From NCBI GenBank assembly GCA_022478985.1, contig JAKSZP010014881.1:1-64000 (forward strand): a DNA stretch of 64,000 bases. The letters are read 5' to 3'. Under the pieces are notes generated by a model, which saw only the letters and a list, made by a program, of their open reading frames with translations, had not been told where the DNA came from and did not search any database. The stretch comes from Massospora cicadina. Taxonomy: Eukaryota > Entomophthoromycota > Entomophthoromycetes > Entomophthorales > Entomophthoraceae. Positions 1-64,000 of the stretch are shown piece after piece. The translations under genes and the position numbers were made by a program. Position 1 is the first letter of the stretch. Each line of letters opens with the position of its first letter.

Positions 1-119
1 CCTATTAGTGAAACAAGGAATCTTCCAGATCTATCTGCTAAATTATTAAAATTCTAGAATTAGAGAATGATGCTGCGATTCACTCTGTAAAAACTTTTTA
101 CAAAACTCTGAGAGTGCGT

Positions 120-330
120 TTATGGACATTAAATCCAATTAGTAAAAATATGGTCAATGATCGACAGCAGAGTACCCATTAGTACTGTTTTGACCCAGTT
201 TGTGAAGCAAATGAAGACTTATCTGGATTTATAGCACCAGAAGGAATATGGAACCGTTTACACTAGGTACTATGACATCCTGTGGAGCATACAGTGCTTT
301 GCCTCTTCAGTTCAGATCGTTGAGTGTTAT
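120..330 (+). pseudogene. Gyp-1 aspartic protease remnant
   Basis: A short frame reads MIDSRVPISTVLTQFVKQM. It resembles the active-site loop of retropepsins, in which Asp-Ser/Thr-Gly carries the catalytic Asp of a homodimeric Gag-Pol protease. The Asp codon is at 163-165. The essential Gly is replaced by Arg (AGA at 169-171, one G-to-A step from GGA), so this copy should be inactive. The call rests on the motif and on its place just upstream of the dUTPase-like domain and RT. Confidence 0.5.
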
Positions 331-628
331 CACCTCCACCCATAGAGTTGGTAAATTAAAATTATGACATCCTTAATGAAATGGAATTCCTGAAAAAGTA
401 TGGTGTCAAATGTGGTTTTAAGAAAAACTTCTTAACTATTCTGAAACAAATCCTTCCCTTTTTATATCAGCATAAAAGAGAAATTCCGCTGACAAATAAG
501 AATGATTTTATAAACCTAATTTTTGATAATGAAATAATTTCCACCCAATACAAGTTTTTAAATGAGAAAGTGGGCCTATGAAGGAGATTAAAAAAACCGT
601 GAGATACCATTGAGAACAAATAATGACA

Positions 629-877
629 CTGACCATTCCACCAGGAACACAAATAATAGTCAATCCAGGGTTAACACTAGAAATCCTGAAACAGGTGTAA
701 AGTGAAGCTGTCGCCACATGGAGTAAATTGAGACTTAAGCCTTGGGTAGTACTTGGGATTATGATCCTGAGCCACAGCAAAATATGTTTACTGTAAGCCA
801 ATCTGAATTAAAACCCAATAAAAGCGGAGAAAACCCAATTTATTTCTTTTGCTCCTTTAATCCCATTGGCTGAAATC
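629..877 (+). pseudogene. Gyp-1 dUTPase-like domain remnant
   Basis: A single frame starting at 629, broken by three stop codons (first at 698-700) but with no frameshift, reads LTIPPGTQIIVNPGLTLEI. This is the beta-strand and Val-x-x-Gly-Leu pattern of trimeric dUTPases. It is followed by LGIMILSHSKICLL (752 on), placed like dUTPase motif III, and EKTQFISFAPLIPL, placed like motif V (KGdRiAQLI). dUTPase hydrolyses dUTP and limits uracil in cDNA; some retroviruses carry it. Gyp-2 and Gyp-4 have clearer copies in the same place. The motif III match is weak on its own; the match across all three elements is what convinces me. Confidence 0.6.
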
Positions 878-1139
878 ATATAGTTCCATGACTTTGGAAC
901 ACTAACAGAGATGAAATTATGGGTAGATGTTGCAAAAGTGAATTTTGTATTGGTTGATTGTGAGCAACTGGCTGAATTATTAGAACACCAGAAAGAAGAA
1001 GTGCTAATACTATTTAAAAAATATTGGGTGATACTTTCTCTTAATGATCATGATCTTGGATGCACTAACATGTGATCCATAAGAATGACACTGGTGTTAT
1101 ATCCAACGATATGAACGTAACCTGTCTAATGATCCAAGG

Positions 1140-1780
1140 CTGCTGAAACAGTAGTCAGTGAAGAAATTATCAAGTTGGTTGAGCATGGGCTCCTCGTTAC
1201 ATGATAAAGCCAATGAGCGATTCTGATTCTTATTGTAAAGAAAAAGGATGGATCAAACTGAGTGGTAAAAATTACCATTAGTTAAATAAAATTACTAAGC
1301 AGGATTCATATCTACTGATGAGTACCAAAGTTGCGCTTGATCGCCTAAGGAGACCAAGTCCCTTTAATCAATGATTTTCATATCAGGAAAAAGGCAGATA
1401 GACTTGCTAAAAGAAGATCAAGATAAATATGCAATAAATACCACACAAGGATCATACCATCCAAAAAGAATGCCCCAGAGATTTTGTAATCTTCTGGTGA
1501 CTTTCCATAGGGCGATGGGTTCTATCTTAAGTGACAAAAAGATATCTTGCTTTTTGGTTTACTTAGATGACATCAACTTAATCAGCAGGCTATTTTCAAA
1601 ATCACCTGAAAATACTTGGAGGAAGTGTCAATTGTCTAGCAATAGCAAAACTGTATATAAAGACAAGAAATTCCATTTCTTCAAGAAGGAGATTGAATAT
1701 TTAGGGTTTTTTCTAAACTCTTGCAGATTACAACCACAGCTGCAGATAATAATGATCAATGAACAGATATCAATCTAAAA
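1140..1780 (+). pseudogene. Gyp-1 reverse transcriptase remnant
   Basis: Fragments of the RT fingers and palm are readable: an IKLVEHGLL-like start near 1165, an ILIVKKKDGS block near 1230, a KITKQDSYLL-like block near 1290, then an open stretch (1371-1778) with the catalytic YLDD box at 1560-1571. The stretch ends with the downstream EIEYLGFFLNS block typical of Ty3/gypsy RT (consensus EFLGHxV). The two catalytic Asp codons are intact, but stops and frameshifts upstream make it non-functional. It is flanked by the dUTPase-like domain upstream and RNase H downstream. Confidence 0.85.
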
Positions 1781-1924
1781 GAGTGTCAGGACATGCAAGT
1801 TTTTCTTGGAATGGTTTGCTACTATTGCTGGTACATCAAAGGTTTCACCAGAATTGTTGAACCATCAATTCTCCTAGTGAATAGTCACATAAGAATTCAT
1901 ATGAAATGAGGAGGCTCATGAAGT

Positions 1925-2997
1925 GAATAATAAGCTCAGTAGTTATCTGATGACTAGCCTTGTTTTAAAATACCCTATTTTTTAATTGTGAGATTATACT
2001 TTAGATAAATGCCACACTAACAGTGATCAGAGCAATTTTAAGTCAAGTAAGCGATGACAGGTATCAGATAAAGTAACCAGATGTTTTCCTCCTGCTATGC
2101 ATATACTATGAATCAATTAGTTTTAGTATTGGTAGTTGAGCCATCGCCTATTAATCACTGGATCGTGTTGCCTCAGTAAGCAGTTTAGATACAATTAGTA
2201 TAATTTGATTGCTGCAACTAAAAGCTGAGAATAATGAAAGTAGGTTATGTTATTAAGTTCATGAAGGTTGTTAGTGGATCAGATACTGAAGAAATCTAAT
2301 AAGATATCTGGCAAGACGGTTGCAATCAGCTTAGAATGCACTGAGTGAATAGTGAATAATTTTTTCTGCTTGGTAGAGTTATAGGATTGAACAAAGCAAG
2401 AGAGAGATAAAAGTAGCATTGGACAATGGAAAAGGGATCACTTTTGGTTGGTAAGCTACAGTGGATTCTGTAGCATGAAGTTTTTATTTGGTGTTTACCC
2501 CTTTGTTTTCAGAAGTACAGTGCTTTTATAATAACGATTGTGTCTCACATAAGCGTTCTGCTTCTATTTCATATAATTTATTAATATTGCTAAAGAATGA
2601 GAATCCTCATATCATCCTTCTGTTGTATCAGTGGGTTTAACCTATGTGCAAAAATCCGCAGGACCTTACCCAATCCTCTGAAGATTGATACTTAGGAAGA
2701 GGAACTGGTTTCATATGTGAGTTGCATACTGAAGCCAGCAAAAAGGAACTAAGCTGTGACAGAGTGCGAGTGCCTCATGATGATATATATTTTCAAACAA
2801 TTTTGAGTATATATGTACATGGGACACACTTCAATATTTTGACTGACCACACATCTCTACGGTGGTTACATAACATTAAGGAACCAGAGGGGCGATTGGC
2901 CCGATGGGCTTTAAAACTTCAAACTATGATTTTACCATTATCCATCATCAGGTCCCTAGATCAAAATGCGGATTTTTTATCCAGGTTATTAAACTAA
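1925..2997 (+). pseudogene. Gyp-1 RNase H remnant, interrupted
   Basis: RNase H removes the RNA strand during reverse transcription. The N-terminal half is readable near 2020-2110 (TVIRAILSQVSDDRYQIK, the usual AIGAILSQ block). The C-terminal half lies at 2722-2997 with FNILTDHTSLRWL and a following EPEGRLARWALKLQ block, then a NADFLSR end. About 600 bp that do not look like RNase H separate the halves. The C-terminal half is an uninterrupted frame; the N-terminal half has a stop. This is the same RNase H type as in Gyp-2, Gyp-3 and Gyp-4. Confidence 0.8.
2111..2721. other. About 600 bp of unassigned sequence inside Gyp-1 RNase H
   Basis: This stretch separates the two halves of the RNase H coding region and has no long open frame or recognised motif. 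The related RNase H of Gyp-4 runs through this point without a gap. It is probably an inserted solo LTR or other short element, but I could not find its ends or a target duplication. Confidence 0.4.
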
Positions 2998-3113
2998 CTT
3001 TAAATGTATATGAGAAAGATTACCTCTACGATCTTTCAACAATAACTTTATTTATGGAAAAAATGAGTCCCTGATTTATCAAAAAGAATTAGTGAAAAGA
3101 TTAGCAAATATAC

Positions 3114-3155
3114 AGGATAAAATTGGTAATTTGTACAAATTACCAATTTTATCCT
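3114..3155. repeat. Perfect 42-bp palindrome without spacer
   Basis: Two 21-nt arms meet at a central GTAC (3133-3136) and are exact reverse complements. The left arm begins AGGATAAAATTGG; the right arm ends CCAATTTTATCCT. The palindrome sits between the RNase H and integrase remnants of Gyp-1. Confidence 0.95.
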
Positions 3156-3199
3156 AAAAATAGTTATCTTACATTTGGTCTTTGGCTCGCAAAGATGTT

Positions 3200-4150
3200 A
3201 TAAAAGATGAACATCTAAGTTTTGGTCACAGAGGAATTTGGAAACTCACCGGTAGCTAAGACCCAATGTTACTGGGAAGGGTGTCCTTCTCAATTCAAAT
3301 TTATTAGAGTATTGTCTAGTATGTAAGAGTCAGGCTGGATTAATCCCCTGAACACAACATCCAGTGATTTTACCCTATATACCCTTCCATACTAAAAGTA
3401 TCAATGTTGTGGGTCCATTACCTTGAGCATATTATGACCAATGATTCCTCCTTCTGGCTGTTAATCAACTAATCAAAAAGGATCAAATCTATATCCCTAC
3501 CCTCCACTTCAGCAAAAGCTACCGTAACGTTCCTATGTAATCAAATTATCACTCAACATGAGTTCCCTAACATAAATCTCTACTTAAATGGTCAAAGTTT
3601 TAGTTCATTGCTGTGAATAATTTAAACTGGATTAATAGGATCCAGTCAAGTTTCTTTAACTCCTTACCATCCTTCAAACAATGGAATGGGAGAGCGTGTA
3701 AATGGTACATTAACCTCAACCCTCTGGAAAATGGCCTCAACTGACCTCTATACTGGCCACAATATCACCTAGTGCAAATTTTTGCCTAATGAATAAGTTA
3801 TCATCAGATTATCAAGATGTCTCCCTTCCAAGTTTTATATGGAAGGAAACCCGCCTTCCATTTAAAGTGCAAGCCAAGCTATATCAAGCTTCCCTCAAAG
3901 ACCCTGAAGTTACTATGAGAAGTATCATTATTGAGATTATCCAACTTCAGGCCATGGCTTCAGAAAATTGTCTACTACAGTTACCAGAGAAACAAATCAT
4001 CTTAACGATAAGCATGCTCCTCTGCATATTTTCTACTAAATGGTTTAGTCTTTTTTTGTCATCATTCATTGAGTGGACGATATAAAATATTGGAGACCAA
4101 TTGTTCAAGACCCTACAAAGTTATATAAATTGAGAACATGAACACTCTAT
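3200..4150 (+). pseudogene. Gyp-1 integrase remnant
   Basis: The zinc-binding region is suggested by LSFGHRGIWK near 3220 and a YCLVCKSQ-like block near 3320. The catalytic core is suggested by VVGPLP near 3410 and by TPYHPSNNGMGERVNGTL near 3660-3710, the segment that carries the third catalytic acidic residue (Glu) in retroviral-type integrases. The C-terminal part runs through an open stretch at 3789-4085. Many stops and frameshifts are present. Integrase would insert the cDNA copy into the genome. No chromodomain is visible. Confidence 0.7.
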
Positions 4151-4242
4151 TGTTGAGGTCACTCAGGGGATTGTGAAAATCAAGTACAAAATCAATATCT
4201 CCAGCCTTTCACCCCCTTATTCCAAGATCTAGAAGGGGACGT

Positions 4243-4787
4243 TGTCAGTCTTCTGGATCAAATTAAATATTTGAGTAAATCTGATGGGAAGACTTACTTA
4301 GTCAAAGATTTAGTTGATACCATTGTTGGTTATAATACTTAAATGACTTTATCTAAGCCTTTAGATATTAGTTCCAAACCTGACCTATGCAGTTAATACT
4401 ATTTGACAGAAGCCTTTTTATATCAGGGTCCAAACATGATCTATGCAATTAATTAATATTTGACAGAAGTAACTAGAATGGATTGAAATCCATGATTGCA
4501 TATTAGTTTATCTCTTTGCTTTAAAATGCACAAGATTTTTCCACAGAATTATTCCAGATCTCCTATATAATTTGTTTTAAGAGAAAATAAACATTACTAA
4601 ATTTTGTCAGAATTTTTGGCTTTCAACTATCTTGTTGGTAAATATATACTTGGTTACGCCACTTAAGGAGCTTTTTCCCTTGTGTAAAGACTTTTATAAA
4701 TAGTAAACTTATTAAGAATTCATCACTTGGGGCTTTAATTGCCCTGGAGTTTATGGTGACAGTTAAGTTAAAACCCTTTATCCTAAC
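4243..4787 (+). repeat. Probable 3' LTR of Gyp-1
   Basis: A purine-rich tract (AGATCTAGAAGGGGACG) precedes TGTCAG at 4243, laid out like the tract before the Gyp-4 3' LTR. An AATAAA-type signal lies near 4585, and the block can end at TAACA (4787), where Chr-1 sequence begins. Inside it, a segment of about 40 bp is duplicated (4374-4412 and 4429-4470). The 5' partner is not in the window, so both boundaries are inferred. Confidence 0.45.
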
Positions 4788-4959
4788 ACCCCCTTACAAA
4801 AGCATCCTAATTTAATTTACATCTGGAGAGAACTTGGATATATTAAGTTGACAAAGATTGTGAAAGCATGAACTTTCTGAACATAATATACTCTTCTAGG
4901 TTCTTCAGAGAAGTGAGAACAGGAGTGCAGGAACTAGGTGAGGGTCTTTATTAGATAAT

Positions 4960-5400
4960 CTTACCAGGGGGATTCACCAGGTGGCTATATGATGCTCCAC
5001 CTCTTTGAGATCTTGAGCTAAGACTGGGTTCCAACTTAAGGCGTCAAGCAATCATTTTATCTAGCCTTTTGTGACCTATAAGAAAAAGAAATCTGAACAA
5101 GGGTCTCATGACAATGAGTCTGATGTGGGGCCAGGACATGAGGGGCTCAATAGTTAAGTTAAGCCCGGTGATTATAATGCATATGGAATGTCCTATAAGA
5201 ACCATATAGGTAGTAGCGCCATAAAGTCAACGCTTCTACCACTGCCAACAGTTCTTTGTCGTAGATAGCATAATTTAGTTCAGGTAATGACATCTTGTGG
5301 GTGAAATATCCCACTGGATGCTCAACTCCATTGTTCCTACCTGCAACAGAGCAACTATAGTGAACTTTGGAGCATATCAAACTATTATAAACTCATTATT
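4960..5400 (-). pseudogene. Chr-1 RNase H remnant
   Basis: The minus strand at 5380-5159 encodes GVEHPVGYFTHKM, then LNYAIYDKELLAVVEAL and WRYYLYG, the RNase H core common to chromoviruses (consensus HPVxYxSxKLxxAExNYxxxDKELLAIV). Further down, in other frames, the tail with a PHVLAPHQTH block and an ADAL-like tether is readable to about 4960. The DKE block carrying an active-site Glu is intact, but frameshifts follow. RT lies upstream in the same orientation. Confidence 0.85.
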
Positions 5401-6171
5401 CAGATCTACTTAGTGGATACTGAAGTAGAAACCTAGTTGCTTTTTACAGCCTGGAATGCACCCTCCAATATAGATGAACACTTAAGGGTATTGGCTCTTC
5501 TGGTCTTATTCAAGGGTATGGCAAACAAGAGAGGCTAATAGTAAAATTCTTAATGAAATTATATGTCCTTAAAAAGTTTCTAAATTTTTTACTGAGGTTG
5601 ATGTGGGCCAATTACGCATATTATTCTCCTTGTCAGTAGTGATCATGTGACCTTTATGTTAAAATTATGTTGCTAAAAAGGTGATTTGATTCAAAAAACG
5701 GTTTGCTGATTTTTAGTGTCAGGCTTGTTGCTCTGAAAATGTTCAAACACTTGCTGCAGGTGAATCTAATGGGAAGCTTGATCTGAGTAGAAGACCAGGA
5801 TGTCGCCCATATATGACACATCACAAACACATATAAATCCCAAAGCCACATCAAAATGGCATTGAATGTTTCAGGCGCATTATTAAGCCCAAAATGCATT
5901 ATTTGAAATTGAAATTTCTTCTTCATGGTGCATAATGAAGTGAGCCATTCCTGATCTTAGTTAATGCGGATCTGATTAAAGACATATAGGCAATCCAGCT
6001 TAGAGAAAACTTTGGCTTTCTCCCCATAATGGGCAGTTTGTGACCCTATAGGAATGGGGTTCAGATCATTTGGTGACATTAAACAAGTTGCCATAATCGA
6101 TGAAAGGGCTTTGAGTACCCTTCTTTCCACAAAAAGCAGTGAGTAGAAAACTGTATTGGTTCTTTATGATA

Positions 6172-6724
6172 CACAGTGCATTCAAAAAGTTTTGGGACTA
6201 ACGTTTTAAAAACACAACTTTACAAATAAATAAACTTTTTTTGACATAATTTAACATACAACCTTTCCCTCTCTATACATATTTATATTGCTAAAACAAT
6301 TGTTAAAAGGTATGCACATAGTTCCTATTTTGTATAACCATGTTTAAACCAGCTGTCACATTCTTCTGAATTGTCTCTACTTTACTAAAATGATGAACCT
6401 TCAGTGCCACCTTCAGATTAGAGAACAGAAAGAAGTAAGAAAGAGCCAAATATGGTGAATAGGGTGGATAATTATAAACTGAAGGTGGCACTGAAGGTTC
6501 ATCCTTTTGCTAAAGTAGATACAATTCAGAAGAATGTGACAGCTTGTTTAAACAAGGCTATACAAAAATAGGAACTATGTGCATACCTTTTAAAAATTAT
6601 TTCAGCAATATAAATATGTATAGAGAGGGAAAGGTTGTATGTTAAATTATGATAAAAGAAAGTTTATTTATTTGTAAAGTTGTGTCTTTAAAACGTTAGT
6701 CCCATAACTTTTGAATGCACTGTG
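6172..6724. mobile_element. Palindromic mariner remnant with TA target duplication
   Basis: This 553-bp unit begins CACAGTGCATTCAAAA and ends with the reverse complement, TTTTGAATGCACTGTG. TA dinucleotides at 6170-6171 and 6725-6726 are the duplication made by Tc1/mariner transposases. The two arms (about 6172-6416 and 6479-6724) are near-complementary over their whole length, not only at short terminal repeats, and are joined by about 62 bp. The left arm still carries a mariner transposase C-terminus on the minus strand. So the element is made of two 3' ends of one mariner in inverted orientation. Confidence 0.9.
6303..6491 (-). pseudogene. Mariner transposase C-terminal fragment
   Basis: The translation contains YPPYSPYLALSYFFLFSNLK, followed by KVHHFSKVETIQKNVTAGLN. 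This matches the mariner block around the third catalytic Asp, normally YSPDLAPxDFFLFPxLK. The catalytic Asp (SPDLAP) is Tyr here and the second Asp (DFFLF) is Tyr, so it is inactive. Only the last 60 or so codons of a protein of about 345 residues remain. The complementary arm of the palindrome encodes the same region on the other strand in more broken form. Confidence 0.85.
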
Positions 6725-7100
6725 TACAACTCTTTTTAATATTTATTATGTAACCCAAACATCTAATTCTGCCTCTTACCATATATTCAAAGGATAGATT
6801 TAGGAGGAAATGCAAACCAGGTCAACTGGGAGCTTGAAATTACAATTAAATTATTAATGTTCTGGTAAGACACGTACAGAAGCCTTGTTAAAATGAATAC
6901 ACTAAACCTTCCAAAAAGGAAGGTAAGGATATCTTTAAAGTAGGCTTCAGTAGTGGCACAAGGCGAGGTTTGTACGTTTGGCCATTGTGGTAAATTGCTT
7001 GGGGTGTCCACCACAGACATGAAAAATTCAATCTCTTCTTCCTACTCTTTAGATTTAAACACAAAATATTGTTTACTAAGATTTAGTCTCAAAATCAGAA

Positions 7101-7340
7101 CTATATTACCACCTTACATCCAAGGTAATTAGGCTTACAAATATTTGGTTGCCAAGGAGTGGTCAGCAAGGTTATTCTTACCTTTTGATACTCAATAAGA
7201 CCCTGACTTTTCAGTGTGGGAATAGTCAGAGAGGCACCTTCACTAGCAATACCACCAGGATTGTATGGTAACTTAAGGCAGTCAGCTTGAGTTTTGTCAA
7301 AAAATTTAAAGTCTTCAGTATCAACCAAAACAGTTGTCAT
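7101..7340 (-). pseudogene. Chr-1 aspartic protease remnant
   Basis: The frame opens with TTVLVDTEDFKFFDKTQADC. In the relatives this is VDTG/T-SEN-FFDQDLAD (Chr-4 at 50134-50170, Chr-3 at 62580-62625), the active site of the retropepsin. Here the Gly after Asp-Thr is Glu (GAA, one G-to-A step from GGA), so catalysis should be lost. The downstream part has a SQGLIEYQKV-like block, as expected for the body of the protease. RT follows in the same orientation. Confidence 0.7.
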
Positions 7341-7345
7341 AAAAA

Positions 7346-8187
7346 TTCCTGTAGAAGGTGAGAAAGTTTTTAGTCAAAAAATATCCAAATATTTAATTTA
7401 AAATAGTTAAGCTAGTCAAACCACTAAATCTATCTTTAGTACATATGGAAAACACCTTTGGTAACATCCCCATCATTCTTACTTCTTCAAATGGGTTAGT
7501 CACTGTGAAAACCATGAGTATCCTTCAGGGACGCTCTGTAAACAGACATTCTGTTCATGGCTTATCCGCATGAGCTTATATGCACTTTGCTTTTGTTTTA
7601 TTGAAAATTATTTTCTAAAAGTGTTCTCAGATTTCAAGGTTATAATTTCTAGGCCAAAACTTACATTGGATGGTGATTTAGTAATAAATTGGGAATAGAT
7701 TCAAGTCAACCTACCATTTTGCTAAGGTTGAAAAGGGCTTTGAATCAAGGTAAGTAGATTTCAAGAGAGATTGCTGATTCTGTGGGGTATTTATAGGGGT
7801 TGGCAGGTGAAACCTCAGCGGCTAGATTAATAAATTCAATTTTTGAGCAGGCGAAGAAATTCCCAGGATATCCTCCAGACAAATGGTCAAAGTGGCAGGA
7901 AAGGAATTCATATCTAAACAATTTTTCTATATTTGGTTAATAAAACATGAAAATGACGCTCTCATGATTTTAGGCATTGCTAAGGCTCAGGTCTGACCAC
8001 ACAAATTGATATAAATTTGATGCTCATGAGCAGCCCACCTGACAAAAGCTAAAAAGAACATCTTAGAGGCTTGAAGAGAAGACGACTATGGATGAGCTGC
8101 TTTTAGAAGGTGATGAAAGCCTCCGATGGATTTTTATAATAAAGACCAGACTCTGAAAATTAGAAACCACCAATCTGCCACTCTTGG
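7346..8187 (-). pseudogene. Chr-1 probable gag remnant
   Basis: No long open frame remains. The stretch lies upstream of the Chr-1 protease on the minus strand, where gag is expected, and a SIGGFHHLLKAA-like block is readable near 8110. No zinc knuckle was found. The region is cut at 8188 by the first base of the Gyp-2 LTR. The assignment rests on position. Confidence 0.35.
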
Positions 8188-8647
8188 CGTAAAAGATCTT
8201 TTGTTTGATGATAAAGTTTAAATATGGGATCAAAGCTGTAAACTAAAGGAGTTTAAAGATAAAGCTGGGGGAGATATATTAGGTTATTGAGTTAAAAAGC
8301 ATCAATATTTAAAGGACGTGTGAGGATTTGGCGCCTCAGGGACTTTCATGGCCCTGTATAATCAGGATCTCTTACTGCCTTCTGAATTGACCACATTATC
8401 AGTTCCCTCATTATTCTGCATCGTCCTTGTAACCTCAAGGGAGGGGTCACACCTCTCAAGGTCTGGGAAGTGATGGGAAACCTGAAGGCATCTCCAACAA
8501 TTCTCATACGCATTATGCTTCCTGATAAAATCTCATATTGGTGCCTTAAACGTAAGGTTCCATTAGCATGGTTTGAAAGTTAACTTTTTTAGGCTCAATT
8601 TGGGACTTGGGATTTTGACATGCTCTTCATCTCAGATCCTGAATACA
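8188..8647 (-). repeat. Gyp-2 3' LTR
   Basis: The block aligns along its length with 39894-40355; shared landmarks are TGCCTCAG/GCGCCTCAG, GATCAAGAT and AAATCTCATATTKGYGCCTT. It also belongs to the same family as the Gyp-3 LTRs. Integrase sequence of Gyp-2 starts right after it (8648-8858, C-terminal part on the minus strand), preceded by a purine-rich tract on the minus strand. The ends are placed by alignment to within a few bases. Confidence 0.75.
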
Positions 8648-8858
8648 CCCCCTCAAAAAAAGATCCTCTCGGGGGGTACTGAAGGACTGAAGAAATTGGT
8701 CATGTAGTCGGCTCACCATTTTCCCTGATTGATGTTGGCAATTGAGTGCTCTAAATTCACCTTATGGATGACCTTATAAGATTTTAATCAAAGAACAAAG
8801 AGCTTGTTCTGTTAACCTCCGTGTCAATGGTGATAAAAGATAATGAGGTCATTGTCAG

Positions 8859-9261
8859 TGTTACAGTTCTCTAGACTTTTGTCAAGGTCCAAAGGTGGCT
8901 CAAAGCTGCAAATTTTCAGAGAAGTCAAGAAGGAAATGGAACATTGGTTAGGATACCATATATTTTATTAGGCTAGAAGGATTTGATATTTATAGGGTGA
9001 GTGGGACACGATGCCTCATGGATTGTCATAGCCCCATCCATTTAGGATCTTTCCTGGTCTTCCATATTGACTGCTTCATGGTCATACTCAATGTATTTCT
9101 CCGCCCACCTGAACAAATTGGGTGAAACGCCACCCCGCGCGACTCAGAAATTGGGGGAAAAATCCTAAAGTCACTTTTGTTTGATAGGTTCAGGATATGA
9201 TTTAGTATGGCTCAATTTGGAAGTGGGGGATTTAATTTTTTTGTCATCTTGAATCCTGACA
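8859..9261 (-). repeat. Gyp-3 3' LTR
   Basis: On the plus strand it begins TGTTACAGTTCTCTAGACT and ends CCTGACA. It aligns with 12259-12664, including CGACTCAGAAATTGGGG and TTTGATATTTATAGGGTGAG in both. A polypurine tract on the minus strand (plus strand CCCCCCTCAAGATCC at 9265-9279) lies just inside, where second-strand priming would start. Confidence 0.85.
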
Positions 9262-9289
9262 ATGCCCCCCTCAAGATCCTGTTGGAGGG

Positions 9290-10360
9290 GGTATATGGCT
9301 AAAGGAACCACTTCATGAGCCCAAAAGACCATGGTCCTTTGTTTGATGTCAGCAATAAAGTACTCAGACTTTACCCTATGAATGACCTTATAGGGTCCAG
9401 ACCAAAGAATGTCTACTTATTTTTCAGCCTCCAGGTTGGTGGTGATAAAAGAGAACAAGGTCACCTAATTAAAAAGTTGGTAAGAAGGGTCGTCTGAGAT
9501 TAAAAAGGATGTCTCTCTTGCAGTAATGGTGACAATGCCTTGAGTGGCTAGGGCTTGAAGCTGCAAAATTTCATTGGCTAAGACTCTCATAGTTAATTCC
9601 GAGTTCTCAGGTGTGGAGGTCTAAAGCAATGTCTGGACGCTACTTGGTAGCTGAGGTGCATGACCATATAGGGCTTCATCTGGGGGCATCTTGATGACTC
9701 GGTGGTAGCTTACCCTATAGGCAAGCAATGTTCTGGGTAGTTAATGGTTCCAACAGGCGGATCCAAGGCATATAACTTCAATAGAATGGAAATAAGAGTT
9801 GCATTAGCGCGTTCTAATGCCAATTAGTAGAGGAGTGGCAAGGGGCACAAAAAACTGGATAGTGCCAAATAGCGAGGTAAGTTCTTGTAATACCTGAGAG
9901 AAGAAATTTAATCCATTGTTCGAAAGTAAGGTTTGGAGGCACCCATGCTGGGTGAAAATATATTGAATGAGGAAGAGGGCTGTGGCTTTGGCAGTGGCAG
10001 CTGGGACCAAAATCGCTAAAACTACTTAGTTAAGTGATTCACGTCTAGGATAATATACTTATGGCCATGCAACCTAGTGGGAAGAAGGCCCACCACATCA
10101 ATGCTAACTATATTGAAGGGCCCTAATCAGGGTGACAACCGAGTGTTGTAATTGAGGATTAGATCAGTCTTGAGATCAGCAAGTCATACATACCTCCAAA
10201 ACCTCTTGGAAGGTTCTACCATTCAGTACCAGTAGCATCTTGACTTCAACATTCATGAGTCTTCTTAACAGCCCATGTCCCACAGTGAATGACCCTCTAG
10301 AATAACATCAGTTTAAAGGAGTGGCAGACATATGGGAGCCACTTCTTAAAAACCTTCTTG
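9290..10360 (-). pseudogene. Gyp-3 integrase remnant
   Basis: The minus strand at 10010-9804 reads AATAKATALFLIQYIFTQHG and then TLLSNNGLNFFSQ, the integrase core around the second catalytic Asp. The expected Asp (SDNG) is Asn (AAC for GAC), so the catalytic triad is broken. Gyp-2 keeps GAC at the same place (near 13120). Stops and frameshifts occur on both sides. Zinc-finger and C-terminal parts are recognised only by alignment with Gyp-2. Confidence 0.8.
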
Positions 10361-10379
10361 TAAAGCAGCCCATCCTTAA

Positions 10380-10690
10380 TTTCAGTGTCTCATGTCATTC
10401 TTCAGGGTTCAGCTTGGACCTCAGGAGTTTTCAGCTCTCACTTCTCAGGTCGGCCTATTAGACCATACAGCTGGTCCTCTTTGGGGGTCAAAGCTGCTAG
10501 CACCAGCATCCTGGAGAGGCTGTCGGAATTTTGTGAGTTTGCGCTGGAACAATGGACAATTGTGAAATAATAGCTCTGCAGTCGTAAAGCCTGACTGGCT
10601 AATCAGCCATCTGGGTCCTTCATTTGCTGGAGCCACCAGAGTGAGGAGTGGTCTGTATTAAATTTTAAGATGAGTACCTTAGAGATAAGG
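10380..10690 (-). pseudogene. Gyp-3 RNase H C-terminal remnant
   Basis: The minus strand reads, in shifting frames, a DHSSLWWLQQMKDPDG-like block and SYYFTIVHCSSANSQNSDSL, matching the RNase H tail of Gyp-1 and Gyp-4. The following LAALTPKEDQLYGLIGRPE matches Gyp-4 LFSAEEDRIYDLIGRPE at 33461-33511. Only the last third of the domain is left; the sequence then passes directly into gag. Confidence 0.75.
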
Positions 10691-12250
10691 CTGAAAATGT
10701 TTGATTGCTACTGAACTCATGGATCAAAGCGGTATTGACCTGTTCCCAGGTGGTGCACTCCTTCAAATGGGGAGTCATGATTTCCTGGGCGATGCTATTT
10801 GGGCAGGAGTGGATATTCTTTACCTTTTGCTGATTGGTGGCCTCCTCCATGGAGCTCTCATATGCGTATAGGAAGGAGTCAATGCTCTCCTGGCTGGGGT
10901 GAACCTTTCTTTAAAACTATGTTTAAAGTTAGTTACAAGCAGAGTGGAAAGGGTGTTAACACCAGGGAAGGGCGCTGGCTCTGAAATCTCAGTCTCCGCA
11001 TAGTTGAGGGGGCCCTGCTGATATAGCCGTCTTCATAGGCCCTCAAGGCCCTCTTGGATATCATCCCAATTTTGGTTGAGGGTGGAAACGGATGCCTTAT
11101 TTGCGATAGCTCCTTTAAAGATTGAATGTCGGTGCCCTGAAGGCGAAGTTGGCTCTAGAGGGTGGTCAAACAGGTTCCAAACCCTTGATAAGTTTGCTCC
11201 AGCTGAAAGATGCAAGTATTGGTAATTTTGGCAAAAGCACTTAAGTTGCCCATTTCATCTGACAGGGCAACATTGGAGACCCTAGGGTCAAGGGGGACTC
11301 CATTCACATGGAGTTTTCATCCCTGCGATATATTCCAAATTTGATCACATAGGGCAGCTAAGGCTGTCATCACATCCTTCCTCCATGGGTCCTCAGGGCT
11401 AACAGCGGTGGGAGCTGAGGGACCTAGGGGCCCATGAGTTTCCTGGAGACCATCTGGCCCTTTGGGTCTCTCTCGCCCTTCAGGATCTTCACTTCTGGAG
11501 GGGTAGTCGTGAGAGGCAAGCTCTCAATAGTGTTGTAGAGTTTGTAACAGATCCTCATCTTGTAGGAGGAGTCCATTCCAAGTTGCTTTGAGGAGTTGGA
11601 CGTTATGACGCAGCTCGTCCTCAAGATAGCCAGAGATCCCGCTAACACCACAATTTGATCTTAGACCGCGTTGATCAACTGTCAGTTGTCAATAATGGCC
11701 TCACGGTTCTTATGAACAAGGAGGAGGCTGAATTATAAAAATCAACGATGTGGGTGTGCAGGGCCTGGGTGAGCCCCAGTTGTCAAGAGACCTCCTGATG
11801 GTGCAACCCATCTAGTTGGAATAGATGATGGATAGCTGAGTTAACAAAGTTTCAAAGCTAGCGTTTGGGACCCAGTGTGAGTTCTTTTGCTGGCAGCTTG
11901 GCTGAGTCATAAAGGTCCCGCATGTAGAGGCAACAGAAGAGGCATGGTAATGGCTGGAGCAGGCACCCACGGAATAGATGACATTTATTAATTGTTTGAC
12001 GACCTCGTTAAGGTTCTTGTAATGAAGTTGGTACTAAAATCCATTGATAGAAGGCAGGGTGAACTGTAATGCAGCCCAGAATTCTAAACTTTCAGGTTGG
12101 GAGGCTGGTATTTCATGTTGCAAGGTACTAACCCATTTGGCAACGCTTCTTGACTGACCAGCGGCTTGGTCTTCAGCGCTATTAGTATTTTTCATTGTGA
12201 TAGACATTTTCACTTGGGACAGCTCAGAGCCTCCTGTAGTGAGCAGCACG
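10690..12250 (-). pseudogene. Gyp-3 gag remnant with collagen-like segment
   Basis: The N-terminal frame (12249-12034) begins near the 5' LTR. Around 11510-11400 the minus strand reads PEGRERPKGPDGLQETHGPL, in which Gly occurs every third residue at 5 of 8 triplets and the gaps are one G-to-A step from Gly. A capsid-like block with THLKECTTWEQVNTALIHEF follows at 10850-10665, matching TWAQVNTALIKGF in Gyp-4. The conserved stretch MTALAALCDQIWNI links the two parts. No zinc knuckle remains because the deletion removes it. Confidence 0.7.
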
Positions 12251-12258
12251 TTTGTAGG

Positions 12259-12664
12259 TACTACAGTTCTCTAGACTGTCGCCAAGGTCCAAAGTTGGCT
12301 CAAAGCTGCAAATTTGCAGAGAAGTTGAGAAGAAAATGGAAAATTGGTTAAGATACCAAATATTTTTCAGGTTAAAAGGATTTGATATTTATAGGGTGAG
12401 TGGTGACATGGTGCCTCATGGATCGTCATACCCCCCATCCGGTTCAGGCTCTTTACTGGTCTTCTAGATTGACCGCATCATGGGCATCCACAATGTATTT
12501 CGCCTCCCACCTGAACAAATTAATGGAAACGCCGCCCCACGCGACTCAGAAATTGGGGAATAGAATCCTAAAGTCATTTTTGTTTGGATATGTTCAGGAG
12601 CTGATTTATTAAAGCTCACTTTGGAAGTGGGGAATTCAATTTGCCTATTATCTCGAATTCTGAA
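12259..12664 (-). repeat. Gyp-3 5' LTR
   Basis: Partner of 8859-9261, aligned from TACAGTTCTCTAGACT onward. It ends at about 12664, where Gyp-2 integrase sequence resumes. The two LTRs differ at many positions, so the insertion is not recent. Confidence 0.8.
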
Positions 12665-13560
12665 TGTAATCTAATTGAAAAATTGGAAAGGATGGTTGAC
12701 AAGCTTATATATGGGATGTCTCCCTTTCTGTTGTGGTGACAGCGCCTTGAGTGGCAAGGGCTTAAAAATGAACACTTTCATCAGATAAGGTACTTATAGT
12801 TAAATCATTGTCCTCAGGTATTGTTGTATCAAGTAGAGGCTGGATGCTACTTGATAATTGGGGAGCACGCATATATAGAGCTTAAAAGGGGGACATCATG
12901 ATGATTAGATTGTTGTTTATTTAGTAATCAATTAAGGCTCTGGTAATTAATGGTCACAGAGAGTAGGGCTGGAGGCGGCCATCATCTGAAGGATAGAGAC
13001 AAGGGTTCCATTAAAATGTTCCACTACACCATTGTTTGATGGACTGTAAGGGACGGTGAAACTCTGATTAATTCAAAAATAGAGGTTAGTTCTTGGATCA
13101 CCTGCGAGGCGAAATTTATCCCATTGTCCGAAAGTATAGTTTGTGGGCATACATGCTGGGTGAAAATGGACTAAATAATAGGGCCGTGGATTTTTCAGCG
13201 TCACCAAAAAACAAAAATCGCTTAAACCTATTTGGTCAAGTGGTTCACGTTAAGAGGATATATTTAAGGCCATGCAACACGGTATGAAGAGGGCCTACTA
13301 CATCAAGCTAACAATATTAAAAGGATCTGACGGTGCAATGATGGAATTCATATATCTTGGACTGGCCTGATCCTAGGACTGGCATACCATACATGCCTCC
13401 AGTACTTCTTGGATTCTTTATACCGTCCAGTCCCAGTAGCATTGTTTCTTTAGCTATTAATGCGTCTTCTTTACTGCCCCATGTTCCACGGTCATATGCC
13501 TTTCTATGATAGCATTAGTTTTAGAAGAAGGGCGGATATAAGGGAGTCATTTCTTATTGA
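12665..13560 (-). pseudogene. Gyp-2 integrase remnant
   Basis: Continues the integrase tail at 8648-8858 after removal of Gyp-3. The minus strand near 13130-13112 reads TILSDNGINF with the second catalytic Asp intact (GAC), followed by a degenerate core. The zinc-binding region lies towards 13450. It aligns along its length with Gyp-3 integrase at 9490-10360, which helped to place both. Several stops and frameshifts. Confidence 0.75.
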
Positions 13561-14375
13561 CTTTATTATACAGCATTCCTTCTAAATCTAGGTGTCTCAG
13601 GTCAAATTTCAAAGCTCAACTTTGACTCAGGAGTTGTCAACTCCATCTTTCTGGATGACTGATTAGATCATACATTTGGTCCTCCTCAGGGGTCAATGCA
13701 GCCTGTACCATCATCCAAGAGAAGCCTTTGTCATTCTGGTAAATCGCTCTTGTATGATGGACCATAGTGAAATCGCAGTCCTGCAGCCTTAGAGTCCATA
13801 TGGCTAGAAGGACATCTGGGTCCTTTAAATGCTGCAGCCATTTGAGCGAGTAAAGGGCAGTATTAATCTTGAAGTGAGTGCCATTGAGGTAAAACCAGAA
13901 GTTCTAGATTGTCAACAAAACAGCCTGCACTCTCGCTCAGTAACATTATGGTTCTGTTAAGCCTTGCTCAGGGCCTTGCTGAATTAAGCTACTGGATGAT
14001 CAATCTTGAATTATTATGCTGGGCTAGGATGGCCTCAGAGGCGACAGCACTCACATCATGTATAGCAAGAAGTGTCAAATTGAATATGGATAAACAAAAA
14101 TGGGTTCATTGCAAAGAGCAGTTTTAAATTCATTAAACACCTGCTTTTGTTTAGGTTGCCACTCAAAAGGCACATTCTTTTAAAGGAGATAGATCGGGGT
14201 ATAGGTTAGTTAAGAAAACCGAGGAATGGAATGACAATAATTGCCCACCATTCCAAGGATTACCTAATTATACCTAAGGCTCTGGGGGCACAACGTATTT
14301 TTGATGGCGTCAACTTTATCCAGGATGGATTGGATACTGTCTTTTAAGACCTTATGCCCAAGGAATTCCATTTCT
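13560..14375 (-). pseudogene. Gyp-2 RNase H and RT C-terminal remnant
   Basis: RNase H is recognised by alignment with Gyp-3 at 10440-10690. Further up, the minus strand ends at the LINE insertion with EMEFLGHKVLKDSIQSILDK, the post-YxDD block of Ty3/gypsy RT (about 14375-14310). RT resumes on the far side of the LINE at 20841. The last 18 bp (14358-14375) are the left copy of the LINE target duplication. Confidence 0.8.
14358..14375. repeat. LINE target-site duplication, left copy
   Basis: CCAAGGAATTCCATTTCT is repeated exactly at 20823-20840. It directly precedes the poly(T) that is the tail of the minus-strand LINE. Confidence 0.95.
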
Positions 14376-14426
14376 TTTTTTTTTAGTACTAGATGGTCCC
14401 AACCCAAGGGGGGGATTCATCGATGT

Positions 14427-17400
14427 TTATTGAATTACGCCTGGGCTCCTAAGAGCCTGAGGCGAGGGAAGGGGAGGGAGGAGGCATCGAGAAAGGGAGG
14501 GGTTTGCGCGCCAGAGCCGTGCTGCAGTGACAATTGAGCGGGGGAGGGTTGGCGACATAGTGCAGACCTTCAGGGCCATCTCAAAGTGTACCTGAAAGTG
14601 GGTGATCATGTGTGGAAGGGTCCACACCTGCTGGTCAAAGGCAGCACGAAGGAAGGAGTTATGGATGGTCCAGATGGCTGTGGCATAGGCGAGGACACGG
14701 AGGGGTCGGTGGCAACCAGGCAATGTCTGCTCAAACATGAGGTCTTGCACAGGGTGTCCAGACCAGGGCTGAGCATGGAGGAGCGCGCGGGCCTTTGGCC
14801 AAAATGCGGCGACACCTGGACAGGTGAAAAACGATGGAGGTGGGAGTCAATAGGCTCCACACAGTGGGGGCAGCTTCGGTGCTGGAAGGTAGGGCCAGTC
14901 CGGTCTCCTGTCCTGTATGAACAGTGGAGCACCCTCCATAAGGTGTTGGACACCTTTGCTGACAGGATGGGGTGATAGACGTCCTTCCACAATTCCTTAA
15001 GGTCAAATCTCACGGAGGGAGGGAGGAGCTCAAGGAGTCTTGGGCGGATGGGAGGACGATCTTGGGGTTGAGGCGAGTTGTGACAACTTGTCCATTGTGC
15101 ACAATTGCATGGCGACGTGGGCTGAGGCCAGGGCCTTCCCTTCTGTATGGGAAGGCATGGTGGATCCGCGCGCCTACTCGTTTCAGGGCAAGGAGAGCCT
15201 GGTTCCAGTAGGGGGATGAGGATGGTTTTAGGCGATGGCCTGGGTGGTTTGTGAGCCACTCCCCTAGTGAGGTCATAGATGCTCTAGGAAGACCCAGAGC
15301 TGCTGACACTGACTGGCGGAGGGCGGGCGCCCATTGGGGCATGGGGGTCGCGTCTCAGCAGACAATCGGCCATAGGAACTTCAGGAAGATTGTGGTGGCG
15401 TGGGATCGCGTGTCCAGAAGCCCTAGGCCCCCTTCATTGCAGGGTCGGGCAATGGTTGAGAGGGCTTGGGGGATGGTTTGAGCCCCAGATCCAACAGCGG
15501 AGGAGTACATTGAGCCGCGTATAAAAGGCATATGTGAATGGGCAGACGTGCGCTAGGAACCAGACTTTGGAGAGGAGGAACACATTGGCCATCAGAGCTT
15601 GACCCTGGGGGTGATGTGCCGCCAGTTCCAGCTGGCAATCCTGAGTTAACTGCTGCAAGGAGCAAGTCCTCATTGTCTTTTAGCGCAACTCCTTGTTGGT
15701 TGGTGAGAACGCCCAGGTGACGGAAGGTACCGCGCTCAGGTTCAATACCAAATGGTGGGGGGAAGGTGGGGGAGCCAACCTGTAAAACTGTTATCTTGGA
15801 GGTGTTGACCATGGCGTTGGACGCCTTAGTGTAACTCTTAATGGTCACAGCAGCGAGGGCAACATCCCCAGGGCAGTCAAATGCAATGGCAGTGTCATCT
15901 GCAAATGCCATGGTGCGTGTGGGGGCTTTACCTGGGACCAGAATCCCTGTTAGCTTGTCCTGTAAGGAGGCCAAGAGGGGGTCAAGGGTGATGTTAAAAA
16001 GGATAGGGCTCAGGGGGTCCCCTTGCCGGAGACCTTGTCCAACTGGTACTGCCATTGTAAAACCCATTGGCGCCAGGACTCTGGTGTGGAGATGGTCATA
16101 GAGCGCTGATATCCAGCGCCTAGCTGCGGGTGGGAGATGGAAGCGGGCCAGGGAAGCATCAATATACTTCCAGGCTACCCGATCATATGCTTTCTCCATA
16201 TCCAGAAGAGCCACAAAGCCATTCACCTTACGAGAGTTAGCAGTCAAAGTCACGTGAAGGTCATTATAGTTGTCCCATAACGACCTCCCCGGAATAAAAC
16301 CGTACTGGGATGGGGAGAGGCGAGGTGACACCCATTTGGTGATGCGGTTGGCCAGAAGCTTCGTGAAGAGCTTGTGGTCTGTGTTGATCAACGCTATGGG
16401 GCGCCAGTTCGCCAGGTTCTCACGGTCTGACTTCTTGTGAATGAGGGTCGTGATTGAGCCTCTGGAGTCGGAAAGGACCTCGCCATTCACCAAGAGTGCA
16501 GCGAAGAGGTCGCGGAGGGTTTTGGCTATCACTGCAGGTTCCAGAAGGTACACCTCAAAGGGTATTCCGTCTGGGCCTGGGGCTTTAAGCCGTGGGGATT
16601 TCAGAAGGGTTTCCATCACCTCCTGGATGGAAATAGGCGCCAGTAGAGCCTCATCAGCCCGTGGGTCAATGGGCGGCTCTGGAGCCCGCCACAGGAAGTC
16701 TTGGATGTCCGATGGGTCCACCTGGGTGGCAATGGAAGAGGCTGGAGTAGAAGCGGTGTAGTTCCTGCGTAATTCCTCCTTATCTGAAGTGGTTGTAGTG
16801 CCAATCTTCAGTGCAGTAATATCCTGCGCTGTTGACCGGGCTTTCTGTTTCTGAAAGAAGAAGCGGGTAGGGCGTTCCCATTGAGCATAGTAACGAGATG
16901 TTGTAAAGTTTGCTGCCCGTTCTTCCTGAAGTGTGAGCTCCAAGCGGAGTGCTTCCTGCGCCGCTTCCCAGTCTTCCAACCATCTGGGAGAGGGCGAAGG
17001 CTGGCAGTTTCGCTCTAGATGTCTGATTCTGGCTTCCGCCCTTTTGACTCTGGCGCGAGCTGCAGTCATCTGGGCTTTGGCACAGTTGTAAGCAACGCGG
17101 GTGATGCCCTCCTTGGTCACCGCCCATCTAGCCTTGTGGTCAAGCAGGTGGGGTGGGGGGAGGTGAGAGTCTCCCGAATGGTCATAGACAGCTTCTCCTT
17201 AGTGAAGGGGTTGTTGAGAAGAGCTGGGGCAACCCTAGGCCAGAACCTACGCGACGGTCTAAGTGTGGTGGTGAGGACAACGGTGAGTGACCTGTGATCA
17301 CTCAGATGGTTGTCACGAGAGATGGGAGAGGAGACGCGGCCAATTAGCAGGGGCCAATCAGTGCCATATCTATGCGTGACGCTGACTGGAAAGCTCCTCC

Positions 17401-17972
17401 ATCATACTGGATCCTAGTCATGCAACCTAGGCCAGACGCGGAGGGTGGAAGCGCATCTATAAAGCCACTCAGGCGAAGGAAATCCTGGAGGCGACTTGAT
17501 CCAGGGCGTTCCTTTGCTGCAGGGGGTAAGAGTCACGGACGCGACTTATGGTTGTGTTGAAATCTCCTAAGAGGACTGTATTCCGTGGGAGATTGAGTTG
17601 GAGGAGCTCTTCCAAGAGCCGATTTTGCTCCTGACCTGTATTAGGCAGGTAGATGCTTGCAGCGAAGAAGGAGAAGTCATGAGTGGTGAGTTTGGCCAGT
17701 ATGAGGCGGCCACCTAGATATTGTAAAAAAGAATGGGTTTTAACCTGGGGATTTAAAACAATAAGGGCGGCATGGTTTGTCCAGAAGGAGTTGCCTCCAA
17801 ACTGTTCATTCCATGCAGATTGTTCGTGGGGGAGGATATGGGGCTCCTGGACAGCAGCGATGTCAATTTGTGCTGACCTGAAGTTTCGGAGGAGGCGGGC
17901 TCTCCGCTTAAAGTCCCGCAACCCATTTGCGTTGATGGATTGCAGGGCCAGGGTGCTGCCATGGGGACTCAT
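14427..17972 (-). pseudogene. LINE ORF2: endonuclease and reverse transcriptase
   Basis: About 1180 codons in total. The endonuclease (17972-17400) shows SINANGL near its start, AAVQEPHI, ASIYLPN and LLGDFN, the Mg-binding and catalytic blocks of AP-type endonucleases that nick the target. RT (about 16600-15650) shows LKAPGPDGIPFEVYLL, SQYGFIPGRS, GLRQGDPLSPILFN and the catalytic FADD box (MAFADDTAIAF). The C-terminus has CPHC and, one frame later, FFTCPGVAAFWPKA, the usual Cys/His-rich motif of LINEs. Frameshifts occur near 17469, 15640, 15430 and 14827. The start at 17972 lies inside the end of ORF1, so the two ORFs overlap by about 65 nt in different frames. Confidence 0.9.
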
Positions 17973-20606
17973 AGCTGTTCCCCTCCATGTCCTGGGGGTT
18001 GCCAGCGCTTAAACCTGCTGCTGTGAGGCGGCTAGTTTTGAGTCCTTTAGCTTGACTATTAGCTGCAATCCGTGAGGAGCGTCGAGGGTTCTGAGGGGAA
18101 GGAGAGGGTGGGGGGCGGAGGACCCAGTAAGCCAGCCCTAGGATGCTGCCCCCGCTCCGTTGCAGGGGAAGGACCTGAGGGTGCTCAATGGTGACCTCCG
18201 CGGTGTCCCCATTTGATGAGTCTGAGTCCATATTCACTTCCTCCAACACTTCAAAGGATCCGCGCAAAATGGACTGTGGGGTTGGGGTAGGACTCTTTGA
18301 GGTGGCACTTCTACCGCAGGCCGCGAGTTGCCAGTCCATGCTGGTGGGCATAGCTCCATAGGGAGCTGAGGGCTGATGCGATAAATCGCTGGTGGAGGTT
18401 GGTGGGGGTGCCGCGGAGCCCTGAGTGGGGGTGGCTGACGAGGGGCACCCTGTGGGAGATGCCTTGCGCTTGGTGAGAGAGGGAGTTGACTCTGGGAGAT
18501 TGGAGGGGGTGCCCATTGGAAGGGGGGCATGAGCGCGAAGGTATCCCACACCAATAGTGGGGTTAGCTGTTTCAACTGCTAGGCGTAAGGCCTCAGGGGA
18601 CAGGTCTTGAACGGGAACCCATTGTGTGGGTTGAGGAATTGCTGCTGCAGCCATGTGGGATCGTTTTTGGCCTGGTTTAGGCCCCTGGGTGGTGGCTAAG
18701 AGGGCTTGTTTTCGAGCTGTGCAGCCACTATACAAGTGTCCAAGGGCGTTACACCATGAACACCGGGGGCGCGCCTGATCAGGGTCGACAAAAAGATCTC
18801 AGGGCATGCCCCAACTACCGCCACACGAGGAATAACCTCAATGTTACGGGATACAGTGGGGGAGGGGATGAACGACGCCCTAGCAGTGCGAGCTCTTTGA
18901 GTGGGAGCATAGTAAGAGGGGACGCTAAAGTCCACTGAAAGAACAGACCCAAACTCCATTAAACCACGATGGAGTGCCAGTTTAAGAGACTCAGGATCAA
19001 CAGTCGTTGGTAGGTTGGAAAAAGTAACCCATGAAATTTTCTCCAGGTGAGAGCGTGTGCGGGAGATGCGAAGAGATCCGCGTGGAATAATGACCTGGAG
19101 GGTGGCAGCATGGTCAGCAAGGGCAGCTTCAGTGAAGCCCACATCGATGTAGTGGCCCTCCACTGATTCATGGATGATGGTGTTAATAGGGAATGTCTCC
19201 GCAATCGCTGCAAAGTATGAGAAGTAATCCTCTGTATAGAATTCAACAGGGTTATGCCCATAATAAAGGCGAATTGCGTGTGAGAGGGTTGAGCGAGGTA
19301 GAGCTTTTTGCGCTCTAGTTTCGGCCCATTTCTTCTTAACATCAGCAATAAACGCCACTTCACGGGGATCAGCTTTGGGTAGCGTTGGTGCCAGAGGTTT
19401 TTGCCACGCCCCAGTGGCTCCTTTGGTACGTTTGTGTTTGCTTTGGGCTGCAATTGCAGGTTGAGTGTGAGCTGTTGGTTTGGACAAGTTTGCGGAGTTC
19501 CCTTGTTTCTGGAATGTTACAGCAGTTGCTGGCGTCATATTAAATTGAGGGGCGGTTTGTTGGGCCTCGCTAAATTGGGGAGGCCCATCCAGATTGGAAT
19601 TAACTCAGCCAGTTGGGAGGAGGGAGATGTTTCATCACCATCCCAATCTATTTGGGTAAATTCAGCCCGAGTATTTGCTGTGATTTCGTGGGCAAAACTC
19701 ACTGGCTGATTGGTGAATTGGTCGTTTTCAGCATATTGAGATAAAGTGCCGACTTGAGAAGTGCCGATTATGGGGTTTAAATGGGACGGGTGAGAATGGA
19801 ACTGGTGTGAAGTTCCAAAATCTGAACCATTTAAATCCCCATTGGGAAGAGTAGATTGTCCCAATTTGGTGCTTAGTGAACCAGAATGTGCGGCTAATCC
19901 AACCTTACATCCGAGGGTTTGGGGGCCAGGTGATTGTTGGGCCTCGCTAAATTGGGGAGTCCCATCCAGCTTGGAATTAACTCCAGCCAATTGGGAGGAG
20001 GGAGATGTTTCATCACCATCCCAATCTATTTGGGTAAATTCAGCCCGTGTGTTTGCTGTGATTTCGTGGGCAAAACTCATTGGCTGATTAGTGAATTGGT
20101 CATTTTCAGCATATTGCGATAAAGTGCCGACTTGAGAAGTGCCAATTACGGGGTTTAAATGGGACGGGTGAGATTGGAACTGGTGTGAAGTTCCAAAATC
20201 CGAACCATTTGAATCCTCATTGGGAAGAGTAGATTATCCCAATTTGGTGCTTAGTGAACCAGAATGTGCGGCTAATCCAACCTTACATCTGAGGATTTGG
20301 GGGCCAGGTAGCTGGGTATCGCCCCTCATGGAGGGAGCCAGAAACACGGTGTCAGCAATAATAGATGGGGCTGAATTAGCTGACACAATGGGGAGGTGAA
20401 TGTCTGGATGGGCTGAGTTGCATTCAACTAAGCAGACGCCATTAAAACAGCGTGGGTGATGGCCTCCTTGGTTGGAGGGGGCCCAGCGGGTTGGTGGGAG
20501 GCAGCACACACAGAGCTGTTAGGCGTGCAGGTTGCAGAAGTGCGATCAGGTGAACTGGCGCTAGTTGGAGTAGCCCCAGGTTGGGGGGTGGTGCCTGCTT
20601 TCATGG
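17908..20606 (-). pseudogene. LINE ORF1: nucleic-acid-binding protein
   Basis: The likely start is the ATG near 20606 (MKAGTTPQPGATPTSASSPD). The N-terminal part holds a duplicated 126-codon unit. The middle (19538-18790) has a conserved core with HYIDVGFTEAALADHAATLQ and WVTFSNLPTTVDPESLK, plausibly an RRM-like fold. A zinc knuckle CSWCNALGHLYSGC (Cx2Cx4Hx4C) lies near 18770-18725. A Pro/Ser/Thr-rich tail follows to the stop at 17908. Frameshifts occur near 20430, 19607 and 18790. ORF1 proteins bind LINE RNA in a ribonucleoprotein; here that is inferred from the zinc knuckle and the position. Confidence 0.8.
19561..20309 (-). repeat. Tandem duplication of about 377 bp inside LINE ORF1
   Basis: Two copies begin at TGGGCCTCGCTAAATTGGGG (19561 and 19938) and end near GGGGGCCAGG (about 19928 and 20308). 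They differ at only a few positions. One base missing near 19607 in the left copy makes its length 377 instead of 378, so the original period was probably 126 codons. Repeated protein text includes SFAHEITANTRAEFTQIDWD in both. Confidence 0.92.
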
Positions 20607-20822
20607 CTGCTGCTTGAGAGCGGGTGATTCTGGTTGACCCTGAGGTGGGTAACTAAGGGTTGCTTCGTTTGGGGTGGTGCTGGCTCGTTTGGCATAGCCT
20701 GCGGGTTCTTTTGCGGGGTTTCCCGCCATATTTGCTAATAGTTTTCGTAAATCTCTTTAGTGGAGCTAAATTTCAGGCTGAATTGATTTTTCGAAAAGTG
20801 ATGCTTAGCAGAAAGAGATATT

Positions 20823-20840
20823 CCAAGGAATTCCATTTCT
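20823..20840. repeat. LINE target-site duplication, right copy
   Basis: Exact copy of 14358-14375. Gyp-2 RT resumes immediately after it. Confidence 0.95.
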
Positions 20841-21520
20841 CATTAGGAAAATGAACACTTTGATGGTTTGTTTTTAATTAAAGCCTACCATAACGATTAA
20901 AGTCTTCTTAAGGAGTTTTATATTACCATTGAAGGTTTAAAGAAATATGGTGATATTGTTGAGGTGTATGAGAACATACAATAACTTCAAGCCTACTAGA
21001 ATCCCATACTTGGCGCATTGAAAGGTGAGCGGTGAGTTTCAAAGGCCCCGATGCATCATCATGGGTTTGAATAGCAACTCATTAGCTATGAGTGCACACT
21101 TGGCTCAGTCTTAAGGGCGAGCTCCACCCGCCAACATCCACTAGCAAGACCCATAGTAGAAAAGTATTGCAACAGAGCAAGCAAGCGGAGAAAGTCTTCA
21201 ATTTGGGGCAAGGGATATCTGTTTCTTGGTGATGAAATTAAGCCGGTGGGAGTCAAACACCACATGATGGCTGCCATCCTTCTTCTTAACTAACAGGAGG
21301 GGAAATCCTAAGGGCTTCTTGATGGCACCAATATCCTAGCCTCAAGTAATTGTTTTAGCCCTACTGCCACCTGGGCTTCATCAACCTTACTTTTTCAGTA
21401 AGGTTGGGACTGAATGGAGAGCTCACAAGTCTCCACATGATGAAGAACCCCACTCAGATTTAAAATCATAGGCAGATGTTGAGAAAAGATTTGATTAACC
21501 TCCAATAATTCCATAACCTG
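20841..21520 (-). pseudogene. Gyp-2 RT, N-terminal and palm part
   Basis: Just beyond the LINE the minus strand reads PSKCSFS, the block that precedes EMEFLGHKV, which lies left of the LINE. Further upstream, 21277-21086 reads LISSPRNRYPLPQIEDFLRL, then YFSTMGLASGCWRVELAL. This corresponds to the Gyp-4 text with SYPLPRIDDSLRLLSGSQ and FSSMDLASGYWQIDLAP. The first catalytic Asp (MDLASGYW) is Gly here, so this copy is dead. The YxDD box is not clearly readable. Confidence 0.8.
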
Positions 21521-21539
21521 ATCTTGTTGTTCATAGTGA

Positions 21540-21960
21540 CCTCTATCTTAAAAAAAGTGTTAATTAGAGTCTCTGATGAGGGCGTTTCCAGACCAAAATT
21601 CTTTAGACTTTCAAAAATGCAGATGTCATTAACAGCCTTTACTATTAAGAGTGAACATAGGCAGTTGGAGTATTAGTGAACACTACTCAAACTTCGTCAG
21701 TAAGGTTAGCCAGCAACACCCATATGGATCCAGAATAGGCGCTATCTAAAATTCCTGAGCGTTAAGACCTCCTTGATCAATGAATTATATAGATCTCGGA
21801 TTTTCAACAGGTATCCAGAGAGAATGTTGATGTGAGCCAAAGTGTTTTTAATAACTTGGGACTTTGGCAGTATAGTGATTGTTTTGGGAAAATAAATGGA
21901 ATGCCTTAATACCATCAACTGCAGGTAAGGGCATCCATTTATGAGAGCCACTCATGTGAG
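21540..21960 (-). pseudogene. Gyp-2 dUTPase-like domain
   Basis: The minus strand reads TITILPKSQVIKNTLAHINI and then a GYLLKI block. After a frame change it reads GILDSAYSGSIWVLLANLT at about 21755-21700. The last string is dUTPase motif III (G-V/I-I/L-D-x-x-Y-x-G-x-I/V-x-V-x-L-x-N) with Asp and Tyr in place. Gyp-4 has GILDPAYNGTVLVLLANLT at the matching position. The domain lies between RT (downstream) and the protease region (upstream). dUTPase would keep uracil out of the element's cDNA. Only one frameshift and one early stop are visible across the core. Confidence 0.75.
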
Positions 21961-22756
21961 ACTTGATTCAGTCAAATCAACTTTCACTTTCCAATAGTCA
22001 ATTCTAAGTATTAGACTCTATTTTGGCGTTGCATGAGGTCTCAAAAACCAGAGGTCTCGATGTCCCAGCTGAGATAAAAATCCATCCATCATAGCGCACT
22101 ACTGCAGAATAGTCCCAGAGAAGTTTATACCTTATTAAAGTATCATAGATCAGGACATCTAGTGCAATGGTGGGGAATTTCATGATGAGTTTCTAAAAGT
22201 GGATAAGTAGGGAAGAATAGGCCTCAATGAGCCTTGTACACTGCATCCCAGCCATAAATATTCTATGTACTGTGGCAACTCTGGAACAATTTTGATGAGG
22301 TTCATCAGTTTGGATGAAATGAAATTTATGGAGTACCACTGTTGACAATGGCGAGGACCAGTTTTTATGAACTTGAACAGCAATGTGGGTAACCAAACTC
22401 CCAAACTGCGGAGTTAGTTTGTGAAACATTGGATATTCATCAGAAGAGGAGTAAGCAGTACCAGTTTCTTTAATATCATCGAGTACTAAGGCTCTTCTAC
22501 TGGTATAATAACTCCAGGCTCATCAAAGGTCACTTTATGTTCTTAAGGAAGTACAAGGATGCTAGCATGGAGCTCCTCGTCAGTCATGCTGATGGCCCAT
22601 TTCCTGCCTCCTTAGTGAGACTTTTCCAATAAGCCTTGGCGCTTTGATGGAACCCTATTCAGTAAGTGAGTAAATGTTGAGGATTCTACTGGATTTTAAC
22701 AATATGTACTCAAGGATAGTTGGAAAAGACAGAGGCAGTAGTCCTGGGATACGAGT
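21960..22756 (-). pseudogene. Gyp-2 protease-to-gag region, degenerate
   Basis: In Gyp-4 the protease lies directly upstream of the dUTPase-like domain, so the Gyp-2 protease and C-terminal gag should be here. Overlapping short frames at 22180-22429 include LVTHIAVQVHKNW, but no active-site Asp-Thr/Ser-Gly was found. The block is bounded on the right by solo LTR S1. Assignment by position only. Confidence 0.35.
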
Positions 22757-23851
22757 TGTTAGTAATTTTGCCCAAATTTTCAGCTGTCAATATTACCATG
22801 GGTCGCTAGGGGATAATACCCTGTAGCAAGTGAATTAATTAACGGTTGCCCCCAATTTTGGGCTAATAATGTTCAAGGGATTTTAGGTAATTCGCCAGGA
22901 TTGGATCCAATAAGGATTGATCTGGGTGATTTCTTGAGAACTCTTTGGGCAGAGTTGCCCTCAAAATGGGGAATTTGATAGTTGATTGATGATTAACTAT
23001 CAGGTGTACCAAATGGGATTGGTCAAGTATTATCATTAACTAATTGGAAATTTATGGAGCAAGTTGCAAGGCGAGTGATGACACCTGCAACAAGTGAATC
23101 ATTCAGTTGGTTCACAAGCTGCCATAATGGGTAACAAGTCCCATTACCTAAGAAGGTTGCTCACCAAATATGGTTGGTTTGCTGGATTTGAGTGGTAAAA
23201 TTAGGGACGCGTTTTCTGATTCTTTCCATTTTAGATCTTGAGGATGTCTTATGAAGGAATCCTAAATAGATGGGGAAGACCATTGGTGGTGAGATGATGA
23301 AGGGAAATAACGGCAATGGCTGACATTTTATGACTGAGGCGCCAACTGAGGGTTGGGTGCCGAATTCCCTCTATAAATTTCCCTGGTAATTTACAATAAA
23401 AAGGGATAATTAGCAGAACTCACTATTAGTTTTAGTTCCATACATCTTCAGTAAAATTATTGCTATGTGCTTTAAATGGAGACTTTTAGTAGAATAAAGA
23501 GTAAGGATCAAGGATCCTGAGAAGAGAAGCTGAGCTGAGATGGTAATTGCTCTAGCATTTGTGAGACCAGAGGAAAGGCTGTAAACTTAGGAATCTGAGT
23601 GTAGATAAAGTTAGGCGGACAAGGGTATAAGTCCCTACTGAAGACATTAAGAGTATTTTGAAGAGAAATACAGGTCAAGAATTGGACCAGAAGCTGGGTT
23701 TCTATTTCAACTACAGATAATAGTATTAATACTAATATCAATCGAATATCATCTAAAATCAGACAACACAAAGAGTGCACAAATCAAACCTGTGCAGTTA
23801 GCACCATACTGGGAACTTTCAATTGGTGAAGAACCCAGGAATTTTCACACA
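22757..23851. repeat. LTR-S1: solo LTR-like insertion, about 1.1 kb
   Basis: This block is the reverse complement of a block at 58637-59772. Matching landmarks are CAGGTGTACC, AAGTTGCAAGGCGAGTGATG, TAATGGGTAA, AACTGAGGGTT and ATTAATACTATTATCTG (read on the appropriate strand). On the plus strand it begins TGTTAGTAATTTTGCCC and ends TTCACACA. It carries no coding sequence. Both copies sit inside unrelated gypsy elements, so it moves as a unit; a solo LTR is the simplest reading. Confidence 0.65.
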
Positions 23852-25381
23852 GGTTGATGCAGGTATCTCGTTAAGCACTTTCTTAATTTTCCAAATGAAA
23901 GTAAACCAATTCTTCAGGCTATCATATGCATTTGAACCTTGTATAAGACCTTAACGTGGGGATGACTGCAGTTATGGCGTTGTCTAAGGTAATGAGGTAA
24001 GTTGTTACTGAGATCTGTGCTTGAGCGTAAATTTGGCTGATAAACTCCACAGGGCTTTCCCCTTTTTTTAGAAAAATATCCATGAATGCTTCTTTTGATT
24101 GACAAGGGTTTGGTTGCTGCAGAATTCCTAAATTAAGGTGGCACAGACCTGCACACATGTGTGGCATTATTTTATATGATTTTCCATGGTCTCATAAGAA
24201 GCGCCATTCAAGCAGGAGCGAATTTACTTTACCTTCTGACGGTCAGTAGCATACTCCATGGAACTCTCATAGTCATATAGGAAAAAGCAAAACTTTCCTG
24301 CATGGGGGAAACTTCTCCATAAACTAGGCTTAAAGTTATTTACATTAAAAGTGGAAAGTTTATTGACAGCATGAATTAATTCAGTCACAGATTTTTGGTT
24401 TTCACATAGTTTCGAGGGTCCTGTTGATTTAGCCATCATCTCAAACCATTGAGGTCCTTTTGAATGTCGTCCCAGTTACAGTTTTAGGGAGGTAATGGAG
24501 GCCTTTTTGATCAGCCTGCCCCTTTTAGGATTGAATGGCTGTGCATTGAAGAAGAAGCTGGCTCCCTAAATTAGTCAAGGGTTCATCAAACCCTTGACAG
24601 GTTTGTTCAAGTTGATAGATGCAGCTATTGGTGAGTTTGATGAAGGTGCCAGGATTATACCTCTCATTCAACAAGGCCATAATTAATAACCTAATGTTGA
24701 AAATAATCCACTTGGAGCTGGAACCCCTGATCCACACTGCAGATTTTATTTTGTAAGGAGGCAAGGGCTGTCAAAAAGTCTTTTTTACAGGAAGCGTCAG
24801 GATCAACATAAGTAGGCGCTGTGGAAACTGAGGGCTCTTGAGGCCCACAGCGACCTTCTGGCCCTTTGGGCTCTCCTGGAGATTTGGGATCTTCTGTCCC
24901 CCTAGGCCCCTAAGGCCCTTCACTCCCAGAGGCGATTTCGTGTGAGGCTAGCACCAGATAATGCAGTTGGAGGGTCCACACCAGGTCTTTGACTTGGCTG
25001 AGGCATTGATTACATGCAGCCTCAAGGAGCTGTATCTTGATAAAGATGGCCTTCAAGTTATCCAGAAATTCTGCTATCAACACTTCAAGTTGATTACATG
25101 TTTCATTGATTAACTGATGGTTGTCAACATTGCTTCATGATTGTCATAGACAAAAGAGGAGGCAGCATTATAGAAACTGACAACATGGGATTATAAGGTT
25201 TGGTAAGCCCTAATTGTTTGGAGTAAAGTGGTGGTGCGACCCAACTGCTTGTAAAGGAAATATAGAAGATGGACAAAATTCCAGAGATAGCTGTAAGTCC
25301 AGGGTAACTTCCCATTTGTGTGTATCAGGAGATCTTCCCATATTCAAATAAAAAGTTTCCAAAGAGTGCAGCTATACCCCT
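23852..25381 (-). pseudogene. Gyp-2 gag with collagen-like segment
   Basis: Minus-strand gag continues from 39496-39893 across Chr-2. Around 24935-24830 it reads GPRGTEDPKSPGEPKGPEGR and then CGPQEP, a Gly-X-Y run with interruptions at codons one G-to-A step from Gly. It is followed by a DFLTALASLQNKI block matching MTALAALCDQI in Gyp-3. Capsid-like sequence lies at 24440-23910, including KSTGPSKLCENQKSVTELIH. Frames shift repeatedly. The 25381 end is where the Chr-2 LTR starts. Confidence 0.65.
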
Positions 25382-26718
25382 TGTCACCCAGGACGACCTC
25401 GCCAAAATGGTAGACGAGCACTAGGTAACAGCGCTCCCTCTAAAGATTCCTCCTCTGGTACTAGCGCTCACCTCTGCAAAACTTGTCCACCAAATTGAGG
25501 AAATCTGCACCGAGATTACCAAATTAAAGATGAAAGGTCTGAAACAATAGTAATAAAGCTGACAATTGGAAAACTAATAGTTGAGAAGGGACAAGTATTG
25601 AATATTCCCAAAATCACCAACGGTTTCAAGTTAGTTAGCAGTATTATTGCTGACACTAAACACCCCTTAAAATTGCTAGGGATGATCCCCAATGAGTAGA
25701 TGGTACCTTCAGGAACTATCACAGTTAAATTAAAAACCCTTATCTAATGAATCAGGATTTGTGCCTGTTGTAGCTTGTTTGAGAATGAATGAACGCCCCA
25801 GTGACCTGGTATAGGGTAAGCATCCTGAACCTGTCTCAAACCAATTGGGAATGCCCCTATGTAGGGTGGCCTGGGAAATTCCTGAAGCTTGTTGGGCCAG
25901 ATACCATTGTACCAACCAATGAAAATGCAGTTGAGCCTCAGTCCAGGCGTTCGCAGATGAACTGATAGCAACTCAGCCTACCATCAAATCCTTCAATGTT
26001 GGTTTTAATTAAAATTATTTTTTATCTCCCCCAAAAAATCGTCAGTTTAGGTTATATTTAAGGGCCCTGATCCCTGATTGGATCCACTACCAAATCAAAC
26101 ACTATTTAATCAGTTTCATCACAAAGAGGAAATTATTGGTCAATTCTCTTTATCTTCTTTTTTTAAATTAAAATTCCCACTAGTACCCAATTTTTTATTT
26201 TACTTCAAATTTCTTTCCATAGTCCCAAGGGCACTAACCTGGTGGCCTGTCAGTCCCTATACCAGATGGGCTTTGCCAGTTTTGATGATCACCATCACTC
26301 CAACCATAGTCAACTGGATCAACGCGCAAAAAACTTCTGGGAGTTTAAACAATTATTAAAGCTATCTGCTATCAAGATATCAGAATTCTGTGGCCTTATA
26401 TATCTCGCTTTTAAGCAAGGATCCGCCCCTTATCACTACATTGGTGATTAGCCCTTCCACCAGCAACTAATGAAGTAGTAAACCCATTAGTACAATCCCC
26501 TACAGCAAGACCCACAGTGTTTGGGATTGTATCTGCTATGTTCATTATTGGGTTTATTTTCATGCTCAAACTACATCAACGAGTCATTGTTACCCTATTC
26601 ACATCTCCATACAATGTCATATGAGCGGCAATGCGAATGGTATTCTGGCTTGCTTTTTGGGTGCTCACGCATCCTGACTGGCAGGCTGGTCTAAATTTCT
26701 TCTGCCATTTTCCTAACA
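25382..26718 (+). repeat. Chr-2 5' LTR
   Basis: Begins TGTCACCCAGGACGACC and ends TAACA. It aligns with 38160-39495 over its length, with frequent single-base differences. A TATA-like CTATTTAAT at 26102-26110 lies about 30 bp before GGTCAATT (26138-26145), the probable start of the transcript. Start and end are placed by comparing the two copies. Confidence 0.75.
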
Positions 26719-28331
26719 TAACCGACCAACCATTGTTTCCTGTCACTTCCGCCCTTCTCTTTGAGTTGGGCGCCAGTGTTATAACCCTTTACCAAATGAA
26801 CGTGCATTTAATAGTTTGCTTTCTGTTGTTAATTTGTCCATTCGCTTATTTTGTGGGTAGTGTTTGCAATACCTTGGAGACTATCCTTCAGGGAAGCCGA
26901 GCCCATGGATGAATACTCTTCCCTCACCTAGTGTTCAAGAAGGGAATCTGAGTTTTCCCTCCTGAGATATTGTTAATCAATTTCTTAGCGCCCAAGCTGA
27001 GGTGCAAATGCGTTCTGCTATTGCCCTTAATAATGCTGCTGCGCTATCCAACGCCAACAAAGGGTAGCTCTTTTTGATGCAGTAGAAGGGGATGCCTGTT
27101 GGTGGGTATGAGAACTTCTGCGTTCTACTTCACAAGTGGGAGATTTTTCCTCACTAGTCGCAGTAGTATTGGCGGCTTTAGAACCCCCTGTGTCGCATTC
27201 AGACTAATTATTTTAATTGCTTCAATCCATGGCTGAAGCCCCCAGCTTGACTTCTTTAATCACAATCTTCCGTGTACAGGCTCTCTCGCTTAAGTTTTCT
27301 AATGATATGCTCCAAGCAATCTTTAGATAAGTGCTGGGTTTTGCGCTGCCATCACGAAGTTTGGTTTACCCCTATTGGGACAGTGGATCAAATATGTATT
27401 GCTATGACCACTATCAACGCCTCCCCTCGCCATGCTTCCCACTTTCAAGGGGAAAATTATATGATTGGACTACCCTTGATGACTCAGATTATTCATTACC
27501 GCTGAACCAGTATTGTTCCTGGCTTTGTAATCCATCAACACCCCTGCGCCTGAGCCATGTTATCCTGGTTCATCTATCAATGAAATAGTAAAAGCCCAGA
27601 TTGAAGTAGCTGTTTCCCAAGCCCTTACTTTTTCCAACTTTGCTCCTGAAAAGGTCCCCAACCTTCCCCCTGATTTAAAAACTGTCTCTCCAGTTGCAGC
27701 AGAGATGACCAAGTCTACCAATAAACAAAACTTCGCCTATTTTTATTACCTATTAAGATTAGTATTAGGTCTCACCACATCTTCTTTGAGGTTTTGGTGG
27801 ATACTGGAGCTACGGGTTACTTTTATGAGTGTTGAGCTAGCCCAACAATTGGAGCTTTACCTGGACATAGGGCCTTCATTATGGTTGCTTTATCAGCCTC
27901 ACAGACCTCATATCTAATCCGATGGCCAGTATTTCAGTTTAGATTTTGCAATCAGTTCTCGGCAATGCCAAACTTGGTGTTCCTGGTTTCTTGGGGGTTG
28001 GATGGTGGCGTTGGCAACATGTTAGAATTCACATGGAATCAAATATGATGTCATTAGTTAATGATCAAATGGAGGGAGAATTTCCTTTAGTCAATACCCA
28101 TAAGAAAACTCAAGGCCGCAGCTCTATCACTTCCCTCATTTCCCCTGCATGCCTTCCATCTAATTTTCCTGAAGAAACAATGTGCTATCAATTTTCTTTG
28201 ATTCCAAGAAGGCGGATCATCTTCTCTCTCATATAAAATTTGACTTAGGATTCTGAACAATGGTACAGCTGGTGAATATCAACTGTCTCTTGTATTCACA
28301 CACAGTGGAGGAGGTCACGCTTAACACCTGG
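26719..28331 (+). pseudogene. Chr-2 gag and protease
   Basis: Capsid-like text near 27060-27310 includes ALFDAVEGDACWWV and LITIFRVQALSLKFSNDML. The protease active site is LVDTGATGYFYEC with Asp-Thr-Gly at 27800-27808 intact. A block with VPGFLGVGWWRWQHVRIHME near 27975-28040 is in the position of the LGMPWLxxHNxxIDW segment that ends chromovirus proteases. The reading frame changes several times. At 28331 the sequence is cut by Gyp-4 in the linker that leads into RT. Confidence 0.7.
26720..26730 (+). promoter_or_regulatory. Chr-2 candidate self-priming primer-binding site
   Basis: AACCGACCAAC begins one base after the 5' LTR. Its reverse complement, GTTGGTCGGTT, matches GTTGGTCAATT in the 3' LTR (38916-38926) at 9 of 11 positions; the two mismatches are transition-type. 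The match lies about 32 bp downstream of a TATA-like TATTTAT, where the transcript should begin. Confidence 0.4.
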
Positions 28332-28892
28332 TGTTGGGGATTCAACTACAATGACTGAAATTACTCAAGGTTGAGATTCAATATCTCAGTCTAATGAGAT
28401 TGCAAAATCTACGTTGGAGATATCCAATTTTAGGATAGAATAAAGATCAACCCTTCAGAGTTCTCAACCTTCTCTGAAGGATGTTAAGCTATCTTATGAG
28501 GCAGAAAATAATATAAGAAGGTCAGTCTCATCAAATATGAATCTTATCAGATCTGGCCATCACAAGTATGGTATTAATAATCAGCAATATTGGTCATCTA
28601 ATAGGAAAGATCTTACCTCAGGTGCATCCCAAAAATCCTCACAAATAACTACTAAATCTACCCCTATAAATATCCCTCATTTTTTTACAAAATAAAGTAC
28701 CTCTATTTTTGTCTCACGTAGCTTAATTTTGGTCTTTTCCTACAAGATTCTGTATTTCTGATTGGAATCAATTATAGCAATGGAACTAATAACTTCATTG
28801 CACTTGTGTTGATCTTCGATAGAGCCACAGAACTAATAATTATGTAGCCTTCATAGCACCTACTTATCGTAATTTCTCATGAAATTCCAATA
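28332..28892 (+). repeat. Gyp-4 5' LTR
   Basis: Starts TGTTGGGGATTCAACTAC. It aligns closely with 34699-35259, sharing long identical blocks such as the one around AATATAAGAAGGTCAGTCTC. A TATA-like AATAATATAAG lies near 28505 and an ACAAAATAAAG polyadenylation-type signal near 28690. Confidence 0.9.
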
Positions 28893-31190
28893 CTGTTGCT
28901 CCCTGCCAGGTCTTCTTCTGAGGCTATCTGGTGAAAATATACTTTCACAACAATGAATATCTCTAGTGAAGAAAGCCCCTCTTCTGAGGAATCAATGAGT
29001 ATCACCCAAACGGTACACTACAACAGGCAAGAGATGCCTTCCACTAATACAAATAATCTGCAAAATTAAGTTTCTATGGACTTGGCCATAGAGGTCCCTG
29101 AATAAAATAATTATTAGATTCAAGCTGCAAATGTAGATGAAACGTTCAAAGGCTTGATAAGGGGGGCTATACAGCCTGGTGCACATCCTAATCAAGACTG
29201 AGCATCTAAAGTTGCTGAAGTAATGATGAACTTATACAACCGAGCAGTGTTACAACCTTTTAAAATTGGTTTGGCTAGAACTGAGCAGTAACTCCGTAAT
29301 TATGTACATCCCACTGTTCACCATGTACTCCAGATTTTGGGGTTGCATCATCTCTAGATCCAGCGCCAGTTGACCCAGGCGCAACAATTTTACTCTCAGT
29401 TAGCCCTGTTTTATGAGACAGCTTCTAACTTTGGACAGGATAATCTGAAAGCCATACTTGATAATAGAAGAGAAATCAACAATATATATAATAAGTTATT
29501 GTGAATTGATAAAGGAGTTGTAATGAGATTATGAGACAACTGGGACAAATTGTGAGCCAAACATGACGAGCGCTTTGTTAAGCTTGACGGGCTAGTCCAA
29601 CATTTTGTCTGAATGGTGGATACTATCAGAGAAGGTGGACCCGGCCCTGTTGGTCCTCCTGGACCGCTGGGACCACCTAGTTCCCCTTTGGTAACCCCAG
29701 GACCTCCTAATGATTGTGGTCCTCCCAGTCTGGTGGGTCAACAAGATCCGCCAGGGCCAGCAGGTCAAGATGGGTCGCGAGTACCCCCTGAACCTCCTGG
29801 TCCCCCTGGCTCCTCGCTTCCAATGCATGATTATGAACCTTTGATTCTACTAGTATCGAGAATATAGGCATTATAAACCCAAATCCAAGCCATTGCACAA
29901 GGATGTTTTTTATCATTAAAAGGCCTTCTGACTGACCTAGATTACTCTTTAACCAACTTATTGTATGGCGTGGATAGTGCTCATCATCAATGTGATGTTA
30001 ACCAAACTACATAAGAATCACAGTTTGAAAGGTTAAACTCTGCCATTGAATGGTTATCTGCTAGATGTAGAGTACTTGAAAAAAAGCAGGAAGAGATGAT
30101 CACTGCAATTACTAACTTGAAGCAACAACCTGCGAATGATCATCTTGCTCAATGTGTTCATTTTTTACAGGAGGACCGCAATCATTTAAGGCAACAAGTT
30201 GATTGAAATCCCACTTAAACTCATATCCCAAAATCTGAACCTTGAAGCTGATCCGGTCATAGTATCAGGTGTACATGTTTTGAGTAATGAGCCCAATACC
30301 TTCAAACCTACCTTTAAGGATGAGTTTGAGCCGGGTGAAATATTATCCATTTGTTTACTCTTTGTCTATGATCTTGCAATGGATGGGCAACAGATCAACA
30401 GAAATTCTGGCATATTACCTCTTGCCTAAGCTAGTACGCTTAAAAAATCATAGCTCCTCACCTGAATGTTTGCAATACATGGGCTCAAGTGAATACTGCC
30501 CTTATTAAGGGATTCAGGAGTGATCAAATCCTTTCTAATCAAAAGAAAGCCTTTATGAGTATTCCAATCAAATGAGGAGAGTCCATCCAATATTTCGCTA
30601 TAAGATTCTACCATGAGGCCCAGATTCTTGCTACTTGCTTTTGGATTATGAAAGATGATACCATATCAACTGTAATGAGGGCGTTTGCTTCTCGCACTCA
30701 GTTGCTACTACATTTAAAATCACTTAAATTAAATTACAATTCCATTATCAACATCAAAAAAGCGCTCATAGAAATTCCTAATGGTGTGGTACACCTGACC
30801 TCTGCTAATAACCCTTGTTCATATATCCATGCAATGCCACCTAAACTAAACCTAAACTGAAGAAGGAACCATGCACTTATTGTAGTCTCATGGGTCATGT
30901 GGTATCTCAATGTTGGAAAAAACAGGCAGATGAGTTGAAAAAGAGGAATCAGCGTAGGGCAAGAGGCTCCCTATGCTGACATACCTTCTGTGCCTCAATC
31001 GACACCTTTTAACTCTTCTACAGACTTTTATGTGATATCTGCTCCTGGTGAGCTTGATGTCCCTGATGAATTAGCCAGAAAAGATACTATTTCTGCTTAC
31101 GCTTCTGTTTATTCTTCTTCTAATTCAATTCAAACTGATTAGTCTCTTGGTGTTTCAATCCCAAACTTTGGCACTGATGTGACCCAGGTG
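28893..31190 (+). pseudogene. Gyp-4 gag with collagen-like segment and zinc knuckle
   Basis: From the N-terminus: an acidic Ser/Glu-rich start (SSEESPSSEESMS near 28970), then at 29613-29867 an open stretch with GGPGPVGPPGPLGPP and later PPGPAGQDGSRVPPEPPGPP, a clear collagen-like Gly-X-Y run. The capsid core lies at about 30460-30650 (TWAQVNTALIKGFRSDQ and QYFAIRFYHEAQILATC). A CCHC knuckle CTYCSLMGHVVSQC is at 30872-30913. The zinc knuckle binds element RNA. What the Gly-X-Y segment does is unknown; it could trimerise or act as a flexible spacer. Stops and frameshifts are scattered through it. Confidence 0.8.
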
Positions 31191-31640
31191 GAAGTCATCA
31201 TGCATAAGGTGAAAGTTTTGGCTATTATTGATACGAGATCGCCCATCAAGGTAATCTCATCCAGGCTTTTGAAAAAAATAAAATTGGCGCAGACTTAAAC
31301 CATTCACAAGACTACAGAACTGTTAGTCCTTTCTACACTAAATCTATAGGAACTTATTCTTCTCTTCCAATGCGCTTTGGAAAGTTGGTTGTGTCAGCCT
31401 CTGCAATAGCGTTGGACAAAAACTGCTATTGCCTTCTATTGGGAACAAAATTTCTCATTGATTTTGATGCAATAATCAGCCTTAAGGACAATTACCTTTC
31501 TTTAATTGGGTACCGAGTACCTTTAGTATTACAAAATTTTCTTAATAGTAAAGACAAACTCAAACGACGTGTTTGCTTATTGGAAACCTCACTTCTATCT
31601 CTTGTCTTGAATACTAAAATTTTGGGACCAATGACTATAC
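31190..31640 (+). pseudogene. Gyp-4 aspartic protease
   Basis: The active site reads LAIIDTRSPIKVISSRLLKK (from about 31218). Asp-Thr is kept, but the Gly is Arg (AGA), so it is inactive. After a frame change the body of the protease is readable at 31370-31500 (YCLLLGTKFLIDFDAIISLK, the usual LLGxDFL block). The same DTG-to-DTR change occurs independently in Gyp-1 as DSR. Confidence 0.75.
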
Positions 31641-31679
31641 TTTCACCTCCATCAGCTTGTGCCTCTGAGGTTATGCCTT

Positions 31680-31960
31680 TATATTCTAACTCTCCGATTA
31701 CCATTCCCTCAAAATTTCAAGTCATAATTGATATTGGAGTACAAGTATTTGTACCCACTGATCATGTGTTAGAGATCTTCTGTAACCAAAATCCCTCTCA
31801 TTTGGAGGCTTTACCCTGCCCTGGAATTCTTGACCCTGCCTACAATGGGACTGTTTTAGTTCTACTAGCTAATCTCACTTCTTGACCTATGCGATTAATT
31901 GCAATAACCCCATAACCTATGTGCAGCATACTCTTGTGAGTGAAATCTTATCCGCGTGGG
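31680..31960 (+). pseudogene. Gyp-4 dUTPase-like domain
   Basis: In one open frame with the protease body: ITIPSKFQVIIDIGVQVFVP, then an HVLEI block, then PGILDPAYNGTVLVLLANLT (motif at 31823-31852). These match dUTPase: a beta-strand with Pro, the Val-Ile-Asp-x-Gly-Val/Ile block, and motif III with Asp and Tyr that contact the deoxyribose and uracil. The Arg-Ser-Gly/Ser motif (II) is not recognisable (QNPSHLE stands in its place), and the C-terminal motif is lost after the stop at 31885. The position between protease and RT is the same as in Gyp-2 and Gyp-1. Family assignment is by motif only. Confidence 0.75.
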
Positions 31961-32960
31961 ATGTGGAGATTTGTGTTTATTTTGGATAGAATATCCCCCT
32001 ATCATTGCTAGAAAGGACGTCAAATTTGGGAAATCACTCACTCCAGAACAACAGCATGAAGCTGAGGCTCTGATTGAAGAGTATAAGGATATATTTGCCC
32101 AAGGTCCTGGATATTTTGGACTAATAGAAGATGTGCATCATCAGATGCAAACCGGGGATACTCCCACTATTTGAGCTTGACCATATCACAAATTTAAAGT
32201 CGAGGAGGCTCAGGTCTCAGCGATATTGAAACAACTCCTTGATGCGGTGATGTTAACGCCTTCTAAGAGCCCATGGGCTTCTCCTTTGCTACTCATTTGG
32301 AAAAAGAATGGGGTCCATAGAGTGGTTATGGACTATCGTCAGCTCAATGCTGTTACCCAAAAGGATTCTTATCCTCTACCTCGCATTGATGATTCATTAA
32401 GATTATTGTCTGGGTCACAATGCTTCTCATCTATGGACCTTGCGAGTGGTTATTGGCAAATTGACCTGGCTCCAGAAGATCATCAAAAGTGTGCTTTAAT
32501 CTCTAGTGAGGGGTTATTTGAGCCCATTCATATGACGCAAGGGCTTTGTAATGCCCCTGCTACTTTTCAACAAGCCATGGATAGCTTGTTTGAGGAGTTG
32601 AAACTTTCTTGTGCTTTAGTATACTTGGACAATGTTACTGTGTTTTTTGCACTTTTAGCGAGCTTTTGGCTAATTTTTTTAGCACTAGGTGGTCCCAAGA
32701 GCATTTGGCTCATTTAAGAAAGTATTTGGTTTGATGCGTCACACTTCAATTAAGATAAAACCATCCAAGTGTGTTTTTTAAGACTGAGATGGAATTCTTA
32801 GGTCATAAAGTCAATTTTGAGGGATTTTACCCTTATCTAATAAGATACAAGCTATTTTGGACATGCCTGTTCCTAAAAGCTTTCGCGATATTCAAATGTT
32901 TTTAGGGATGGTTGGTTATTACTGAAAATTCATCCCCCATTTTGCAGAGATTGTGGAGCC
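31960..32960 (+). pseudogene. Gyp-4 reverse transcriptase
   Basis: Upstream linker at 31956-32174, then RT at 32226-32717: SPWASPLLLIWKKNGVHRVV, then MDYRQLNAVTQKDSYPLPRI, then FSSMDLASGYWQIDLAPEDH with the first catalytic Asp kept, and GLCNAPATFQQAM. The catalytic box is YLDNV: the second Asp of YLDD is Asn (AAT), so the enzyme is inactive. A one-base loss and a 25-bp LINE stub follow at 32641-32698. The EMEFLGHKV block at 32790-32816 then resumes RT. Confidence 0.9.
32674..32698 (-). mobile_element. Ultra-short 5'-truncated LINE insertion (25 bp)
   Basis: TTTTTTT followed by AGCACTAGGTGGTCCCAA matches the poly(T) and first 18 bp at the 3' end of the LINE (AGTACTAGATGGTCCCAA, 14385-14402) at 16 of 18 positions. 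It is flanked by GAGCTTTTGGCTAA (32660-32673) and GAGCATTTGGCTCA (32699-32712), a 14-bp target duplication with two mismatches. The inserted text breaks the RT block after YLDN where related elements have none. Confidence 0.8.
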
Positions 32961-33440
32961 TTTAGTTTACCTTTTTCACAATGAAGTCCCTTTTGTATGG
33001 GAAGAATTGCAGCAAGCTTTTGATATGTTGCACAAAGCCTTAGTGAGTGCACCAATCTTAGCCCATCCAGATTTTTCCAAACCTTTTATGCTCTTTACTG
33101 ATGCCAGTAATATTGCTATTGGAGCCATTCTGGCTCAACATGATTTCAGCCTGGTTGATCACCCCAATGCGTACTATAGTAAACTCCTTTCTAAGTCTGA
33201 ATGCAATTATAGCTTTACCAAGAGAGAATGCATTGCAGTTTTGTCCGCCATCAAGCATTTCCGCCCTTACCTCTATGGCAAGCTTTTCACTATTGTCACA
33301 GATCACGCTTCCTTGAAGTGGTTGTAACAAAATTAAGGATCCTGATGAGCGCTTATCTAGATGGGCGTTAAAGCTCCAGAATTATGACTTTACTTTTCAA
33401 CATCACGCTGAAGCTATTCATCAAAACGCTGATGGACTTT
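32960..33440 (+). pseudogene. Gyp-4 RNase H
   Basis: The open stretch 32953-33327 contains LFTDASNIAIGAILAQHDFS, then NYSFTKRECIAVLSAIKHFR and TIVTDHASLKWL. The catalytic Asp of TDAS, the Glu of KREC and the Asp of TDHA are all present. A frameshift after KWL shifts the tail (DPDERLSRWALKLQ-type block) to another frame. RT precedes and integrase follows. Confidence 0.9.
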
Positions 33441-33445
33441 CTTGA

Positions 33446-34640
33446 TTGCCTGTACTAACATTATTCTCTGCTGAGGAGGATCGCATCTATGACTTGATTG
33501 GTAGACCTGAGCTCTGGTACCAGGAATCTAAGGATGTTATATCAAAGCTACAATCCTTAACTGAAGAAACTCAGGTTATAGAAGGTTCATTCTACAAGAA
33601 GTTGGGATCTAAGTGTTTGCCCTTTATTTGGCCCTCTGTGAGGACTGGTATTATTATGGTGGCTCATCAAACTGTAGGGCATGGAGCTGTCGTTAAGACC
33701 CTACAGTGGTTGAAAAATCATTGTTACTGGGATAACATGCTGGAATCTTTACACGATGTGTTGGAGACTTGTCTCACTTGCCAACAATAACGTGGTGGAA
33801 TCCTGATGTTCCAAAACAAAATTGTGGGACCTTCCAAAATTTTCTCTACTATGAGTATTGATGTGGTGGGTCCTCTCCCTACTGCCACTTATGGACATTG
33901 ATATATTCTGTTAGCTATCGTCCATTTTACTAAATGGATTGAAGCTATCTCAGTCTCCACAGTCTACGGTGAGGCTACGGTGTCCTTTCTTTTTAAGCAA
34001 GTTTTCACCAGGCATGGTATCCCAAAAGTCCAGTTATCAAATAATGGGACCAAATTCATTTCTCAGGTAGTATCCGAGCTGAATAACTAATGAGTACCTA
34101 TCAGTAATTTACATCCCCTTACAATCCTTCTACTAATGGTGCAGTTGAATGAGCAAATGGTACCCTTGTATCCATTCTCAAAAAGATGACTTCCAATGAC
34201 CTAGTAGATGGAATCACCTTTTGCCTAGTGCGATGTTAGCCTAAAGAGTTAGTTACAATCATATATTTGTAATCTCTCCTTTTAAAGCTTTATATGGTTG
34301 GGAACCTATTATCCCCTCAAGTGTACAACCTATACTTGAGGAGGCTACCCCGCAAACTACTGATTTAGCTATGGGGACTAGCTGTTAAAATCATCCAAGT
34401 ATAAGCTTTAGCTTCAAGTTCCCTTGCTTCTACCACCTTAAAAGAGGGAACAATAACCAACGCTAGTAGACCTACGCTACCTGTATATCAAATCAGGGAT
34501 CTTGTACTCTTTTATCACCATAGGCCGGGAGGAAGGATTCACAAGCTTGACACCTTTATGGGCTGGTCCTTACCGTATTATTTATTGGTGGGGTATTGAA
34601 CATTCCATTGCAGCTGTTGATACTGGTACTGTTATCAATA
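33446..34640 (+). pseudogene. Gyp-4 integrase
   Basis: The zinc-binding domain at 33650-33790 reads VAHQTVGHGAVVKTLQWLK and then ETCLTCQQ (HHCC pattern). The core starts with MSIDVVGPLPTATYGH (first catalytic Asp at 33859-33861). The second catalytic site reads HGIPKVQLSNNGTKFISQ, where Asp has become Asn (AAT). The third region near 34120-34180 reads like a YNPSTNGAVE segment with its Glu. A degenerate C-terminal part follows to 34640. No chromodomain. Inactive by the Asp-to-Asn change and several stops. Confidence 0.85.
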
Positions 34641-34698
34641 GAGTGCCGTAGATTTATTTTTACGTATGTTCCCCCTAGGCAAGATCTTGAGGGGGCAT

Positions 34699-35259
34699 TG
34701 TTGGGGATTCAACTACAATAACTGAAATTACTCAAGATCGAGAATTAATATCTCAGTCTAATGAGATTGCAAAATCTACGTTGGAGATATCCAATTTTAG
34801 GATAGAATAAAGATCAACCCTTCAGAGTTCTCAACTTTTCTGAAGGATGTTAAGCTATCTTATGAGGCAGAAAATAATATAAGAAGGTCAGTCTCATCAA
34901 ATATGAATCTTATCAGATCTAGCCAAACACAAGTATGGTATTAGTAATCAGCAATATTGGTCATCTAATAGGAAGAATCTTACCTCAGGTGCATCCCAAA
35001 AATCCTCACAAATAACTACTAAATCTACCCCTATAAATATCCCTCATTTCTAACAAATAAAGTACCTCTATTTTTGTCTCACGTAGCTTAATTTTTGGTC
35101 TTTTACTACAGGATTCTGTATTCCTGATTGGAAATCAATTATGGCAGCGGAACTAATAACTTCGTTGCACTTGTGTTGACCTTCACTAGATCTTTGGAAC
35201 TTTTAATTTTGTAGCCTTTGTAGCACCTCTTGATTATAATTTCTCACGGATTTCCAATA
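34699..35259 (+). repeat. Gyp-4 3' LTR with preceding polypurine tract
   Basis: Partner of 28332-28892. The tract CTTGAGGGGGCA immediately before it would prime plus-strand DNA synthesis. The downstream flank CCAGG is the target duplication. Confidence 0.9.
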
Positions 35260-35264
35260 CCAGG

Positions 35265-36008
35265 TTAGACAATATGCTTAAGAAAGTTTGTTATCTAAAG
35301 AAACATCACCAGTTGCGTCTTCCATCGTTTTTGTCAAGAAGGCTGATGGTTCTCTCCAACCCTGGTTGTATTATGAACATCTGAACAAAATTACAGTACA
35401 CAATCCCTACTCCTTTGCCCCTGAAGCAAACTATCAGTCAAGAGATTGCTAAGTCACGTGTGTTCTCAAAGCTTGATCTTGTTAACGCCTTCAACCAAAT
35501 ATGGTTGATGGAATGGCTAGAATGGCTTACCACGATCCAAACAAAACAAGGTATTTTCAATTCCATGTAAAGCCATTGGTAGAATGCGCCAGCCACATTC
35601 CAAAGAATGATCAATAGTGTGCTGAGTGTTCTCCAATTTGCTTGCGCAGTCACATATATTGATGACATCTTGGTTCACTCCCCAACTTTAAAGCAACATG
35701 CAAAAGATTTGGAGGCAGTAGTGGATGCTTTGCATAAGGCAGGCCTATAAGTTAAGCCTTTGAAATGCGAGATTTATAAGGAGGAAGTTACCTTTCTCAG
35801 AAACCTTGTCCTAAAAAATGGTTATGCGATTCTCCCCCAGAAAGTTGGACGCCATCTGCGAATGGCCAGCTCCAACCACCCAAAAACAATTAATAAGTTT
35901 CTTGGGCACCATTATTTTCCTGAAGAAATTTTCCCAGGCCCTTTCCCAGTTAGCCGCTCCACTTCACCCCCTCACAGGTAAGAATGTACCATTTTGTTGG
36001 ACACCTGA
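35265..36008 (+). pseudogene. Chr-2 reverse transcriptase
   Basis: RT resumes right after Gyp-4. Readable blocks are SIVFVKKADGSLQPW near 35330, SRVFSKLDLVNAFNQIW near 35457-35505 (catalytic Asp kept), NAPATFQRMIN near 35585, and the catalytic box YIDDILVHSP at about 35656-35685, with both Asp intact. The later EVTFLRNLVLKNG (FLGxxV block) and a thumb region run to 36008. Frameshifts occur between blocks. Confidence 0.85.
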
Positions 36009-36491
36009 GTGCCAGTAGAATTCAAGTCAATTAGAAGAGGTGATCTTACCACCCCCATCCTAAAACATGTGGACCCTTCCAAGTCATATATCTTTGCTTG
36101 CAATGCTTCATCAGCGGCAGTGGATGCAGTTCTACTCCAGGAGCACAATGGTCTAGAACATCTATTCGCTTACTTTTCCCGGAAATTCTCCTCTACTGAG
36201 CAATCATGGGCCATCTATGATAAGGAGTTGGCAGCTATAGCATGGGCTTTGACTCATTGGAGGTATCTGTTACAGGGTGCCCAGCATGAATTAATGATGC
36301 GTATGGATCACCAAGCTCTTCTGTATTTCTGCAAACCACAGAAATTGTCATATAGACAAGCTCATTACTATTGGGATTTGTGCAGTTTCAATTTTAAATA
36401 TAAATTCGTGAAAGGCGCATTAAACGTGATCCATGATTTACTTAGCCGCAGCCCAGCTTACTACCCTCAGACTCAGATAAAGTTGACCTAG
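36009..36491 (+). pseudogene. Chr-2 RNase H
   Basis: A 160-codon open stretch covers most of the domain: SYIFACNASSAAVDAVLLQE (the usual ETDAS Asp is Asn here), GLEHLFAYFSRKFSSTEQSW, then YDKELAAIAWALTHWRYLLQ with the active-site Glu, MRMDHQALLYFCKPQKLSYR, and a VIHDLLSRSP end. One of the most intact decayed domains in the window, but the first metal-binding Asp is lost. Confidence 0.85.
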
Positions 36492-37560
36492 TTACCATGT
36501 TTCCTCCACTCAAATTTTATCTATTGTCCCCCCTATGGTCTCATCAATCGACTTTTTTCTGATGCTCCTCTCATTTCATAAGTTTTAGCAGCTCAAATGA
36601 CCTGCTCCAAAGGAGTGGAGTTATGTGATCAATTGCAACTCCAAACTCACAAACATTCCCTATATTCCTTGGTGGAAGGTCTCATCTATTTTTTGGTCTC
36701 GGGTTTGGGTTCCTCCTCTTTTTTCAAGCTGAGGTGTTTTGGGCGCATCATGATCCTCCCACAATTGGCCATCTGGGCAACAAGAAATTATTGATTTGAT
36801 TAAACGTACTTATACCTGGGTGGGTTTATTAAAGGAAGTTCTGTCCTGATTGCCATTGTGTTACCTGCGTATGGGTCAAGTCAGATCAATCAGGGATAAA
36901 TGGCCTCCTTCATCCTTTACAACAGGCGGAGGGTCCATGGACATTGGTGTCCGTGGATTTTATTGTCAAACATCCCTGTTCTAATGGGTTTATGGCAGTA
37001 ATGGTGGTGGTCGATCATTTTACCAAATTTTCCTATTTATTCCATGTTTTTCTGTGATTACGTAAGAAGAACCATGCGTCCCTTCATGTGCCATGTGTTT
37101 TCTATGTTTGGTCTTCTTCAGGAGATCATCAGTGACCGAGGTTCACTCTTCACAGCACAGTTCTTGAATGAACTCTTATTCCTTTTATAAATATCCATCT
37201 ACCATTCCACAGTGTATCATCATCAGTCCAATGAACAAATTGAGTAGTTTTCCAAATCTTAGAACATTATTTGCACTGCTATGCTGCGGCTGTATGGGAT
37301 ACCTAGACTAATGACCTCCCCCTCGCTCAATTTGCCTACAACAACAGAATTAACGCTTCTACAGGGTTTTCTCCATATGAAGCAACGTTAAGGTATAGGC
37401 CCTCATTTTTGGTCAGTCCCTTCTTGCATTCTGAGGTCCCAGCTGCCGCAGATCATGCTGAGCACATTTGGTCTACTCAGTCCTTAGTGAGGGAGCATTT
37501 CACTAAAGCTATCAATTATTACTTGCGGTTTGTGGATTGAAAACGGCTTCCTGGTCACGA
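36492..37560 (+). pseudogene. Chr-2 integrase
   Basis: Zinc-binding text near 36790-36870 includes EIIDLIKRTYTWVGLLKEVL. The core is readable in shifting frames: a SVDFIVKHPCSNGFMAVMVVVDHFTKF-type block near 36950-37030, then LLQEIISDRGSLFTAQFLNE near 37120-37175 (second catalytic Asp kept), a VYHHQSNEQIE-type block near 37205-37245, and a FAYNN block near 37330. Broken by many stops. Confidence 0.75.
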
Positions 37561-37567
37561 CGTAGTA

Positions 37568-37980
37568 GTGAGTTCATATGTTATGCTCAATATGCACCAT
37601 TTTCAGATGCAGAAACTTTCTCAGAAGTTTGCAAGCAAGCGTTTGGGTCCCCACTTGGTGGCTGAAGACTTGGACAATGGTGAATTCCAGTTAAGGATGC
37701 CAGCTTACTGGAAACTGCACCCCATCTTCTACGTTTCTTGGTTGTCCCCATTTAATGGGACTGTTCCCATAGACCCAGAGCCTATAGTAATTGAGGATGC
37801 AGAGGAGGCCGAAGTGGAGAAAAATTAGTGTCCCACAAATATCAAAGGTCAGTTCAGTATCTCGTTACCTGGAAGGGCTATCCAGCCTACAAGAACAGTT
37901 AGGTTAAGGCCTGTGATTGCGCTAACTGCATAGAACTGGTCGAGGAATTTCATGAGTCCCATCCTGACGCTCCATGTCCC
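37568..37980 (+). pseudogene. Chr-2 integrase C-terminus with chromodomain
   Basis: The integrase tail has QKFASKRLGPHLVAEDLDNG, then PAYWKLHPIFYVSWLSPF. In another frame it is followed by QYLVTWKGYPAYKNS and KACDCANCIELVEEFHESHP, the aromatic-cage and C-terminal helix pattern of a chromodomain. Chromodomains of these elements direct integration to marked heterochromatin. This places Chr-2 among chromoviruses. Confidence 0.85.
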
Positions 37981-38159
37981 TCCCCCAAAAATTGCGACTT
38001 TAATGGTGATCAAGTTGCCCAAGGCTCACAAAAATGTAGCCCTCATGCAGTTTGCTGCCGGTGGCGCCCTTCCTTTGGAAAAAGGAAAGGGAAATGTAAG
38101 CCCAGGGGAACAATCCCTTTGCGTAGATTAGGCAATCTTCTCATTTCTGAATAATAAGG

Positions 38160-39495
38160 GTCCAAACAGGGCGACCTTGACCACGTGGTAGATGAGCACT
38201 GGGTAACAGCGCCTCTCCAAAGATTCCTCCCCCAGTACCTGCATTCACCTCTGCTGAACTGTCCGCCAAATTGAGAAAATATGCACTGAGATTACTGGTT
38301 CGAATATGAAAGGTTCAAAACCAACAGGTTATAATCCTGATGATTGGAAAACTAATAGTTGAGAAGGGACAAGTATCAAATTATTTGCCAGAATCGCCAA
38401 CAGTTTCAAGTCAGCTACAGTATGATCACTGACACCAAACACCCCTTGAAATCATCTGAGATGATCCCCAATGAGCAGATGGTACTTTTGGGGACTATCG
38501 CAGCTAATTTATAACCCTTATCTAATAAATTGGGATTTGCATCCAACATGACTCATTTGGTCAGACAAGCGCCCCAGTGACCAGGCACAGGCAAGTTGGG
38601 CATACCGAACTTATTTTCAACCAATTGGGACTGCCCCTATGTGGGGTGGCCTTGGTGAATTCTTGTTGCTTGTCAGGCCAGATTTCATTGCACCAACTGA
38701 TGAAAACACAGATGAGCCTTGGTCTAGGAAAGCGCTGATGAACCAATAGTGACTCAGCCTGCCAACAAGTCCTTCAGTGTCAGTTCTATTTAAAATTATT
38801 TTACCCTCTCCCCCAAAAATCTATCAGTTTTGGTCGAATTTAAGGCCCTGATCCCTGCTTGGACCTACTACCAAATTGAACACTATTTATTCATTTGCAT
38901 CACATAGAGGAAATTGTTGGTCAATTCTCTTTATTTTCCTTTCCATTAAAATTCCCACTAGTACCTTTTTTTATTTGCTTCTTTTCTTATTGCCAAAGTC
39001 CTAAGGGCACTAATATGGTGGCCTGTCAGCCTCCACACCAGATGGGCTTTACTAGTTTTGATGATTACCATCACTCCAACCATAGACTACTGGATCCAAC
39101 GCGCAAGTAATTTCTGGGAGGTTAACCTCATTATTGTATCTATCTACTATCAAGATATCAGAATTCTGTGGCCTTATATATTTCGCTTTTAAGCAAGGAT
39201 CAACCCTTATCACTACATTAGTGATTAGCCCTTCCACCAGCAACTACTGAAGTAGTAAACCCACTAGTACAATCCCCTACAGCAAGACCCACAGTGTTTG
39301 GGATTGTATCTGCTATGTTCATTATTGGGTTTATTTTCATGCTCGTCCTACATCTGTGAGCCATTGATACCCAATTCACAGTTCCATACAACGTTATATA
39401 AGCGGCAATGCCACTGGCATTCTGGCATGCTTTTTGGGTGCTCACGCATCCCAACTGGCAGGCCAGTCTAAACTTCTTCTGCCGTTTTCCTGAAA
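38160..39495 (+). repeat. Chr-2 3' LTR
   Basis: Partner of 25382-26718. After it, Gyp-2 gag resumes on the minus strand. Confidence 0.75.
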
Positions 39496-39893
39496 AAAGC
39501 ACTCAACAACAAAATATAATTCTCCTGATGTCATTATAGCCGTTGTATTTATTAGTTCATCATGGAAGGCATTGAAGGAGCGGAGAAGTGACTTGAGCAG
39601 CTTCCAACAGAAAATATACAATTTAGTAATTGTTGGGTATATTGTTGAGGTTCTCATGGTGAAGTTAATACTGATCTTTGTCAACGGAAGGTAGGGTAAA
39701 CTGGAATGTGGCCCAAAACTCTGAACACTTGGCTGCATGGATGATACTTCATATTTCAAGGTGCTAATCCATCAAGTGATGCTTCTTGGCCAATTTGTAG
39801 GTTGAGTTTCTTGGCTGCTATTATTTTCATCATCTATAGATAGACATTTTCTCTTGGACAGCTTGATGCCGCCTATAATGAGCACCGATTTTC
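39496..39893 (-). pseudogene. Gyp-2 gag, N-terminal part
   Basis: The minus strand at 39759-39496 and the following bases up to the LTR align with the start of Gyp-3 gag (12250-11930). Shared plus-strand landmarks include GATAGACATTTTC, CTTGGACAGCT and GAGGTTCT. It is the 5' end of the Gyp-2 coding region, separated from the rest by Chr-2. Confidence 0.65.
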
Positions 39894-40355
39894 TTAGCGT
39901 AACAATTTTCTTGAAAGATTTCAAAGTTTGAAATTAATCTTTAAGCTGTAAACTAGTGGATAGATTGAAAATAATAAGTCGGTCAAACTTGACTACTTTA
40001 CAGAGTTTAGAAACCGGTGAATTATAGGACATGTGGGACTCAGTGCCTCAGGAACCTTTTTGGCTCTGCATGATCAAGATATTTATTGCCTTCTGGATTG
40101 TTCGCCAGGTTGGCACATTCATTGTTCTGCATCATATACATGACTGCAGTGGTGGGGTCACAAATCTCGAGGTTTTGGAAATAATGATATTCTTGAAGGC
40201 ATTTCCATCAATTCTTGTGCACATGATGCATCCTGATCAAATCTCATATTTGCGCCTTCAGGGTAAGTTTCCATTTGCATTGACTCAAAAGGTGACTAGT
40301 CAATACTTATTTAGGATTAAGGATTTTTGATTGCTCACCATCTCAAGATTTGACA
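39894..40355 (-). repeat. Gyp-2 5' LTR
   Basis: Partner of 8188-8647, 32 kb away, with the same order of landmarks. It ends near TTTGACA at 40355. No clear target duplication was found with the bases before 8188. Confidence 0.7.
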
Positions 40356-40826
40356 GTCACATTAGGCAAAAGTTGTGCAACAAGTCAGCTCCACAAGGAA
40401 GAAAATAAGGATTATTTAGAAGATATCAAAAGAAGCTTTAGAAACAACAAAGCCCAACTTCTGCTTCAAAAATTAATAAATATTTAAGGAGTATGTTTCA
40501 GAATAGATCCAGTTGAGCTGTGAGGGGTCCAAAACCACCAGGTACCTGCAGGAAGGTTAGAACCCTTCAGTTGTCAATAGTGAGAAGAATGATGAGCCAT
40601 ATAGCAAGTATACTGATTAAAAAAGGGTGATAAAACGTATGGTAGCTATGATGAATGGCTAAAACATCCAGCATTTGCTTAGGGAGAGTCCTCCACAGAA
40701 AAATTTATAGATGTAAAAAAGGGGTCAGGAAACTTTATTTCTGCTTGAACCCACTTTTGAATGAATTTTAGATTTTAAATTTTAAATACAAATTGAAATC
40801 CAATTGGCTGTGTCACTGACCCACTG
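40356..40826. other. Unassigned stretch, possibly Chr-1 gag
   Basis: No open frame or motif. If Gyp-2 lies inside Chr-1, this should be the upstream part of Chr-1 gag on the minus strand. I could not confirm it by similarity. Confidence 0.3.
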
Positions 40827-42650
40827 ATGTCCACGGCTCCACCGCCTGATGCTCCCATGTGGGGAAGCGGTGAAACCCCACACAGCGTTTTCCGTTGGGG
40901 GGAACGCGCCCAAACCAGTTCATACAGTCATAACAAATCTTTAGGTCATTCCATTCTACCCAATGATTTTGCCATCTACCTCGCACAATCCCAGGTGGTG
41001 CTCCGCTTCCCTCTTATACTCCCCTATTCTTGCATGCATATTGGCCTTTGAGTCCAATATGGGAAGTTGTTCCCATATGAAGACAAAGTTAATATTAAAA
41101 TGTCACAGGCGGTGATGCAACCTTCCAGGTTCATTGATTTCTGCCCTTATAAAGTATACTTCAATCTGGGTTTCACATGCAAAGACAATGCTACCACTGC
41201 AGCAACTATGCCCCTTGTTTTCCAGGGCACCCCAATTCCCACAACGGTCACCCAGCTCACTACTGACACCACATTGTTGGTTCAGTTTGCTGGGTTGCCC
41301 ACACGCCTTCCCCTGAGATGATTCATAAGGAGCTTATGGAAGATTTGGCAGCCTATGGCGCTTACCCTGTTCTTCAATTTGTGGTCCCCATTGGAGCCAC
41401 ACGCCTCTCTGGGCCTTGGGCATTCGCCATGGTCAGCCCTAAATTTACTAAAATTGCAGAGCAGCTTCCCCCTCAAGACTTCATTGCTTCTGCCCCTGAC
41501 CACCCGTTTTGGGCCCATATTGAGGGTGGGTGGACCATATGTGCATCCTGCTTTGAGTTGGATCACTCGAAGCATAGCTTCCCCTACCTTGCTGCTTCTG
41601 CCACCTTGGCAGACTTAGCCACCAACTCCCCATCCACTGACTGCCCTGCAGCCCTCTTGGAATGGGGTGCAATCCTAGCCCCTCCTCCTAACCCTGTCAC
41701 TCCCACGCCTGCAGCAGCCAATCAGGCCCCTCCTAAATCCAGTGCTACCAATGCTCTCACCAATCATGAATCAGCTTAGACCCCAGTTTAGTCTCATGCC
41801 CCAACCCATTCGCCAGCCTCAGCCACCCCTATTGTGGAAAACAATATTTTGTATGACATGAACCCATAGATATCATTCGATGAAACCAACAAAATGGGTA
41901 ATGTAATTGAATAATCTGAAGTCAAAATGAAAGAATTTATCCCATTACAAATCCCCATTGAGATCCCTCAGCACTTTTGTGTCCCACGGCCAAATGACAA
42001 TTTGTTATTCGCTTAACATCATATTGCTTTGGCAGCTGCTGCCAAACATGACACACGTTTCCTCTACAGTGCTGTTGCCCACACAGCGTTAATGCTTGTC
42101 AAAGGTCTTCCCCTCTCCCATTCTAGCCCTGAATTTGACCCCACAGAGCAAAAAGCCATTATTCAGTTTCACAAACACACCACAGATGCCGTTCAGAAAG
42201 TTATTTCCATCTTAAAATTTAAACCAATAGTTACCTGCGCTAGCTCCGCTTTACTCTCCAACTTCCTTCCTTCTTCATTTAATCGGAAAAATGTTTGTAA
42301 ACTTATTCAGTTGCAATTTATGCTGAAAACAATTTCTCTGAGCAAATGATCCTCTGCAAACTCGCCCCACATATTGCTGATACCCCCACGTTCTTGCTCT
42401 CTGCCTTGTCCCACACTCTGTATGATAATGAGGAACACGCAGATGAGCCCCCTAATCCCCCTCCCCTTCTGCCATTTTGGGCTAGGCGGTTTGACACTGT
42501 ACCACCTGGTTGGTTGTGTTCTCATTTTGTGTGTGTAGCTGCTCGTTTTTGGCAGTTGGTAATGTTCAATTTAGTTTGTTTTGGTGTTTTGTTTCAGTAA
42601 TGTACATCCCCTTTTTTCATATCTCTATAAATTTTTAAAAAAAGAGGTAG
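40827..42650 (+). mobile_element. Half-A: ORF1-only LINE-like element
   Basis: Homologous to Half-B (60547-62396) in the same orientation, from PMWGSGETPHSVF / PVWGNGKTPSAIF at the start to GTACATCCCC / GTCCATCCCC at the end. The protein resembles ORF1 of the LINE in layout: a FIDFCPYKVYFNLGF block (compare HYIDVGFTE), VQFAGLPTRLP (compare TFSNLPTTVD) with an ELMEDLAAYG block, and a zinc-knuckle-like CASCFELDHSKHSF at 41548-41589, whose last Cys is Phe. No endonuclease or RT follows. It ends with an A-rich tail (TTTTTAAAAAAAGAG near 42640). Stops are present in the frames. Confidence 0.7.
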
Positions 42651-42658
42651 GGCTTCTA

Positions 42659-43306
42659 ATGTGAGAAGAGTGTCTCTAACTCTCCAAGGAAAGACCTCTA
42701 ATAGGACTAAGGAAATCCCGCCAGTAAGGTGTCAACACAATCATCCTTTATATAAATATACAGAATAAATCCATTAGTAGGTAAACAGTGAGAGAGGCGA
42801 AAGGTATTATTGATAATTAAAGAAGACAATAGTCTATTTAAAGAGGAAGATAAAAAAGAGTATTGGCCAAATTAACACCATTTTAAAACTCACGGGGTAC
42901 TGGCTAGGATCAGGTAAATGAGGATTTGAGTTGATTTCAGCCAATAATGAGAGATTTCCATTGATGGTAGTTTCATAATTCAAGTATGCATTAACTTGAA
43001 ACTTAGAAACAAGAGTTTATTTCCTTTGTTTGGTAATGTTTATTAAAAATAAATTTAATAACTCATTTAAATCATTACTTTCTGACCCATCCATATTTAA
43101 CCCTTATTTTTGATCTTCAGCACCATTGATGTACCGCCTTGAGCCTCATCACGCACCTTATTAGTATCAACCTGGGCTTTCTTGGTCTTAACCCAGCGTT
43201 GATCCAAAATATACTTAGGATCTGGTAGGGCAACCAGCTTGACCCCTTTTGCCATACTAACTTACTCCATGTCCTTCAATTTAAACTAAAATTATGTCAT
43301 GTGGTA
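42659..43306 (-). repeat. LTR-like block related to the Chr-4 LTR
   Basis: Begins TGTGAGAAGAGTGTCTCTAAC (Chr-4: TGTCAAGTGAGAGTCTATAAC) and later shares CCTGGGC, TAACCCAGCGTTGATCCAA and AGCTTGACC in order with 46550-46690. It may be the 5' LTR of Chr-1 or a solo LTR. No coding content. Confidence 0.5.
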
Positions 43307-44255
43307 GACCTCTTAGACTTCTTTCTTATGCAGCCACAAAGTACTTATCATACTCCATCTGCCATATTGAAATGATAGTTTAGCACCAAGTTAGAATACA
43401 AACTAGCCAGTGTTTCTAAAAGTGGTGATCACTTGAGGGGATCATGTACACCACTAGTTTTATAACTGCTATCTTGGAAATGGAAGAATGATTTATATTA
43501 CTTATAGAGAAGCTTGCATTTGCCTTGTCCCGCATTTAGGTTACTTAGCTAAAGCAGCTTACTCATGCCTCCTCTACGGATAAGAAAACTGAACACCTCA
43601 AAAAGTACTTTGAGGATAGTATCTCTAAATTTCCAGAAACCAAAAATTAGAAATTGTCTAAAGCCCGCTTTAAGAGAAGCTTGCTCTTCATAACTTTTAT
43701 TAATTGCAAGCATCTTAAGGAGGTAAAGTGTGAGACTAGTAGAAAATATTTTTATAAAGTAAGTAATTCTAATTTTTATTTTTACAAGATGAGATGACTA
43801 AAAAAGAGATTGGTCGGACAAAAACTATATGGAAAATTGTGGAGTTAAGACTTGAGCAATTTACTGGGGCTTTGACTTCAATCTGGCCAATAACACAAGA
43901 CTACCACATTGATGGTAGTTCTATAACTTGATTATATGTGAGCTCTAGATTTTGATATAAGTGAATTTTATCATTTTGAGTAATACTATGTTTTGAGAAT
44001 GAATTAAATTCTCATTGAATGGATTAAAAATAATGATCCATAATTGTTTAAATTATAGTGAATTTCGGTGACATTGATGTACCATTCCAAACCTCATCAT
44101 GAAATTTCTAAAAATTAGACTGGGCCTGTTTGGGATTGATTAAGCGTTGATTCACATTATATCTGAGGCCAGTGAGGGTGGCCAACTTAACTCTTTGGAC
44201 TTTTTCTACTCATTTTTTGTCACCACAATTTACACAAAAATCATGTCAAGATGCA
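43307..44255 (-). repeat. Probable Chr-3 3' LTR and unassigned bases
   Basis: The part from about 43850 to 44255 aligns with 42890-43306 and 46380-46754; shared are TTGATGGTAGTT, ATTGATGTACC, AAGCGTTGAT and GGCCAACTT. The first 500 bases show no clear similarity or gene. The block precedes integrase, as a 3' LTR should on this strand. Confidence 0.45.
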
Positions 44256-44259
44256 TGGC

Positions 44260-45865
44260 ATTACCATCTTGTTTCTATGGCACCACACCTCCCCTAGGTC
44301 GTCAGCAAGAGAAAAAAAAATTTAGGCTGAGGGGTAAATTCATGGCTGCAATATCAAAGGTGAACTTTGGTTCAGTGGCATCAGGAAAGTGTTTATGTAA
44401 CATCTTAATTAGTTTTGCGCATGAGAACAATCATGGAATGGTACCCAGCTGTTTTCTACATTGTAAAACCTTTCCAAGATAATAGATATTCATGTCTCCT
44501 TCTAGATCACCGGGAGGCCACAATCTCCTCCACTCTCCACTCAGATGCCCCATCTATAATTTATTACTCTGGGATCTCAGATGGAAACCCTCAAATGGAG
44601 TCAATATTTCTTGTGAAAGGTGGCAAAGATTCAGATTCTTGGTGAGAGTATTAGCTGGTAGGAGGCATAACCCACCTTTCTAGCAATGAGAAAAGGTCCT
44701 ATTCTCTCCGGCCACAGCTTCTTTCATGGCTATTTGTTTGGGGTTTTTAGCATTGTTCATCACAAGAGCTCCCTCCTTATATACAGGAGCTACCCTTTTC
44801 TTGCCATCAGCAATTTTCTTTGAACCATCATGGCGGCCTCAAAGTTTGTATTTTACCCCTGGTATACTTTTTCTTTTGTAATTGGCAAAATCCATCACCG
44901 CTTCCACCTTTGAAGCGCACCTGAGCTTCATTTTTAGATGCAGGGTTTTAGTCATAATATGCAAAGAAAAGAGAACACCCTGTAGAGAAATGCTGGACAT
45001 TGCTGTAACTGAATCGTTCTGAAAGAATTTCTGAGCCTTAATCTGAATGGTCAGCAGCCATGTAACATCGGAAAATACGTTCCAAACCCTGGTCTAGTGC
45101 TCTGTCTTCTTGTCTAATTGTGAGTTTAAAGCAGTAGAGCGTGAAGGACGAATTTTAAGAAAATTTATAGTTCTTCCCAAGATAATGATTTGAAACGAGG
45201 TTTATAGTCACTAATGATCTCTTGAGGTATGCCATGGGCGAAGGAAGCATTGGAAATGAATAACTTGGTCATTTGTGCCGCTGATAAAGTGGTGTGACAT
45301 GGTATAAAATGGGCAAACTTAGTGAACTTGTCCACCAGCACCATGATAGCATCATACCCATAAGAGTAAGTAGTTCTACAAAAAATATTTACTGAGAGGG
45401 AAGTACAAGACCTTCTGCTTTCCTGACATGTACAAACAATCCAGCAAGTGAATGACATTTTTATTATCTCTTTGTAAATAAGGCACCCCTTGGTATACCT
45501 TGCAACCTGTGATAAAATTACCTTCCAATTATGTGTGCGGTGGATAAGCTCCAGGATTTTTGCCTTCCAAAGATCCCCAATTAATATCTAATTAGGATTC
45601 TATTTTATTATCTCCAGGCATATTGGACCGGCGGGAAACCATAAGACTCAAGAAATTTACTATATTATCTTTTACATGGTACCCCTTCATTAAGTCTTCT
45701 TGGTTCAAGTTTAATTTAGACAGGAAGGAGCTTACCCTAAAGATAAAGATTGGGAAAAGACACCCGTCTGAACATAGTATAACATCCAGGTTCTCTAGTG
45801 AAGCAAAAACCTGGTTTACTGATGACTTTAGCTGGCTTATTAGACATAATATTACCCGGAGAAAT
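44260..45865 (-). pseudogene. Chr-3 integrase
   Basis: The minus strand at 45458-45165 reads SYGYDAIMVLVDKFTKFAHF and then HGIPQEIISDYKPRFKSL. This is the integrase core: VDKFTKF with the first Asp region, and ISD with the second catalytic Asp. The zinc-binding part lies towards 45640 and aligns with Chr-4 at 47990-48060; the tail towards 44260 aligns with Chr-4 at 46760-46900. It is cut at 45865 by Chr-4. Confidence 0.75.
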
Positions 45866-46754
45866 TGTCAAGTGAGAGTCTATAACTCTTCAGTTCCCAG
45901 CGTGGTGGTTCACGGTGCATGGCCACAACACAAGGAAACTATTTATTAATATTATAAGGAACATAGCCCCTCAGAGGGTGCTGGAGCTGAAGTAACTTGG
46001 GGCAAGGGTGTTCACCGCCATATGCATTAATAAATATCAACCAAACAACAAGACTTGGGTGGAGCCTAAAGAGGAACCATATCAAACGGTGATCTGGGCT
46101 TGAGGGCTTGGGTGCCTTAGTCTGGAGGAAACTAGAGCGGCCAAGTGGTGCACCAAAATGTGATCATTAATTTAGTGCAAATAAAATGGAAGATGTTGTT
46201 AAGGACCTCAACAAAGAGGTCTGCCTAAAGTTTTGCTCAATTTAACGTATAAAAATTAAATTAATGGGATTTCTATTTATAAGGAAGATGACCAACGAGA
46301 ATAGTTGATCTTAAGAAACATTTTTTAATGAGGGAAGAGAGTTGTCCTCAAGAAAAATAGTCCCAAGCCTAAACAAACCAATTAGTGCACCCCAATATCA
46401 GCCAGGATAATGTAGCTCAAGATCAAATAAACTAGAGTGATTGATTGTAAGCTAAGTCGTCCCAATTTGGCAATGGTAAAATTTTAACAGGCTTTGAACC
46501 CCCATTATCAAGCAACCAAACTAAACCGTCGTTGTTTAGAAGGTAACACATCTCTTTTAACACTATTGATTTAACACATGTCTGGGCATCTTGAACTTCC
46601 CAAGAGCCAACCTGGGCATATCTGGCCTGTACCCAGCGTTTATCCAAGATTAGCTTTGAGTCAGGGAAGTCATGTAGCTTGACCTTTTTTGACTCTTAAC
46701 GCCCAGCCTTGTCTTGTCAGTTGATCCCCTCAATAAAGTCATGTAAACGTAACA
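45866..46754 (-). repeat. Chr-4 3' LTR
   Basis: Aligns with 50967-51850 throughout; for example both contain GTGATCTGGGCTTGAGGGCTT and CGCCCAGCCTTGTCTT. A 71-codon open frame inside it (46647-46432) falls in a non-conserved frame and is not taken as a gene. Confidence 0.85.
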
Positions 46755-48480
46755 TCAATCTCCTTTTTTGGGCTCCACCCCCCTCCAGGGCATTCGCCAA
46801 GGAAAAGTTTTTGTGAACAGGGGCCAACTTCATGGCAGCGATAGCTTGCTTGGACTTAAATCCTTCATCCTCATAAAAACGCTGGTGGAATGCTTCAAAT
46901 AGATATTGGGCATGGGCGCAGTCACGCGCTGGGACCCAACTGTTCTTTGTGTCATCAGATCCCTTTCAGAATACAAGATACGCAAGTTTCTTCTTACCCA
47001 ACGAAGGCTACAATCTTCTTCATTTCCCACTCCGGCGCCCCATCCACAAGATATGCTTCAGGAGTCTCTGGTGGGGCCCTCAAATAACGTAAGAAAGCTT
47101 TAATAAAAGACAGAAAAGATCTGGAATGAGGGGGAGATCCAACTGGTATGAGGCGTTGCCCACCTTACTGACAACGCATTAAGGCCTAACCCTCTTTGGT
47201 TCAGTTTTTTGCATGGTTGCTTGAAAGGGATGTTTTTATAATCCAGCATCACGAGATTAATTTCCTAATGCGCTGGTTTAACTCATCTCTTACCATCAGC
47301 TTTCTCCTTGTAAGCCTACATGACCGCATATAAATTCGTGCTCATCCCCTGGTGTACTTTCTTGATTATTTCAGCAAAGTTCACCACTGTATTCGCCTTG
47401 GCTCCACAACTGGGCTCCATGTTGAAGACGAGGTTGAAGCCATAGTTGGCGAAGAAAGGGGAACAACCGATTGATGCATGTTGGATCTTTTTATTACTGA
47501 ATTGGGACATGGGGAGATGGAAAACCAAATTGAATGATCTATGGCAGTGTAACACCGCAGGAACTATTCTAGGCACTGTTTCACTCGTTTAGTCTGCCCA
47601 TCTGATTGAGGTCATAGGCAGTCAAACGGCAGTGGCAAATCTGAAGAGTCTTAAATAATTCTTCCCAAAAAGATGGAGATAACCTGGGGTCCACAATCGC
47701 TATTTATTTTTTGGGGAACCTTGTGAAGAGCAAACACATGAGTGACTAAGAGCTAAGCCATCTCAGCCTCGGTTAACATGGTTCTGCAGGAAATAGAGTG
47801 GGGTGAACTTCATAAAACGGTACACCACTACCATGATGGCATCAAAGCCATCAGATACAGGCAATTCCACAATTAAATCTACCAATAAAGAAGTCCATGG
47901 CCCTTTAGCCTTTTGAAATGGTACCAACAACCCCACTAGTGGCTGCTGATTCGCTTTTATTTGGTTGCAGACCAGGCACTCTTTACAATACCATCCCATC
48001 TGCACAGCTAACCTCTTCCAATAATAAGTGCGGCAAATTAGCTCTAGAGTTTTCACCCTCCCTGGATGACTGACGGTAATTCCATCATGATGGTCCCAGA
48101 TGATTTCCAGGCGAAGTGTTCCAGCAGGTACTCAGAGGCTCCCCTGAAACCACACCATCTCATCCTTAACGTGATAACCCTGGTAATATCATCCTGATAA
48201 ACGCGCTCTTGGCTTGGACCATAGTATATCCAGTCAACAAAGGCTGTGAAAGGAATATCTTTATGAACATACCATATTCTTCACATTTTTCATAGAAGCA
48301 AGCGCGGCACTTGAGCTTAGGGAGAGGGAAGTTGAGACACAATCTTAACTGACGAAATTGGCAAATGAGTATAATGCACTTCTTACCTTAGGATTGGGAG
48401 CTAGTGCAGAGTTGCAGCTCAAAGCATCCGCCAAACCATTCTTTTCTCTTGGTAAACTCATAAAAAACTTGCTAGGGTCT
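46755..48480 (-). pseudogene. Chr-4 integrase
   Basis: The minus strand at 48056-47763 has the zinc-binding text LICRTYYWKRLAVQMGWYCK with CLVCNQIKANQQP, then WTSLLVDLIVELPVSDGFDA and IMVVVYRFMKFTP, where the VDR of the core is VYR. The region at 47576-47316 has IGCSPFFANYGFNLVF (consensus TGxTPFFANYG). A chromodomain was not identified. Frameshifts fall between these blocks. Confidence 0.8.
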
Positions 48481-48960
48481 CATGCCAAAGGGTTTGTCTT
48501 GGGTTAAGACCTGAGGTGCGCGGTAGTACAGAAAGGCATGATAGTTTGTACATATGCAGAAACGTTGGGATTAGCCATGCAAGTGATGACGTCAATAAAT
48601 TAGGGCCACAAAGTCTGCTAATAACTCTTTATCATATACAGCATAGTCTAGCTCAGGCAAAGTATTATTTCTGGAACAATATCCCACCAGATGCTCTATT
48701 CCATCTTCTCCTACTTATAATAGGGCTGCCGCTAAGTGAAGTGGAGGCATCAGAGGCCACTTTAAAATATTTATTGGGGTTGACATGGCGAAAGTTGGAA
48801 GTTAAAAGCAAAGTTCATTTTTACCGCTTATGAGCATCCTGCAAAGTTATGGACCACTGGAGCGCTTTTTCCTCACTTGCCTTATAGAAGGGTGCCACCA
48901 CTTCAGAAATATTTAATGTGAATTTCTTAAGGAACGTACACATCCTCAAAAATCATCTCA
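48480..48960 (-). pseudogene. Chr-4 RNase H
   Basis: Recognised by alignment with Chr-1 RNase H (4960-5400). On the plus strand TTTATCATATACAGCATAGTC (48627-48647) is the antisense of the NYAVYDKE block, and GGCAAAGTATTATTTCTGG lies beside it. A tether like NGLADALSCNSALAP is readable towards 48440-48400. Broken by stops. Confidence 0.65.
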
Positions 48961-49860
48961 ATCCTTAATTAAAGTTGTGGTGGGTCACTCATTAATTGTT
49001 TTCCTTGTTTGTAGTTGTCATGTGCCCTTGGTCAAACATTTTTTCCCCAGAAAGATGATCTGGAACTTGAAGAATTTGCATTTAATAATTTTTAGTGTAA
49101 GGTCAGCTGCCCTCAAACGCTCCACGAACTGCCAGAGGTGTACTGCATGGGACTCATTATCAAGGAGAACAATGGAATATCATCCATATAGGCTAATGCC
49201 ATACCCCTAGCAGGTCCCCCAAAGCCACATATATATGGCGTTGAAAGATAGCCAGGGCGTTTTTTTGCCAAAAGGGCATAACCCAAAACTGGAAAATTCT
49301 ATTTCTAATGCAGAAGGCGGTTAGCCAATCCTGGTCAATCTTGATCCAGATCTGATTGAACACCTTTAAATAATCCAGTTTATATAACACTTTCACCCTC
49401 TCTCACATAGCGAGCAATCTGAGAGTCCACCTGAATGGGATGAAAGTCTGGCACTGTGACATTGTTAGAACCTCATAATCTATGCACAGTCATAAGATAC
49501 TATCATCTTTCTCCGCAAAGAGAAGAGGAGAGCATACTGGGGAGTTACGCTGAAATATTGTGAGTTTAGCAAATTACTCCTTAACCCACACATCTAAGTC
49601 TACTTTCTCCCATATGGTCAAAGGGTAAATATGGGAAGATATATGAACCAGATTAATGGAGAGCTTGAACTTGCAATAAAACTCTGAATGAGCTGGTAGT
49701 ACATTTTCTGAAACCGCATCAATTGTAGATTTCAGACCCTCCAAACAGGAAGGTAAGGGTACCTCAAGAGAGGACTTTAGCAACGGAGAAAGCCTGAGAG
49801 TGCGGATATTGAGCCAGTAGGACAGATCGCCATGAGAGCTCTCTTCAGACAAAGGAAAAC
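48960..49860 (-). pseudogene. Chr-4 reverse transcriptase
   Basis: The minus strand at 49396-49193 reads VFNQIWIKIDQDWLTAFCIR and then FQFWVMPFWQKNALAIFQRH, the RT palm (usually FNQIRIxxxDEWKTAFxTR and MPFGLxNAPATFQ). The catalytic YMDDI box lies at about 49190-49176, with both Asp intact. The linker upstream (49852-49574) has EVPLPSCLEGLKSTIDAVSE, as in the Chr-1 linker. Confidence 0.85.
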
Positions 49861-50450
49861 AAATAAATGACCATCCTTTAAAGTTAAGTACAAGGTATTG
49901 TCTTGCAAGTTGGTCCTGAAATTAAACTTTCCCCATCACTCTACTCCCAAAAATAATGGGGTAAAGAGGTTTTTGATAGCTTAAAACGATCAGCTAAATG
50001 ATATTTGCCAACTTGATAATCCACTAATCCCAGAACTTTATGCGTTGGAATACCTTGGGAAGCCCCTTTCCTAACCATACCACCTAGAAATTAATTCAAC
50101 TCAAGAAAGTCGGCCAGGTCTTGGTCAAAGCAATTCTCAGAGGTTCCTGTATCCACCAAAATAATTGTGCTGATTTTTCCTAAAGGGTATTAAAGGGTAG
50201 CAGGCAACAAAAATTTTCCTGAATGATTTTTATTCATAGCAGCCAATTCAACACTTCATCATATAAATCTTCTTCAGGTATAAGCATTTCTCCAGGGTAT
50301 GTTCTCGCATCATTAAAGGAAGAGGGATAGTTGGCCACTTTTACTACTGAGGTCACATATCCTAACATATCTTCAGCAATTGCAAAAACATTTTTATATT
50401 GAAGAAGTAACTCCTTTTCCAACGCCTGTGTTCTACGGATGATGGTAGGG
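49860..50450 (-). pseudogene. Chr-4 aspartic protease
   Basis: The minus strand around 50165-50110 reads TIILVDTGTSENCFDQDLAD. Asp-Thr-Gly at 50153-50145 is intact, unlike Chr-1 (Glu for Gly) and Chr-3 (Ser for Gly). The following region to 49870 has the protease body in broken frames. Upstream, 50422-50234 reads EKELLLQYKNVFAIAEDMLG, a segment I cannot place with certainty. Confidence 0.7.
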
Positions 50451-50966
50451 GTTAAGCGCTGGTTCTCTGAGGTGATCTAATATACTTTATGGGTTCCAAA
50501 TTAGAGCCACAGGCGATGAATTTAGATCGTTTTTATATAAGGATTTAGCGTTATAAAACGCGTTTATAATTTGAATGACCCCATATCCATTTTGGCGACG
50601 GGTTAGACAGATTTTTCAAAGCCATCACCACAAGGCCCTTCGTTGATGATCCTATCTGCATCATCCAAATGTGGTGCCAAGAAAATGTAATTTTAATAAT
50701 ATTTTTTTCATAATTTTTGGGGAAAATTGGGGATTCACCACTCTGATCACAAAACGCCTAAAACATCATGTACAAGCAAGAAGGGTGGGTACTTCCCAGT
50801 ATGAGGTAGCAAGAATAACGCTGACATGCTCCAGCCATTAGCAAAATGAGAAAACATTGGTGGCCCCCACCGCAGCTGTGACCATCAGCTGGCGCACCCA
50901 ATTCACACTTCAAAAAGTCAACATGTATAATTATTTGCATATGAAATAAAGTTGTTGGTTATCTAA
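50451..50966 (-). other. Chr-4 leader region, gag mostly missing
   Basis: No recognisable gag between protease and 5' LTR. Next to the LTR, GTTGTTGGTTAT (50951-50962, plus strand) is the antisense of a candidate primer-binding site. It is nearly identical on the minus strand to TTAACCAAACAAC-type text within the LTR. Confidence 0.45.
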
Positions 50967-51850
50967 TGTCAAGAGAGTGTCTATAACTCCTTAGTTCCCA
51001 ACAAGGTGGTGCACGATGCACAGCCACAATGCAAAGGAACTATTTATTAGTATTATGGGAAGCATTTTGCAAAGGGTGCTAGAGCTTAAATAGCTTGGAG
51101 CAAGGGTGTTCAACGCCGTATTCACTAATAGATATTAACCAAACAACAAGACGCAAGGGGAACCTAAAGAGGAACCATATTAAACGGTGATCTGGGCTTG
51201 AGGGCTTGGGTGCCTCAGTCTGGAGGAAACCAGAGCGGCACAGTGTTGCACCAGATGCGATCATTAATTTAGTTCAAATAAAAATGGCAGATGATATTAA
51301 GGACCTCAATGAAGAGGTCTTAACACAGGTTTGCCCAAGTTACCATATAAAAAGCGTAAAATATCAGGAATTCTATTATAAGGAAAATGATCTATGAGGA
51401 AAGTTGGTCTTAAGAACAATTTTTTAAACAAGTGATAGAGAGTTGTCAATTGGGGAAAATGTTTCCTTCCCAAACAAGCCAATTGGCACACCCAACCATT
51501 GGCCAGGGCACTGTAGCTCGAGTTGAACTCTTTAATGATTAATTGTAAGCTAAGCCATCCTAATTTAATGGTAAAAATTGAACAGGTTTCAAAACCCCCG
51601 TTCTCCAAGCAAACAAAACAAACCATCATTGTTTAGATAGGAACACGTCCGTTTTGATGCCATTGCTGTAAACATGGCTGGGCATCTTGCACTTCCCCTA
51701 AACCAGCCTGGGCATATCTGGCATGCACCTAGCTTTGGTCTAAGGTGTACCTTAAGTCAGAGAGGTCCTGTAACTTGACCTTTTTTGACTCTTGACGCCC
51801 AGCCTTGTCTTTTCAGTTAGTCCTCTCAATAAAGTCATGTAAACATGACA
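50967..51850 (-). repeat. Chr-4 5' LTR
   Basis: Partner of 45866-46754. On the minus strand a TTTAATATGG TATA-like box (about 51186-51177) lies about 30 bp before the text complementary to the candidate primer-binding site (51147-51136). Confidence 0.85.
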
Positions 51851-52562
51851 AGAAACATCAAGTGAGCGTTATGGAACTCACCCTCCTTGGGGTCAGGAGC
51901 TGATGCAGGATTGTGACTTAAGCATCATCTAGACCATTCTCTTTGATTTTTGCATTTATATGAGTGCACAAACAGCACTTTGGTCTCATTCAAACACACC
52001 TATTGTGGGGATAGACATGAGGGGTGAAATAGTATAACAACGCTCAATGGTCAGTGCAAACCAGGAATGGCAGGGAATAGCCACGTAGATTATTGCGCTA
52101 ATAAGTTAATGCTTCCACTACCGCCTAAAGTTTCTTATCATAAACAGCGTAAATTACTCATGAAAGGGAATTTTGGGAAAGGATCCTACAGGAAACTCAA
52201 CTACATCTTATCCTACTTGTAACAGAGCAGCAATAGTAAAGTTGGGAGCTTCACTTGCCACTATAACCCCCATATCAGAGTCCACATGAAAAAGTACTAA
52301 AGTGTAGAGCAAAGTTTACTTTATGGCATGAAAGCTTCCTTCAAAACATATGAACACTAAAGACTTTTAATCTCAGTTGGCCTTATACAAGAGTTCTGCA
52401 ACATCTGAATGATTTAGAATGAACTTATTAAGGAAGTTGCAAATTCCCAAAATACTGAATTCCTAAACTGAAGTTAATGTGGGCCAATCACAGATTGCCT
52501 TCTCCTCATCTATTTAAACATGTGGCTTTGTCAAAAATGATGTTGCTCAAGAAGGTGATATG
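51851..52562 (-). pseudogene. Chr-3 RNase H and part of RT
   Basis: Aligns with Chr-4 (48400-48960) and Chr-1 (5100-5690) on the minus strand. Plus-strand landmarks are TTGGGGTCAGGAGCTGATGCA (tether), CTTATCATAAACAGCGTAAA (antisense of the YDKE block) and GTTAATGTGGGCCAAT. The last bases ATATG (52558-52562) are the left target duplication of Chr-5. Confidence 0.7.
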
Positions 52563-53386
52563 TGTGACAGTTGAGGTCTATCCTCAGCATCACATTGCCC
52601 TGATCTTTGGTAAGACAGGGCAGGCTGTGTCTGGATGTATGGAGGAGGAGGGGCGTTGGTCCTGGCAAGGACGCCTAAGGGGCAGGAGCTTGAAGGAGGC
52701 CAAGGAGCAAGATGGGCGTCCAAGTCAAGGAAAAATGGGAATCGAGTAACATGGGTAGTTTCGAGATTTGATTTGGATTTGTATCAAGAATGGAATGGAA
52801 CGGGTGCTTGGAAGTTTCGCGGTTCGTTTGGGATTTGAAATGGAACTGGCGCGGAACTGTTGAGGATCGGAACTGGCACAGAACCATTGAGTGAGGATTC
52901 CGCGATCCTGCTGTAAGGTTTACACCAAGCATCAGTCAGATTAGCACCATAAGCTTGTGTTATATTTTATAATAGCTTGTAGCATGTGTATATAGGGAAG
53001 GAACTGGGAGCTGGAGGCTTCTCAGTTCTGTTTTCTATCAACCTGGCCCAATATTAAATAAAAGAACTTAAAATTCATATATTTATACTTTGAGTTTATT
53101 TTAAAGATATTGCCTAACTGCAGCCATGTTTGGCTTGAATCAACAAGAATTGGACTTTGAGAGTATTCTTGGGAAGCTATTGCCTCCCTTTATACCTTGT
53201 CTTGGAGTCAAGGCATGTTGCTGGGGTTAAGTATACTTGCAACTGTCTTCCAGGGGGTGCTTGTCCAATCTTGTAGCGCGCGCACAAGGAGAGTAGTATC
53301 AGGAGCCCTGTCAGCCCTATGGTCTGTAACATGGATTCTGTTGCCCAACTCATTTGTGGCTCATTGGAAGGAGCCAGTGCGTTACA
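52563..53386 (+). repeat. Chr-5 5' LTR
   Basis: TGTGACAGTT to GCGTTACA. A TATATA box lies at 52989-52994, the inferred transcript start at 53024 (35 nt later), and AATAAA at 53057-53062. An ATG in a good context (GCAGCCATG, 53126-53128) opens a 34-codon frame ending at 53230. Confidence 0.95.
53024..53033 (+). promoter_or_regulatory. Chr-5 inferred RNA 5' end (self-primer)
   Basis: AGTTCTGTTT lies 35 nt after the first T of TATATA. It is exactly complementary to the primer-binding site at 53389-53398. The same text recurs at 58171-58180 in the 3' LTR. In Tf1 the first 11 nt of the RNA fold back on the binding site and prime reverse transcription; the layout here is the same. Confidence 0.75.
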
Positions 53387-54138
53387 TTAAACAGAACTCA
53401 TTTACTTTCCTGTCGTTGTGGTGGCAAGCAAAAGAGGTGCCAGAAGAAGTGGTGTTTCCAAAGTGGTATAATCATACTGCAACACTCTTGATGGTGATAT
53501 TCTCCACCGCCTTTTTGCTTCATGAATTATACTGGGTTTTAGAGTGTGTGTCCCGGAATGGTGGGAAAGTGGTAGGGCCTGGGAAGGACAAAGGAAGAAT
53601 TCCCACGGTTTTGAAATTGGAAGACTTGGAACTGATCCACCAGACGTTTAGCCGGGTTCAGTTTCAGGGACGTTTGACAAAGGCAGCGGGTGGGGTGGAT
53701 TCGTTTGCCTTGCAGTTAAGTCAGGTTCTGTTGGCACTTCCAGTAAAGCAGTCCAACTGGGTGCGAGAACTTTTGGAAGAGCAGTCAGGGTTACCCGTAT
53801 CAGTGGAGGAATGTCTGGATTGGATTGATCGTGCAGCATGTCCGGATGAGACGCAGGATTCGGCCTGGGCGGCTTTACTGCAGTGTGGTCAAGGGAAGAA
53901 GTCAGTTGAGGAGTATGGCCAGATGTTCCGCGCATTGGCAAGAGCAGCAAAGGCACCTGAGTCTCAGCTTCCGCGAATGTTACGCCAAAACTTGCAAGCT
54001 GATTTATTATTGACAATGGCGGCGGTAAAACCTGCAGCGACGTTGGAGGAAGAGGTGGGTTTAGCCTTGCAGGTAGAACGACAGTTGAGTTTGGTATGGG
54101 CCCTTCAGGAAGTTGTGCGACCCCCAGGGGGATTCTAA
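53215..54138 (+). CDS. Chr-5 gag (start uncertain)
   Basis: An open frame runs from within the LTR (first in-frame ATG at 53215) to a stop at 54138. Its C-terminal half is Gag-like: VKQSNWVRELLEEQSGLPVS, then SAWAALLQCGQGKKSVEEYG and QMFRALARAAKAPESQLPRM, the helix-rich capsid block of Ty3/gypsy Gag (VEEYxxxFRxLA). The N-terminal half is hydrophobic and has no Gag look. The true start may be an ATG near 53491, or the 34-codon LTR frame at 53126 may join by frameshift. No zinc knuckle was seen; many Tf1/sushi elements lack one. Confidence 0.75.
   Translation: MLLGLSILATVFQGVLVQSCSARTRRVVSGALSALWSVTWILLPNSFVAHWKEPVRYIKQNSFTFLSLWWQAKEVPEEVVFPKWYNHTATLLMVIFSTAFLLHELYWVLECVSRNGGKVVGPGKDKGRIPTVLKLEDLELIHQTFSRVQFQGRLTKAAGGVDSFALQLSQVLLALPVKQSNWVRELLEEQSGLPVSVEECLDWIDRAACPDETQDSAWAALLQCGQGKKSVEEYGQMFRALARAAKAPESQLPRMLRQNLQADLLLTMAAVKPAATLEEEVGLALQVERQLSLVWALQEVVRPPGGF
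53389..53398 (+). promoter_or_regulatory. Chr-5 primer-binding site
   Basis: AAACAGAACT begins two bases after the 5' LTR. It does not begin with TGG as tRNA-primed sites do. It is the perfect reverse complement of 53024-53033. Confidence 0.8.
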
Positions 54139-54778
54139 GGACAGAGTGGTGGAAAAAGGGCAGGTTCTGAGCCCGTATATGGTTCTAAGGGGTTTAGCTA
54201 TGTGGAGGAAGGGAAGAAGAGTCAAGGGAATCCTGAGGGTATGGTGGAGGTGCGAGAGACAAGGATTCCCATCGAGATCACCACTCAGGATCCTGAGGCT
54301 CAGAATAAGAAGGCTCCTTATAATTTTCGCAAGAAACCGGTGAATCTGGTACCTCAAAATAAACCGCTTACTTCATCTTATCCTTATCTGATTTTGCCCA
54401 TCAGTGTGCTTGTGGGGGATGAAGGAAGGGTAGCATGAAGTTCTAGCTTTGATTGATACTGGAGCTGGGGAGAATTATGTTGAGGAGAAGTGGGCAAGAA
54501 GCCATGTATTGTCATTATAGAAGGATGGATGGGTGAAGTTGGCAGACACCTCCAAAAGAACGGCGGTATGGCGAGTACAGGCCAAGGTCCTGTTGAGGCA
54601 AGGCCCGGAGGTATTCAGGGAGGAGTTTCACGCCGTAGCTCACCTGCCACATTCTGTGGTGCTGGGGATGAGATGGTGGCACCATGTCCGTCCACAGTTT
54701 GATATGAAGAGAGAGAGGGTTCTGCTGTCGCCTAGAGGCCAGGGGTCATTTTAATGGACGTTTCAGTCCCAAGGTTCG
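54139..54778 (+). pseudogene. Chr-5 aspartic protease
   Basis: LPISVLVGDEG, then after a frame change LALIDTGAGENYVEEKWA, with the catalytic Asp-Thr-Gly at 54455-54463 intact. Further on VAHLPHSVVLGMRWWHHVRP is the LGMxWL block at the end of chromovirus proteases. At least two frame changes separate the parts (near 54440 and 54520). Confidence 0.85.
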
Positions 54779-55690
54779 ATGGTGAAGCACATGGGTGGAA
54801 TCACCGCAAGTGTGTCAGCGGAAGGATTGCCAAGGGAGTATCAGGATTTCGCGGAGGTGTTTGAGCCTAAAGGTGATGCGCCCTTTTCGCCTACAGGGGA
54901 TTTTGCATTTGGATTCCGGTTCAAGGAATGCTCTGAATTACCAAAGGGCTGTCCAGTCTATCCATTGAATCCTTGGGCCCGAGAGGCAATGGAGGGTTAT
55001 GTCCATAAGATGCTGGATATGGGTTTGATTGTGTCTTCCAAGTCGCCAGTGGTTTCGCCAGTCCTGTTGGTTCCCAAGTCAGGGGGGGAGTTACGTCCTT
55101 GTGTTGATTTCTGACGCCTTAATGAGGTAACGGAACCTGACCCCTATCCAATGCCACTCATGGAGAACATTCTGCCCATGATCTCCGGGTGTGGGGTGTT
55201 CACCAAATTGGATTTGGTGGACGCTTTTAATCAAATTCCTGTTCGCCCTGAGCACCAGCGGTATACGGCATTCAAATGTCATCTGGGAAACTTCAAGTAC
55301 AGGGTTAAGCCATTTGGGCTACGCAATGCCCCTGCAGTTTTCCAGCGCATGATTGATCATGTATTGGGAGACTTAGTGGGTAAGTGTAGTGTTGCCTATA
55401 TGGATGACATCCTGGTGTTTTCCAAATCGGTACAGGACCATGTGAGGGATGTGAGAAGTGTGTTGGAGGTGGTTAGGAACGCGGGCTTAAAGTTGAAGCC
55501 ATCCAAGTGCGAGTGCAATAAGGAATCAGTGTCCTTCCTAGGGAACGTGGTCCTCCAAGAAGAGATAGCGATCTGTCCTGATAAGTTGCGGGCGGTGCGG
55601 GAATGGAAGGCTCCTGGGAATAGGACTGAAGTGCGAAGCCTCTTGGGGGTGGTGAATTTCGTGCGGAGGTTTTCAAGGGATCTGGCTTAA
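54779..55690 (+). pseudogene. Chr-5 reverse transcriptase
   Basis: Nearly complete RT: SAEGLPREYQDFAEVFEPKG, SKSPVVSPVLLVPKSGGELR, TEPDPYPMPLMENILPMISG, FTKLDLVDAFNQIPV (catalytic Asp kept), PFGLRNAPAVFQRMIDHVLG, and the catalytic box YMDDILVFSKSV at 55397-55432. One in-frame TGA (55112-55114) interrupts after CVDF, where relatives have Arg; a TAA ends the frame at 55690 after FSRDLA. Otherwise the enzyme looks intact. Confidence 0.95.
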
Positions 55691-56390
55691 TGGGCTGTGC
55701 CGTTGACAAGACTGATGGGAAACGTGCCGTTCGTTTGGGGGAGGCTGAGGAGAGGGCATTTCAGCAAGTGAAGACGAGTTTGCTGACAGCCCCGGTTCTG
55801 GAACACCCTGACCCAAACAAACCTTTCGTGGTAGAGACTGACGCGTCAAATTTTGCACTTGGAGCCGTGTTGTTGCAGGAGGGTAAAGATGGAGTTGAAC
55901 ATCCTGTCTGTTACTTCAGTCAGAAGATGGCACCAGCTGAACCAACTATCCAGTTTACAATAAGGAACTTTTGGCAATAGTTGCAGCCTTAGGGGAGTGG
56001 CAAAATCACCTATTGTATGCCAGGCACTAGGTTGTCATCTGAATGGACCATCGAGCCTTAGAATACTATAAGTCCCCACGTCTGATGAACCAGAGGCAGT
56101 CCCAGTGGCACTTAGAGTTGGTTCAAAATGACCTGCGGATTGAATACAAGCCAGGAAAACAAAATATCTTGCCAGATTTATTGAGCCGTGATTCTAGACT
56201 GGTGTTTTCTGATGAGGAGTTGAGGAAGTTCAACATAGCCACGATGTTGCCACAGAACTTGTTTGCAACGATCCAGGGCTGGAGAGAAGGAATGGCAGGA
56301 AGAATCCGGACTACGCATCAAAGATGTGAGCTGGGCCAACGGATAAGAGAAGAGACAGGAGAAGGTGGGGCAGCCAGGGGACATGCATGA
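55691..56390 (+). pseudogene. Chr-5 RNase H
   Basis: PFVVETDASNFALGAVLLQE and GVEHPVCYFSQKMAPAEP with the first catalytic Asp intact. A frameshift near 55960 follows; the YNKELLAIVAAL block is then in another frame. In-frame TAG (56028-56030) and TGA (56040-56042) precede MDHRALEYYKSPRLMNQRQS, and a tether with KQNILPDLLSR follows. Confidence 0.9.
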
Positions 56391-57540
56391 TTCTCAGTTT
56401 GGGGTGGTATCATATGCCATGAGGGAAGGATTTGGGTCCCGGTGAAGAGTCTGCAACAAGAGGTAATGGCAGCTAATCACGACCATCCTCTGGCAGGTCA
56501 TCCTGGTCAAGAGAAGACGTTAGATCTTGTTCGCCGTCACTATTCGTGGAGAGGTGTGGGTGAGGCGGTGCAGAAGTAGGTTTCGCATTGTGTGGTTTGC
56601 GCCAGGGCGAAGGCCCAACGGGTGGCACCGGGGAGGAAATTGAAGCCGCTTCAAATTCCTTCTAGGCCATGGTCCTCAGTGAGTGTGGATTTCATCACAG
56701 GACTGCCCAACTCACAGGGGATGGATGCCTTGATGGTGGTGGTAGATCGCCTGACTAAATATGCAGAGTTTTTCCCTTGTTGGTCAACCATTTCTGCAAA
56801 AGTGGCAGTACAGATTTTTGTAAATGAGATTTTCTCCAGACATGGGGTGCCTGAAGAGATTGTGTCGGATCAGGGTCCGTAATTTACATCTAAATTTTGG
56901 CTCCACATGTTGAGAAATCTAAAGATCAAGGCTTGCCATTCGTCAGCATACCATCCTCAGTCAGACGGCCAAACTGAGAGAGTAAATCAGATATTGGAGC
57001 AGTATTTGAGGTGCTATGTCTCAGGGTGGCAGGATGACTGGGTATATTGGGTGAAGCTGGCTCAATTTGCTTATAACAATCATAAGCATTCATCCACGGG
57101 TATGACCCCGTTTTTCACAAATCATGGCCAACACCCAGAGGGTATGGGGCCCAGGGAGCAAGGGCGGAATCCAGCGGCAGATGAACTGTCGCGAGATACC
57201 CAGGACACCCTGGAGCTCCTGAAGAAGAATTTGGTGGTGGCAGTCGCGGCTCAGAAGAGGAAGGCATACCGGCATAAATCTGAAGGTAGAGCTTTCAAGA
57301 GAGGTAATTGGGTCTTAGTGAATGCTCAGAACTACGCTTTGCCTGTAAGGAGCCAGAAATTGGGGCCGGTGGCGTTGGGCCCATATCAGGTAGTGAGGGC
57401 GGTGAACGAGGTGGCATTTGAGCTGAAGCTCCCAGAAGGGTCAAGAGCTCATCTGGTGTTGCATGTATCGCAGCTCAAGCCATTCTTTGGCCAGCCACCT
57501 GAAAGTCCTTCTCCTTTATTCCCAGCTGGAGAAGGAGCTG
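56391..57540 (+). pseudogene. Chr-5 integrase
   Basis: The zinc-binding region HDHPLAGHPGQEKTLDLVRR is followed by HYSW and, after a TAG (56577-56579), CVVCARAKAQR. Core: WSSVSVDFITGLPNSQGMDA (first Asp), HGVPEEIVSDQGP (second Asp) with a TAA at 56880-56882 right after, then SSAYHPQSDGQTERVNQILE (catalytic Glu). The C-terminal region contains LGPVALGPYQVVRAVNEVAF and LVLHVSQLKPFFGQP, the GPFxV/HPVFHVSxLKP block. The three catalytic residues are present. Confidence 0.95.
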
Positions 57541-57716
57541 AAGAGTATGAATTTGAGGAGATTCTCGACACCAAAATGGTGAGAGGACGTCGTTCATTCT
57601 TGGTATGTTGGGTGGGTCATCCTATTGAGGAGTCCACATGGCAGTCAGCTAGGGATTGTGCCCGATGTCCTGAGAAAATCCAAGAGTTCTTCCTGTCTAG
57701 GGGGGTGATGTGACGG
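57541..57716 (+). CDS. Chr-5 C-terminal chromodomain
   Basis: EEYEFEEILDTKMVRGRRSF, LVCWVGHPIEESTWQSARD and EKIQEFF give the chromodomain signature: VExILDxR, YLVKWxGxPxxEATWEP, and a closing helix. It shares the frame with the integrase C-terminus from 56907 to the stop near 57713. Stop and polypurine tract overlap the start of the 3' LTR. Confidence 0.93.
57696..57708 (+). promoter_or_regulatory. Chr-5 polypurine tract
   Basis: The run of G and A ending GGGGGGTGA directly before the 3' LTR (TGTGACGG at 57709) is where plus-strand DNA synthesis would begin. Confidence 0.85.
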
Positions 57717-58533
57717 TTGAGGTCTATCCTCAGCATCACATTGCCCTGATCTTTGGTAAGACAGGGCAGGCTGTGTCTGGATGTATGGAGGAGGAGGGGG
57801 CGTTGGTCCTGGCAAGGACGCCTAAGAGGCAGGAGCTTGAAGGAGGCCAAGGAGCAAGATGGGCGTCCAAGTCAAGGAAAAATGGGAATCGAGTAACATG
57901 GGTAGTTTCGAGATTTGATTTGGATTTGAATCAAGAATGGAATGGAACGGGTGCTTGGAAGTTTCGCGGTTCGTTTGGGATTTGAAATGGAACTGGCGCG
58001 GAACTGTTGAGGATCGGAACTGGCACAGAACCATTGAGTGAGGATTCCGCGATCCTGCTGTAAGGTTTACACCAAGCATCAGTCAGATTAGCACCATAAG
58101 CTTGTGTTATATTTTATAATAGCTTGTAGCATGTGTATATAGGGAAGGAACTAGGAGCTGGAGGCTTCTCAGTTCTGTTTTCTATCAACCTGGCCCAACA
58201 TTAAATAAAAGAACTTAAAATTCATATATTTATACTTTGAGTTTATTTAAAAGATATTGCCTAACTGCAGCCATGTTTGGCTTGAATCAACAAGAATTGG
58301 ACTTTGAGAGTATTCTTGGGAAGCTATTGCCTCCCTTTATACCTTGTCTTGGAGTCAAGGCATGTTGCTGGGGTTAAGTATACTTGCAACTGTCTTCCAG
58401 GGGGTGCTTGTCCAATCTTGTAGCGCGCGCACAAGGAGAGTAGTATCAGGAGCCCTGTCAGCCCTATGGTCTGTAACATGGATTCTGTTGCCCAACTCAT
58501 TTGTGGCTCATTGGAAGGAGCCAGTGCGTTACA
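57709..58533 (+). repeat. Chr-5 3' LTR
   Basis: Differs from the 5' LTR at six bases and one extra G. TATATA lies at 58136-58141. The downstream flank ATATG (58534-58538) is the target duplication. Confidence 0.95.
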
Positions 58534-58538
58534 ATATG

Positions 58539-58636
58539 GAACTTAATATCTCATTTTTTTCTTAATCATCATGTTTTATGTTTTCAAATGCTTAATACTT
58601 GCCACAATGAATTTCATGGAATGCTTGATCAGTGGA
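58539..58636 (-). pseudogene. Chr-3 RT fragment between Chr-5 and LTR-S2
   Basis: Short piece that continues 52562 after removal of Chr-5. GATATGGAACTTAATAT compares with GATCTGGAACTTGAAGAAT at 49058 in Chr-4. No motif of its own. Confidence 0.5.
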
Positions 58637-59772
58637 TGTAAAATATACTTAGGCTTTTTTATTGGCCATCAAACCAGTAACCTTTTTACTGCACAAGTTC
58701 AATTTACTCATGCACTTCATCATGTAATGTATAATGTATTATGAATCGATAATAGTATGGAGACTATTATCCTTAGTTGAGATTTAACTATTATTTAGCT
58801 CAATGCTCAGTCAGTATTTCTGATTAAATACTCTGTAAGTCGTACTTGTAGGGATTCGTTCCCTATACTCTTGTCCACCTAATCTTCTTAAGATACCCCT
58901 TGTGACAGTTTCTCTCAGCCCAACACACAGTCAGCAGCTATCCCTGATTGTGGTTCCTTCATCTCTAGATCCCCACTCGGATCTTTACTCTTTCTCTCTA
59001 AGAGTCTTCCAATTATTTCATTCTGCAATAATATCTTTGAGATAGAATGACATAATAGAACCTGATAGTCTAACTATACGCTGAATTGATTTTATAACTG
59101 TAGATTTTAATAATTTTGTAGATAATGTTTTTATTATAGTAAAGCTTAGGGAATTTTATAGTAGGGATTTGGCTGTCTAACCCTCAGTTGAACACCTCTT
59201 CGATGAAACAGCACCCAATGCAATTGAATAACCCTTCCTCGTCTCAGCAGCGAAGGTCTTCCCCATCCTGGCTAGGATTCTGTCATTAAACATCCTCAAG
59301 ACCTCAAACGGAAAGATTCAAAAACGTGTCCCTAACATTTTCCTCTCAATCCAAGCGAACCAACCATGATTGTCTAGTGACCTGCTTAGGTAATGGGACT
59401 TATTACCCATTATGGCAGGTCACTTCACCAACTGATTGATTCACTAGTTGTAGGTGGCATCACTCGCCTTGCAACTTGCTATTCATTCCCAATCAGTCAG
59501 TGATGAAACCTGTCTGATCTCAATCGGTACACCTGATAGTTAATCACTATCAGATGCCCCTAATTCATCAGCAACTCCGCCCAATGAGATCTTAAGTATT
59601 CATCTGGATCAGGCCCTGATGGATACAACCAGGCTAATATCTCAAAATCCCCTGAACGTAATTCCTCTGAAACTCAGGCCAACTGATTTCTGATTCACTT
59701 CGCCTTAGGGAATTTTCCCCTAGCAATACCAGGTAATCTAGCAGGCTGGGAATATGGGCAAAAATCCCAACA
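58637..59772. repeat. LTR-S2: solo LTR-like insertion
   Basis: Inverted relative of LTR-S1 (22757-23851). Begins TGTAAAATATAC and ends CCCAACA. Flanks GTGGA (58632-58636) and GGGGA (59773-59777) suggest a 5-bp duplication with one mismatch. It splits Chr-3 RT just after the YMDDILVCSP box. Confidence 0.7.
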
Positions 59773-60540
59773 GGGGAGCAAACCAGGATGTCATCCATAT
59801 AGGCCACAATGTATAACCAAAAACCCTTCCAATGTCAAGCCAATAAGATGTCAAAAAATTGCAGGCGCATTATTAAGCCCAAAGGGCTTAGCTCATAATG
59901 AAAAATCCCCTTCCTAGTAAGGAAGCAGTGAGACATTCCTACCCCTTTTTGACTCAGATCTGAGTAAAAGCGTTTAAGCAATGCATCTTGGGGGAAGACT
60001 CTGGCTTACTCTACATAACGAGATTTGTGTGCCTCCATAGGATTATGATGCAGATTAGGTATAGTAACATCAAAAAATAAACTAACATACATAAAGCCAT
60101 ATAGTACTGTCTACTTTTTCCACAAAGAGCAGTGGTGAGCATACTATATAGGTACACTGGAAGATAGTACCTTTTGCAAGTTGCTCTGTAATCCAAACAT
60201 ATAATTTTGCCTCTTAAACAGAGTCAAAGGGTAGTTTGAGGAGGGAATGCAAACCAAGACAATTGTGATTTTTAGAATTGCAATTATACTCTTAATGATC
60301 ATGTAAAGAATTTGCTGAATCCGCATAAAATGAAGACTCTACCCCTCCAAACAAAAAGTAATGTATATATAAAGTGGACTTTAACTAGGGCGTAAGAATA
60401 AGATTATGTACTTTGGGCCATTGCGTCAAATTGCTCAAAATGTTAAATCAAACTTGAAGATTCCTAATTCCAGATCAATCTTTAAGGATAAAGTCAATTT
60501 ATAGGCCTTCAAAATAGTAAAAATATCCCATTGTAGTTTC
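59773..60540 (-). pseudogene. Chr-3 reverse transcriptase, main part
   Basis: The minus strand near 59802-59775 reads YMDDILVCSP, with both catalytic Asp intact. A GLNNAPAIF-like block lies near 59870. The fingers and linker continue to 60540, aligning with Chr-1 (5930-7080) and Chr-4 (49200-49880). The stretch 60125-60240 is the intact counterpart of the mariner target in Chr-1. Confidence 0.8.
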
Positions 60541-60546
60541 GCTCTG

Positions 60547-62396
60547 ATGTCCTTGGATTCTCCCCTGACTGCTCCAGTGTGGGGCAATGGCAAAACTCCC
60601 TCCGCTATTTTCCATCTGGAAGGAAAACGCACTCAGACTGGTTCACCCAGTCATTCCAAACCCCTGGGACAATTCGTTCCTCCCAAGGTTCTTGACGCCC
60701 ACCTCGCTCATACCCAAGTGGTACCTTGCTGCCCCCTGGTGCTCCCCCAGTTCAACATGCGCTACAGCCTAAGAGTTGACTATAGGAAACTTTTCCCATA
60801 CCACGACCAAGTCATTATTTAAATGGCACAGGCGGTGATGACACCCGCCAGATTTATAGATTTCCGCCCCTATAAGGGGTATTTTGACCTTGGATTCACC
60901 AGTGAAACTGACGCCGCCACTTCAGCAACTGTGCCCCAGGTAAACCAGGGTACCCCTCTTCCCACAACTTGTACCCAGCTCCCAGCAGACACCACTTTGG
61001 TAGTCCAGTTTGCTGGTTTGCCCACCCACCTCCCCTCCTGAAGTGCTCCACCAGGAGCTGATGGAAGGTTTGGCAGCCTATGGCTCCAACCCCATCTTAC
61101 AATTTGCGGTCCCAAATGTGGTCACACACCTTGCTGGGCCTTGGACGTATGCCACAATCAGCCCTGAATTTAGTAAAATTGACATATCAATTTCCCTCAC
61201 ACCGTTATTCCTTCAGCCTCTGACCATCCATTTTGGGCACATGTCAAGGGCGGGCGGACATTTTTTCCATCATGTTTCAAGTTGGACCAAACAAAACGCA
61301 AGTGCCACTCCTTAGCCACTTCTGACAGATCGGATTACTCGTCCTCTGACCTCCAACATGCCACCCACCCTACACAAGTTCTGGCATGGGGTACAATCCT
61401 ACCCCTTCCCCCAAAACCTAAAGCTGCAGCTGCACCTGCAGCCACCAATCAGCCCTCTCCTCACCCCAGTGCCACACATGATTCCTCCAATAAAGCATCA
61501 GCTTGGACTCCAGTTTAATCCTATGCTTTCTCCAACGAATCAACCAAACCTCAACCATATGCCAATTCCCCAATACAATTCAACCAGAACCCATGGGAGT
61601 TATTGGTTATAATCGATGAATCAGGTAAGCTCATTAAAGAACCATCTCTAAAAATTGAGCATTTTATTAATGCAGAATGGGACACCAAATACCCTTATAT
61701 CTTCATTCCCCACAGCCAAATGACGAATCATTTTGCAGTGACCACCAGCTTGCAGTTGAAGCAGCTGCAATAACAGATTGTCGTCCCCTCTGCAATGCTG
61801 TCACTAAATTAGTGGTGATGCTCACAGGAGGTATTTCCCTTTCTGTGATCCCCTCAACCCTCACCCCAAAAAGTAAAACCACAATGAATCAGTTACACAA
61901 AAATGTCAATGAAGCTATCCAGAACGTGGTAACAGTAGCACGGAATCCTAAAGCTAAGATTACCCAAACCAATATCACCACATTTTTTAAACTCCCAGAC
62001 ACCCACATTAAAGCTGAAAAAGCTTTAGCTGAATCTTAGTGCCATTTTCCAAGCTGGCAATTTCCATGAAATACCAATAATTATCAATATTGAACCACAT
62101 TCCACCATTGCCCCGACGCCCTTACTGTCCACCATGACGCATACACTACTCTGGATGGAGGAAACTTCTGCCAAAGATGAGCCCCCAATCCCCCTCCCCT
62201 TCCGCCATGGAAAGATAAGCGGTTTCTGCTGCCCACCTGGTTGGTTTTTTGTTCAAAGTGCTTCATCCAATCCGCTCATTTGGGCGTTTTGTCTTTACCA
62301 ATTAGTTATGTTAGTTTTTAGTTCTAATTTTTAGTTTTGATAATGTCCATCCCCTGGTTAGCTTACCTTGATAAATCAAAAATGGTTTAATTATCA
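60547..62396 (+). mobile_element. Half-B: ORF1-only LINE-like element inserted in Chr-3
   Basis: Second copy of Half-A. ORF1-like text: APVWGNGKTPSAIFHLEGK, LPQFNMRYSLRVDYRKLFPY, FIDFRPYKGYFDLGFTSETD, VVQFAGLPTHLPS, then a QELMEGLAAYG block and a zinc-knuckle region reduced to FPSCFKLDQTK. A tail of lower similarity runs to 62335, and GTCCATCCCC is followed by an A-rich end (AAATCAAAAATGG). No RT or endonuclease. Chr-3 sequence (linker left, protease right) continues on both sides. Confidence 0.7.
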
Positions 62397-62399
62397 AAT

Positions 62400-62720
62400 T
62401 AGTCCACCTTTTCACTCCTAATATAAATGGGTACAGAAGGTTTTTGATTTCTGAGAAGTGATAAGAAAGGCGGTAGACCCATTTTGATACTCTACAAAAC
62501 AGTGAACTTTCAGTTTAGGAGAACCTGTGGAAGCATCTGAATTAGCCATACATTAGGAAGATAGTGTAATTAAAGGTAGTCAGCTAGGTCTTGATCAAAA
62601 AATTTCTCAGAGGCACTGGTATCGATTATATAAGTTGTTATAAACTTCCCTGAAGGGGAAAAAGTTCAGCAGAAAAACAAAAAGCACCAATTCAAACATT
62701 TAATGCAGAAAGTTCAGCCC
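62400..62720 (-). pseudogene. Chr-3 aspartic protease
   Basis: The minus strand at about 62630-62575 reads IIDTSASEKFFDQDLADYL, like Chr-4 VDTGTSENCFDQDLADFL. The Gly of Asp-Thr-Gly is Ser (AGT, one G-to-A step from GGT; codon at 62615-62617), so it is inactive. The body at 62400-62480 aligns with Chr-4 at 49930-49980. Confidence 0.7.
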
Positions 62721-64000
62721 AAACCAAAGGTAAGATCATCTCTAGGCATAATAATGCCACCAATAATTGTCTATAAATTAAAGAAGGGAGTGAGATGTTT
62801 TGTCACTCTTTATGACTGATGGGACATGTCCAGAAACGTTTTCTGAAAAAGCATACCTATTGCCATATAATTTTTGTAAATTTTTTACATCTTAATTGCA
62901 ACAGATCATGTCAGGGGTCAGTTATCTCTTTCAATAATTTTACGCATATATGCGTCCAAAATGGGGGTGATGTAAACCTAAAAACGCATATATGCGTCCA
63001 ATTAAAATAATATTTATATAGATATACTCCAAGATTTATTAAATATTTATGTTACAGACAAGGGCCAAGATGATTACAAAAAGTGTGAACATCAGTTAAG
63101 AAATATCTGCAAAAGTTAAAGACCAAAAGATAGATAAAAGTTTTTTGAAAATCAATGAAAGGATTAAGATTCTTAGTTGTGATATGGTATATAAAAATTT
63201 GTTCAAGGCTAACCTTGCGAGATCTCATAAAAGGCATGCTTATATATAAGTAATTTTTTCAAAAGGGCATTTATGAGTTTCAATGGCACAATAAATGATT
63301 CTATAAACAGCTAGTATGGCTATTCATTATTAAAACGGTGAGACTCCCCTTTAGGTGAGAATCTACATTGTTCCATGGGAAGGAATTCTGGAATGGGAAG
63401 GTGATTTGATAAATTACTAATTGAACCTATGGTTAGACCCCTGCTAACCCCTTAATTTTCCCAAGAGCAAAAGTGTGGCAAGGGTAGCTGCTTTATCTTA
63501 AAGAATTCAGCCTATCATGGTCATTATCTATTGGTTTTGCTGTGGGTGAGACCATTCTAGCTAGTTTTGAAACATTTTAATATTAACTAAGGTATAAAAC
63601 ACTGTTGATATGAGTTCCCCCAATAGCAAAGTTTGAACTTCAAAAAACTACTCCATTTTTGATAATCAAATGGTCATTTCCAGATAAGTATTTATAGGGA
63701 TATCCACTGGTGAAACATGTGCAGCTAAAAGAAAGTAACATCCTTTGATTGGGGCGGAGAAATTACAAAGTAGAGCAACAATCACATGTTTGGAGGCGGA
63801 AGTAGGAGCATGCCATACCCAAGTGTGCATTAACTGACAGTTCTTGCTTCTTTAGGGAAATGACATTTTGGCGACATCAAGACAAAGTAAAGCCTGGACA
63901 AACTGTGATATTAATATAAACTGGATGCTTAAGAATATCTTACTAGATTAGGTGCAAAAAAACCCATAGAAGGTTTGGAAGGAAGAATGCGGGTTGCCAA
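62721..64000. other. Right-hand stretch without recognised gene
   Basis: Expected to hold the gag part of Chr-3 on the minus strand. Only short open frames are present and none shows a capsid or zinc-knuckle motif. Apart from the twin palindrome at 62942-62997 I see nothing definite. Confidence 0.4.
62942..62997. repeat. Twin 14-bp palindromes
   Basis: ACGCATATATGCGT occurs at 62942-62955 and 62984-62997, 42 bp apart start to start. Each is a perfect palindrome and each is followed by CCAA. Confidence 0.95.

What the first reader, a model, noticed from the sequence alone, without database searches (positions are those of the whole stretch)
29613..29867. Collagen-like Gly-X-Y segment inside retrotransposon Gag
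Gyp-4 Gag contains GPVGPPGPLGPP and later GPAGQDGS and PPGPPG runs. Gyp-2 (minus, 24935-24830) and Gyp-3 (minus, 11510-11400) have decayed forms at the same relative place, followed by a shared TALA(A/S)L block. Broken triplets there are mostly one G-to-A step from Gly. So a collagen-like region was an ancestral part of Gag in the lineage that also has the dUTPase-like domain (both are present in Gyp-2 and Gyp-4). A trimerising or elongated spacer in a Ty3/gypsy capsid protein is, to my knowledge, not described.
Basis: partly seen in the sequence, partly recalled or inferred. Interest (0 to 1): 0.8.

Follow-up and report, generated by a model that had tools for sequence, protein, structure and literature searches.

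The report
Collagen-like stalk in retrotransposon Gag
Three decayed jumping genes in this stretch of DNA, and less decayed relatives found elsewhere, carry a short collagen-like repeat inside their shell protein, a combination for which I found no description; what it does is untested.

Summary
Window 29613-29867 lies in the Gag of a 6.9-kb Ty3/gypsy-like LTR element (LTRs 91.5% identical). It encodes five Gly-X-Y triplets, then 8 Gly in 13 triplets in another register. Gyp-2 and Gyp-3 hold decayed in-phase forms. Over the three copies 24 of 37 in-phase codons are Gly against 2 of 74 out of phase; 9 of 13 broken in-phase codons are one G-to-A step from Gly against 8 of 72. The strongest evidence is from relatives: of nine homologous Gags, the four readable in frame through this place carry 5, 12, 13 and 16 uninterrupted triplets; one passes Pfam's collagen cut-off. 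The repeat sits between predicted helical parts, ahead of a capsid-like domain and a CCHC knuckle. Best reading: a conserved collagen-like spacer, possibly a short trimeric helix. An unassociated proline-rich hinge is nearly as likely: most flanking helices show no significant heptad pattern. The host is unknown, genomic copies could not be counted (genome search did not complete), and trimerisation is untested. Six literature searches found no description.

The parts
28332..28893 (+). 5' LTR of Gyp-4 (end to within a base or two)
   Evidence: blastn self-match, 91.5% over 565 columns
34699..35260 (+). 3' LTR of Gyp-4
   Evidence: blastn self-match; flanks CCTGG / CCAGG look like a 5-bp target duplication with one change, by eye
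28953..29633 (+). Gag N-terminal part (decayed), matching the helical N-terminal region of the relatives
   Evidence: tblastn of P0001, Gyp-4 row starting at 29154; ATG by eye
29634..29678 (+). Gly-X-Y block a of Gyp-4: 5 of 5 in-phase Gly
29700..29816 (+). Gly-X-Y block b of Gyp-4: 8 of 13 in-phase Gly, other register
29817..30206 (+). Gag second helical region (decayed)
   Evidence: tblastn alignment to P0001; helices in the models of relatives
30301..30815 (+). Capsid-like region of Gag, in two frames
   Evidence: FKPTFK... in the 30190-30429 frame and tblastn of P0001 to 30815
30872..30913 (+). CCHC zinc knuckle CX2CX4HX4C
   Evidence: tblastn of P0001, frame +2, 30863-30943
31679..31879 (+). 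dUTPase-like stretch, weak
   Evidence: Pfam PF00692 E 0.016, 15.4 bits, below cut-off 22
32298..32648 (+). Reverse transcriptase piece
   Evidence: Pfam RVT_1 E 4e-19
33001..33324 (+). RNase H piece
   Evidence: Pfam RT_RNaseH_2 E 3.5e-33, RT_RNaseH E 3.8e-29
33632..34078 (+). Integrase pieces: zinc-binding domain and weak core
   Evidence: Pfam Integrase_H2C2 E 3.8e-11; rve E 0.0043, below cut-off
24829..24918 (-). Gyp-2 decayed Gly-X-Y block, 6 of 10 in-phase Gly
23943..24376 (-). Gyp-2 capsid-like pieces
   Evidence: tblastn of P0001, E 2e-21
11407..11487 (-). Gyp-3 decayed Gly-X-Y block, 5 of 9 in-phase Gly
10692..10916 (-). Gyp-3 capsid-like piece, 61% identical to P0001 over 75 residues
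   Evidence: tblastn, E 1e-21
11735..11911 (-). Gyp-3 Gag N-terminal piece
   Evidence: tblastn of P0001, E 6e-07

Best explanation
The segment is a conserved collagen-like spacer in the Gag of one LTR-retrotransposon lineage, lying between a helical N-terminal region and a second helical region that leads into the capsid domain and zinc knuckle. Shown: its presence in three window copies and, in phase, in the four relatives readable there. Inferred: the spacer forms, at least in the versions with 12 to 16 triplets, a short triple helix that ties three Gag chains together as a stalk, registered by the neighbouring helices, so that Gag-Gag contacts outside the capsid lattice help particle assembly. 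The length of the stalk is free to vary, so only its phase is kept.
For: Uninterrupted runs of 12 (P0008), 13 (P0014) and 16 (P0011) triplets; none of 20000 residue shuffles of each segment reaches its run. P0008 and P0014 differ at 60% of positions N-terminal and 50% C-terminal of the segment, yet both keep unbroken runs. X is Pro in 38 of 46 triplets and Y mostly Pro, Ser or Ala. P0011 passes Pfam's collagen cut-off (33.5 against 27.2 bits). Phase survives in three decayed window copies. Gyp-4 uses four Gly and four Pro codons, so this is not a plain DNA repeat. Known precedents, passages seen: bacterial collagens form stable triple helices without hydroxyproline (PMC4066190); prophage collagens pair a collagen stalk with a trimeric coiled coil (PMC3368898).
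Against: No trimer was tested. Heptad (3.5-residue) periodicity reached p < 0.05 in 1 of the 5 helices around the segment (123-160, p 0.002); the nearest upstream helix (197-261, p 0.10) and the two downstream ones (349-398, p 0.17; 404-425, p 0.24) did not, and the capsid, not a coiled coil, scored p 0.01. The P0013 model shows the downstream region as two successive helices. P0001 has only 5 triplets plus GPPGPP and no Pfam collagen match at E 1; P0008 and P0014 score just below cut-off. The model of P0008 has mean pLDDT 44.5. Only nine relatives, and no DNA of theirs for a synonymous/non-synonymous test.
Confidence: 0.42

Rival explanations
1. An unassociated proline-rich hinge. The segment is a flexible or polyproline-II spacer between an N-terminal, matrix-like helical region and the capsid; Gly-Pro-X repeats are a convenient filler and no triple helix forms.
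For: Length varies from 5 to 16 triplets among relatives. Foamy-virus Gag has this plan: N-terminal coiled-coil domain, then a proline-rich, flexible region that accounts for most of the size variation, then capsid (PMC7828637, passages). Gyp-4 changes register in the middle. Most helices around the segment lack a significant heptad pattern.
Against: A hinge needs no glycine at every third residue, yet runs of 12, 13 and 16 are unbroken.
Confidence: 0.4
2. Repeat slippage. A GGNCCN-type DNA repeat expands and contracts by replication slippage and is tolerated in a disordered linker.
For: Length variation; one weak 9-bp array, three copies at 29783-29809.
Against: Gyp-4 uses GGT 6, GGA 4, GGC 2, GGG 2 and all four Pro codons; the array scores only 33 with 77% matches. 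Phase is kept by all four readable relatives and by three window copies. DNA of the relatives was not available, so slippage there is not excluded.
Confidence: 0.12
3. Chance enrichment in a Gly/Pro-rich stretch of decayed sequence.
For: Gyp-4 taken alone is modest: Pfam E 0.043, and its first 40 residues show no single-phase excess (7115 of 20000 shuffles).
Against: Unbroken runs at the same place in homologous Gags and the in-phase excess over the three copies.
Confidence: 0.02

Closest known systems
Foamy virus (Spumaretrovirinae) Gag
   Same: Order of parts: helical N-terminal domain, length-variable proline-rich region, capsid (PMC7828637, passages).
   Different: No Gly-X-Y repeat is mentioned in the passages seen; foamy virus Gag ends in Gly-Arg-rich sequence, here there is a CCHC knuckle. 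No env was looked for here.
Yeast Ty3 and other env-less LTR-retrotransposon Gags
   Same: Capsid-like helical domain followed by a CCHC knuckle; Pol pieces of Ty3/gypsy type downstream.
   Different: PMC7828637 says that Gag of env-deficient LTR retrotransposons consists only of CA and NC domains (passage); here some 450 residues precede the capsid (P0008). The Ty3 capsid paper PMC6525542 does not use the word coiled-coil in its main text (find).
dUTPase-bearing fungal Ty3/gypsy elements (PosPlaTy3-5 of Postia placenta)
   Same: dUTPase-like domain placed between protease and RT (PMC2864245, passages).
   Different: The word collagen does not occur in that paper's main text; relationship to Gyp-4 was not tested by phylogeny.
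Prophage collagen-like tail proteins (EPcl)
   Same: Short collagen stretch next to an alpha-helical region, length differing by multiples of three (PMC3368898, passages).
   Different: Tail-fibre proteins of phages, shown to be trimers; no homology to Gag, and the Gag stretch is much shorter than most collagen domains.

Membership tests
Ty3/gypsy LTR retrotransposon | Direct LTRs around the element | tested here: met
   28332-28893 and 34699-35260, 91.5%
Ty3/gypsy LTR retrotransposon | Pol order RT - RNase H - integrase | tested here: met
   RVT_1, RT_RNaseH, Integrase_H2C2, weak rve in that order
Ty3/gypsy LTR retrotransposon | Aspartic protease upstream of RT | tested here: inconclusive
   No Pfam match to 31143-31295; a IIDTRS motif only by eye and recall
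Ty3/gypsy LTR retrotransposon | RT phylogeny inside Ty3/gypsy | not tested
   No tree was built
Retroelement Gag | Capsid fold | tested here: inconclusive
Retroelement Gag | CCHC knuckle after the capsid | tested here: met
   CX2CX4HX4C in Gyp-4, another frame, and in P0001, P0008, P0009, P0011, P0012, P0013
Collagen-like protein (PF01391) | Unbroken Gly-X-Y run | tested here: met
   12, 13 and 16 triplets in P0008, P0014, P0011; 5 in P0001
Collagen-like protein (PF01391) | Pfam gathering score of the window copy Gyp-4 | tested here: not met
   14 bits against 27.2. Of the relatives scanned P0011 passes; P0008 and P0014 fall short; P0001 has no match
Collagen-like protein (PF01391) | Triple helix | not testable with these tools
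   Needs biophysics
Foamy-virus-type Gag | N-terminal coiled coil that oligomerises | tested here: inconclusive
   Long helices predicted at low confidence; heptad signal in 1 of 3 N-terminal helices

The most novel reading that the evidence does not exclude
A retrotransposon lineage took up a true collagen triple helix as the trimeric stalk of its Gag: an intracellular, hydroxyproline-free collagen that holds Gag chains in threes during assembly of the particle.
Probability: 0.38. Interest if true: 0.8.

Novelty: new variant of a known kind. Interest (0 to 1): 0.6.

Why it matters
Collagen-like repeats are known mostly from extracellular proteins, bacterial surfaces and phage or virus fibres (partly recall; PMC12220804 passages, list viral cases). 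One inside Gag would be a new building block for retroelement particles and would show how a capsid protein can gain a matrix-like, oligomerising front end without env. It also warns that the label 'collagen triple helix repeat' in TE-rich genomes may mark Gag: Entomophthora muscae shows enrichment of both PF01391 and dUTPase (PMC11105155, passages); whether those are such elements is not known.

Tried and rejected
Chance was considered and rejected on the relatives. A simple DNA repeat was considered and found unlikely in Gyp-4.

Led nowhere: scans of viral contigs and genome contigs with A2 found no relative (129 and 153 pattern matches, none confirmed). P0011 against phage records: no match. 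tRNA and Rfam scans of the window: nothing. A capsid-only protein search to look for relatives without collagen returned five proteins, all already among the nine; only 7995 candidates were scored, and proteins under about 377 residues were outside its length range, so it does not show that collagen-free relatives are absent. A profile search of the PDB with A2 gave collagen chains at E 0.013 and weaker and Arc at E 0.52, not significant. The P0008 model is poor (pLDDT 44.5). One background count (48 of 324) is discarded because its first stretch was read in the wrong frame; one search repeats it in frame (51 of 322). In one search Gly identity between runs is 100% by construction, as the runs are defined by Gly, so it is not used as evidence.

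Rows dropped: P0010 and P0015 were left out of alignments A2, A3 and A4 because their letters leave the common frame at or before the segment; P0014 was left out of A2 and A4. A1 holds all nine.

Full report
What is there. Gyp-4 is an LTR element of 6.9 kb (28332-35260). Its LTRs are 91.5% identical; over 559 ungapped columns they differ by 28 transitions and 14 transversions, K2P 0.080. The copy is old and broken: its Gag frame has 10 stops in 220 codons before the segment and 3 in 113 after it, none in the 84 codons of the segment. Downstream lie pieces of RT (RVT_1 E 4e-19), RNase H (E 3.5e-33) and integrase zinc domain (E 3.8e-11), in the order of Ty3/gypsy elements. A dUTPase-like stretch upstream of RT is below Pfam's cut-off (E 0.016).

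The segment. Block a, 29634-29678, is GGPGPVGPPGPLGPP. Block b, 29700-29816, has 8 Gly in 13 triplets in another register. Taken alone this is suggestive but not strong: the longest run is five triplets (reached in 93 of 20000 shuffles of the first 40 residues), the single-phase excess of the 62-residue segment is reached in 467 of 20000 shuffles and that of the first 40 residues in 7115 of 20000, and Pfam Collagen gives E 0.043.

The other two copies. In Gyp-2 and Gyp-3, in phase, Gly stands at 6 of 10 and 5 of 9 positions. Over all four blocks 24 of 37 in-phase codons are Gly against 2 of 74 out of phase; of the broken in-phase codons 9 of 13 are one G-to-A step from Gly against 8 of 72 (Fisher p 2.8e-5). 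Trimmed to the outermost Gly the figures are 7 of 10 against 7 of 66 (p 1.4e-4). In the rest of the Gyp-4 Gag frame it is 51 of 322. Blocks and phase were chosen by eye on Gly, so the Gly excess is partly selected for; the one-step test among non-Gly codons is less exposed to that. As a yardstick, 36 of 127816 ten-triplet stretches over the six frames of the window have six or more Gly in phase, these loci included.

Relatives. A search with the N-terminal part of Gyp-4 Gag (X at stops) found P0001, 613 residues, E 1.7e-11; of the other six listed proteins none was better than E 0.019, and four of those six carry Pfam collagen annotation. P0001 in turn found eight more (P0008-P0015, E 1.6e-241 to 5.3e-59). 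P0001 matches Gyp-4 at 28% over 601 columns (E 4e-52), the Gyp-3 capsid piece at 61% over 75 and the Gyp-2 capsid piece at 45% over 98. Of these nine Gags, four can be read in frame through the segment: unbroken runs of 5 (P0001), 12 (P0008), 13 (P0014) and 16 (P0011) triplets. Shuffling each segment 20000 times never reached the runs of P0008, P0011 (15 triplets in the slice tested) or P0014, and reached that of P0001 42 times. P0010 starts with four triplets and then leaves the common sequence, as a frame shift would make it; P0015 leaves it earlier; P0009, P0012 and P0013 start after the segment. Pfam Collagen: P0011 33.5 bits (passes 27.2), P0008 25.3 and P0014 24.8 (just short), P0001 none at E 1. 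X is Pro in 38 of 46 triplets.

How it may work. The unbroken runs with Pro in X and Pro, Ser or Ala in Y have the chemistry of a triple helix, and such helices can be stable without hydroxyproline (PMC4066190, passages), also beside a trimeric coiled coil (PMC3368898, passages). I therefore lean, narrowly, to a trimeric stalk. Against it, heptad periodicity was significant in only one of five helices around the segment, not in those nearest to it, and P0001 keeps only five triplets plus GPPGPP. The rival, a proline-rich hinge as in foamy virus Gag (PMC7828637, passages), is about as likely. Both agree that this is a conserved spacer between an N-terminal helical region and the capsid.

What is known. 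Six searches for collagen in retroelement or Gag contexts listed no paper whose title or abstract start describes it. I looked at passages of PMC11105155, PMC12220804, PMC8905726 and PMC5560861; none describes a collagen-like Gag. The other listed papers were seen as listings only, searches showed 15 of 1812 and 15 of 568 papers, and the library lacks most subscription journals. From recall, some basidiomycete Ty3/gypsy Gags have Gly/Pro-rich linkers; I could not check them.

Limits. The host is unknown: the window's CpG observed/expected is 0.38 and CpA 1.20, which fits a methylated genome, and the dUTPase position recalls fungal elements (PMC2864245, passages), but neither names it. No DNA of relatives was at hand, so no synonymous/non-synonymous test.

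Noticed in passing
19557-20309: 378-bp direct tandem duplication, 2.0 copies, 94% matches, inside open frames of a LINE-like stretch on the minus strand (LINE by eye from its RT-like text, not searched).
   Followed up: no
53161-54138: 325-residue open frame whose first part looks hydrophobic, with a Retrotrans_gag match only at residues 198-270 (E 3.7e-4, below cut-off; BT1 E 0.035 at 14-63), ahead of a chromovirus-like Pol (by eye). Possibly a membrane segment joined to a Gag.
   Followed up: no
35583-37313: A second Ty3/gypsy-like Pol right behind the 3' LTR of Gyp-4, same strand, with a 160-residue RNase H frame at 36009-36491.
   Followed up: partly
P0009, P0012, P0013, P0015: Three relatives begin just after the collagen-like segment and one loses the frame just before it; P0012 and P0015 are both given a longest contig of 10421 bases, so they may be halves of one gag. 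Sequencing error, decay or a real frame shift at this place; not decided.
   Followed up: partly
PMC11105155: Entomophthora muscae shows enrichment of PF01391 and of dUTPase PF00692 (passages); the authors discuss immune evasion for the collagen. Some could be Gags like these; idea only.
   Followed up: no
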